Below are positions 1 to 43,163 of a stretch of DNA of 43,163 nucleotides, one piece after another. Position numbers and translations under genes: made by a program. Source of the stretch: Solirubrobacterales bacterium (lineage in GTDB: Bacteria; Actinomycetota; Thermoleophilia; Solirubrobacterales; Solirubrobacteraceae); the NCBI GenBank assembly GCA_027306855.1, contig DAHUYZ010000012.1, forward strand, positions 1 to 43,163, given 5' to 3'. Under the pieces are notes generated by a model, which saw only the letters and a program-made list of their open reading frames with translations, made no database searches and had not been told where the DNA came from. The stretch's first letter is position 1; each line of letters opens with the position of its first letter.

Positions 1-593
1 AACATGAACAGGCCGATCACGATCGCGATCAGCTCGAGCGCCAGCGCCCCGACGACGATCAGGCCGATGCGATATTCGCGCCGCCACTCCAGGCCGCGGA
101 TGTTTGCGAACACGACGAACGCGATGATCGCAAGCGCGAGCAGCAGCGCCTCCGTGTAGTGGCCCAAAGGGGACCAAAAGACGCTGAGATATTGGGTCGC
201 GGCGAAGGCCGTGACCGCGATCAGGATGACGTAGTCGAGCAGCATCGCCCATCCGGCGATGAAGCTGATGAGCTCGTTGAAGGCGTAGCGGGCGAACACG
301 GTCGAGCCGCCCGGCTCCTGATGCATCGAGGCGCCCTCCACGTAGGTCATCGCCGTGAGACCGAACAGCGCTGCGGCGATCAGGAAGACGATCGGCGTGA
401 GACCCATCGCGTGGTCGGTGACGACCCCGAGCGAGAAGAACACGGCACTCGCGAGCGAGGTGTAGACGACGGCGAACAGGATCGGCGATCCGAGGCTGTG
501 GCGCAGCGTCGTGCGCGCGCTCGCGCCAAGCTCGGCGGCGTGCAGCCGTCCATCCACGCGCGACGGACTCTCGGGCGCGCCCTCAGAGCTCAT
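1..593 (-). CDS. APC-family amino acid permease, 3' end cut by window edge
   Basis: I translated this frame by hand from the ATG at 593; it stays open for 197 codons to the left edge, so the C-terminal part of the protein is missing. After a polar N-terminus of about 30 residues come at least five strongly hydrophobic stretches, among them SPILFAVVYTSLASAVFF, GLTPIVFLIAAALFG and the last one at the edge. The segment with EPGGSTVFARYAFNE resembles the conserved region around TM2-TM3 of the amino acid/polyamine/organocation superfamily. The substrate cannot be read from the visible part. The start overlaps the stop of the upstream small membrane protein (ATGA), so the two are probably co-translated. 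Confidence 0.72.
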   Translation of the reverse strand, partial: MSSEGAPESPSRVDGRLHAAELGASARTTLRHSLGSPILFAVVYTSLASAVFFSLGVVTDHAMGLTPIVFLIAAALFGLTAMTYVEGASMHQEPGGSTVFARYAFNELISFIAGWAMLLDYVILIAVTAFAATQYLSVFWSPLGHYTEALLLALAIIAFVVFANIRGLEWRREYRIGLIVVGALALELIAIVIGLFM

Positions 594-826
594 GTCCCAC
601 TCCCGCGCCGTGTCTGGATGTACAAGCGCCCTGCTCCGGCCGCGACGAACAGAACGCCGAGCAGCAGACGAATCGAGACGACCCCCCCAACCGAGCCGAC
701 GACCGCCTCGACCATCAGCGTCACGCCGATCGCGACCATCGCAAGCGACAGCACCGTTGTGCCGGCCCTGTGAACCTGCCTGCCGCTCATATCGTCATTG
801 AGATTAGAGCGGGTGGGAGGGGCCAC
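590..826 (-). CDS. small membrane protein, hypothetical
   Basis: This is a 78-residue ORF with a GTG start at 826, or 66 residues from an internal ATG at 790. It has two predicted membrane segments: roughly residues 26-47 (a run with LSLAMVAIGVTLMVEAVVG) and 50-70 (ISIRLLLGVLFVAAGAGRLY-like). They are followed by a short basic tail. It lies 9 nt downstream of the hppA stop and overlaps the permease start by 4 nt, which supports a real, translationally coupled gene. No family is recognised. It may be an accessory to either membrane neighbour, but nothing in the sequence shows this. Confidence 0.55.
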   Translation of the reverse strand: MAPPTRSNLNDDMSGRQVHRAGTTVLSLAMVAIGVTLMVEAVVGSVGGVVSIRLLLGVLFVAAGAGRLYIQTRRGSGT

Positions 827-835
827 ACCGGCCGC

Positions 836-2920
836 TCAGGTGATGAGCGGAATTATGAGGATCGCCACGATGTTGGCGACCTTGATCATCGGGTTGATCG
901 CGGGACCGGCGGTGTCCTTGAAGGGGTCGCCCACGGTGTCGCCAGTCACCGACGCCGCATGGGCCTCCGAGCCCTTGCCACCGAACGCGCCGTCCTCGAT
1001 CAGCTTCTTGGCGTTGTCCCAGGCGCCGCCGCCGGCAGTCATCAGCACGGCGAAGAAGAAGCCGACGACGATCACGCCGATCAACAGGCCCCCGAGCGCC
1101 TTCTGGTCGATCAGACCGACGATCACCGGCAGCCCGATCGGAAGCAGCGACGGCAGGATCATCTCGCGCTGGGCGGTCTTCGTGACGATGTCCACGCAAG
1201 TCGCGTAGTCGGGCTCTTCGGTGCCCTCCATGATCCCGGGGTGCTCGCGGAACTGACGGCGCACCTCCTCGACGACCGCGCCGCCCGCGCGGCCGACCGC
1301 CTCGATCGACAGCGACGCAAACAGACACACCATCAGGCCACCGAGCAGCAGCCCGATCAGGACCTGCGGTTCGTTGATCGAGAACACGAGCGATTCAAGC
1401 GTGTGGTGGGTCTTGTCGGCGAGTTCCTGGCGGAAGCCGGCGAACAGCACGACTGCGGCGAGCACCGCGGAGCCGATCGCATACCCCTTCGTGACGGCCT
1501 TGGTCGTGTTGCCGACGGCGTCGAGCGGGTCGGTCACGTTGCGGACCTCCTCGGGCAGCTCAGCCATCTCGGCGATACCGCCGGCGTTGTCGGTGATCGG
1601 GCCGAACGCGTCGAGCGCGACGATCAGACCGGTCAAAGACAGCTGACCCATCACCGCGACGCCCACTCCATAGATCCCGGTCGTACCGCCCCCGGCGAGC
1701 TTCCAGGCGCCGAAGATGCCGAGCACGAGCACGAGCGCCGGCAGCGCGGTGGCCTGTAGCCCCGAGCCGAAGCCCTGGATGATATTGGTCGCGTGCCCCG
1801 TCACCGACGCCTTCGCGGTCTTCTTGACCGGCGAGAAGCGGGTGGAGGTGTAGTAGTCGGTGATGCGGAACAGTAGTGCGGTCACGCCGATGCCGATCAG
1901 CGCACACAGGTAGAACTTGCCCCAGGAGGGGGGGTTGACGACGTTGCCGACCTGGCTGAACGTGAGTCCTTTCATGAGCCAGTAGGTGACGGGCGCGAAC
2001 GCCGCCGCCGCGAGCACGCCCGAGAGAATCAGGCCCTGGTAGAGGGCGCGCTCGACGTTGCCCGAGCGCGAGCGCACGGCGAACGTGCCAATGATCGACG
2101 CCACAACAGCCACCCCGCCCAGGATCAGCGGGTACATGACGACCTTTGTGGCCTCGTGGAATGTTAGTACCCCGAGAAGCATCACCGCGACCGCCGTGAC
2201 GGCGTAGGTCTCGAACAGATCGGCTGCCATGCCGGCGCAGTCGCCGACGTTGTCGCCGACGTTGTCGGCGATCACGGCCGGGTTGCGTGGGTCATCCTCG
2301 GGGATGCCCGCCTCGATCTTGCCGACGATGTCCGCGCCGACGTCAGCGGCCTTCGTGAAGATGCCGCCGCCCAGACGAGCGAACACGGAGATCAGCGAGC
2401 CGCCGAAGCCAAGGCCGATGAGAGCATCGACAGCCGTCTTCTGGCTATCGTTGAAGACGGCCGTCAGCAGACCGTAGTAGCCGGCGAGCCCGAACAGCGC
2501 GAGCCCCGCGACGAGCAGACCGGTGATCGCGCCGCCTTTGAAGGCGACGCTGAGCGCCGGCGAGACCCCACCCCTGGCGGCCTCAGCTACGCGCGCGTTG
2601 GCGCGCACTGACACGTTCATGCCGATGTAGCCCGCCGAGCCGGACAGGATGCCGCCGATCGCAAAGCCGCAGGCGACCGCGATGTTCTGGATGAAGATCA
2701 GCGCCACGAACAGCGCCACGCCGACGAGGGCGATCGTCGTGTACTGACGATTCAGGTAGGCGCGCGCACCTTCCTGGACGGCTCGAGAGATGCTCTGCAT
2801 GCGCTCGTTGCCGGGCGACAGCGCCAGTAGCGCACGGGTGGTCGCCAGACCGTAGATGACGGCGCAACCGGCGCATACAAGGGCGACGACGACCCCATGG
2901 TTCGTCAGAAAGCTGCTCAA
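836..2920 (-). CDS. hppA: K+-independent proton-translocating membrane pyrophosphatase
   Basis: The 694-residue multi-spanning protein couples pyrophosphate hydrolysis to proton pumping across the cytoplasmic membrane. The substrate-binding signature [11 protein letters not shown] is at about residues 193-203. It is followed by the acidic, Asn-rich [12 protein letters not shown] block at about 219-230, which binds Mg-PPi. The motif [10 protein letters not shown] places Lys474 and Thr477 where K+-insensitive enzymes carry Lys/Thr and K+-dependent ones carry Ala/Ala or Gly. That supports a K+-independent H+ pump (established family rule, read here directly). Translation starts at TTG 2920, chosen because GGAGGA lies 7 nt upstream and no ATG is available. 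Length is normal for the family. Confidence 0.95.
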
Positions 2921-2927
2921 GAGAAAA

Positions 2928-2933
2928 TCCTCC
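2928..2933 (-). promoter_or_regulatory. Shine-Dalgarno site fixing the TTG start of hppA
   Basis: On the minus strand GGAGGA lies 7 nt before TTG 2920. It is one of the few strong ribosome-binding sites at an operon head in this window, and it decides the unusual TTG start. Confidence 0.7.
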
Positions 2934-2976
2934 GCGGTCTGTTTGTGGGCCGCGCGAGGCGGCTAAAAGCGGCCGC

Positions 2977-2982
2977 ATCCTA
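2977..2982 (-). promoter_or_regulatory. candidate -10 box of hppA (TAGGAT)
   Basis: TAGGAT on the minus strand in the 97-nt gap between the DUF1844-like gene and hppA would give a leader of about 50 nt containing the GGAGGA site. I see no convincing -35 box, so this is tentative. Confidence 0.3.
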
Positions 2983-3017
2983 TCGGTTTGAGCAGGCGGA
3001 AGGCGGCCTGAGGTGCT

Positions 3018-3446
3018 CTATTGGCCGGGAACCCAGAGCCGGCCGCTGACCTGCGCCGGACCTGGCTTGCGGGCGCTCGGCTGCTCCGGCTCCGCTTTGG
3101 CCTCCTTGGCGTATGCCATCTGAAGCTGGGCGAGAGCGTCGCGCAGAGGCCCAATCTCCCGCTGCATGCGTAGCTCCAAGATCGGCATCAGCGCACGGAC
3201 ACCGTCGATCGCGTCGGCGACCTGCTCGAGGTCTCGCTGAGGTTGATCCGCGTCGGAAGCGCCGCCCAGCCCGAGACGCCGGCCGCCGATGTTCACGAGC
3301 GAGACCGCGGTCTGCAGGATGATCTCGGCGCTCGTGATGCGGTTCAGCTCGGCTTCGTATGCCCGCATCTGTTCCTCGGTCGGCCCCGCCTGAGGTGCCT
3401 CACCCGCACCGGTCCCGCCGGCGTGGCGCTGTTGGGTCTCGCTCAC
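3018..3446 (-). CDS. DUF1844-like protein
   Basis: This 142-residue protein starts at GTG 3446, which overlaps the stop of the upstream glutamate-cysteine ligase (GTGTGA). A polar Gly/Pro-rich N-terminus of about 25 residues precedes two helical blocks, one with RITSAEIILQTAVSLVNIGG and one with DLEQVADAIDGVRALMPILE. A third helix ends in LAQLQMAYAKE, followed by a charged tail. The block order resembles DUF1844 proteins, which have a hydrophobic helix, then a D-L-x-x-A-x-x-x-I-D helix, then a final L-x-x-L-x-M-x-Y helix. That assignment is by pattern memory only and the function is unknown. It is the last gene of the tsaE-rex-gcl operon. Confidence 0.7.
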   Translation of the reverse strand: MSETQQRHAGGTGAGEAPQAGPTEEQMRAYEAELNRITSAEIILQTAVSLVNIGGRRLGLGGASDADQPQRDLEQVADAIDGVRALMPILELRMQREIGPLRDALAQLQMAYAKEAKAEPEQPSARKPGPAQVSGRLWVPGQ

Positions 3447-4588
3447 ACCGCCACCTCCTGTGCGTATGTCTGTCGCGTCTGGAGCACGCACGCGGCGAAC
3501 ACCTCCTCGGGCGAGGCGCCCGCCTCGATCATCGCCCGCTGACGCTGGGCCCCGTTGCGATCGGGAAAGGCGAGCTCGATGCCGAGCTCGGAGCGAACCG
3601 GCTCGGTCCACGCGGCCAGCCGCTGCACGATCGAAGCCGACGGATACTCATCGCCGCTGTCCAGATCGATCATGTTGCCGTCGAGCCCGAAACGGATCGC
3701 GCGCCACATGTTCTCCTCGACCAGCCTCGGCGCCGGATCCACGTATGGCACGCCCTCGTCGACGTCGCGCGCCGCCTGGGCGACGCACGCCACGATCAGG
3801 CTCGCCAGCGCCTCAGACTCGCTCGCGCTGGTCTGCGCATCGCAGATTCTGACCTCGACCGTCCCGAACTCGAAGTGAGGCCTCACCGACCACCACACCT
3901 GCGTGAATTCCACGATCGAGCGTGCCCGCAGCAGAAGCTCGATGTAGTCGCGATAGGCCCGCCAACCGCCAAACGCGTCGGGCACCCCACAGCGAGGAAA
4001 GTTGCGCGTGAAGCTCTGGGTGCGAGCCGAGTGCAGGCCTGAGTCGCGGCCGTCCAGATACGGGGAGTTGGAGGAGACGGCGAGCAGCAGCGGCAGAACC
4101 TCTCGCAGGCGATCGCATACGCGCACGGCGCGATCGATGCCGCGTACCCCTACATGTACGTGCAGGCTGAACGTGTTGTTGCGCCACGCCACGTACTTCA
4201 AGCCCTGCTCGACCTTCCGGTAGTGCTCGGTGTCGATGATCGACTGCTCGCGATAGTCGGCCCAGGGATGAGTTCCCGTGGCGCCGAGAACGGCGCCCTC
4301 GCCCTCGACGAGGGCGAACAGACGCCGGCGCCGCTCGCGCTGGCGGGCCATGGCGTCGGCCAGGCTCGCTCCGCGGCCGGAGACGATCTCGATCTCCGAG
4401 GAGATCAGCTCGCCCGTGATCGACTCGCCGAGCAGCGGGTCGCGCTCGAGCGCCAACTCGCGCAACTCCTCGAAGCGCGAGACCAGCTCGTGCGTGGAGG
4501 GGTCGAGAATCGCGAACTCCTCCTCCAGGCCGACGGTCATGTCGACCGACTGGGCGAAGGTCTGCGCTGCCTGGTCCAGATCGATCAC
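3443..4588 (-). CDS. glutamate-cysteine ligase family protein (YbdK/GCS2 type carboxylate-amine ligase)
   Basis: The 381-residue protein begins a few residues before MTVGLEEEFAILDPSTHEL, the hallmark N-terminus of GCS2-type ATP-dependent carboxylate-amine ligases. Further matches are the NTFSLHVHVGVRG block (about residue 138 onward) and a C-terminal region with FGTVEVRICDAQTS. Family members make gamma-glutamylcysteine or related gamma-glutamyl amides in the cytosol; the true substrate here is unknown. The GTG start at 4588 overlaps the rex stop (GTGA); an ATG at 4540 is an alternative start. Its position between rex/glutaredoxin and the DUF1844-like gene suggests thiol metabolism (inference). 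Confidence 0.88.
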   Translation of the reverse strand: MIDLDQAAQTFAQSVDMTVGLEEEFAILDPSTHELVSRFEELRELALERDPLLGESITGELISSEIEIVSGRGASLADAMARQRERRRRLFALVEGEGAVLGATGTHPWADYREQSIIDTEHYRKVEQGLKYVAWRNNTFSLHVHVGVRGIDRAVRVCDRLREVLPLLLAVSSNSPYLDGRDSGLHSARTQSFTRNFPRCGVPDAFGGWRAYRDYIELLLRARSIVEFTQVWWSVRPHFEFGTVEVRICDAQTSASESEALASLIVACVAQAARDVDEGVPYVDPAPRLVEENMWRAIRFGLDGNMIDLDSGDEYPSASIVQRLAAWTEPVRSELGIELAFPDRNGAQRQRAMIEAGASPEEVFAACVLQTRQTYAQEVAV

Positions 4589-5262
4589 GTCAGATAGAAG
4601 TACAGCGCGTACAGCAGGTCGACGGCCGGGCTGGACGTGTGCACGGTCACCTCGGGCGGCACATCGAGCAGCGACTCCGAGTAGTTGAAGATGATCTTCA
4701 CGCCCGCCGCGACGAGCTGGTCGGCGAGACCTTGAGCGGCGGCGGTCGGCACGGCGAGGACCCCGACGACGATGTCCTCTTCCTCGACGACTCGCGCCAG
4801 CTCGCTGGTGTGCCTGACGACTTGGCTACCGACCGTGGTGCCGACCTTCGCGGGATCAACGTCGAAGATCGCGACCACCCTGAAGCCGTGATCGGCGAAG
4901 ATGTCCGAGGAAGCGATCGCCTTGCCGAGATGCCCGGCGCCCAGCAGCGCGATGTTGTGCTGACCCGCCGTCCGCAGGATCTTGCGGATCTGGGAGACGA
5001 GCGACTCGACGTTGTAGCCGACGCCGCGCTTGCCGAACTTGCCGAAGCCCGACAGGTCGCGCCTGATCTGGGTCGAGTTGACGTGGGTGTAGTCGGAGAG
5101 CTCCTGCGAAGAGATCGTCTCCTTGCCCATCTTCTTCGCCTGGGTCAGCACCTGCAGGTAGCGAGACAGCCGTGCGGCGACGCCCAGCGAAAGACGCTCG
5201 CCCATCGGGCCGTCGCCGTCCTCGGCATCGTCGATCGTCGTTGTCAGCTCCCCATACGCCAC
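4585..5262 (-). CDS. rex: redox-sensing transcriptional repressor Rex
   Basis: This is a dimeric repressor that senses the NADH/NAD+ ratio. From GTG 5262 the protein has 225 residues; ATG 5205 would remove 19 N-terminal residues without harming the fold. A winged-helix DNA-binding domain (about residues 20-100) includes NSTQIRRDLSGFGKFGKRG, which is typical of Rex recognition helices. A Rossmann domain begins at ALLGAGHLGKAIASS (GxGxxG), and a C-terminal swap helix ends the protein. I saw no full Rex operator (inverted TTGTGAA-type repeat) near tsaE, so autoregulation is not evident. It sits 10 nt downstream of the glutaredoxin-like gene and overlaps the ligase. Confidence 0.93.
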   Translation of the reverse strand: MAYGELTTTIDDAEDGDGPMGERLSLGVAARLSRYLQVLTQAKKMGKETISSQELSDYTHVNSTQIRRDLSGFGKFGKRGVGYNVESLVSQIRKILRTAGQHNIALLGAGHLGKAIASSDIFADHGFRVVAIFDVDPAKVGTTVGSQVVRHTSELARVVEEEDIVVGVLAVPTAAAQGLADQLVAAGVKIIFNYSESLLDVPPEVTVHTSSPAVDLLYALYFYLT

Positions 5263-5272
5263 TGACGTGACT

Positions 5273-5515
5273 CTAAAGGATGGCTCCCAGACGCTCCCTG
5301 AGGGCATACTCGTCGACGAAGTAGTCGAACAGCTCCTCGCCGTCGATCGTGACGACCGGGATGCGGTCGAAGTACGCCCGGTGCAGGGCATCGTCGACTG
5401 CGATGTCACGCTCGTGCAGCGTGAACGGGATGTCCGCCTGGACCCTGAGGAGCGCTTGGCGCGCGTCCGCGCAGAGATGGCAGTCCGCCTTGGAGTAGAG
5501 CGTCACGGACCTCAT
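5273..5515 (-). CDS. glutaredoxin-like thiol oxidoreductase
   Basis: The 80-residue single-domain thioredoxin fold carries the redox-active pair Cys12-His-Leu-Cys15 (SKADCHLCADAR) and a cis-proline region, RIPVVTIDGEEL. It resembles the short glutaredoxin-like family PF05768 more than classical GrxA (by pattern). The ATG at 5515 overlaps the tsaD stop (ATGA), so it is translated with the t6A genes. With Rex and a glutamate-cysteine ligase directly downstream, a role in low-molecular-weight thiol or disulfide exchange is likely, but its electron donor is unknown. Confidence 0.88.
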   Translation of the reverse strand: MRSVTLYSKADCHLCADARQALLRVQADIPFTLHERDIAVDDALHRAYFDRIPVVTIDGEELFDYFVDEYALRERLGAIL

Positions 5516-6558
5516 CGCGGGCGCTCGCCGGTCGCATAGGCGTCGAGGCCGAGATAGGCGGGGTAGGCAAGCGGCTCGGCAAAGCGTGCCGCAGAGGCGA
5601 TCATCGCCGCATTGTCGGTGCACAGAGACTTCGCCGGAACGTGCACGCTCATGCCAAGGTTCTCTAGACGCCTGCGCAGCTCGCCGTTGGCGGCCACTCC
5701 CCCGCCGACGGCGAGACGATCGAGGCCGGTGACGCTCAGCGCCTGCTCGGTGCGCAGCATGAGGTGATCGACGATCGCCGCCTGATAAGAGGCGGCGAGA
5801 TCCGCCGCACGTTCGCGCGTTTGCGCGGGAGAGAGCTCGCGCAGTTGGTAGAGCAGCGAGGTCTTCAGCCCGGCGAACGAGAAGTCGAGGCTGCGCCCGA
5901 ACGGCCGTGTCGCGCCCCTGCCCGCGCGCGAGCGGGAGCCAGAGGCCGGGAACTCGAACGCATGCGGATCGCCCTCTTGCGCCATCCGCTCGAGCGCCGG
6001 CCCTCCGGGAAAGCCGAGTCCTAGCATCCGGGCGCCCTTGTCGAATGCCTCCCCCGCCGCGTCGTCGAGCGTGCGGCCCAGAGTCTCGAAGCCCTCGTGC
6101 TCGCGCACGTCCGCGAGCAGCGTATGGCCGCCGCTGGCGATCAGGCAGAGAAACGGCGGCTCGAACGCCTGCGGGATGCCACCGTCACGCTCGCCGAGCA
6201 GGAAGTTTGCGGCGATATGGCCCTGCAGGTGATCGATCGGCGCGAACGGTAGCTCACGGGCCCCGGCGAGCACCTTCGCCGTCGAGAAGCCGACGAGCAA
6301 GGCGCCCACCAGGCCAGGACCCTGAGTGGCGGCGATGAGGTCGACCTCATCCAGCGTCAGGTTCGCTTGGGAGAGCGCGCTCTCGACAACAACGTTGATC
6401 AGCTCGAGGTGGTGGCGAGAGGCGATCTCTGGAACGACGCCGCCGAATCTGTCGTGTGCCCGCTGCGAGGAGATCACGTTCGAGCGGATACGCCCGTCAA
6501 CGTCGATGACCGACGCACACGTGTCGTCGCAGCTTGTCTCGATCGCGAGAATCGTCAT
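5512..6558 (-). CDS. tsaD: tRNA N6-threonylcarbamoyladenosine transferase subunit TsaD
   Basis: TsaD transfers the threonylcarbamoyl group from threonylcarbamoyl-AMP to A37 of ANN-decoding tRNAs, with TsaB and TsaE as partners. The 348-residue ASKHA-fold protein starts MTILAIETSCDDTCASVIDV. It has the metal-binding histidines in ASRHHLELI and further conserved blocks DHLQGHIAANFL, ASGGHTLLA, KGARMLGLGFPGGP and a C-terminal VGGGVAANGELR. The ATG at 6558 overlaps the rimI stop (ATGA). All partners except the TsaC/Sua5 step are in this operon. Length and motifs are normal. Confidence 0.96.
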   Translation of the reverse strand: MTILAIETSCDDTCASVIDVDGRIRSNVISSQRAHDRFGGVVPEIASRHHLELINVVVESALSQANLTLDEVDLIAATQGPGLVGALLVGFSTAKVLAGARELPFAPIDHLQGHIAANFLLGERDGGIPQAFEPPFLCLIASGGHTLLADVREHEGFETLGRTLDDAAGEAFDKGARMLGLGFPGGPALERMAQEGDPHAFEFPASGSRSRAGRGATRPFGRSLDFSFAGLKTSLLYQLRELSPAQTRERAADLAASYQAAIVDHLMLRTEQALSVTGLDRLAVGGGVAANGELRRRLENLGMSVHVPAKSLCTDNAAMIASAARFAEPLAYPAYLGLDAYATGERPR

Positions 6559-7079
6559 ACCGGTCCTGGATTAGGCACGTCCTCGAGCGTGCCCTGGAGC
6601 GTGGCAGGCGTGCGCCACATGACGAGCGCGTCCTCGCCGTTGTCCTGGTAGTAGCGCCGACGAATGCCTGCGGCGCGAAAGCCCTCGCGCTCATATAGGT
6701 GGATCGCGACCTCGTTGGAGCGGCGCACCTCCAGCGTAAAGCGCGCCTGCTCGTCATCGACGCGCTCGTAAAGCTCCGCCAGCAGGGCCGAGGCGATCCC
6801 CATGCGCCGGCGCTCGATGTCGACGGCGATGTTCATGACGTGCCAGACGGTGTCGTAGCGCGAGCAGATCAAATAGCCGACGAGCCGCCTGTCGTTCACG
6901 GCGGCGAGGCAGATGCCCGAGGACTTGGACAGCTCGAGCACGAACATCGCGAGCGACCATGGCGTCGGAAACGCGCGGCGCTCGATCGCTATGACTCGCG
7001 GCAAGTCCGCGTACGTGAGGGCGCGGATGTCCACAGAGAAGGAGCCCTCCGCCCTCAGCTCCGCCGCCGTAGAGCCCAT
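6555..7079 (-). CDS. rimI: ribosomal-protein-alanine N-acetyltransferase RimI (GNAT)
   Basis: This GNAT acetyltransferase probably acetylates the N-terminus of ribosomal protein S18 or other proteins. The 174-residue protein contains the acetyl-CoA-binding loop as IERRRMGIASALLAEL (R/Q-x-x-G-x-A/G type) and the C-terminal YEREGFRAAGIRRRYYQDNGEDALVM pattern typical of RimI. I chose ATG 7079, which overlaps the tsaB stop as TGATG; GTG 7082 is one codon longer. rimI between tsaB and tsaD is a common arrangement in actinobacteria, which supports the name. The substrate is inferred from the family. Confidence 0.9.
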   Translation of the reverse strand: MGSTAAELRAEGSFSVDIRALTYADLPRVIAIERRAFPTPWSLAMFVLELSKSSGICLAAVNDRRLVGYLICSRYDTVWHVMNIAVDIERRRMGIASALLAELYERVDDEQARFTLEVRRSNEVAIHLYEREGFRAAGIRRRYYQDNGEDALVMWRTPATLQGTLEDVPNPGPV

Positions 7080-7858
7080 CACGTCGGCGCCTTCTCCAGC
7101 GCGATCTCGGCATCGGGGCGGCGCAGGTAGTCCGGGGAGATGGCCTTTGGATCACCGGGCCGGGTCGCTTGAGAGAGCGCGCAGATCGCCGCGCCTGTGA
7201 CGCGATGCAGCGGAGAATCCTGCTCGGGCAGCTCGAGTCCAGCGTCGAGCAGCTGCTCGCTATAGCGGATTGCGCCGTCCCCAACGGCCAGCCAGCGCTC
7301 GCCGGGCACGTCCGCCCCATTCCTGACGAGCAGGCCGGCAAGCTCTTCCGGCGGGACGACTACCGCAGCGAGCAGCTCATCGGTTGCTCCGGCGAGACGA
7401 TCGAGGCCGTCCGATTGCGGCTCTTCGCCTGCGCCTGAGGTATGGCCAGGGCGATAGAGAGCCGCGAAGGCCTCGCTTCGACGCGCGTCGATGACGCTCA
7501 TCACCCCGTCGAGCGGCCCGTCCGCGTGCGTGAGGGCGAAGGCGGCGAGCGCGTGAAGGCTCGATACGCCGACGAGCGGTATGCCGAGCGACTGGGCGAG
7601 CCCGCGTGCCGTCGCCACGCCGATGCGCAGTCCCGTGAACGTGCCGGGACCGACGCCGACCGCGACCCGTTCGAGCTCGCTCCACTGCACGCCGGCCCGC
7701 CTGAGCAGCGAGGCCGCTAGGGGCAGCAGGCGCGTAGCGTGCCCCGGGCGCTCGCCAGGCACAGGATCGTCGCGCTCCTGGAGCGTCGTCCCGTCGGCGA
7801 GCGCGAGCCCCACCGCCGTTGCTTGCGTCGCAGTGTCGAAGCCGAGCGTGACAGTCAT
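7079..7858 (-). CDS. tsaB: tRNA threonylcarbamoyladenosine biosynthesis protein TsaB
   Basis: TsaB is the partner/scaffold subunit of TsaD in t6A synthesis. This 259-residue protein begins MTVTLGFDTATQATAVGLAL. It carries the family signature VGVGPGTFTGLRIGVATARGL followed by VSSLHALAAFAL (ASKHA fold without the metal site of TsaD). The C-terminus ends with SPDYLRRPDAEI, which is common in TsaB. The ATG at 7858 overlaps the tsaE stop (ATGA), and its own stop overlaps the rimI start. Confidence 0.94.
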   Translation of the reverse strand: MTVTLGFDTATQATAVGLALADGTTLQERDDPVPGERPGHATRLLPLAASLLRRAGVQWSELERVAVGVGPGTFTGLRIGVATARGLAQSLGIPLVGVSSLHALAAFALTHADGPLDGVMSVIDARRSEAFAALYRPGHTSGAGEEPQSDGLDRLAGATDELLAAVVVPPEELAGLLVRNGADVPGERWLAVGDGAIRYSEQLLDAGLELPEQDSPLHRVTGAAICALSQATRPGDPKAISPDYLRRPDAEIALEKAPT

Positions 7859-8283
7859 CGCGCTTCGAGAACCTCGATGCGCCTGCGCTCACCGCCGCGA
7901 TGCGTGAGCGTCACGATCATGCGCGCCGCTTCCAGCTCGCCGCTTCCCCGCATCGGCCACTCCACGAACGCGATCCGGTCGGGCCCGATGTAGTCCTCGA
8001 GCAAGGCGGGCTCCTCGCTGTCGAGGTCGGCGAGACGGTAGAGGTCGAGATGGGAGATGCTCACGCCTTCGCCCTCGTAGCGGTGGCCGATGCTGAATGT
8101 CGGGCTGGTGACCGGATCGGCCACCCCCAAGGCCCTGGCGGCTCCCCGCACGAGCGTCGTCTTGCCAGATCCGAGCTCGCCGCGCACCAGCACGACATCA
8201 CCGGGCTCGAGTGCGCCCGCAAGCTCGGCGCCCAGCGCCTCGGTCTGCTCCGAGTCCGAGGTTTCGACGACTCGCGTGGACAC
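7855..8283 (-). CDS. tsaE: tRNA threonylcarbamoyladenosine biosynthesis ATPase TsaE
   Basis: TsaE is the small P-loop ATPase that drives the TsaB-TsaD complex. The 142-residue protein has Walker A GELGSGKTTLVRG at about residues 36-48, then TSPTFSIGHRYEG and HLDLYRL (switch and Asp of the family), and FVEWPMRG. It is the first gene of the eight-gene operon running to 3018. GTG 8283 is the likely start: a -10-like TAGGCT ends 6 nt before it and there is no Shine-Dalgarno sequence, so the mRNA may be leaderless. Confidence 0.94.
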   Translation of the reverse strand: MSTRVVETSDSEQTEALGAELAGALEPGDVVLVRGELGSGKTTLVRGAARALGVADPVTSPTFSIGHRYEGEGVSISHLDLYRLADLDSEEPALLEDYIGPDRIAFVEWPMRGSGELEAARMIVTLTHRGGERRRIEVLEAR

Positions 8284-8289
8284 AAGAGA

Positions 8290-8295
8290 AGCCTA
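8290..8295 (-). promoter_or_regulatory. -10-like box of the tsaE operon (leaderless)
   Basis: TAGGCT on the minus strand, 6 nt before GTG 8283, puts the expected transcription start at or next to the start codon. No clear -35 box is seen. Confidence 0.45.
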
Positions 8296-8345
8296 GATGG
8301 TTGATTCAGCCATCTCGTGGCCCATCGGCTCGCACCGTCAACCCC

Positions 8346-8388
8346 AAAAAAACGGCCGGCCCGCGGGAGAAGGACGCGGGCCGGCCGT
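8346..8388 (-). terminator. Rho-independent terminator downstream of the UDG gene
   Basis: This is a perfect 14-bp inverted repeat (ACGGCCGGCCCGCG and its complement, 8352-8365 and 8375-8388) with a 9-nt loop. On the minus strand it is followed by seven T (8352-8346). It ends the uracil-DNA glycosylase transcript before the tsaE promoter and is the only canonical stem-plus-U-tract terminator I found in the window. Confidence 0.92.
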
Positions 8389-8482
8389 GATGCTTGGGAG
8401 GATGGAGATGGGGCCGTTATCGGCGACCTCCTCCATGTTCTTGAGACATGCGCCGTTTCCTACCCCACTTGCAAGGATCCAT
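8389..8482 (-). other. structured 3' region after the UDG gene
   Basis: Between the glycosylase stop and the terminator lie 94 nt with several potential stems. 8402-8407 can pair with 8431-8436, enclosing a GCCG-(4 nt)-CGGC hairpin at 8413-8424. A competing CATGT/ACATG stem is at 8434-8450. The minus strand also shows a strong Shine-Dalgarno-like GGAGGAGGT (8434-8426) that is not followed by a usable start codon. It may be a 3'-UTR-derived small RNA or simply spacer; no known RNA family was recognised. Confidence 0.3.
8417..8482 (-). CDS. possible 21-residue basic peptide coupled to the UDG gene
   Basis: An ATG at 8482 directly follows the glycosylase stop (TGAATG) and opens a 22-codon frame ending with TAA at 8417. 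The product begins MDPCKWGRKRR and ends GGGRR: strongly basic, with one cysteine. An in-frame internal ATG at 8449 has AGGAA 7 nt upstream. Stop-start adjacency allows reinitiation, but length alone gives little support. It could be chance within a structured 3'-UTR. Confidence 0.2.
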   Translation of the reverse strand: MDPCKWGRKRRMSQEHGGGRR

Positions 8483-9190
8483 TCAGAACAGACCAAGCTG
8501 ATCGACTGCGAGCGCCTGCTCCTCACCCGGCTGCTCGATCTCGACTTCATCGAGCATCCCGTCGATCGACACCGGCTGCTCGGGCTCGCCCTGCGCCAGC
8601 AGCTCGGGTATCCGCGCGAAGTCCTCCCTCAACGTCTCGAGCGTTCGCGGCGTGTACAGCGCGGCGGCGGGATGGAAGATCGGATACAGCCGCACGGCGC
8701 GCCGTCCCAACACGATCACCTCGGGCCTGCCATGCAACCGCGTGATCCCGGTCGGATCGCCACGCAGGAGCTTCGTCGAAAAGTTGCCGAGCGAGCAGAT
8801 CACGATCGGCTCGATCAGCTCGACCTGCCTGTACAGGTATTCGCGGCAGTTCTCGATCTCGACCGGCAGCGGGTCGCGGTTGCCGGGAGGGCGGCACTTG
8901 AGCGTATTTGCGATGAACACGTTCGCGCGCGCCAGGCCAATCTCTTCCAGCAGCGTGTCGAGCAGTTTGCCGGCCCGGCCCACGAACGGCAGCCCCTGCT
9001 CGTCCTCGCTCGCGCCCGGAGCCTCGCCGATGAACATCAGATCCGCGTTCGCGTTGCCGGCGCCGAAGACCACGTTCTTGCGGGTCGCAGCAAGCTCTGA
9101 GCAGCGCACGCATCCCCGCGCTTGTGCGAGCACCTGCTTCAGCTCCTCTCGCCGCTCCGCCGCGCTCATGCTCAGATCCCCGGTGGACAC
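8483..9190 (-). CDS. family-4 uracil-DNA glycosylase (4Fe-4S)
   Basis: The enzyme removes uracil from DNA at the start of base-excision repair. The 235-residue protein has motif GEAPGASED at about residues 55-63 and the C-terminal HPAAAL motif. The four iron-sulfur ligands are Cys27, Cys30, Cys99 and Cys115, with the Cx2C...Cx15C spacing of thermophile/actinobacterial family-4 enzymes. GTG 9190 is chosen as start because TACCAT ends 8 nt upstream, matching the leaderless pattern seen elsewhere; ATG 9169 is the alternative. A 30-residue acidic tail follows the catalytic domain. It is divergent from panC. Confidence 0.93.
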
Positions 9191-9198
9191 CCTCTGGG

Positions 9199-9204
9199 AT
9201 GGTA
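9199..9204 (-). promoter_or_regulatory. -10-like box of the UDG gene (leaderless)
   Basis: TACCAT on the minus strand, 8 nt before GTG 9190. An AGAGG directly abuts the start codon and is too close to serve as a ribosome-binding site. Confidence 0.4.
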
Positions 9205-9251
9205 GTCGCGCCGAGGGCGCCCAGCCCGATGGAAGATGTCGGCTGCGTCTG

Positions 9252-9257
9252 TATGCT
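9252..9257 (+). promoter_or_regulatory. candidate -10 box of panCDB (TATGCT)
   Basis: TATGCT in the 117-nt divergent gap would give a leader of about 45 nt before ATG 9308, containing GGGGA 16 nt upstream of the start. The matching -35 position reads ATGGAA, a weak match. Confidence 0.3.
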
Positions 9258-9307
9258 TAATGCCAGTCGCGACCGGTATCCCCAGATGCGGGGAACTGGA
9301 CCGAGTC

Positions 9308-10240
9308 ATGAGTCATTCGATCTCGTCCTCAATACCGATGAGAACCCTGCGCGCGGTCAGCCAGCTGCGGGATTCGCTGCAGCCTGCCCGGCAAGCGGGG
9401 CTGACCGTTGGTCTGGTGCCGACGATGGGCGCTCTGCACGAGGGCCATCTCTCGTTGATCCGGCGCGCAAGGGAGCGCTGCGACGTCGTCGTGGTGTCGC
9501 TGTTCGTCAATCCCGCCCAGTTCGACGAGCGCGCCGATCTCGACCGCTACCCGCGTACGGAGCGCGAGGACGCCCGCCTCGCTGAGCGAGCAGGCGCCGA
9601 CATCCTGTTCGCCCCCGCCGCCGAAGACGTCTACCCGGCCGGCTTCGCAAGTTGCGTCGAGGTGTTGGGCATCACCGATCGCCTGGAGGGGGCCGTCCGC
9701 GGCGCCGCGCACTTCAGGGGCGTGACGACGGTCGTGACCAAGCTCTTCAACATGGCCCAGCCGGACGTCGCCTTCTTCGGGCAGAAGGATGCCCAGCAGG
9801 CGCTCGTCATCAAGCGCCTAGTCGAGGATCTGAACATGCCGGTCGCGATCGAGGTGTGCCCGACCGTGCGCGAGCGAGACGGCCTGGCGATGTCCAGTCG
9901 CAACGCTCATCTGCTCCCCGGGGAGCGAACGAGGGCAACAGGGCTGTTCGAGGCGCTAGAGGCGTCCAAGCGGCTTTCGCGCGAGGGCGAGCGCCGTGCG
10001 GACACTCTGGTCGCGGCGGCACGCGAGGCTCTGGCTCGAGCGGATATAGAGCCCGAGTACGTAGCGCTCGTCGACCCCGACACGCTCGAGCCGGTCGAGC
10101 GTCTTCAAGGGCCGGCGCTGCTCGCGATATCCGCTCGCGTGGGCGACACCCGCCTGATCGACAACGCCATCCTCGAGCCGTCCCATCAAGAGATATCCAT
10201 ATCCCGGACCGGCGCCTCGCCAGCGAAGGCGCCGGCCTGA
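9308..10240 (+). CDS. panC: pantothenate synthetase (pantoate-beta-alanine ligase)
   Basis: PanC joins pantoate and beta-alanine with ATP to make pantothenate. The protein has 310 residues from ATG 9308, or 300 from ATG 9338, which fits the conserved MRTLRAV start equally well. The nucleotide-binding HIGH-type motif is PTMGALHEGHLSLI (about 38-51). The pantoate/ATP-binding segment is VAFFGQKDAQQ, and the KMSKS-like loop is AMSSRNAHL. The extra C-terminal tail of about 20 residues is Ser/Ala/Pro-rich. It is the first gene of the panC-panD-panB cluster, separated from panD by a C-rich 114-nt spacer. Confidence 0.95.
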   Translation: MSHSISSSIPMRTLRAVSQLRDSLQPARQAGLTVGLVPTMGALHEGHLSLIRRARERCDVVVVSLFVNPAQFDERADLDRYPRTEREDARLAERAGADILFAPAAEDVYPAGFASCVEVLGITDRLEGAVRGAAHFRGVTTVVTKLFNMAQPDVAFFGQKDAQQALVIKRLVEDLNMPVAIEVCPTVRERDGLAMSSRNAHLLPGERTRATGLFEALEASKRLSREGERRADTLVAAAREALARADIEPEYVALVDPDTLEPVERLQGPALLAISARVGDTRLIDNAILEPSHQEISISRTGASPAKAPA

Positions 10241-10354
10241 CGATCCGCTGACCAGCCAACAGATCCCCACCCCAAAAGAACCCCATCCCAAGATCCAAGG
10301 CCTCATCCAAGACCCCAATCCCTCCACAACAGACCCAAGGAGAGCAAGGCTCAA
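10241..10354 (+). other. C-rich, G-poor panC-panD spacer with template-strand G-quadruplex motif
   Basis: From about 10262 to 10336 the coding strand is made almost only of C, A and T in a GC-rich genome. That composition is typical of unstructured Rho-loading (rut) RNA. On the template strand 10265-10289 contains four G-tracts (4, 4, 4 and 3 G) with loops of 1, 7 and 2 nt, meeting the usual G-quadruplex pattern. AAGGAG about 12 nt before the panD ATG provides a ribosome-binding site. Confidence 0.45.
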
Positions 10355-10771
10355 ATGCAGCGCACAATGCTCAAGTCGAAGATCCACCGCGCGACGGTCA
10401 CCGACTGCGACCTGCACTACGTCGGCTCGATCACGATCGACCCCGACCTGCTCGAGGCGGCCGACATCCTCGAGCACGAGCAGGTGCACGTCGTGGACAT
10501 AGACAACGGCGCGCGCTTGCAGACCTACACGATCGCCGGCGAGCGCGGCTCGGGCGAGATGAAGGTCAACGGCGCCGCCGCCCGGCTCGTGCACCGCGGC
10601 GACAAGGTCATCGTCATCTCCTACGCCCAGTACTCGATGCAGGAGATGGAGCACTACGAGCCTCGCGTCGTACACGTAGAGGCCTCCACCAATCGGATCA
10701 TCGCGATCGACGACGCAGTGGCGACCCTGCTCACCCCATCCGAGCCGATCAGCATCGGCTCGCGGGACTGA
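10355..10771 (+). CDS. panD: aspartate 1-decarboxylase (pyruvoyl enzyme) proenzyme
   Basis: PanD decarboxylates aspartate to beta-alanine, the second substrate of PanC. The 138-residue proenzyme has the self-cleavage site Tyr22-Val-Gly24-Ser25 (HYVGSITID), where Ser25 becomes the pyruvoyl group, and the conserved Lys9 in [32 protein letters not shown] is also typical. The ATG at 10355 follows an AAGGAG ribosome-binding site. panB follows 37 nt later. Confidence 0.97.
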
Positions 10772-10808
10772 GCGCAAGGACGTCAACCCAGTCCAGATAG
10801 GAGCACTA

Positions 10809-11693
10809 ATGTCAACCCACCCTCCCGTAGAGACGTCCACCACTCACGAGCGTCTACCGATGACGGTCCCCGGCCTGATGGACCGCAAGCGCAGCGGCGA
10901 GCCGCTCGTGATGGTCACCTGCTACGACTACCCGAGCGCGCGCATCGTCGAGGAGGCGGGCGTCGATCTCGTGCTAGTCGGCGACACCGCCGCGATGACC
11001 GTGCTCGGCTATGACTCCACGGTCCCTGTGACCGTCGACGAGCTGCTTGTGCTCGTCAAGGCCGTGCGCCGCGGGCTACGCAGCCCGCTGCTCGTCGGCG
11101 ATCTACCGTTCGGCTCCTACGAGGTCTCCGATGAGCAGGCCGTCGCCACCGCTCAGCGCTTCCTCAAGGAGGGTGGCTGCGACGCCGTCAAGCTGGAGGG
11201 TGGCGGCGTGATGGTCGACCGTGCGCACGCGATCGCCTCGACGGGCATCCCTGTGATCGGCCACGTCGGGCTCACGCCCCAGACGGCGACGGCCGTAGGT
11301 GGCTTCAAGGCACAGGCGCGTACCGCACACCGGGCGCTGAACACGATCGAGGACGCAGTGGCGCTGCAGGAGGCCGGCTGCTGCGCGATCGTGTTCGAGG
11401 CGATCCCCGCACCCGTCGCGCAGCTGGCGATGGAGCAGATCGAGATCCCCGTGATCGGCATCGGCGCGGGCATGTCTACAGATGGTCAGGTGCTCGTCTG
11501 GCACGACCTGCTGGGCCTGTACGAGTGGGGCAGTCCCCGCTTCGTCAAGCGCTACGCCGAGCTGCGTCCCGAGATCCTGCGGGCGCTTGAGAACTACGCG
11601 GCCGAGGTGCGCACAAAGGAGTTCCCGACGAGCGAGTACACCTACTCGATCGACCCGGCCGAGCTGGAGGAGCTGCGCGGCCTGCTGGGGTAG
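10809..11693 (+). CDS. panB: ketopantoate hydroxymethyltransferase
   Basis: PanB makes ketopantoate from 2-oxoisovalerate with methylene-tetrahydrofolate, the first committed step of pantothenate synthesis. The 294-residue TIM-barrel protein contains VTCYDYPSARIVEEAG, LVGDTAAMTVLGYDST (metal-binding Asp), LPFGSYEVS, VKLEGG and VIGHVGLTPQ, and IGIGAGMSTDGQVLVWHD. GGAG lies 8 nt before ATG 10809. About 18 residues precede the conserved core. The last 52 nt overlap, tail to tail, the end of the acyltransferase gene on the other strand. PanE, which reduces ketopantoate, is not in the window. Confidence 0.97.
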   Translation: MSTHPPVETSTTHERLPMTVPGLMDRKRSGEPLVMVTCYDYPSARIVEEAGVDLVLVGDTAAMTVLGYDSTVPVTVDELLVLVKAVRRGLRSPLLVGDLPFGSYEVSDEQAVATAQRFLKEGGCDAVKLEGGGVMVDRAHAIASTGIPVIGHVGLTPQTATAVGGFKAQARTAHRALNTIEDAVALQEAGCCAIVFEAIPAPVAQLAMEQIEIPVIGIGAGMSTDGQVLVWHDLLGLYEWGSPRFVKRYAELRPEILRALENYAAEVRTKEFPTSEYTYSIDPAELEELRGLLG

Positions 11694-12265
11694 TCGATCT
11701 TGCGGATGACCTTCGCCGGCGCGCCCGCCGCGATCGAGAACGGCTCGATGTCTTTCGTGACGACGCTGTTCGCGCCGATCACGCAGCGCTCGCCGATCTC
11801 AACACCGCTCGTCACGACCACGCCGATGCCCAGCCAGCAGTTATCGCCGACTCGCGTCGGTCCCTTGCTCTCGAAGCCCTGCCATGTGATCGGCTTCTCG
11901 GGGTCGTCGTAGTGGTGGGAGGCGTCTGAGACGAAGCACCCATTCGCGAGCATGCAGTGAGCGCCGATCTCCACGCATTGCTGCGCGGCGATCATCACGC
12001 CCATGTTGATGAACGTCCCTTCGCCGATCTTCACGCGCGCGTCGCTCGGCATCGTGATCCACACGTTCGGCTCGAGCAGCACATGGGGACCGATCTGAAG
12101 GCGTCCCTCGCGCAAAGCTTCGAGCACGTTGCCGTGCACAGGCCAGCGCACGAACGCTTCGCGGCGCATCATCTCGCGGTGGATAGCCACCCGGTTCCAG
12201 GGCAGAGAGTTGCGCTCGTACCAGCGCCACCTGGCCCACCACAGGCGCGCCTTGCCAGCTGTCAC
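11642..12265 (-). CDS. hexapeptide-repeat acyltransferase
   Basis: The 207-residue protein has the left-handed beta-helix repeats of the LbetaH/NodL-LacA-like acyltransferases, for example [45 protein letters not shown] and [14 protein letters not shown]. The [10 protein letters not shown] ending is typical of O-acetyltransferases. The catalytic His is probably in SDASHHYDD. The acceptor is unknown. Start GTG 12265 overlaps the uvrA stop (GTGA), so it is the second gene of the SOS-boxed uvrA transcript. The C-terminal 17 residues, Ser-rich, are encoded antisense to the end of panB. Confidence 0.85.
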
Positions 12266-15147
12266 GCAAGCGCCTTCGCGCGTCGTCTGCGTTGCGGGGG
12301 AGGCTTCGTAGCGAGCATCTCCGCAAGGAACATCCCCGTGTGCGAGGCGGGCTCGGCCGCGACCTCCTCGGGGGTGCCGGCCGCGATTACCATTCCTCCC
12401 TCCTCTCCCCCCTCGGGCCCCATGTCGATCAGGCGGTCCGCGCACTTGATCACGTCGAGGTTGTGCTCGATCACGACCACGCTGTTGCGTGCGTCCACGA
12501 GCCGCTGCAGCACCTCGAGCAGTCGCTGCACATCCGCGAAATGGAGCCCGGTCGTCGGCTCATCGAGGATGTAGAGCGTGCGCCCGGTCGCGATCTTCGA
12601 CAGCTCCGTCGCCAGCTTCACACGCTGGGCCTCGCCGCCCGAGAGCGTCGTGGCGGGCTGACCGAGGCGGATGTAGCCGAGACCGACGGCGTCGAGCGTC
12701 TCCAGGCGCCGTCTGATCTTGGGGATGTGCTCGAAGAACTTCAACGCGTCAGAGACGGGCATGTCGAGGATTTCGGCGATGTTGCGGCTCTTGAAGCGCA
12801 CCTCGAGCGTCTCGCGGTTGTAGCGCTTGCCATGGCACTGCTCGCACGGCACGTACACGTCCGGCAGGAAGTGCATCTCGATCTTGATCTGACCGTCGCC
12901 CTTGCAGACCTCGCAGCGCCCTCCCTTGACGTTGAACGAGAAGCGACCCGGCTTATACCCGCGCGCGCGCGCGTCCTGGGTCTTGGAGAAGAGGTCCCTG
13001 ATCACGTCGAACAGGCCCGTATACGTAGCGGGATTCGAACGGGGGGTCCTGCCGATCGGCGACTGGTCGACCGCGATGATCTTGTCGAGCTGCTCGAGCC
13101 CCTTGATCGCGCGGTGCGTCCCGGAGCGCTGGCGAAGACCCGCCCCGCGGGCGGTGCCCCGGTGCAAGCGATTTGAGAGCGCCTTGAACAGCACGTCGTT
13201 GACGAGCGTCGACTTGCCCGAGCCCGATACGCCCGTCACGCACGTCAGCACCCCGAGCGGAACGTGTACGTCTATGTCTCTCAAGTTGTGCTGGCTGGCC
13301 CCGATGATCTGCAGGTAGCCGGCGGGCTTTCGGCGCTTGGCCGGTGCCTCGATGGTGCGCGTCCCCGCCAGGAACTGGCCCGTAAGCGACTCTGCCACGC
13401 CCTGCACCTGCGCGGCGGTTCCCTGCGCGACTATCCGCCCGCCATGCTCGCCGGCACCTGGGCCCAGATCGACGAGATGGTCGGCGCTTCGCATCGTCTG
13501 CTCGTCGTGCTCGACGACGATCACGGTGTTGCCGAGGTCCCTCAGCCGCTCGAGCGTCGAGATCAGCTTGGAGTTGTCGCGCTGATGCAGTCCGATCGAT
13601 GGCTCATCGAGGATGTAGAGCACACCGACGAGCGAGCTTCCGATCTGGGTGGCCAGCCGGATGCGCTGCGCCTCCCCGCCCGACAGCGTCGACGCCGCCC
13701 GGTCCATCGACAGATACCCGATCCCGACGTTCTCCAGGAACCGCAATCGCTCTGAGATCTCACGCAGGATCAGACGCGCGACGTGCTTGTCGGTGTCCGA
13801 CAGCTCCACCTCCTCGAGCCACGTGAGCGCTCGGCTCGCCGACAGCGCGCAGAAGTCCTCGATGCGCGTCCCCCCCACCAACACCGCCCGCGACTCGGGA
13901 CGCAACCGCGCCCCCCCGCACGAAGGACACGGCCTCAAGGACATGTACTGCTCGATCCGCTCCTTGGTCCAGTCGGAGTCGGTCTCCTTGTAGCGGCGCT
14001 GCAGGCTGTGGACGATTCCCTCGAAGCGCGTCGCATACGACCGGCGCCGGCCGTATCGATTGTGATAGGAGATCTGAAGGCGCTCCCCGTCGGTGCCGTA
14101 CAGGAACAGGTCGCGGTGCTCGGATGGCAGCTGCTCCCAGGGCGCGCCCAAGTCGACGCCGTAGCGGCTCGCGATCGCCTCGGCTACCTGGTCGTAGTAG
14201 TTGGAGGCGCTGTTCCCCCACGGCGCGATCGCCCCCTGCGCGATCGACAGACCAGGATCGGGGATGAGCAGCTCGGGATCGATCTCCATCTGCGAGCCGA
14301 GCCCCGTGCAGCGCTCGCAGGCGCCGTGCGGCGAGTTGAACGAGAAGATCCGCGGCTCCAGCTCCACCAGCGAGGGCCCGTGCTCGGGGCAGGCGAAGTT
14401 CTCCGAGAACGTGCGCACATCGCCATCGACGATCTCTATCTCGACCAACCCGCCGGCGAGCCCCACCGCCGTCTCGATCGAGTCGGCCAGCCGCTTGCGG
14501 ATGTCGTGGCGCATGACGAGGCGGTCCACGACTACCGAGATGTCGTGCTTGTAGCGCTTGTCGAGCACGATCGACTCCTCGAGCATCCGCAGCCGCCCGT
14601 CTATCTTCACGCGCGCGAAACCGTCGGCGCGCATCTCCTCCAGCAACTTCCCGTACTCGCCCTTGCGGCCCCTCACGACCGGCGCGAGCACCATGAAGCG
14701 AGTCCCATCCGCCAGCTCCATCGTCTGGTCGATGATCTGCTCGGCCGACTGCCCGACGATCGGCCGCCCGCACTTCGGGCAGTGCGGCTTGCCGACGCGC
14801 GCCCACAGCAGGCGCAGGTAGTCGTAGATCTCGGTAACGGTCCCAACCGTCGAGCGCGGGTTGCGCGATGTCGTCTTCTGGTCGATCGAGATCGCCGGCG
14901 AGAGCCCCTCGATCGAGTCCACGTCGGGCTTGTCCATCTGGCCGAGGAACTGGCGTGCATACGCCGACAGCGACTCCACGTAGCGGCGCTGGCCCTCCGC
15001 GTAGATCGTGTCGAACGCCAGGCTGCTCTTGCCCGACCCCGACAGGCCGGTGATCACAACGAGCGCGTCCCTCGGCAGCTCGAGCGAGATGTCCTTGAGG
15101 TTGTGCTCCCTGGCCCCCGCGACGACGATCTTGTTGCTCTGCCCCAT
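12262..15147 (-). CDS. uvrA: excinuclease ABC subunit A
   Basis: UvrA is the damage-recognition ATPase of nucleotide excision repair; it loads UvrB. This 961-residue protein has two ABC modules, with Walker [15 protein letters not shown] near the N-terminus and [13 protein letters not shown] in the second half. Signature LSGGEAQR(I/V)(R/K)LA occurs twice. Zinc-module cysteines include [16 protein letters not shown] and CEVCKGDG...[13 protein letters not shown] 15147 follows a TACAAT hexamer by 8 nt with no Shine-Dalgarno sequence, so the mRNA is probably leaderless. A perfect SOS box lies 20 nt upstream, which indicates LexA control. Confidence 0.98.
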
Positions 15148-15155
15148 GAGGGGCT

Positions 15156-15161
15156 ATTGTA
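15156..15161 (-). promoter_or_regulatory. -10 box of uvrA (TACAAT, leaderless)
   Basis: TACAAT on the minus strand, 8 nt before ATG 15147; no ribosome-binding site lies between. The SOS box occupies the spacer and -35 area just upstream. Confidence 0.6.
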
Positions 15162-15167
15162 TTGATA

Positions 15168-15181
15168 CGAACATATGTTCG
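15168..15181 (-). promoter_or_regulatory. LexA-binding SOS box upstream of uvrA
   Basis: CGAACATATGTTCG is a perfect 14-bp palindrome matching the Gram-positive/actinobacterial LexA consensus CGAAC-N4-GTTCG. It begins 6 nt upstream of the uvrA -10 box, where bound LexA would block RNA polymerase. Confidence 0.88.
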
Positions 15182-15204
15182 CTATCTCTGTCAGCCGTCG
15201 GAAT

Positions 15205-16041
15205 TCAGGAGGCCGTAGCGGACTTCTCTAGATAGCGCTGCATCCCGGAGAACGCCTGGTCGAACGGCATCGCCTGCTCGTAGGCGCAGGCGGCCTCGGG
15301 CGCCAACTCCGCGGCGCGCAGCTGCTCGCGCTCGGCGGCGACGAACCTGTCCACGTCCCCATCGCGTACCAGCCGCTCGGTCTCGGCGAGACTCGCTCTC
15401 AGCCCGCTCAGATGCTCGGCGACATCCTCGTAGCGACCAAAGTGCGTCGGCACCAGCGCGGACGGGCGCCAGGCTTCGATCAGCTTCAGCGACTGCTCCC
15501 AGGCCGGAAGGTCGATGTCGGGGGGCGGGGTCGGCGCGAACACCGGACCGGCCGGGTCCGTACGGACGCCGGCGACGTCCCCGCAGAACGCGGTCCCTGT
15601 GGGCTCGTGCAGATAGGCGACGTGGTGGGAGGCGTGCCCCGGGGTGTAGGCGACGCGAATCCCGTCGATGCTCTCTCCGCCGCTCAGGCTACGCACACGC
15701 TCCGCCGGCACGGGAGCGACCTCGCCCCAGAGACGGTCCATGTCCTCTCCGTACAGCCTCCCCGCGCTCGCGAGCAGCTTGGAAGGGTCGATGAGGTGGC
15801 GCGCGCCGCGCTCGTGGACCCAGACTTCGATGTCCGGGAAACGGCGCAGCAGGACACCCGTCGCGCCTGCATGGTCGAGATGGATGTGGGTCAGCGCGAT
15901 CACCCGCGGCAGCTGCTCGTCGAGGCCAGCGAGCAGCGTCTCGATGCAGCTGGCCGGGCCCGGGTCGATCAAGACGTCGCCGACCAGCCACGAGCCAATC
16001 ACGCGCTCACGGCCGAGGTGGAACAGATCGATCAATCTCAT
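15205..16041 (-). CDS. MBL-fold metallohydrolase
   Basis: The 278-residue metallo-beta-lactamase-fold protein starts MRLIDLFHLGRERVIGSW. It has the metal-binding motif THIHLDHAGATG (HxHxDH) at about residues 60-71, the later metal histidine in YTPGHASHHVAYL, the bridging Asp in AFCGDVAGVR and the last His in LVPTHFGRYEDV. This is a glyoxalase-II/hydrolase-like arrangement, but the substrate cannot be named. ATG 16041 is chosen; GTG 16059 is six codons longer. It lies 44 nt after uvrB and is probably the last gene of the rpsA-coaE-uvrB transcript. Confidence 0.88.
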   Translation of the reverse strand: MRLIDLFHLGRERVIGSWLVGDVLIDPGPASCIETLLAGLDEQLPRVIALTHIHLDHAGATGVLLRRFPDIEVWVHERGARHLIDPSKLLASAGRLYGEDMDRLWGEVAPVPAERVRSLSGGESIDGIRVAYTPGHASHHVAYLHEPTGTAFCGDVAGVRTDPAGPVFAPTPPPDIDLPAWEQSLKLIEAWRPSALVPTHFGRYEDVAEHLSGLRASLAETERLVRDGDVDRFVAAEREQLRAAELAPEAACAYEQAMPFDQAFSGMQRYLEKSATAS

Positions 16042-16085
16042 CGCGGCGTCGGTGGTCACAGGGCGGAGACTATTCGCACGAGCAT

Positions 16086-18107
16086 TCAGGCCGGCGCCTG
16101 CGCCGCCTGCACATCCGCCAGCTCGCGCCGCAGCTCCCGTATCTCGTCGCGCAATTGAGCCGCGTACTCGAAGCGCAAGTCCTCCGCCGCTTCGATCATC
16201 TCCTCCTCCAGCTCCACCGCCAGACGCTCGAGCTCGTGCGTGGGCATCTCCTTCGCCTTGGTCCTCGCCGCGCCCTTGCGTCGCCTGCTCTTGGGGACCT
16301 TCGACTCCGCCTGCAAGAACTCCGCTATGTCGGAAACGCCCTTCACGATCGTCGCGGCCGTGATCCCGTGCTCCTCGTTGTAGGCGAGCTGGATCTTGCG
16401 CCGGCGCTCGGTCTCTCCGATCGCGGCCCTCATCGCCTTGGTCTCCTTGTCGGCATACATCAGCACCGTCCCGTTGACGTTGCGCGCGGCCCTTCCAATC
16501 GTCTGGATCAGCGAGGTCTCGCCCCGCAAAAAGCCCTCCTTGTCGGCGTCGAGGATCGCCACGAGCGAGACCTCCGGCAGGTCCAGTCCCTCGCGCAGCA
16601 GGTTGACGCCGACGAGCACGTCGTACTCGCCCAAGCGCAGGTCCCTGATGATCTGGATGCGCTCGAGCGTGTCGATCTCCGAGTGCAGGTAGCGCACCCT
16701 GAAGCCCATCTCGATCAAGTACTGCGAAAGGTCCTCGCTCATCTTCTTCGTCAAGGTCGTCACGAGCACGCGCTCGTCGCAGTCCACACGCCGCCGGATC
16801 TCGTTCATGAGGTCGTCGATCTGGCTCTTCGTCTCCCTGACGTACACCTCCGGGTCCACGATCCCCGTCGGCCTGACGATCTGCTCGACGATCCGCTGCG
16901 ATCGGGCGCGCTCGTACTCGCCGGGCGTCGCCGACACGAACACGAGCTGAGGCGTGATCGACAGGAACTCCTCGAACGTCTGCGGCCTGTTGTCCAGCGC
17001 GCTCGGCAGCCTGAAGCCATAGTCCACGAGCGTGCGCTTGCGCGAGCGGTCGCCCTCGAACATGCCGCCGATCTGGGGCACCGTCTGGTGGGACTCGTCG
17101 ATGAAGCACACGAAGTCGTCCGGAAAGTAGTCGATCAAACAGTACGGTCGCTCGCCCGGTTTGCGCCCGTCGAGGATCCTCGAGTAGTTCTCGATCCCCG
17201 AGCAGAACCCCATCTCGCGCAGCATCTCCATGTCGTACTGCGTTCGCTGCCTCAGACGGTGAGACTCGAGCTGCTTGCCTTCGCGCTCGAGCTCCCCACA
17301 GCGCTCGTTCAGCTCTCTGCCGATCTCCGCAACGGCCGCCTCGACCGTGCCCTCCTTGACGTTGTAGTGCGTCGCCGGCCACACCGCCACGTGCTCGAGG
17401 TCGTCCTCGATCAGCTCGCCCGTCAGCGGGTCGAAGTGCGCCAGCCGCTCGACTTCGTCGCCGAACATGCTCATTCTGAAGGCCGTCTCGGCATAGGCGG
17501 GGAACACCTCCAGCGTCTCCCCCTTGACCCTAAAAGTTCCGCGTGAGAGCACCGTGTCGTTGCGCGTGTACTGGATCGACACGAGCTTTCGCAAGAGCGC
17601 CTCCCTGTCGATCTCCTCCCCTCGCCTCAGGATCTGCATGTTCATCTCGTATGTCTCCGGCGAGCCCAGCCCGTAGATGCATGAGACCGACGCCACAACG
17701 ATTACGTCTCTGCGCGCGAACACGGCCGCAGTCGCAGCGTGTCGCAGCCGATCGACCTCCTGGTTGATAGCCGAGTCCTTCTCGATGTAGAGGTCCCTGC
17801 TGGGGACGTACGCCTCGGGCTGGTAGTAGTCGTAGTAGCTGACGAAGTACTCGACGGCATTGTCAGGAAAAAACGTTCTGAACTCATTGCACAACTGGGC
17901 CGCGAGCGTCTTGTTGTGGGCAATCACGAGCGCCGGCTTCTGGACCGCCTCGATCACGCCCGCCATCGTCATCGTCTTGCCGGTGCCCGTCGCGCCGAGC
18001 AGCGTCTGGAAACGCTCGTTCGCACCCACGCCCTCTGCGAGCGCGTCGATCGCTCTGGGCTGATCGGCCGTCGGCGTGAAGGCGGAATCGAGCTTGAAGG
18101 CGGGCAT
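16086..18107 (-). CDS. uvrB: excinuclease ABC subunit B
   Basis: UvrB is the helicase-like core of nucleotide excision repair that verifies damage and recruits UvrC. Within 673 residues: Walker [14 protein letters not shown] at about residues 39-51, the beta-hairpin [12 protein letters not shown], the DESH box [14 protein letters not shown], helicase motif [10 protein letters not shown], and the C-terminal UVR motif for UvrC ([20 protein letters not shown]). The ATG at 18107 lies 6 nt after the transglycosylase stop, with AGGAGG unusually close (2 nt). No SOS box was seen for it, unlike uvrA. Confidence 0.98.
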
Positions 18108-18113
18108 CGCCTC

Positions 18114-18770
18114 CTACCGTAGCCCCAGCTCGCGCGCGTAGCGGGCGCGGTACTGACTTTGAGCCCACATTACCCGCTGCACGTAGGCCTGCGTCTCGGG
18201 GAACGGTATGTCTGCAAGCGCCAGCTGTCTGCCCTCTTCCCTGGCTTTCGCGGCCCACTCATCAACGTTTGCGAACCCCGCGTTATAGGCGGCCACGGCC
18301 AGCATCTCATCGCCTTCGTAGCGTTCGAGCAGATAGCGCAGATACCAACTGCCATAGGCGATATTGACGCTCGGCGTCTGCAGGTCGGATGTCGTGAAGC
18401 GCACGCCTCCGGACACGTGGGCGATGAAGTGGGCGGTTTCCGGCTCGATCTGCATCAACCCAAGCGCACCCGCCGATGAGGTGCGCGGTTCGAACTTGCT
18501 CTCCGCATAGATGACGGCGGCGATCAGCGAGGGGTCGAGATGCTTGGACGATGCCTGTTCACGGATCACCCCCGCATCGCTGAGCGGAAGGCCGTTTGAC
18601 GCGGTGTGATGTGCGCCGTTGACCAGCGCCACGATCAGCACGATCGCCGCCGCGAGCGCCGCGCTCGCCGCAAGGACCGTCTTCGCTCCACCGCCCGCCG
18701 CCGAGGGGCGCGCCCGCGGGCCCGTCCCGTACGTCGTGCGGCCGGCCCCACCGCCGGCCCGCGACCTCAC
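18114..18770 (-). CDS. membrane-anchored lytic murein transglycosylase (SLT/GEWL)
   Basis: This enzyme cleaves peptidoglycan glycan strands outside the membrane. The 218-residue protein has a basic Gly/Ala-rich N-terminus, one membrane segment at about residues 30-50 (LAASAALAAAIVLIVALV) and a C-terminal SLT domain. The domain holds the catalytic Glu in IYAESKFEP, then SAGALGLMQIEPETA, VNIAYGSWYLRYLL and AVAAYNAGFANVDEW. GTG 18770 is preceded by GAGGGAG. It lies between coaE and uvrB, and a GC hairpin occupies the gap to coaE. Confidence 0.93.
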   Translation of the reverse strand: MRSRAGGGAGRTTYGTGPRARPSAAGGGAKTVLAASAALAAAIVLIVALVNGAHHTASNGLPLSDAGVIREQASSKHLDPSLIAAVIYAESKFEPRTSSAGALGLMQIEPETAHFIAHVSGGVRFTTSDLQTPSVNIAYGSWYLRYLLERYEGDEMLAVAAYNAGFANVDEWAAKAREEGRQLALADIPFPETQAYVQRVMWAQSQYRARYARELGLR

Positions 18771-18786
18771 CGCTCCCTCTCAACCC

Positions 18787-18806
18787 ATGCCCCCGACCGG
18801 GGGCAT
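18787..18806 (-). repeat. perfect GC hairpin between coaE and the transglycosylase gene
   Basis: ATGCCCCC and its exact complement are separated by 4 nt. No T-run follows on either strand, so it is not a standard terminator; it may stabilise or split the transcript. Confidence 0.5.
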
Positions 18807-18825
18807 GATCCCATCCGGGTGCAGC

Positions 18826-19410
18826 TCATCGAGACAGCTTGCCAAGAATCGCCGCGAGCTCGCGCCGCATGTCCTCCGTGGTTGCGTTGTTGCGCACTAC
18901 GAACGTCGCACGCTGCGCCTTTTCCTCTTGGCTGAGCTGCCTGGAGAGGCGCTCGTCTTCGAGCGCGTGGCCCCGCCCGGCGGCGCGCTCGCGCCTGACC
19001 TCCTCGTCGGCGATCACCGCAATCGTCGCGTCGAAGCCCTCCTGCGTGCCCGCCTCGAACAGCAACGGGATCTCAACGACGGCCGCCTTGGGCGCCGGCT
19101 CCATCGCCTTCACCCGCTCGAGCCACTGTCCCATGCGCTCTCCAACGAGCGGCCACAACAGACCCTCCAGCCAGCGCCTGTCCTCCTCGGTGGCGAAGGC
19201 ACGCTCCGCCAGCGCCGATCGGTCTATCTCACCGTCCCGAGCGATCTCTTGGCCGAAGCGCTCGAGCACCGCGTCCTTGACCTGCTGCTCCCCATACAGC
19301 TCGTGCACGACCGCATCGGTCGACAGAACCTCAGCGCCAAGCTCGGCGAGCAGACCCAGCGCGGTCGACTTGCCCGCCCCCATGCCGCCGGTCAATCCGA
19401 CCAGCAGCAC
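18826..19410 (-). CDS. coaE: dephospho-CoA kinase
   Basis: CoaE phosphorylates dephospho-CoA in the last step of coenzyme A synthesis. The 194-residue protein runs from GTG 19410, giving the start VLLVGLTGGMGAGKS with the P-loop at residues 8-15. Further family marks are ELGAEVLSTDAVVHELY (DxD-like substrate site), WPLVGERM and EIPLLFEAG. The frame is open far upstream, but that part is antisense-like shadow of the acidic rpsA tail, so the GTG just after the rpsA stop is preferred. It is followed by a lytic transglycosylase gene. It complements panC-panD-panB elsewhere in the window. Confidence 0.94.
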   Translation of the reverse strand: MLLVGLTGGMGAGKSTALGLLAELGAEVLSTDAVVHELYGEQQVKDAVLERFGQEIARDGEIDRSALAERAFATEEDRRWLEGLLWPLVGERMGQWLERVKAMEPAPKAAVVEIPLLFEAGTQEGFDATIAVIADEEVRRERAAGRGHALEDERLSRQLSQEEKAQRATFVVRNNATTEDMRRELAAILGKLSR

Positions 19411-19417
19411 CTTGCCG

Positions 19418-20926
19418 TCAGCCTTCAGGCGCCGGCTCCGTCTCGGGCGCGTCCCGCGCCTCGTCAGACGCCTGTGGCTCCGCATCCGCGACAGTCTCGC
19501 CCTGCGCCTCTGCGGCGGCAGACTCCTCAGCGGGATCCCCGGCAGGCTCTTCAGCAGACGGCTCGGACGGCTCCCCGACAGACGGCTCCGACTCGGCCTC
19601 AGCGGCATCCGCACCTGCCGTCTGCTCCGTCTCGGCGACCGGCTCCAGCTCGGCGGCACCCTGCTCTGCCTCGGCCTCGGGCTGGGCGACCTGCTCACCG
19701 GCCTCGGCAACGGGCTGCTCGTCCCCCTCAACCGCCTCCTCGCCGTCAGAGCTCTCATCATGCACAGGCGCCGCCGCAGTCACCCGGTGATGGGCGAGCG
19801 GCAGGACCTGGTCCTCAACACGCTTGGCCGACAGCGACAGGCGCCGGCGCTCGGAGTCGATCTCCAAGATCTTGACCCTGATCTCATCGCCGGGATGAAC
19901 GATCTCGCGCGGACTCTCGACGTGATGGCCGGCAAGCTCGGAGATGTGCACGAGCCCCTCGACCCCATCGAGGATCTCCACGAACGCACCAAACGTGACC
20001 ACCTTCGTCACCTTCCCCGCCAGCTCGTCGCCGACGTTGTACGTGTCGACAATCCTCTGCCACGGGTCTTCCTGGGTCTGCTTGAGGCCCAGCGAGATGC
20101 GCTGGCGCTCCCGGTCTATGTCGAGCACCTTGACCTGGACGGTGTCGCCGATGCCCAGGATCTCGCTCGGATGGTTGACGTGCGACCAGGAAAGCTCTGA
20201 GATGTGGATCAGGCCGTCGATCCCATCGAGATCGACGAACGCACCGAAGTCGACGATGTTGGAAATCTGGCCCTCCACGACGAGACCCGGCTGCAGGCGG
20301 TCGAGGATCTGCTGACGGACCTCCTTGCGCTCCTCCTCGAGCACCGCCCGGCGCGAGAGCACGACGTTGTTGCGCGAGCGGTTCAGCTCGATTACCTTCG
20401 TCTCGATGTCGGTGCCCAGGTATTCGTCGAGGTTCGGGACCCGGCGGATGTCCACGAGCGAAGCGGGCAAAAAGCCACGTACGCCGAGGTCGATGATCAG
20501 GCCGCCCTTGACGACCTCGATCACGGAGCCCGTGACCGGCTCGCCGGACTCGGCGGCAGCCTCGATGCGGCGCCACGCCTTCTCGAAGCGAGCACGCTTC
20601 TTGGACATGATCAAACGCCCGTCCTGGTCCTCCTTGGTCAGGACGATCGCGTCGACCTCCTCGCCGAGCTCCACCTCCTCGCGGGGATCCACCGACTTGC
20701 GGATCGAAAGCTCGTTCGCGGGGATGACCCCCTCGGACTTGTAGCCGATGTCGACGAGCACCTCGTCCTTGTCGATGCGTACGACATGGCCCGTGACGAC
20801 CTCGCCCTCCTCGAAGGGCTGCATCGTCGCGTCGTAGTTGGGGACTATCTGCCCGTCAATTTCGAGCAGCAGCCCATTTGACCCCTCGACCACCTGGGCG
20901 GGGGGATTCTCGATCGTCATCGTCAC
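19418..20926 (-). CDS. rpsA: 30S ribosomal protein S1
   Basis: S1 helps mRNAs bind the 30S subunit. The 502-residue protein holds four S1 (OB-fold) RNA-binding domains at about residues 39-110, 128-195, 215-283 and 300-368. They include [43 protein letters not shown] and [20 protein letters not shown]-terminal tail of about 130 residues is almost all Glu, Ala, Pro, Ser and Asp and is likely disordered. Start GTG 20926 is 7 nt after TACGCT without a Shine-Dalgarno sequence; ATG 20920 is two codons later. It heads the operon with coaE, the transglycosylase, uvrB and the metallohydrolase. Confidence 0.96.
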
Positions 20927-20933
20927 CGGCCGA

Positions 20934-20939
20934 AGCGTA
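20934..20939 (-). promoter_or_regulatory. -10-like box of rpsA (leaderless)
   Basis: TACGCT on the minus strand, 7 nt before GTG 20926, in the 117-nt divergent gap shared with the flavoprotein gene. Confidence 0.4.
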
Positions 20940-21030
20940 GCGAAGTCTCACCGCGCGACGGTCGTCGGGTCCCGGTCCGGCGCACGCCGGCCGGAGTAGG
21001 CGCTGTCCGTATCGAGGCGGCCATCATCCA

Positions 21031-21036
21031 TATCAT
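21031..21036 (+). promoter_or_regulatory. -10 box of the flavoprotein gene (leaderless)
   Basis: TATCAT lies 7 nt before ATG 21044 with no ribosome-binding site between. No convincing -35 box was found. Confidence 0.5.
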
Positions 21037-21043
21037 TGGCTCG

Positions 21044-22303
21044 ATGCCGGTCAGAGCCACCAAGCGCGGCGAGCAGCGCACTCCGCTGCGGCGCGATTGC
21101 GACGTGCTGATATGCGGCGCGTCGTTCGCCGGTCTTGCCATCGCGCGCGAGCTGCGGGACTCGGGCGCCAAGGTGCTCGTGATCGACCGCTACGAGATCG
21201 GGGAGCGCCAGACCTCGGCCTGCGGGATCCCGACCCTCTGGCTCGACGCGCTCGACCTCGGTGGTTCGGAGCGCCAGACCTTCGACGAGCTCGTGGTCCA
21301 TACGCCCTGGACGACCGCTCGCTGGAAGCTGCCGTGGACGTTCTCGACGTTCGACTATCGCGAGCTGTGCGGGCTGCTGTGGGAGCAGGCGCATCCAAGC
21401 GACACGGAGTTCGAGACGGCGACGGTGAGCGGCTTGACACCCGCCCCCGCTGCCTCACCGACCGTATCGGGCTCCAGCGCGCCGGCACTTCACACCATCC
21501 ACACCGACCGCGGCGACCTGCGGGCACCTTTGATCGTCGATGCCCTCGGCTGGCGCCGGGTGCTGTCCAACGGGACCGCGATCCAGCCGCCGAACGCGCG
21601 CTTGTCGCGGGGCCTCGAGGTCCATCCGGATGGATTCGGCGAGGAGCTCGAGTTGTGGATCGACCCGAAGTATGTGCGCTCCGGCTACTCCTGGAGCTTC
21701 CCCGCCCGCGATGAGGTACGCGTCGGCGTCGGCTCTTTCTGGCCGTCGCATCACGTCAAGGAGCCGACCGTCAGGCTCGCAGGCGACCTCGACCGTGAGC
21801 CGGTCGGCTACCAGGGCAACTGGATACCCCACCAGCTACGCCCCGCCGTCGAGGACGGAGTGTTCTTCGCCGGCGACTCCGCCGGCCACTGCCTGCCGCT
21901 CACCGCCGAGGGGATCCGCACCGCGCTCTACTTCGGCATCGCCTGCGGGCGAGAGCTGCGTCCGGTGCTCAGCGGACATGCCACGCGCGAGCAGGCGCTT
22001 GCCCGCTACGGCGCCTTCTCGGACTCCCACAAGCGCAAGTTCGACTGGCTGCTGCGCACCCAGCGCGCGGTCGGGCAGCTCACCCCCACGCCGGCGATCA
22101 CCGCGATGGCGCGCGCCCTCACCTCCAAGCGGTTCTGCGCCTGGGCCTTCAACCACTATCTCGCGATCGCCCCGCCGGAGTTCGCGGACAGCGGGCCAAA
22201 CGGCCGGCGCATGCGTCGCGGCAGCCTGCCAAACGCCAGCTTCACCGAGGGCATGGTGTGCGCAGTGCCCGAGCCGGCCGACTGCGGCACAACCGTCGGA
22301 TAA
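21044..22303 (+). CDS. geranylgeranyl-reductase-like FAD-dependent oxidoreductase
   Basis: The 419-residue protein has an N-terminal FAD-binding Rossmann motif, CDVLICGASFAGLAIARELR (GxSxxG variant), followed by an acidic-ended strand VLVIDRYEIG. The second FAD site is GVFFAGDSAGHCLPLTAEGI, with the GD that contacts the ribityl chain. The layout matches the geranylgeranyl reductase/digeranylgeranylglycerophospholipid reductase-like family, whose members reduce isoprenoid double bonds (for example of menaquinone) or act as halogenase-like monooxygenases. The substrate cannot be told. The first 17 residues are basic and precede the fold. It is monocistronic, tail to tail with the DMT gene 12 nt away. 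Confidence 0.85.
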   Translation: MPVRATKRGEQRTPLRRDCDVLICGASFAGLAIARELRDSGAKVLVIDRYEIGERQTSACGIPTLWLDALDLGGSERQTFDELVVHTPWTTARWKLPWTFSTFDYRELCGLLWEQAHPSDTEFETATVSGLTPAPAASPTVSGSSAPALHTIHTDRGDLRAPLIVDALGWRRVLSNGTAIQPPNARLSRGLEVHPDGFGEELELWIDPKYVRSGYSWSFPARDEVRVGVGSFWPSHHVKEPTVRLAGDLDREPVGYQGNWIPHQLRPAVEDGVFFAGDSAGHCLPLTAEGIRTALYFGIACGRELRPVLSGHATREQALARYGAFSDSHKRKFDWLLRTQRAVGQLTPTPAITAMARALTSKRFCAWAFNHYLAIAPPEFADSGPNGRRMRRGSLPNASFTEGMVCAVPEPADCGTTVG

Positions 22304-22315
22304 CCGCCGTAGGGT

Positions 22316-22759
22316 CTACCGACGCACCACCAGCACCACCCCGACCACCAGGAGCGCCAGCCCGACGATCCGCCCCGCGCCGATCGGCTGCCTCGAGATG
22401 CCCAGCAGCCCAAAACGATCGATCACGACCGCAGCGATCAGCTGACCCGCGATGACGGTCGCAGTCAAGCCGCTGACGCCAAGCGTGCGAACCGTGATGA
22501 TCGCCACGGTCACATAGACGGCCCCAAGCAGGCCGCCGACGAGCGCCCACCACGGGGCCTTACCAACCTGGCCGAAGCTCCCGAGCCCGCCATAGAAGAG
22601 CGACGCGACGAGGGCCAGCGCGATCGTGCCCGCCACGAACGAGAACGTCGCGGCCTGGACGCTTCCGAGCGTGCGGCCTAAACGTGAATTGATCGGCGCC
22701 TGCATGCCCACGAGCACGCCGGCGACCGCCGCCAGCGCGACCGCAAGCGCACGGGTCAC
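22316..22759 (-). CDS. DMT-superfamily small transporter (DUF606/YdcZ type)
   Basis: The 147-residue protein has five hydrophobic segments and the motif GVLVGMQAPINSRLGRTLGS, typical of DUF606/YdcZ-like half-size drug/metabolite transporters. The C-terminal segment ends RIVGLALLVVGVVLVVRR. Such proteins usually work as dimers with an unknown substrate. The ATG at 22759 overlaps the polA stop (ATGA), so it is translated after polA; the link to DNA repair is probably only transcriptional. Confidence 0.85.
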   Translation of the reverse strand: MTRALAVALAAVAGVLVGMQAPINSRLGRTLGSVQAATFSFVAGTIALALVASLFYGGLGSFGQVGKAPWWALVGGLLGAVYVTVAIITVRTLGVSGLTATVIAGQLIAAVVIDRFGLLGISRQPIGAGRIVGLALLVVGVVLVVRR

Positions 22760-25401
22760 TTCGCCTCCAGCCAGTTGTGCCCGATCCCGACATCAACCGC
22801 GAGCGGCGGCGAATGCTCCCAGACGGCGCACATCTCTCGTTCGATCAGCTCGCGCGCCTGATCGACCTCCGACGGCGGCGCTTCGAACAAAAGCTCATCA
22901 TGAATCGTCAGGATCAGCTTGGCCTGAAGGCCACTCTCGGCAAGAGCGCTGTGGCAGCGGATCATCGCGAGCTTGATGATGTCGGCCGCCGTACCCTGGA
23001 TCACCGTGTTCACCGCCAGGCGCTCGCCGAGCATGCGCACCTGGAAGTTTCTGGCTCGCAGCTCCGGAATCTGGCGGCGGCGGCCCCACAGCGTCTTGAC
23101 GTGCCCCTCTTCCTTGGCCCGCTCGATCGTGTCTGCGATGAACTTGGCCACCGCCGGGAAACGCTCCAGATAGGCGTCGATAAACGCTTTGGCCTCCTCC
23201 AGCGGTATGTTGAGGCGGTCGGCGAGACCGAAGTCCGAGAGGCCGTAGACGATCCCGTAGTTGATCATCTTCGCCTTCGAGCGCATACCCGGGTCGATCT
23301 CATCGGGCTCGACCTCAAAGACCTGCGATGCGGTCGCGGTGTGGACGTCTTCGCCGCGCTTGAAGATCTCCTCCAGCACCGGCTCACCCGCCACATGGGC
23401 GAGCACACGCAGCTCGATCTGAGAGTAGTCGGCGGAGATCAGCAGGTCATCGCCGTCAGCCTCGAAGCAGCCGCGTATCTCCCGCCCCAGCTTGGTGCGG
23501 ATCGGGACGTTCTGCATGTTCGGATTGGTGCTCGACAGGCGCCCCGTCTGGGCCACCGTCTGAAGAAACGTCGTATGGATCCGCGAGCTCTCATCGACCT
23601 GCTCGGGAAGGACGTCCAGATAGGTCTTGATAAGAGTAGACAGCTCACGCCAGCGCTCTATCTTCGGGACGATCTCGTGCTCATCGCGGATCGCCTGCAA
23701 CACGCGTGCATCGGTGGAGTAGCCGGTCTTGCCACGGCGCTTGCGCGAGAGCCCAAGCTTCTCGAACAGGATCTCGCCGAGCTGCTGGGGGGAGCCGATC
23801 GTGAACTCCTCGCCCGCAAGCTCGTAGATCTCACGCTCGAGGCCCGCGATCTCATCGCGCACGCGACCGGTGATCTCATGCAGACGGCCGAGATCGATCT
23901 TGACCCCAAGCACCTCCATCTCGCGCAGAATGAGCACGAGCGGCAGCTCGATGTCGCTCATCACACGGTCGAGCTCGCGCTCGGCGATCTGTTCACGCTG
24001 CCACGCCGCAAGAGCGGACAGCAACAGCGCCTGCGCCGCGACCGGGTCCTCCAGGCTCGTGGCAAAGCCACGCTCTTCGCACAGCTCGGCGAACGGGTAG
24101 CCACGTCGCGCCGGCTCCAGCAGATATGCCCCCAGCAGCGTGTCGTGGACGAGCCCGGGCGGCACCACGCCGAGCGCCTTCGCATCGTGAGCGACGACCG
24201 CACGCTCCCCGCACGCGGAGACGACCTCCTCGGCGGATGCACAGTCGCCGACGAGCACCATCGCACGCGCTGCCGACGCCGACGCCTTGCTGTTCGCCAG
24301 CGCGCCGGCCGGCGGCCGATCGGCGGTCACCGCGAAACGAAAAGGGGCGCCCTGCGCGAACAGCTCGCCCTCGGGCGCCGAAACCGGACACACCGCCAGA
24401 TACAGCTCCTCCAGCGAGCCCCCACCGGCCCTCTTCAGCGCGCCGATATCGGCCAGACCACCCTCGCGCACGCGCGCCGTCAAGGTTATCTCCCCCTCCG
24501 AAGCAGCCCGCTCGAGCTCCGCCTCGCCAAGCGCTTCTTCGAGACGGCGCAGCGGATCGCGCAGCTCAAAGCGCCGAAAGACCTCGCGCAGTCGCGAGCG
24601 ATCGGGCTCGCGCGAGACCTCGCTCTTCGGATCGAAGCTCACGGACACATCGCGCTTGGCCGTCGCCAAAGCCTTCGACATGCGCGCACCCTCCGCGTGC
24701 TCGATCAGCGCCTGCCTGCGCTTGGGACCGCCGATCTCACGTACATGCGAGAGCACTCCCTCGAGCGAGCCGTACTTGGAGATCAGATCGCCTGCCGTCT
24801 TCTCACCGATGCCCGGTATGCCGGGGATGTTGTCGGAGGTGTCGCCCTTCAGGCCATAGAAGTCGGGGATCAGCTCAGGCGGTATCCCGTAGCGGTCGAC
24901 CACCGCCTGACGGTCGTACACCTTGGTCTCCGTGATCCCCCTCGTCGTCGCCATGACCTGTACGAGACCCTCCTCGTCAATCAGTTGGAAGACGTCGCGA
25001 TCGCCGGTCACGATCGTCACGGGCACGCCGACGGAGCGGGCCTGCTCGGCGAGCGAGGCGATCACGTCATCGGCCTCGAACCCTTCGACGCTCACGTTGC
25101 GATAGCCGAACGCCTCCACCAGCTCGTCCATCGCCGGCCACTGCATCTTCAGCAGATCCGGTCGCGAGCGCCGACCTGCCTTGTACTCTGGAAACAGCTC
25201 CGTACGCCCCGAGCTGCCCGCGTCCCAGACGACGATCGTCGGCACGACTCCATGATCGGTCACGATCTTCACGAGCATCGAGGCGAACCCGAAGATCGCG
25301 TTCGTCGGCTCGCCGGTCGAGGTGGCGATCGACTCGGGCAGCGCATAGAAGGCCCGGTAGACGAGACTCGGACCGTCGATCAGAAACAGGCGGCGCTCCA
25401 C
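22756..25401 (-). CDS. polA: DNA polymerase I, apparently without proofreading
   Basis: The enzyme fills repair gaps and removes RNA primers. The 881-residue protein has an N-terminal 5'-3' exonuclease (LFLIDGPSLVYRAFYALP, then GDRDVFQLI and GIPGIGEKTA at about 190). The middle domain keeps an AHDAKAL/HDTLLGAYLLEP skeleton but lacks the DxE of Exo I, so 3'-5' exonuclease activity is probably lost, as in many actinobacterial and Thermus-type enzymes. The polymerase domain shows DYSQIELRVLAH, AKMINYGIVYGLS and LTIHDELLFE. GTG 25401 lies 9 nt after TAGAGT; no Shine-Dalgarno sequence is present. A DMT gene overlaps its end. Confidence 0.97.
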   Translation of the reverse strand: MERRLFLIDGPSLVYRAFYALPESIATSTGEPTNAIFGFASMLVKIVTDHGVVPTIVVWDAGSSGRTELFPEYKAGRRSRPDLLKMQWPAMDELVEAFGYRNVSVEGFEADDVIASLAEQARSVGVPVTIVTGDRDVFQLIDEEGLVQVMATTRGITETKVYDRQAVVDRYGIPPELIPDFYGLKGDTSDNIPGIPGIGEKTAGDLISKYGSLEGVLSHVREIGGPKRRQALIEHAEGARMSKALATAKRDVSVSFDPKSEVSREPDRSRLREVFRRFELRDPLRRLEEALGEAELERAASEGEITLTARVREGGLADIGALKRAGGGSLEELYLAVCPVSAPEGELFAQGAPFRFAVTADRPPAGALANSKASASAARAMVLVGDCASAEEVVSACGERAVVAHDAKALGVVPPGLVHDTLLGAYLLEPARRGYPFAELCEERGFATSLEDPVAAQALLLSALAAWQREQIAERELDRVMSDIELPLVLILREMEVLGVKIDLGRLHEITGRVRDEIAGLEREIYELAGEEFTIGSPQQLGEILFEKLGLSRKRRGKTGYSTDARVLQAIRDEHEIVPKIERWRELSTLIKTYLDVLPEQVDESSRIHTTFLQTVAQTGRLSSTNPNMQNVPIRTKLGREIRGCFEADGDDLLISADYSQIELRVLAHVAGEPVLEEIFKRGEDVHTATASQVFEVEPDEIDPGMRSKAKMINYGIVYGLSDFGLADRLNIPLEEAKAFIDAYLERFPAVAKFIADTIERAKEEGHVKTLWGRRRQIPELRARNFQVRMLGERLAVNTVIQGTAADIIKLAMIRCHSALAESGLQAKLILTIHDELLFEAPPSEVDQARELIEREMCAVWEHSPPLAVDVGIGHNWLEAK

Positions 25402-25410
25402 TAGGCGGGC

Positions 25411-25416
25411 ACTCTA
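25411..25416 (-). promoter_or_regulatory. -10-like box of polA (leaderless or nearly so)
   Basis: TAGAGT on the minus strand, 9 nt before GTG 25401; an overlapping TATTAG 3 nt further upstream is an alternative. Confidence 0.35.
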
Positions 25417-25490
25417 ATACCAGCCCCGCCGCCGCCAACGAGCCGCTGCAGAGCCGCTACGTGACTCCGCCAACGGAATGGCGCACCAGA

Positions 25491-25496
25491 TAACCT
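25491..25496 (+). promoter_or_regulatory. -10-like box of the malic enzyme gene (leaderless)
   Basis: TAACCT lies 9 nt before ATG 25506 in the 104-nt gap divergent from polA; there is no ribosome-binding site. Confidence 0.35.
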
Positions 25497-25505
25497 GCCT
25501 CGCCG

Positions 25506-26996
25506 ATGAGTATCACCCCAAGCGCGCAATACCGGTTGACCATCAGAGTCAAGATCGACGAGCAGCAGGGCATGCTCGGCCAGGTCACGAGCGCGATCTC
25601 CGAGCAGGGCGGCATGGTCGTCGCGGTGGACCTCGTCGAGGCCGACGCTGGGCACAGCGTGCGCGACATCGTCATCGACGCGCAGGACCGCGAACACTGG
25701 AACCGGATCCTCGAGGCGATCGGGGCGCTCGGCGGGGTCGAGGTGATCGACACGACCGATCGCACCTTCTTGCTACACGTGGGCGGCAAGATCGAACAGC
25801 GCAACAAGCACCCCCTGAAGACCAGGGACGACCTCTCGATGGCCTACACACCCGGCGTGGCGAGGGTCTGCACCGCCATCAAGGACGATCCCGACAAGGC
25901 ATTCCAGTACACGATCAAGCGCAATACGGTCGCCGTCGTAAGCGACGGAACGGCGGTCCTCGGCCTCGGCGATATCGGGCCGGCCGCGGCGATGCCCGTG
26001 ATGGAGGGCAAGGCCTGCCTGTTCAAGGAGTTCGCGGGCGTCGACGCGTTTCCGATCTGCCTCGACACAAAGGACCCCGACGAGATCGTCAGCGCCGTGA
26101 AGCTGATTGCCCCCGCTTTCGGGGGGATCAACCTCGAGGACATCTCAGCTCCCCGCTGCTTCGCGATCGAGCAGCGCCTGAAGGACGAGCTCGACATACC
26201 CGTCTTCCATGACGACCAGCACGGCACGGCCGTCGTCGTGATGGCGGCCCTGCTCAACGCCGTGAAGCTCACTGGTCGCGATCTTGGGGACTTGAAAGTT
26301 CTAGTGATCGGACTTGGCGCGGCTGGCGTCGCCGTAACCAAGATCCTGCTCGAGGCGGGAGTCAGAGACATCATCGGAGCGGACTCCAAAGGCGCGCTCA
26401 GCGCGCACCGCGAGGACTACCTGAACGGCACCATGAGCGATGTCAAGCGCTGGTACGTGGAGAACACCAACGACGAGGGGCGCTCCGGCTCGCCGGCCGA
26501 GGTGATCGAGGGCATGGACCTGCTCGTCGGGCTCTCCGGCGCGCGCGCTCTGCCGGTGCAGGCGCTCGCCAAGATGAATAACGACGCGATGGTGTTCGCG
26601 ATGGCCAATCCCAATCCCGAGGTCGTGCCGGAGGAGGCAGCACCGTACGTGCGGATCATGGCGACCGGCCGCTCGGACTACCCCAACCAGATCAACAACG
26701 TGCTCTGCTTTCCCGGCATCTTCCGCGGAGCGCTCGACGTACGCGCGAAAGCGATCACCGAGGAGATGAAGATGGTCGCCGCCAGGGCGATCGCCGACAT
26801 CGTCGAAGAGGCAGAGTTGCGCGAGGACTACATCATCCCGTCCGTTTTCAACCGCGACGTAGCCCCAGCCGTGGCGGCCGCGGTCGCCGAGCAGGCCCGC
26901 GCAAGCGGGACCGCCGTCGCGGGCCAGCAGGTCGGATTCGCTCAGGGCGATACCCTGACGAGCATGGGGGACCAGCGAGTCCACGCAAGCGGCTGA
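25506..26996 (+). CDS. malic enzyme with N-terminal ACT domain
   Basis: It oxidatively decarboxylates malate to pyruvate and CO2 using NAD(P)+. In 496 residues, an ACT regulatory domain (about 9-85, YRLTIRVKIDEQQGMLG onward) precedes the catalytic part. The catalytic Tyr114 is in SMAYTPGVAR and Lys169 in VMEGKACLFKEF; the metal ligands are Glu210-Asp211 and Asp235 in HDDQHGTA. The dinucleotide motif is VIGLGAAGVAV, and PNQINNVLCFPGIFRGAL closes the fold. The ACT domain suggests control by a small ligand, possibly an amino acid (inference). The next gene starts 5 nt after the stop. Confidence 0.95.
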   Translation: MSITPSAQYRLTIRVKIDEQQGMLGQVTSAISEQGGMVVAVDLVEADAGHSVRDIVIDAQDREHWNRILEAIGALGGVEVIDTTDRTFLLHVGGKIEQRNKHPLKTRDDLSMAYTPGVARVCTAIKDDPDKAFQYTIKRNTVAVVSDGTAVLGLGDIGPAAAMPVMEGKACLFKEFAGVDAFPICLDTKDPDEIVSAVKLIAPAFGGINLEDISAPRCFAIEQRLKDELDIPVFHDDQHGTAVVVMAALLNAVKLTGRDLGDLKVLVIGLGAAGVAVTKILLEAGVRDIIGADSKGALSAHREDYLNGTMSDVKRWYVENTNDEGRSGSPAEVIEGMDLLVGLSGARALPVQALAKMNNDAMVFAMANPNPEVVPEEAAPYVRIMATGRSDYPNQINNVLCFPGIFRGALDVRAKAITEEMKMVAARAIADIVEEAELREDYIIPSVFNRDVAPAVAAAVAEQARASGTAVAGQQVGFAQGDTLTSMGDQRVHASG

Positions 26997-27001
26997 AGCC
27001 G

Positions 27002-27961
27002 ATGCGCATAACGGTCACCGGAGCGACCGGTCTGATCGGAGTACGGCTTGTCGCGGCCCTGAGAGAACGCGGCGAGGAGGTGACCGTCCTGTCCCGCGAC
27101 CGCGAACGGGCTCGCGTCGCGCTCGAAGACCGCACGCAGCCGGCCGTTGCGTCCGACGGACATTGCAAGCCGCTCGTGCTAGAGCGATGGGATCCCATGC
27201 ACGAACCGGCGCCGACCGCTGCGTTCGCCGGCAGCGACGGTGTCGTGCATCTTGCGGGCGAGAGCATCGCGCAGCGTTGGAGCGCCCGAGCCAAGCGTGC
27301 GATCGTCGACAGCAGGACGCTCGGCACAAGGCACCTCGTAGAAGGGATCGAGGCCTGCCCGGCCTCAGAGCGCCCCGGCGTGCTCGTCAGCTCATCTGCG
27401 ATCGGCTACTACGGTCCCCACGGTGAGGAGTCCCTCGACGAGGACTCACCTTCCGGTAGCGGCTTCCTCGCACAGACGTGCGCCGCCTGGGAGAGCGAGG
27501 CTCAGACAGCGAGAAGGCTAGGCCTTCGTGTCGTGTGCGTCAGGACAGGCGTCGTACTTGACCCGGATGGCGGAGCGCTCGGCAAGATGCTCACACCCTT
27601 CAAGCTCGGCGTCGGCGGCCCTGTTGCGGGTGGCGAGCAGTACATCTCCTGGATCCACCCGGACGACCTGATCGGGATCATGCTTGCCGCCCTCTCGGAT
27701 GAGCGCTGGAGCGGGCCGGTAAACGCGACCGCGCCCGCGCCCGCACGAAACCGCGACTTCTCGAGGGCGCTCGGCAGGACCCTGAAAAGGCCTGCCATCC
27801 TGCCCGTGCCGGGCATCACACTGCAAGCCCTCTATGGTGAGATGGCCGAGATCGTGACAACCGGCGCGCGGGTGCTGCCGAAGCGGGCGCTCATGCTGGG
27901 CTTCCGCTTCTGCCATCCCGACCTCGATGGCGCGCTGCGGGCCACGCTCGATGCGCGCTAG
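27002..27961 (+). CDS. TIGR01777-family NAD-dependent epimerase-like protein
   Basis: The 319-residue atypical short-chain dehydrogenase (SDR39U1/YfcH-like) has the Rossmann start MRITVTGATGLIGVRLVAAL. Family blocks include VHLAGESIAQRWS, SSAIGYYGPHGEESLDEDS and FLAQTCAAWESEA. The late block RTGVVLDPDGGALGKMLTPFKLGVGGPVAGG is split here only by naming; its core GGPVAGGEQYISWIHPDDL is diagnostic. A C-terminal DUF1731-like tail, PKRALMLGFRFCHPDLDGAL, ends it. The biochemical reaction is unknown. The 5-nt gap after the malic enzyme gene suggests an operon. Confidence 0.92.
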   Translation: MRITVTGATGLIGVRLVAALRERGEEVTVLSRDRERARVALEDRTQPAVASDGHCKPLVLERWDPMHEPAPTAAFAGSDGVVHLAGESIAQRWSARAKRAIVDSRTLGTRHLVEGIEACPASERPGVLVSSSAIGYYGPHGEESLDEDSPSGSGFLAQTCAAWESEAQTARRLGLRVVCVRTGVVLDPDGGALGKMLTPFKLGVGGPVAGGEQYISWIHPDDLIGIMLAALSDERWSGPVNATAPAPARNRDFSRALGRTLKRPAILPVPGITLQALYGEMAEIVTTGARVLPKRALMLGFRFCHPDLDGALRATLDAR

Positions 27962-28004
27962 ATACCATCCAGGCCAGCTACCGCCGCCAGACGAGCACCG
28001 GCTC

Positions 28005-29240
28005 CTAGCCGCCGAATTCGCGCCAGAAGACCGCGTTGCCGCCCACGACTCGATCGATCCCGTATCGCGAGAGCGTCGTTTCGCCATTCGGCCTGATCGA
28101 GTATGAGCCGAGCACGGAGTTGCGGTTATGAGTCGCGAGGAAACGGTCGATCACGGCCGCACGCTCGTCGCCGTGCGAGCCCGCCGCGCGTATCGCCTCG
28201 AGAACGACGCTCATCGTCTCGTACCCATAGAGGACGTATGGCCCTCCTGCGCCTTTGAAGTCGCGGCGATACTCATCCATCACGGTCCGAGACGTCCGCG
28301 GGTAAGAGCTCAGCGCGAGCGTCGGGGTCCCGAGGAACGTTACGCTCTGCGCCGGTCCGAGCCGCGAAGTGAACAGCTGGTTGACCATCGAGCTCGACCC
28401 CAGCAGGCTCAGGCTCCGATCGGCCGCGTGCAGCCGCCTGAAGAGCTGGGCCGCGCCGACCGTCGGCACCCCACTGAAGAAGACCGCCTGCGTGCCGCTT
28501 TCGGCGACCTTCGAAACCTCCCCTTCGAAGCTACCCCCGGCCGACGCAACCGTGATCGTGTCCTCGCCGGCGACGCTTATCCCCGCCACGCGCGCGTCGC
28601 CCGCCACGATCTGGGCAAGCGGCTCGTCGAACGGGTCCTGATCGGCGATCACATACAGACGCTTGACCTTCAGCGACCGCATCAGCGCGACCTGGGTCGC
28701 GCCCTGAACCGAGTCTCCGGGCGCGAGGCGGCCGAACGTCTGCTTCGCGGTCGGATAGAAGCGTTCGGGCTCGTCTTGGCCGGCGTCGAACGAGGATGTC
28801 AGCCCGATGTACGGACTCGAAGGGCTGACCTGCAGGATTCCCGCGGCGTTGATCAACGGCAGCGACACCGCAGTGGCGCCCGAGTTGTAGTCGCCTAGAT
28901 ACGCGATCGTCGTCGGATCCTGAGCGGCGGCCTTGGCATTGGCCGCGGTGACGCCGGGGTCCCACTCGCCGGTCGTCGGGTTGGAGTCATCGAGCGACAC
29001 GTAGCTGACGGTCAGCGACCCCACCCTCCCCTTCGCGTCCGCCAAAGCGAGCTTCTCGCCAGCGACGATCTGCTGGGAGATTGGGCCTGAAGGACCTTGA
29101 AGCGGCAGGCTCGAGTAGATCGTGAGCTGCTTGCCGACCCCGCTCGCGGCGGGCGCCGAGGCGACGCCCCCACATCCCGTCAATGCCGGCGCCAGGACTA
29201 GAGCGGCGAGGAACCCGGAGCAGAGCCAGCGCGCGCGCAA
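28005..29240 (-). CDS. substrate-binding lipoprotein of branched-chain amino acid type
   Basis: This is an extracytoplasmic receptor of the LivK/periplasmic-binding type-1 family. The 411-residue precursor has a lipoprotein signal peptide: a basic start, a hydrophobic core LAALVLAPAL and the lipobox Leu20-Thr-Gly-Cys23. The mature part shows LTIYSSLPLQGPSGPISQQI, the usual strand and ligand start, and VIADQDPFDEP. Start TTG 29240 lies 3 nt after the stop of the small membrane gene; no ATG fits. No permease or ATPase genes are next to it, so it may serve a remote transporter or act as a sensor. Confidence 0.88.
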   Translation of the reverse strand: MRARWLCSGFLAALVLAPALTGCGGVASAPAASGVGKQLTIYSSLPLQGPSGPISQQIVAGEKLALADAKGRVGSLTVSYVSLDDSNPTTGEWDPGVTAANAKAAAQDPTTIAYLGDYNSGATAVSLPLINAAGILQVSPSSPYIGLTSSFDAGQDEPERFYPTAKQTFGRLAPGDSVQGATQVALMRSLKVKRLYVIADQDPFDEPLAQIVAGDARVAGISVAGEDTITVASAGGSFEGEVSKVAESGTQAVFFSGVPTVGAAQLFRRLHAADRSLSLLGSSSMVNQLFTSRLGPAQSVTFLGTPTLALSSYPRTSRTVMDEYRRDFKGAGGPYVLYGYETMSVVLEAIRAAGSHGDERAAVIDRFLATHNRNSVLGSYSIRPNGETTLSRYGIDRVVGGNAVFWREFGG

Positions 29241-29243
29241 AAG

Positions 29244-29405
29244 CTAGTGGCGGCGGCCCGGGAGGTAGCTCGCGAGAATCTTGAGGGTCCCGCCGATCAG
29301 CATGATCACCGCCGCGAGCATGAACGCGTCGAAGCCCTTGGCGCCGAGCGCCCAGAGCACCACCCAGATCACGAGGCCGGCTGTGACGGCGAGGACCAGT
29401 CCCAT
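29244..29405 (-). CDS. 53-residue membrane protein, hypothetical
   Basis: The ORF starts at ATG 29405 and encodes two membrane helices: about residues 2-18 (LVLAVTAGLVIWVVLWA) and 24-46 (DAFMLAAVIMLIGGTLKIL). A basic end, PGRRH, follows. It sits between trpA (25-nt gap) and the lipoprotein gene (3-nt gap). The layout (GAKGFDAF between two helices) resembles the short membrane proteins common in actinobacteria. A TAAGAT hexamer ends 10 nt before the ATG, so it may have its own start of transcription. The function is unknown. Confidence 0.65.
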   Translation of the reverse strand: MGLVLAVTAGLVIWVVLWALGAKGFDAFMLAAVIMLIGGTLKILASYLPGRRH

Positions 29406-29415
29406 TGCGCGGGGA

Positions 29416-29421
29416 ATCTTA
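29416..29421 (-). promoter_or_regulatory. candidate -10 box between trpA and the small membrane gene
   Basis: TAAGAT on the minus strand, preceded by TG, ends 10 nt before ATG 29405. It could uncouple the last two genes from the trp transcript. Confidence 0.3.
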
Positions 29422-29430
29422 CAGCAGCCG

Positions 29431-30264
29431 CTACACGCCGGGCGTGGGCTCGTGCGAGAGCGCGGATGACAGCTCGGCCACGACCCTGCCGACCTCGGCC
29501 GCAGGGTCATTGCCCGCCGATGCGGCCCGCACTAGACGCGTACCGACGATCACCCCATCAGCGCCCGCATTCGCTGCCTGCCTAGCCTGCTCAGGCGTCG
29601 AGATACCGAAGCCGAGCGCCACCGGCACGGTCGTGCTGGCCTTCGCGCGCGCGATCACCTCTGCGTAGCGCTCGGACATCGACGAGCGCTCGCCGGTCGT
29701 CCCAACCACCGACACCGTGTACATGAAGCCGCGCGCCCGCTCCCCGATCGCCGTCATCCGCTCAGGCGGTGTCGTCGGCGCCACGAGCGGGACGAGAGCG
29801 AGGCCCCGTGCATCGCAGGCCGCCAGCGTCTGGCCGGCCTCCTCGGACGGCAGGTCCGGCACGATCAGGCCGGCGGCGCCGGACTTGGCGAGGCGCTCCA
29901 CGAACGCGTCCACCCCGGGGGCGAGAACCATGTTGGCGTAGCACATCAACACGACCGGCACGCTCGGCGCAAGCGAGCGCGCCACCTCCAGCACGCCGAT
30001 GAGGGTCGCGCCCGCCTGGAGGGCGCGCGTGGCAGCCTCATGTATGACGGGCCCGTCGGCGAGCGGGTCGGAATAGGGCACGCCCAGCTCGACGACATCC
30101 GCGCCGTTCTCGATACACGCCTCGCCGATCCTCACCGACTCCTCGAGCGTCGGAAAGCCTCCCATCAGATACGTCATCAGCGCCGCGCGACGTTCGCCGC
30201 GCGCACGCTCGAACGCGCCGGCGATGCGCTCGACACCCGTCGCCTCGACGGGATCAGCTCGCAC
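29431..30264 (-). CDS. trpA: tryptophan synthase alpha chain
   Basis: TrpA releases indole from indole-3-glycerol phosphate and channels it to TrpB. The 277-residue TIM barrel contains the catalytic Glu in [33 protein letters not shown], read here as FP(T)[15 protein letters not shown] and its Asp. [14 protein letters not shown] and [12 protein letters not shown] form the phosphate-binding end. GTG 30264 overlaps the trpB end by 11 nt, and translational coupling is expected. It is the last trp gene of the cluster. Confidence 0.96.
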
Positions 30265-31414
30265 CGAGAACCTCTGCCAGATCCTTGTCGCCACGCCCAG
30301 AGAGGCAGACGAGGTCAAGCTCGCCATCGCCTTGAGCCAGCGTCCAAGCCACCGCGTGTGCGCTCTCCAGCGCCGGGATGATGCCCTCCAAACGCGAGAG
30401 CTCCTTGAACGCAGACACGGCATCGGCGTCGGTGACGGCCTCATAGCGCGCCCTGCCGCTGTCGCGCAAGAAGGCGTGCTGAGGGCCGGTTCCCGGGTAG
30501 TCCAAGCCCGCCGAGATCGAGTGGGCTTCGACGATCTGGCCCTCCTCGTCCTGCATAATCGCCGACAGCGAGCCGTGCAACACACCCGCGCGCCCGCCCA
30601 CAGTCAGCGGGGCGCCGTGCCGCTTCGTGTCGATGCCCTCGCCGCCGGCCTCTACCCCGATCAGCTCGACCTCGCGATCTTCGATGAACGCCGTGAACAT
30701 CCCAATCGCGTTCGAGCCCCCGCCGACGCACGCGATCACCCGCTGCGGAAGACGACCCTCGCGCTCGAGGATCTGGGCTCGCGCCTCGACCCCGATCACA
30801 CGCTGCAGGTCATGCACGAGCACCGGATAAGGAGCGGGCCCGACCGCCGATCCGATCACGTAATGGGTGCTCTGAACGTTCTCGACCCAGTCCCTGATCG
30901 CGGCCGAAGTGGCCTCCTTAAGCGTCCTCGCCCCCGCCTCGACGGGATGGACCTCGGCGCCGAGCAGCTTCATGCGCTGCACGTTCGGGGCCTGCCTGCG
31001 AGTGTCCTCGGAGCCCATGTAGATCACGCACTCCAGGTCCAGCAGCGCGCACACCGTAGCTGTCGCCACCCCATGCTGGCCGGCGCCCGTCTCGGCGATG
31101 ATCCGCCGCTTGCCCATCCGCTTGGCCAGCAGCGCCTGCCCAAGCGCGTTGTTGAGCTTGTGCGAGCCGGTGTGGTTGAGGTCCTCGCGCTTCAGATACA
31201 CGCTCCTGCCAAGCCGCTCGGACAGCCTGCCCGCGCGATACAGAGGCGTCGGGCGTCCCCCGTAGTCGCGCAACAGCCCGTCCAACTCACTCCGATAGAC
31301 CGGGTCCTCGCGAGCCGCCGCCCAGGCCGCCTCGAGCTCCGTGAGCGCAGGCATCAGCGTCTCGGGAACGTACTGCCCCCCGTAGCGCCCGAACCGGTGC
31401 TCGATCGTGCTCAC
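30254..31414 (-). CDS. trpB: tryptophan synthase beta chain
   Basis: TrpB condenses indole with serine using pyridoxal phosphate. The 386-residue protein begins [17 protein letters not shown] after six residues. It has Lys86, the PLP-binding lysine, in [13 protein letters not shown], then [13 protein letters not shown], and the phosphate loop [28 protein letters not shown] marks it as the standard TrpB1 type. GTG 31414 overlaps the trpF stop (GTGA). The Glu of the active site is in AETGAGQ (family knowledge). Confidence 0.98.
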
Positions 31415-32085
31415 GCCGAAGAGGCTACCGGCGCGCTCGCCCGCTCGACCGCCTCAAAGAACGCCCGCAGCTTGGCCTCGTCCTTGCGGCCAGGCGCGCT
31501 CTCAGTACCGCTCGCGGTGTCGAGGGCATAGGGATGCATAAGGTCGATCGCCGTCTCGACGTTGTCTGGGCCCAGGCCACCGCTGAGGATCAACGGGACC
31601 TTCGAGCGTCGCTCCGAGAGCAGGCTCCAGTCGAACGTCTCGCCTGTGCCGCCTCGCAGGTGCTCACTGCCCGCCGCTCTCGAGCGTGCGTCGAGCAAAT
31701 GGAAGTCCACGTGATAGCGCTCGGCGTCTCTCAGATCCCCGACGTCGGAGACCTGGACCGCCCTGATCACGCGCGCGCCAGTGCGGCGTGCCACCTCCGC
31801 ACAGAACGAGGGGCCCTCATCGCCGTGCAGCTGCACCATGCTCAAGCCGAGCCGCTCTGCCACCGCGACGATCTCCTCCATGGAAGCGTTCACGAACACC
31901 CCACACAGCTCCGTCTTGCGCCGCAGCGCCGCGACGATCCGCTCGGCCTCTGCAAGCGAGCAACGACGAGGGCTCTGCGCGAAGAACACCATCCCCAACG
32001 CCCACGCGCCCAGTTCGGTCGCAAGGCGCGCGTCCTCGAGCCGAGTCAGGCCGCAGATCTTCACGCGTGTCGGCTCATCGGACAT
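31411..32085 (-). CDS. trpF: phosphoribosylanthranilate isomerase
   Basis: TrpF catalyses the Amadori rearrangement of phosphoribosylanthranilate. The 224-residue TIM barrel has the diagnostic [11 protein letters not shown] with the catalytic Cys at about residue 10, [20 protein letters not shown] and [14 protein letters not shown], with the catalytic Asp in FHLLDAR. ATG 32085 is preferred because TACCGT ends 6 nt before it, so trpFBA may have its own leaderless promoter separate from trpC and the protease. The frame is open 10 codons further upstream, but without other support. Confidence 0.95.
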
Positions 32086-32091
32086 GTCATC

Positions 32092-32097
32092 ACGGTA
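32092..32097 (-). promoter_or_regulatory. -10-like box of trpFBA (leaderless)
   Basis: TACCGT on the minus strand, 6 nt before ATG 32085, downstream of GC-rich hairpins that follow the protease gene. Confidence 0.35.
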
Positions 32098-32179
32098 GCG
32101 GTCGCATACGCGCACGGCATTGCGGGCGCCCGCGACCGGGCCTACCGGAACCGGGCCCCGATGGGCCTCCGGCTACGGC

Positions 32180-33394
32180 CTACCCTTCGGGTGTGCTCGG
32201 GTTGCCGATCGAGTTGGGACGTTCGCCGAGCGTCACGCTCAGAGTCTTGTGTTCATAGCCGCCGCTGCCGTTCGCGCGCAGGACTTCAACGTTGACGGTC
32301 TGCCCCGGCTTGTGCGCCGCGATCGCGCTCGACAGGTCTTCGGAGCTGGCGATCGCCTTGCCGTCGACCTTGACGATGATGTCCCCGCCGACCGATACCT
32401 TGCCGCCGCCGGTCTGCACTTCGAGATTGCCGCCCCTCAGCCCGGCCTTAGCGGCCGGCGTGCCGGCTTCGACACTCTGCACGAGCGCTCCGCTCTTCAC
32501 GGGCAGGTTCAGAGCCGACAGCGAGCCGTCGATCGTGAGCGTGCTCACGCCGAGATAGGCAGCCTTCACGGTGCCGCCTTTCTCGAGCTGCGACAGCTCG
32601 TTCTTGGCCGTGTTGATCGGCACAGCAAACCCGATCCCGACGCTGCCGCCGCCGCTGCCACCCGTCTCGATCTGCGAGTTGATTCCGATCACCTCGCCCG
32701 CCGCGTTCAGCAGCGGCCCACCCGAGTTGCCCGGGTTGATCGGCGCGTCTGTCTGCAGAACGTTGTCGATCGTGAAGCCGTTCGGAGCCGTGATCTGACG
32801 CTGGAGCGCTGAGACCACGCCGGTCGTGAGCGTACGGTCGAGGCCGAATGGGTTGCCGATCGCGAGCACCGGATCGCCGACCTGCGCCTTGCTCGAGTCG
32901 CCAAGCGGCAGCGGATGCAGGGTCAGCCCTTCGGTCGGGATGCGCAGCACGGCGAGGTCATTGGAGGGGTCCTTGCCGACGACTTTCGCTTCGACGGTCT
33001 TGCCGTGTTCAAAGCTGACGGTCACCTTGACCGCGTTCTCGACGACGTGATAGTTGGTGAGAATGGTGCCGTCACTGTTGATCACGAACCCCGATCCGGT
33101 CGCCTGCCCCTGCTGCTGGCTTTCGCCGCGGAAGAAGCCGAACGGCGATTCGACCTGTCGCACGATCGTCGAGGTCACGAACGCGACCCCTGGCGCATCC
33201 CTTTCGTAGATCTGATGGGGAGTGAGGCCGCTGCTCTGCTGGGAGACGTTGGATGGAGCGATCGGCGCCTGAGCCTGGATCTCGGTGACGATCTTCTGCG
33301 ATGACCCAAGACCGCCGGTCGCGGCGATCACCGCGACGACCACGCCGCCGCCGATCAATGCTGAGACGAATGGGATGGCGAGGGTGCGCTTCAT
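32180..33394 (-). CDS. HtrA/DegP-like membrane-anchored serine protease with PDZ domain
   Basis: The 404-residue protein has an N-terminal signal-anchor (ALIGGGVVVAVIAATGG), a flexible Gln/Ser-rich linker and a trypsin-like domain. The catalytic triad is His116 (LTNYHVVENA), Asp146 (DPSNDLAVLRI) and Ser224 (PGNSGGPLLN). A C-terminal PDZ domain (about 285-390, with GDIIVKVDGKAI) follows. It should act outside the membrane in protein quality control or regulated proteolysis. It lies between trpC and trpF on the same strand, with 116- and 94-nt gaps, and a TATAGA hexamer 53 nt upstream suggests its own promoter. No Shine-Dalgarno sequence precedes ATG 33394. Confidence 0.95.
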   Translation of the reverse strand: MKRTLAIPFVSALIGGGVVVAVIAATGGLGSSQKIVTEIQAQAPIAPSNVSQQSSGLTPHQIYERDAPGVAFVTSTIVRQVESPFGFFRGESQQQGQATGSGFVINSDGTILTNYHVVENAVKVTVSFEHGKTVEAKVVGKDPSNDLAVLRIPTEGLTLHPLPLGDSSKAQVGDPVLAIGNPFGLDRTLTTGVVSALQRQITAPNGFTIDNVLQTDAPINPGNSGGPLLNAAGEVIGINSQIETGGSGGGSVGIGFAVPINTAKNELSQLEKGGTVKAAYLGVSTLTIDGSLSALNLPVKSGALVQSVEAGTPAAKAGLRGGNLEVQTGGGKVSVGGDIIVKVDGKAIASSEDLSSAIAAHKPGQTVNVEVLRANGSGGYEHKTLSVTLGERPNSIGNPSTPEG

Positions 33395-33447
33395 AACGAG
33401 AACGATGATCGGCGGCGATCAAGACGGACTAAAGGAGAGCATCGGGT

Positions 33448-33453
33448 TCTATA
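33448..33453 (-). promoter_or_regulatory. candidate -10 box of the HtrA-like protease gene
   Basis: TATAGA on the minus strand within an AT-richer patch (TTAATCCTTATAGAA) of the trpC-protease gap; it would give a leader of about 47 nt. No -35 box is clear. Confidence 0.35.
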
Positions 33454-33510
33454 AGGATTAAGCCGAAGTTGCCCACGCAGGCCGCCCGTACACGGGGAGC
33501 CGGGAGACGA

Positions 33511-34278
33511 TCACGCGTCGGTCAGCAGCTCGCGCAGGGCGGACTCTGGGTCGGGCGCTCGCATCAGCCGCTCGCCGACGAGCGCCGCGGCGACACCCTC
33601 GCGCGACAGCTCGCGCAGCTGCTCGGCGCTTGCGATCCCAGACTCGGAGACGATTGCGACGCCATCGGGAATCTCTCCGATCAGCGCGGTCGTGCGACCC
33701 ACGTCGACGCTGAAGTCGCGCAGGTCGCGGTTGTTGATCCCGATCAGGCGAGCTCCTATAGCCAGCGCACGCGAGAGCTCATCCCGGTCGTGAACCTCGA
33801 CGAGCGCGTCCAAGCCCAACTCGTGCGCGAGACCGTACAAGTCTGCGAGCGTCCGATCGTCTAGCGCGGCCACGATCAGCAGGACCGCGTCCGCACCGGC
33901 CGCGACCGCCTCATGCAGCTGATACGGATCGACGATGAAGTCCTTGCGCAGGATCGGCAGCTCACAAGCGGCCCGCGCGGCGCGCAAATCGTCGAGTGAG
34001 CCTTCGAAGCTCGGCCCCTCCGTCAGGATCGACAGCGCGCTCGCCCCCCCGCGCTCATAGGCACGCACGATCCTCTGAAGGGCAGGCGCCTCGCGCAGCG
34101 CGCCGGCCGATGGGGAGCGGCGCTTGAACTCGGCGATCACCGCGATCGTCGGACCGCTGAGCGCATGCAGGAAGCTGCCGGGCCGGGTCGCCGTCGCCGT
34201 CGTCACTACTGGTCGCTCGTTCTTGCGGCGGTCAACCTCCTCGCGCGTCTGCGCAAGGATCCGCTCGAGCACGGTCAC
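33511..34278 (-). CDS. trpC: indole-3-glycerol phosphate synthase
   Basis: TrpC closes the indole ring from CdRP. The 255-residue monofunctional enzyme starts MTVLERILAQTREEV. It holds the catalytic Lys/Glu motifs VIAEFKRRSPSAG and ALSILTEGPSFEG, LPILRKDFIVDPYQ (catalytic Lys), LVEVHDRDEL, IGINNRDL and VSESGIAS. The GTG at 34278 overlaps the trpD stop (GTGA). It is the last gene of the hisIE-trpEGDC run before the protease insertion. Confidence 0.97.
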   Translation of the reverse strand: MTVLERILAQTREEVDRRKNERPVVTTATATRPGSFLHALSGPTIAVIAEFKRRSPSAGALREAPALQRIVRAYERGGASALSILTEGPSFEGSLDDLRAARAACELPILRKDFIVDPYQLHEAVAAGADAVLLIVAALDDRTLADLYGLAHELGLDALVEVHDRDELSRALAIGARLIGINNRDLRDFSVDVGRTTALIGEIPDGVAIVSESGIASAEQLRELSREGVAAALVGERLMRAPDPESALRELLTDA

Positions 34279-35324
34279 CTCGCGACGCCCCGAGGCGCCT
34301 GGGCCTTGCTTGCGCGCACATAGCGCTCCAGCGCCTGTGCCGCCGCGCCTTCCGCGAGCGAAGCGCGCGCCGCCTGCACCCCCTCGGCGATGCTCTCGGC
34401 CAGACCCGCGGCATAGATGGCTGCGCCCGCGTTCATCAGGACGAGGTCGGCGTGGGCGCCTGTCGCGCCTTCAAAGATCGCGCGTGCCACCTGCGCGTTG
34501 TGGGCCGGCGAGCCGCCGCTCAAGAGCGGGTCGGACGGGTCGGCAGTCTCGATCCCGACGTCCGCCGGAGCAATCGTATAGCGGACGATCTCCTCGCCGT
34601 CTACCTCGACGACATGGGTGAGCGCCGAGCTCGACACCTCGTCGAGGCCATCCTCGCCAGAGACGACCAGCGCGCGCTCGCAGCCGAGCCGGGCGAGCGC
34701 CCCCGCGATCGTGTCGAGGAAAGCCGCGTCGGACACGCCGATCAGCTGACGGCTCGCCCCGGCCGGATTGGTTAGGGGCCCGAGCAGGTTGAAGATCGTG
34801 CGGACCGCCAGCTCGCGCCTGACTGGAACGACGAAGCGGGTCGCCTGGTGGTGGGCGGGCGCGAACATGAAGCCGAAACCGGCCTGCTCGATACAGGCCG
34901 CGACACCGGCCGGGTCGAGATCTATACGCGCGCCCAGCGCCTCGAGCAGGTCGGCCGAGCCGGACGAGCTCGTCGCCGAGCGGTTGCCGTGCTTTGCGAC
35001 GATGCACCCGGCGCCCGCAGCCACGAGCGCGGCGGTCGTCGAGACGTTGAACGTCGTCCGCCCCCCTCCGGTACCGGCCGTGTCGAGCAGGTCCTCACGC
35101 TCCGTGGGCACGTGAGCGGCCAGCTCGCGCATCGTGCGCGCGAGGCCCACGATCTCATCGACGGTCTCCCCCTTCGTGCGCAGCGCGATCAGAAACGCGG
35201 CGATCTGGACCTCAGAGACCTCGCCGGCCATGATCCGCGCGAGCACCTCGGCGGTCTCCTCGGTCGCCAGGTCGCGCCGCGCCGCGAGCGCGTCGATCGC
35301 CTTCGTGAGAACCGCGTTGGCCAT
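34275..35324 (-). CDS. trpD: anthranilate phosphoribosyltransferase
   Basis: TrpD adds phosphoribose to anthranilate. The 349-residue enzyme begins MANAVLTKAIDALAARRDL at ATG 35324, whose first base is shared with the trpG stop (TGATG). It contains the PRPP-binding motif LLDTAGTGGGRTTFNVST, KHGNRSATSSSGSADLLEALG, FAPAHHQATRFV and FNLLGPLTNPAGAS. A much longer frame upstream is a shadow of trpG and is not used. The C-terminus overlaps trpC. Confidence 0.97.
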   Translation of the reverse strand: MANAVLTKAIDALAARRDLATEETAEVLARIMAGEVSEVQIAAFLIALRTKGETVDEIVGLARTMRELAAHVPTEREDLLDTAGTGGGRTTFNVSTTAALVAAGAGCIVAKHGNRSATSSSGSADLLEALGARIDLDPAGVAACIEQAGFGFMFAPAHHQATRFVVPVRRELAVRTIFNLLGPLTNPAGASRQLIGVSDAAFLDTIAGALARLGCERALVVSGEDGLDEVSSSALTHVVEVDGEEIVRYTIAPADVGIETADPSDPLLSGGSPAHNAQVARAIFEGATGAHADLVLMNAGAAIYAAGLAESIAEGVQAARASLAEGAAAQALERYVRASKAQAPRGVAR

Positions 35325-35956
35325 CAGCGCGCAGCCGCGCCCAGAGCGTCGTCCAGTGCGCGTGGTGGAGCGTCTTGCGTTTCCGCGACAGGCGGCTGCA
35401 CTCCGAGGAAGTTGGCGAGCAGGTGCTTGCCCTCTTCGGTCAGGACCGACTCGGGGTGGAACTGCACCCCCTCGGCCGGCAGCTCGCGGTGGCGTATCGC
35501 CATCAAGACGCCGCCCCCGTGCGCGGATGCTTCCAGGCAGTCGGGCAGCTTCTCGTCGACGACGAGCGAGTGATAGCGCCCGACCGTCAGCGGGCAGGAG
35601 AGCCCGTCGAAGATCGTGCGCCCGTCGTGCTCGATGCTCGCCGCCTTGCCGTGAACAGGCTCGTGCAGCTTCACCGCGCCCCCGAACGCCTGGGCGAGCG
35701 ACTGGTGGCCGAGGCACACACCAAGCAGAGGGACGCCCGCCTGGGGCATGCGCAGCGCCGCCTGCACCGAGATGCCCGCCTGATCGGGCGTACAGGGTCC
35801 CGGCGAGATGACGCAGCGATCGAAGCCGCGATCGAGCAGCTCATCGACGGTGGCCTTGTCGTTGCGCACGACCTCCACCTCGGCCCCCAGCTCGCCGAGG
35901 TACTGCACGAGGTTGTAGGCGAAAGAGTCGTAGTTGTCGATGACCAGCACTTTCAT
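35324..35956 (-). CDS. trpG: anthranilate synthase glutamine amidotransferase subunit
   Basis: TrpG supplies ammonia from glutamine to TrpE. The 210-residue class-I amidotransferase starts MKVLVIDNYDSFAYNLVQYL and has SPGPCTPDQAGIS, the nucleophile Cys in LLGVCLGHQSLAQAFGG, and the His-Glu pair in GVQFHPESVLTEEG. ATG 35956 begins at the conserved strand; an upstream TTG at 35971 is possible. It lies 62 nt after trpE and overlaps trpD. It may also serve para-aminobenzoate synthesis, since no separate pabA is visible. Confidence 0.96.
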   Translation of the reverse strand: MKVLVIDNYDSFAYNLVQYLGELGAEVEVVRNDKATVDELLDRGFDRCVISPGPCTPDQAGISVQAALRMPQAGVPLLGVCLGHQSLAQAFGGAVKLHEPVHGKAASIEHDGRTIFDGLSCPLTVGRYHSLVVDEKLPDCLEASAHGGGVLMAIRHRELPAEGVQFHPESVLTEEGKHLLANFLGVQPPVAETQDAPPRALDDALGAAAR

Positions 35957-36018
35957 CGTCGTCACATCCAATCAGCCCAGCCGCGCAAGTCGAGGCTCAC
36001 GCCCAGGCGACCCTGTCC

Positions 36019-37467
36019 TCACGCCCAATCCGCCTGCTCGCACGCAAGCTCGACGGCGCGCACGACGGCGCGCGCCTTCGCCACCGACTCCTCGTACTCG
36101 TATGCGCCCACCGCGTCGGCGACCGTGCCTCCCCCGGCCTGCACATGAGCGACGCCGTCCTTGACAACTACGGTCCGAATGTGGATCGCCGTATCTAGAT
36201 CGCCCGTGTAGCTGAGGTAGCCGACCGCGCCGCCGTAGCCCCCACGCTTGACAGGCTCGAGCTCGTCGATGATCTGCATCGCCCTAACCTTCGGCGCGCC
36301 CGACAGCGTTCCGGCCGGAAGCACCGAGCGCAGCGCGTCCATCGCGCCAACGTCGCTGCGCAGCGTGCCCGACACCGATGACACGATGTGCATGACGTGG
36401 CTGTAGGTCTCCACCTCCATCAGCTCGTCGACCGTGACGCTCCCGTACTCGCACACGCGCCCGAGATCGTTGCGGCCGAGATCCACGAGCATCACGTGCT
36501 CGGCTCGCTCCTTCTCGTCGGCGAGCAGCTCATCCGCGATCCGCCGGTCCTCCTCAGGGCTCTCACCGCGCGGGCGGGTACCGGCGATCGGCTTGGTCGA
36601 TACGTGGCGGCCACTCACCGTCAGCAGCGGCTCGGGGCTAGCGCCCGCGACCTGGAAGCCGCCGAAGTCGAGGAAGTACATATAAGGACTCGGATTCACG
36701 GCGCGCAGGCCCCTATAGATCGAGAACGCCTCGACCGGAACCTGCGAGGACCAGCGCTGCGATGGCACGACCTGGAAGGCGTCGCCGGCATGGATGTAGC
36801 GCACGATCCTCTCGACCATCCCTTCGAACTGCTCACGGGTCATGTTGGACTGGAACCCCGGCGCCCGCCGGTCGCCGGCCTGCGCCACGGGAACCGGCCC
36901 GGCTAGGCAGGCGCGCACTTCGGCGATCGTACGGGCCGCGATCTCGTTTGCCCGCTCAGGGTCTGGCTCTGAGGCGAGGTCGGCGTTGGCGAGGATCGTG
37001 ATCGTGTGCTTGAGATGGTCGAACACGACAAGCGCGTCGGTGAGCATCAGCGCCATGTCCGGCAAGCCGATCGGGTCCGGTGCGGGCGGGTCGAGCGGCT
37101 CGACGGTGCGTACGAGGTCGTAGCCGAAGTAGCCCACGGCGCCTCCGGCGAACGGCGGCAGATCGGGCAGCGTCGCCTGGCGACAATCGGCAACGGCGGC
37201 CGCGGCCAGCGCATACGGATCGCCGGGATCGCCGAGCGACCAGCGCAACACCGAACGCGGGCGAAACCCGATGAACGAGTAGCGGCCCATCCGCTGACCC
37301 TGCTCGGCCGACTCCAGCAGGAACGCGGGCTCTCCCGGCGCGAGCGCTCGCAGCTTTAGAAACGCCGACACAGGGGTCTCGCAGTCGGCGATCAGCGTCT
37401 CGCGCAAGGGCACGAGATTGTGCGCGCGAGCCGATGCGTCCGCGACTGGACTACCGACGACGCTCAC
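36019..37467 (-). CDS. trpE: anthranilate synthase component I
   Basis: TrpE converts chorismate to anthranilate with ammonia from TrpG. The 482-residue protein from GTG 37467 has the feedback-inhibition element LLES (residues 50-53) followed by ten residues and Ser64, the pattern bound by tryptophan, so allosteric control by the end product is likely. The chorismate-binding core shows [38 protein letters not shown] and [19 protein letters not shown]. It starts inside the end of hisIE (17-nt overlap). Confidence 0.97.
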
Positions 37468-38113
37468 CGAGCACCCGCTCCGCGTCGGATAGAGCGCGTC
37501 CACGGCTGTGCAGGAGGACGAGCAAGTGATAGAGCAGATCGGCAGCCTCTTCGTCTACACGCTCATCGGACTCCTCCCGAGCTGCACGCGCGACCTCCTC
37601 GGCCTCCTCCATCACCTTCTCGCCGATGCGTGGCGGATCGTCGAGCAGCTCGACGGTATACGAGCCCTCGGGACGCTCCTTGGCCCGCTCCTGCAGCGTG
37701 CGCTCGAGCGCCGGCAGGCACTCATAGGGGGCGCTGTCGTCATAAGCGGCGCTGTCCTGCCGGCCACCGTCGGCGGCAGACTCGTCGCGATAGAAGCAAG
37801 TGCGCTCCCCCGTATGGCAAGCCGGACCGGCGGGATCGACCAGCGCGAGCAACGCGTCGCCATCGCAATCGACGCGCAAGGCGCGCACCGCCTGCGTGTT
37901 GCCGCTGGTGGCGCCCTTGTGCCACAACTCTTCACGTGAGCGGCTCCAAAGATGAAGCTCGCCGGTCGCGTACGTGCGATCCAGCGCGGCCCTGTTCATG
38001 TAGGCGAGCATCAAGACCTCGCCGGTTCGCCAGTCCTGAACGACGCACGGCACCAGCCCGCGCTCGTCGAACACGAGCAGCGATTCGATCGCGACAGGCT
38101 CCGGTGCGCTCAT
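37451..38113 (-). CDS. hisIE: bifunctional phosphoribosyl-AMP cyclohydrolase/phosphoribosyl-ATP pyrophosphatase
   Basis: It catalyses steps 2 and 3 of histidine synthesis. The first half (about 1-115) is His[47 protein letters not shown], zinc cysteines in VDCDGDALL and CHTGERTCF. The second half (about 130-220) is His[35 protein letters not shown] and [17 protein letters not shown] 38113 (220 residues) is chosen because TACAAT ends 7 nt before it; ATG 38134 would add seven residues. No other his gene is near; here it leads the trp operon. Confidence 0.94.
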
Positions 38114-38120
38114 CGCTGGA

Positions 38121-38126
38121 ATTGTA
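38121..38126 (-). promoter_or_regulatory. -10 box of hisIE-trpEGDC (TACAAT, leaderless)
   Basis: TACAAT on the minus strand, 7 nt before ATG 38113. It has the same hexamer and nearly the same spacing as at uvrA. No trp leader peptide, attenuator or T-box is possible with such a short leader. Confidence 0.5.
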
Positions 38127-38190
38127 GGTTGCATGACGCGATGTTCTCTCGCAGCCGACCCGCCGAGCGCCGCACGCCCTGGACGCCCAC

Positions 38191-39216
38191 ATGAGTGACC
38201 TTCTCGCGCGCAACCTGATCGTCGTCACCGGCAAGGGCGGCACGGGCAAGACGACGATCGCGTGCGCGCTCGGAATGCTCGCGGCCGGCGAAGGACGGCG
38301 CACGATCGTGGCGGAGCTCGGCGAACAGCACCGTGTGCCTGCGCTGTTCGAACGCCCGCCTCCAGGCCACTCCAACGCGGAGATCGAGATCGAACACGAC
38401 CTGTGGGCCACCTCGATCGACCCCAAGCACGCTCTGTTCGAGTGGCTGCACGCGCTCGGGGGGCGTATCTCGGTGCGCATGCTCGCCTCGAGCACCACGT
38501 TCAACTATTTCGCGGCCGCGGCCCCCGGGGCCAAGGAGCTCGTGAGCATGATCAGGGTTCGCGAGCTGTGCGAGCGGACCGGCGAGCCCGCGGCGCATGA
38601 GCGAGCTCGACGCGATAGTCACGACGCCGAGCGCGGCCCCCAGGGGGGCTATGACCTGGTCGTCCTCGACGCTCCCGCCACTGGGCATGCGCTCGCGATG
38701 CTGCACTCGCCCCAGACGTTCCAATCGATCGTGCGTGTCGGCCCGCTGGCCGATCAGGCCCGCAAGGTCGGCGAACTGCTGGCCAGCGAGGCGCGCTGCG
38801 CCTATGTTGCGGTGACGCATGCGACCGAGATGGCGGTCGCCGAGACACTAGAGCTCGAAGAAGGCCTGCAAGCGCACCTCGGTCGGGGCCTCGATCTGGT
38901 CGTCGTCAACGGCACCGTGCCACGCCGCTTCACGCGCGAGGAGCTCACGAAGGTCGCAAGCCTCACGGACGCCCGCTCCCTGGATGACCTCGGTGAGAAC
39001 GCGCCGATCGCGAGAGCGTCCGCGCACGCCGCACACACCATCCATGAGCGCGCGCTGCGCCAGCAGGCCCAGCTTGCGCGCCTGCGCCGCCGGCGCTCGG
39101 CCAATGGCGCTGCCCCGCGGATCGTGACCATTCCATTCGAGTTTGCGACGCACCTCGATGTCAAGGGCATCCGCGGCATCGCCGCGACGCTCGGCCGCAA
39201 GCTGCGGGGGTCCTAA
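38191..39216 (+). CDS. ArsA/Get3-like anion-transporting ATPase family protein
   Basis: The 341-residue SIMIBI-class ATPase has the deviant Walker A motif [17 protein letters not shown] near the N-terminus and a switch-like [15 protein letters not shown] (Asp-x-Pro-x-x-Gly-His) in the middle. In actinobacteria such proteins often occur as adjacent pairs of unknown role; only one copy is present here. It lacks the cysteine set needed for arsenite binding, so arsenic transport is not indicated. The start ATG 38191 has no clear ribosome-binding site. It is divergent from hisIE and ends 3 nt before the end of era. Confidence 0.88.
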
Positions 39217-39219
39217 ACC

Positions 39220-40098
39220 TCAGCCGATTCCGAGCCGGTCGAGCAGAGCGTCGTCGCCGCGCCAGTCGCGCCTGACTCGGACGGAAAGGTCGAGATGCAC
39301 GCGGCAGCCCTGCACCCGTTCGATCTCGTGGCGCGCAGCTGAGCCGATTGCCTTGATCATGCGTCCGCCCGCGCCGACCACGATCCCCTTCTGAGATGCG
39401 CTCTCGACCCAGATCAGGGCGCGCACCCGCATGAAGCCCTCGCGCGGGTATTCGACATCCTCGACGATCGCCTCGACCGCGTGGGGCACCTCCTGGAATG
39501 TGCGCCGGATCACGGCCTCGCGGATCAGCTCGGCAAGCTGCACGCCGAGCGGCTGATCGGAGATCTCGTTCGTGTCGAACAGCAACGGACCCTCCGGCAT
39601 CAGACCGCCCAGGTGCTCGACCAGCTGCGCCACGCCGCGGCCCGTTCGAGCCGAGATCGGGAAGATCGAGTCGCCGATACCGAGGTCGGCCCCAGCCTGC
39701 AGCACGGCCACGGTCTTCGGCCGGTCGAGCCGGTCGATCTTGTTGACCGCAATCGTGACGGGCGTCCCCACTTCGGCCAGAGCCCTCGCGATGAAGCGGT
39801 CCCCCGCGCCGACCCCCTCCTCGCCGTTCAGCACGAGCAGCGCTGCGTCGGAGCCGTCGAGCTCCTGACGAACACGGCCGGCCATGCGCTCGGTCAACGT
39901 GTCGCGGGGCCGCTGCACACCCGGCAGATCGACGAGCACCAGTTGATAGCGGTCTGTAGTGCAGATCCCGCGAATCGCGCGGCGCGTGGTCTGAGGACGG
40001 TCGGAGACGATCGCGACCTTGCCACCGACAATCGCGTTGACGAGCGTCGACTTGCCCACGTTCGGACGACCCGCCAGCGCCACGAACCCACTGCGCAT
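39220..40098 (-). CDS. era: GTPase Era
   Basis: Era binds the 3' end of 16S rRNA during 30S assembly. From ATG 40098 it has 292 residues; GAAGG lies 6 nt upstream, which decides the start over the TTG at 40176. The G-domain motifs are GRPNVGKSTLVN (G1), TTRRAIRGI (G2), LVDLPGVQRPRD (G3), AVNKIDRLD (G4) and SARTGRGV (G5). The C-terminal KH domain shows LIWVESASQKGIVVGAGG and VHLDLSVRVRRDWR. It is the last gene of the yqeY-phoH-ybeY-era operon. Confidence 0.97.
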   Translation of the reverse strand: MRSGFVALAGRPNVGKSTLVNAIVGGKVAIVSDRPQTTRRAIRGICTTDRYQLVLVDLPGVQRPRDTLTERMAGRVRQELDGSDAALLVLNGEEGVGAGDRFIARALAEVGTPVTIAVNKIDRLDRPKTVAVLQAGADLGIGDSIFPISARTGRGVAQLVEHLGGLMPEGPLLFDTNEISDQPLGVQLAELIREAVIRRTFQEVPHAVEAIVEDVEYPREGFMRVRALIWVESASQKGIVVGAGGRMIKAIGSAARHEIERVQGCRVHLDLSVRVRRDWRGDDALLDRLGIG

Positions 40099-40180
40099 GA
40101 CGCCTTCGCCCGCTGCCTGCCCGCTATCGCCGCCCGCTCGCGGCGGGTCCTCCGTCGATCGCTCAGTTCCTGTCAAGCCC

Positions 40181-40594
40181 TCACATCCTCACCCAGCGCA
40201 AAAGCTCGGCTTGCAGCGCAAGCATCTCGCCCTCGTCGCTCTCGTGGTCCATGCCGAGCAAATGCAGCACACCGTGGAGGATCGCCTCTTCGAGATCGTG
40301 AGTCTGCTCGGGACAGATCACGACATCGCCAAGCTCGCGCGGCGGCCCACCGTTGTCCTCGATCGCCCGCTCGGCTCCGTCGATCGGGAACGACAGCACA
40401 TCGGTCGGCCCATCTTTGCCCCTGTGCTCCTCGTTCAGCTCGGCGATCCGCGGCTCGCCGACAAGCTCGATCGCGAGATGTCCGCCTCCGACGCCGGCGC
40501 TTGCGAGGGCAAGCGTGCATAAACGCTCGATCTGAGCGCGGGAGGGCAGCTCAGACAGCCACTGTCGCGAGCCAAAGATCTCTAGGTCGATCAC
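40181..40594 (-). CDS. ybeY: endoribonuclease YbeY (rRNA maturation factor)
   Basis: This is a zinc-dependent RNase involved in 16S rRNA 3'-end processing and ribosome quality control. The 137-residue protein carries the metal motif His107-x3-His111-x5-His117 in LHGVLHLLGMDHESD and the conserved PTDVLSFPID. GTG 40594 overlaps the phoH stop (GTGA). The order phoH-ybeY-era is standard and supports the assignment. Confidence 0.96.
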   Translation of the reverse strand: MIDLEIFGSRQWLSELPSRAQIERLCTLALASAGVGGGHLAIELVGEPRIAELNEEHRGKDGPTDVLSFPIDGAERAIEDNGGPPRELGDVVICPEQTHDLEEAILHGVLHLLGMDHESDEGEMLALQAELLRWVRM

Positions 40595-41595
40595 ACGCGG
40601 CGCTCAGCGCGGTCCCCGGCTTGCGGCGCCTCGGGCGCCGGCCTCAGCTCGGTCGCGCCTCGCCGGCCGTGCAGGTCATAGGCCTCGACGATGCGCTGGA
40701 CGAGCTTGTGGCGCACGACGTCCTCTCCGCCAAAGCGCACGAACTCGATCCCCTCGATCGCCTCCAACACCTCCCCAACGACGACCAGCCCCGACTTCGT
40801 GTCGCTGGGGAGATCGACCTGGGTGATATCTCCCGTCACCACCATCTTCGAGCCGAAGCCCAACCGTGTGAGGAACATCTTCATCTGCTCTGGCGTCGTG
40901 TTCTGAGCCTCGTCGAGGATCACGAAGCTGTCGTTCAGCGTACGACCGCGCATGAACGCGAGCGGCGCGATCTCGATCACTCCCCGCTCGAGGTGCTGGG
41001 AGACCTTCTCGGGCTCGAGCATGTCGTGGAGCGCATCGAACAGGGGCCTCAAGTACGGATCGACCTTGGCCATCAGGTCGCCCGGCAGAAAGCCAAGGCG
41101 CTCGCCCGCCTCGACGGCCGGTCGGGTCAAGATGATGCGATTGACCTCATGCCGAGACAGCGCGGCGGCGGCCATCGCGACGGCCAGAAACGTCTTGCCG
41201 GTGCCGGCCGGGCCGACGCCGAACGTGACGGTGTTCGCGCGGACCGAATCGACGTAGCGCTTCTGGTTGAGCGTCTTCGGCGCGACCCGGAGGCTACGGT
41301 GCCTCCACACGACGTCCTCGAGCACCTTGGCCGGCGACTCGTGAGCGTCGAGCGCCCCAGTGACCGCCGCGATCGTGCCGGGGCCGATCTGATGGCCGCG
41401 GGCGATCAGGTCCGACAGCTCGCGAACGACGCGCTCCCCTGCACGCATCTCCTCTTGCGCTCCGTCGAGAGTCAGCATGTTGCCGCGCAAAAACACCTTG
41501 CAATCGAGATGACCCTCGAGCGCCCGCAGCACGGCGTCCTGCGTGCCCGCCAGCTCGGTGGCGACCTCGTTTGGAAGCTCGATCTGGGTCCTCAT
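40591..41595 (-). CDS. phoH: PhoH-like ATPase
   Basis: The 334-residue cytoplasmic P-loop ATPase, probably an RNA helicase-like factor working with YbeY, has an N-terminal KH-like region (about 1-80). It is followed by the NTPase core: Walker A VGPAGTGKTFLAVAM, LTRPAVEAGERLGFLPGDL, IAPLAFMRGRTLNDSFVILDEAQN (Walker B DEAQ) and VTGDITQVDLP. The ATG at 41595 overlaps the yqeY stop (ATGA). The C-terminus is a Pro/Ala-rich tail. The exact substrate is not known. Confidence 0.94.
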   Translation of the reverse strand: MRTQIELPNEVATELAGTQDAVLRALEGHLDCKVFLRGNMLTLDGAQEEMRAGERVVRELSDLIARGHQIGPGTIAAVTGALDAHESPAKVLEDVVWRHRSLRVAPKTLNQKRYVDSVRANTVTFGVGPAGTGKTFLAVAMAAAALSRHEVNRIILTRPAVEAGERLGFLPGDLMAKVDPYLRPLFDALHDMLEPEKVSQHLERGVIEIAPLAFMRGRTLNDSFVILDEAQNTTPEQMKMFLTRLGFGSKMVVTGDITQVDLPSDTKSGLVVVGEVLEAIEGIEFVRFGGEDVVRHKLVQRIVEAYDLHGRRGATELRPAPEAPQAGDRAERRV

Positions 41596-42023
41596 CCCCC
41601 AAGGGCCGCCCGAACGAGCCCGGAGACGCGCTTTCCGTCTGCGCGCCCGTCCACCGCCGCCATCGCCCGCTTCATCGCGGCGCCCATGTCCTTCGCACTC
41701 GTAGCCCCGCTGTCGCGCACCGCCTGCTCGACAATCTGGGCGAGCTCCTCGTCGGAGAGCTCAGCCGGCAGATAGCCCTCGATCAGCCTCGCCTCGTCCT
41801 CCTCCGCGCCGGCCAGATCCTCGCGACCGCCGTCGCGATAGGACTTGGCTGCCTCCAAACGGCGCTTGCGCTCGCGGCGCAGCACAGCAAGCTCGTCGCC
41901 CGCGCCCTCCTTGGCGTCCTTCTGGAGCTCGGACAGCACCAGTCGGAGCGCCCCGACTGTCTGCTTCTCCCCGGCGCGCATTGCGCTCTTCAGATCGTCC
42001 TGCACAGCCTGTGCGATCGTCAT
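41592..42023 (-). CDS. yqeY: GatB/YqeY domain protein
   Basis: The 143-residue helical protein has the YqeY fold of the tail domain of GatB, the amidotransferase for Gln-tRNA. It includes DDLKSAMRAGEKQTVGALRLVLSEL, YRDGGREDLAGAEEDEARLIEGYLP read in parts, and SAKDMGAAMKRAM. It likely binds tRNA, but its role is unknown. As first gene of the operon it starts at ATG 42023, 9 nt after TATCCT and without a Shine-Dalgarno sequence. Confidence 0.93.
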   Translation of the reverse strand: MTIAQAVQDDLKSAMRAGEKQTVGALRLVLSELQKDAKEGAGDELAVLRRERKRRLEAAKSYRDGGREDLAGAEEDEARLIEGYLPAELSDEELAQIVEQAVRDSGATSAKDMGAAMKRAMAAVDGRADGKRVSGLVRAALGG

Positions 42024-42032
42024 GCTCAGATC

Positions 42033-42038
42033 AGGATA
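42033..42038 (-). promoter_or_regulatory. -10-like box of the yqeY operon (leaderless)
   Basis: TATCCT on the minus strand, 9 nt before ATG 42023; a further TATTTT lies about 16 nt upstream and is an alternative. Confidence 0.35.
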
Positions 42039-42221
42039 GGACTCCCGCCAAAATAGATGGTGGAATTGGGTTGGTCGGGCCGTGGATGGGATACGCCGCA
42101 CGCGAGCGCAAGCGTACTGGTGGTACGGCGAGCATCGTGGGTGTCGCAGACCGCCGCGGAACGGCCGCATCCAAGCCATCAGATGTTTTGAAGGGGGTCC
42201 ATAGGCAAGAATGCCGCTGTA

Positions 42222-43163
42222 GTGAGCGCCTCCCTGTATTCCAACGCACTCGCGCCGTTCCTCGACGAGACCGCCCGCCTGCTGCCGGCTGGCGCTGAGA
42301 TATTCGACGCCCACACCCATCTCGGCCTCGACGAGGACGGGCGTTCGCTCGATCTGCGCACACTGCTCTCCCAGCTCGACGACGCGGGGGCCCGCCGTGC
42401 GTGCGTCTTCCCGCTGCACGACCCCGAGCGCCGGCCTTCCTACACCGCGCCGAACGACCGGGTTCTCGCGTGGTCGGCGCAAAGCGAAGGGCGGCTGATC
42501 CCGTTCTGCCGGCTCGATCCCGCCGACGAGCCGCTCAGAGAGGGGGCGCGCTGCCTGGAAAAGGGGGCACGCGGCATCAAGCTGCATCCTCGTGCGCAGT
42601 CGTTCTCGTTCGACGGCAAGGAGATGGACGGAATTTTCGAGCTCGCCGAGCAGGCGCGTGTCCCGATCCTGATCCACGCCGGTCGCGGCATGCCGCCGAT
42701 TGCCGGCGGGCTTGCGGATCTGGCGTTGCGCCATCCCGAGGTCGTTCTGATCCTGGCGCATGCCGCGATCTGCGATCAGGGGACGCTGACCTCCCGTTTG
42801 GCCGACCATCCGGGCGTGCTGTACGACACGTCGTGCTTCTTTGCGATCGACGTGATCGAGCTGCTGGCGCGCGTGCCGGCCGAGCGTGTCGTGTTCGCGT
42901 CCGATCCTCCTTACGGCCTGCCGGCGAGCGGCCTCTACATGACCCTGCGGGTCGCTTCGTGCCTCGGCCTGGACGAAGCGGCTACACGCGCGATCCTGGG
43001 CGGGACGATGGCGGGACTGCTCGACGGGCAGGGCCTGCCCGTGAGGAGCCCGCCGCCCGGTCACAACACGATCTCCCTTGCGAGTCGCCTCGCGCGCGCG
43101 TACGGGTATGGGAGCCTTGCTGGGCCCGCGCTGTTCGCCGGCGCCGTCGAACAGGCGAAGGGC
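42222..43163 (+). CDS. amidohydrolase-family metal-dependent hydrolase, 3' end cut by window edge
   Basis: I translated this frame by hand from GTG 42222; it is open for 314 codons to the right edge. The product begins VSASLYSNALAPFLDETA. It has the HxH metal motif IFDAHTHLGLDEDG, ARGIKLHPRAQ, LIHAGRGMPPI, VILAHAAICD and FASDPPYG (metal Asp), the order typical of amidohydrolase-2/TatD-like TIM barrels. The substrate is unknown. No ATG occurs in frame before the upstream stop at 42189, which supports GTG. It is divergent from yqeY across a 198-nt gap in which I see only a short CGTAC-5nt-GTACG repeat (42113-42127). Confidence 0.85.
   Translation, partial: MSASLYSNALAPFLDETARLLPAGAEIFDAHTHLGLDEDGRSLDLRTLLSQLDDAGARRACVFPLHDPERRPSYTAPNDRVLAWSAQSEGRLIPFCRLDPADEPLREGARCLEKGARGIKLHPRAQSFSFDGKEMDGIFELAEQARVPILIHAGRGMPPIAGGLADLALRHPEVVLILAHAAICDQGTLTSRLADHPGVLYDTSCFFAIDVIELLARVPAERVVFASDPPYGLPASGLYMTLRVASCLGLDEAATRAILGGTMAGLLDGQGLPVRSPPPGHNTISLASRLARAYGYGSLAGPALFAGAVEQAKG

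What the first reader, a model, noticed from the sequence alone, without database searches (positions are those of the whole stretch)
15156..15181. Perfect SOS box directly over the uvrA promoter
CGAACATATGTTCG (15168-15181) is an exact palindrome matching the LexA consensus of actinobacteria and Bacillus. It starts 6 bp upstream of TACAAT, the probable -10 box, so bound LexA would block the promoter. The co-transcribed acyltransferase (GTGA overlap) would then also be DNA-damage inducible, which is not an expected SOS function.
Basis: partly seen in the sequence, partly recalled or inferred. Interest (0 to 1): 0.55.

Follow-up and report, generated by a model that had tools for sequence, protein, structure and literature searches.

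The report
LexA operator over the uvrA promoter
The 14-base palindrome is almost certainly the site where the SOS repressor LexA shuts off the DNA-repair gene uvrA, an ordinary arrangement, although in related bacteria the same site also looks overlaid on the element of a second DNA-damage regulator.

Summary
CGAACATATGTTCG lies at 15168-15181, 6 bp upstream of TACAAT, which is 8 nt before the uvrA ATG. The window belongs to a Solirubrobacterales-like genome that encodes LexA, whose own gene carries the same box, as do recA and a radical SAM gene. Across the family 48 of 58 uvrA promoters carry exact GAACN4GTTC (0 of 766 control windows), and 44 of 47 sit exactly 7 nt from a TAnnnT -10 box, just before the start codon. 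Reading it as a LexA operator is well supported; binding and induction were not tested.

Three corrections. The perfect palindrome is atypical: relatives mostly have the asymmetric core GTCT/GTCC, and only the window has ATAT. The acyltransferase overlaps uvrA by 4 nt here and would be co-induced, but the pairing persists where the box is lost and it never has its own box (0 of 53), so it is probably a passenger. Box loss recurs (at least 6 changes on the tree), mostly in small genomes that keep LexA.

One lead goes further. In relatives the core puts CGTCYG exactly 10 nt from TAnnnT, the published spacing of the PafBC activator motif, suggesting a combined LexA/PafBC operator. The window has lost that core.

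The parts
15168..15181 (.). LexA operator (SOS box) CGAACATATGTTCG
   Evidence: conserved in 48 of 58 family genomes; same box before lexA in 55 of 55 genomes
15156..15161 (-). Probable -10 box TACAAT of the uvrA promoter, 7 nt from the 12-mer GAACN4GTTC
   Evidence: TAnnnT at the same 7-nt gap in 44 of 47 relatives that have both
12262..15147 (-). uvrA; start codon 8 nt after the -10 box, so the mRNA is probably leaderless or nearly so (inferred)
   Evidence: NF001503, 1531 bits; TIGR00630
11642..12265 (-). Hexapeptide-repeat acyltransferase overlapping the uvrA stop by 4 nt (GTGA); probable passenger of the uvrA transcript

Best explanation
The palindrome is the LexA operator of uvrA. A LexA dimer bound at 15168-15181 covers the region between the -35 and -10 positions of a promoter whose -10 is TACAAT and so keeps RNA polymerase off. 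After DNA damage RecA filaments trigger LexA self-cleavage and uvrA is transcribed, from at or within a few bases of its start codon. The overlapping acyltransferase gene is transcribed along with it as a passenger. Shown here: the sequence, its fixed geometry in relatives, the LexA gene with its own box, and the recA box. Inferred: binding, repression, damage induction, transcription start and co-transcription.
For: 48 of 58 family uvrA promoters carry exact GAACN4GTTC within 80 nt, 0 of 766 control windows farther upstream, 0.055 expected in shuffles. Gap to TAnnnT is 7 in 44 of 47. The box also lies before uvrA in 3 of 4 genomes of a second family and 9 of 9 of a third in the same class. 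The genome has LexA over the curated cut-off; its sequence retains AAG (cleavage site) and the Ser and Lys positions that align with solved LexA (residue roles recalled). lexA carries the box in 55 of 55 genomes. Own-genome boxes also lie before recA, at a radical SAM gene and 98 nt before dnaB. The motif fits the Streptomyces venezuelae LexA consensus tCGAAC-N4-GNNCGa, and uvrA has a LexA ChIP peak there (PMC9380542, passages and section 7).
Against: Genome-wide counts of the motif equal the control pattern. No consensus -35. 10 of 58 family genomes and 38 of 38 loci of five other families of the class lack the box. In a phylum sample only 5 of 65 have an exact box within 200 nt of uvrA. In M. 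tuberculosis UvrA was overproduced without RecA (PMC8151990, passage), so SOS control of uvrA is not universal in the phylum.
Confidence: 0.9

Rival explanations
1. In this family the uvrA operator is a combined element: LexA binds the GAAC...GTTC arms, while the activator PafBC reads CGTCYG in the core, 10 nt from TAnnnT. In the window the core has changed to ATAT, leaving LexA control alone.
For: Published PafBC motifs are tTGTCRgtg-N8-TAnnnT (PMC5656591) and TGTCGG-N10-TA-N3-T (PMC8151990), both GTC-N12-TAnnnT. In uvrA promoters GTC stands at that position in 36 of 56, next commonest offset 4. TCCGTC-N12-TAnnnT occurs in 40 of 55 lexA and 9 of 31 recA promoters, apart from the LexA box. Core GTC: 38 of 48 uvrA boxes, all in gene orientation, against 3 of 55 lexA boxes. 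In two other families boxes at gap 7 have GTC in 4 of 6, other gaps 0 of 6. Elsewhere in the phylum 8 of 65 uvrA promoters have YGTC-N12-TAnnnT. A PafC-type domain is found in 61 of 61 genomes, 47 over cut-off; the own copy is a fused tandem WYL protein.
Against: Shared descent could fix core and orientation. Only 1 of 9 aligned box-less promoters keeps GTC at the position. The window's own promoter lacks it. In the three g13 genomes the displaced box keeps GTCT/ATCT and a CCGTCC element stands at a gap one base shorter. Only 47 of 61 genomes have a PafC match over the cut-off.
Confidence: 0.4
2. The palindrome is bound by another dimeric repressor with a similar site, such as an ArsR-family protein, and not by LexA.
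For: PMC8151990 (passage) states that E. [quoted passage not shown]
Against: The same arms stand before lexA in 55 of 55 genomes and before own recA, which an unrelated regulator would not explain.
Confidence: 0.05
3. Damage induction of the acyltransferase is itself selected, as an SOS envelope or polysaccharide modification function.
For: Four-nt overlap with uvrA in the window; same-strand within 100 nt of uvrA in 21 of 59 loci and 333-1170 nt in 8 more.
Against: 24 of 59 loci have more than 1 kb of flank without it; 6 cannot be judged. 0 of 53 have their own box. Pairing persists in 9 of 10 box-less genomes.
Confidence: 0.07

Closest known systems
LexA (SOS) regulon of Actinobacteria, with uvrA as a likely member in Streptomyces venezuelae (PMC9380542)
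   Same: Consensus CGAAC-N4-GTTCG type, box at the promoter of uvrA, lexA autoregulation, recA and a radical SAM gene in the regulon
   Different: In this family the box is locked 7 nt from the -10 box of an apparently leaderless uvrA, has a conserved asymmetric core, and is lost repeatedly in small genomes
PafBC / RecA-NDp element of mycobacteria (PMC5656591, PMC8151990, PMC8223512)
   Same: GTC-N12-TAnnnT spacing found before lexA and recA and inside most family uvrA operators; tandem WYL protein with PafC domain
   Different: Flanking bases are CC-GTC-CG or C-GTC-YG instead of T-GTC-RG; in uvrA it coincides with the LexA box; absent in the window's own uvrA promoter

Membership tests
LexA-controlled SOS operator | Sequence fits CGAAC-N4-GTTCG type consensus | tested here: met
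LexA-controlled SOS operator | Genome encodes LexA whose own gene has the same box | tested here: met
LexA-controlled SOS operator | Overlaps the promoter and is conserved before orthologues | tested here: met
   48 of 58; the promoter itself is inferred from TAnnnT
LexA-controlled SOS operator | LexA binding and damage induction | not testable with these tools
   needs gel shift and RNA measurement
PafBC (RecA-NDp) element | GTC-N12-TAnnnT in the window's uvrA promoter | tested here: not met
   core is CATATG. Met in 36 of 56 family promoters
PafBC (RecA-NDp) element | Genome encodes PafBC | tested here: met
   tandem WYL with HTH_PafC over cut-off
PafBC (RecA-NDp) element | PafBC binding and RecA-independent induction | not testable with these tools
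   needs ChIP and RNA measurement

The most novel reading that the evidence does not exclude
In Solirubrobacteraceae and relatives the uvrA control site is one piece of DNA read by two damage regulators: LexA represses through the GAAC/GTTC arms and PafBC activates through the CGTCYG core fixed 10 nt from the -10 box, so that uvrA needs both LexA release and PafBC. The window is a derived case that became a perfect palindrome by losing the PafBC core, and small genomes have dropped the LexA site repeatedly.
Probability: 0.35. Interest if true: 0.6.

Novelty: new member of a known kind. Interest (0 to 1): 0.38.

Why it matters
It places an actinobacterial class for which the library searches listed no LexA study within the canonical SOS scheme. 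It also offers a natural series of promoters, with box, without box, and with or without the GTC core, in which the shared logic of LexA and PafBC can be tested.

Tried and rejected
Chance palindrome: rejected by conservation and fixed geometry. Loss of the uvrA box because LexA was lost: rejected, since all ten box-less genomes have LexA, each with a box before lexA. PafC absence as an explanation of core differences: not usable, since all 61 genomes have a match. Genome size and box loss: medians 2.1 and 3.9 Mb (Mann-Whitney p 2e-5, not corrected for relatedness); on the tree independent pairs give a median p of 0.0625, so this is suggestive only (FastTree, 3 rows under half filled). The first-pass table mis-set starts in some loci and was replaced. 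G050's start was moved 75 nt upstream by hand. G057 was left out of the 58 for lack of an N-terminus, and G055's start is uncertain (no box within 400 nt). G025 was counted as lacking a TAnnnT after the box; its printed sequence would allow TATGAT at gap 7 if the start lies further downstream. The automatic starts of the class and phylum loci were not checked by hand; one (G094) is clearly misplaced.

Full report
The palindrome CGAACATATGTTCG is at 15168-15181. On the minus strand the order is box, six bases, TACAAT (15161-15156), eight bases, ATG of uvrA at 15147. UvrA is unambiguous. The acyltransferase is a hexapeptide-repeat protein whose GTG start at 12265 overlaps the uvrA stop.

The genome is a 2.23 Mb draft, 92% complete. 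Named relatives of its acyltransferase at 60% identity or more are nearly all Solirubrobacterales, Solirubrobacteraceae or Thermoleophilaceae bins. It encodes LexA. Seven CGAACN4GTTCG sites exist: uvrA, lexA, recA, a radical SAM gene whose start codon lies in the box, dnaB (98 nt upstream), and two not assigned to a gene. The count equals that of the reversed control pattern (7 against 7; 25 against 30 for the 12-mer), so placement, not number, carries the argument.

Sixty-one family genomes were searched with UvrA and 60 matched. For 58 the start and upstream DNA could be read: 48 have the exact 12-mer in 80 nt, 0 of 766 upstream control windows do, and the gap to TAnnnT is 7 in 44 and 23 in 3 of 47; the start codon follows within 6 to 13 nt. 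The core is GTCT in 25, GTCC in 13, ATCT in 4, ATCC in 2, and one each of ATAT (the window), AACT, AACC and GTGC. In the class, 3 of 4 loci of family f2 and 9 of 9 of f5 have the box, 0 of 38 loci of f3, f4, f6, f7 and f8. In the phylum sample it is 5 of 65.

All 55 readable lexA genes of the family have the box. recA has an exact box in 8 of 31 and at most one mismatch in 23 of 31. The ten box-less uvrA promoters belong to genomes that keep LexA; the label changes 8 times on a UvrA tree, at least 6 on well-supported branches. They are mostly small genomes, though the relatedness-corrected test is not significant at its median.

The acyltransferase lies on the same strand within 100 nt of the uvrA stop in 21 of 59 loci and at 333-1170 nt in 8; 24 lack it within the 1.0-1.6 kb of flank held, and 6 had too little flank. 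Nine of ten box-less genomes have it, and 0 of 53 readable starts have a box. Co-induction in the window follows from the overlap, but selection for it does not.

A second element emerged. lexA promoters carry TCCGTC 12 nt before TAnnnT in 40 of 55, recA in 9 of 31. In the window's genome a scan for TCCGTCNG-N9-11-TAnnnT gives five sites, three of them next to LexA boxes: lexA, recA and a short frame on contig C222; the control pattern gives four sites. Published PafBC motifs have the same GTC-N12-TAnnnT spacing, and the genome encodes a tandem WYL protein with a PafC domain. In uvrA the GTC of the box core falls at this position in 36 of 56, always in gene orientation. Shared descent is a sufficient alternative, and box-less promoters rarely keep the GTC, so I give the combined operator 0.35 to 0.4. 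The window's ATAT core breaks it, so here LexA control alone is the best reading.

Papers seen: PMC9380542 (passages and section 7); PMC8151990, PMC5656591, PMC6789036 and PMC8223512 (passages); others as listings only. Searches for LexA with Thermoleophilia, Solirubrobacter, or uvrA plus leaderless showed no listed title on this class's SOS boxes, and a search for PafBC, LexA, overlapping, SOS box and uvrA listed two papers. The library is partial. LexA residue roles are recalled.

Noticed in passing
L220 and L217 (own recA and lexA promoters); L109-L138, L154-L177 (lexA of relatives): Conserved TCCGTC-N12-TAnnnT before lexA (40 of 55) and recA (9 of 31), with the spacing of the mycobacterial PafBC motif.
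   Followed up: partly
L221, minus strand around 1500-1540 (genome contig C222): A LexA box directly after a TCCGTCCG-N10-TACTCT element, the same layout as lexA, ahead of a short unidentified reading frame; divergent to an EPSP-synthase-family gene.
   Followed up: partly
G000 contigs C197 and C185: The window's genome is the only one of 61 with two recA matches at the threshold used; a second recA or a contaminating contig.
   Followed up: no
uvrA of G014, G035, G050, G018, G005 (L096, L097, L100, L099, L102): UvrA matches are split near residue 241 within one open frame, suggesting an insertion of some tens of residues in the UvrA of these genomes.
   Followed up: no
window 16086-18107 (uvrB): No GAACN4GTTC with up to one mismatch lies just upstream of uvrB; the two near matches are inside its frame, so uvrB appears outside the LexA regulon here.
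   Followed up: partly
L001 1501-1514 (genome contig C11): An exact LexA-type box between rplI and dnaB, 98 nt before the replicative helicase gene.
   Followed up: no
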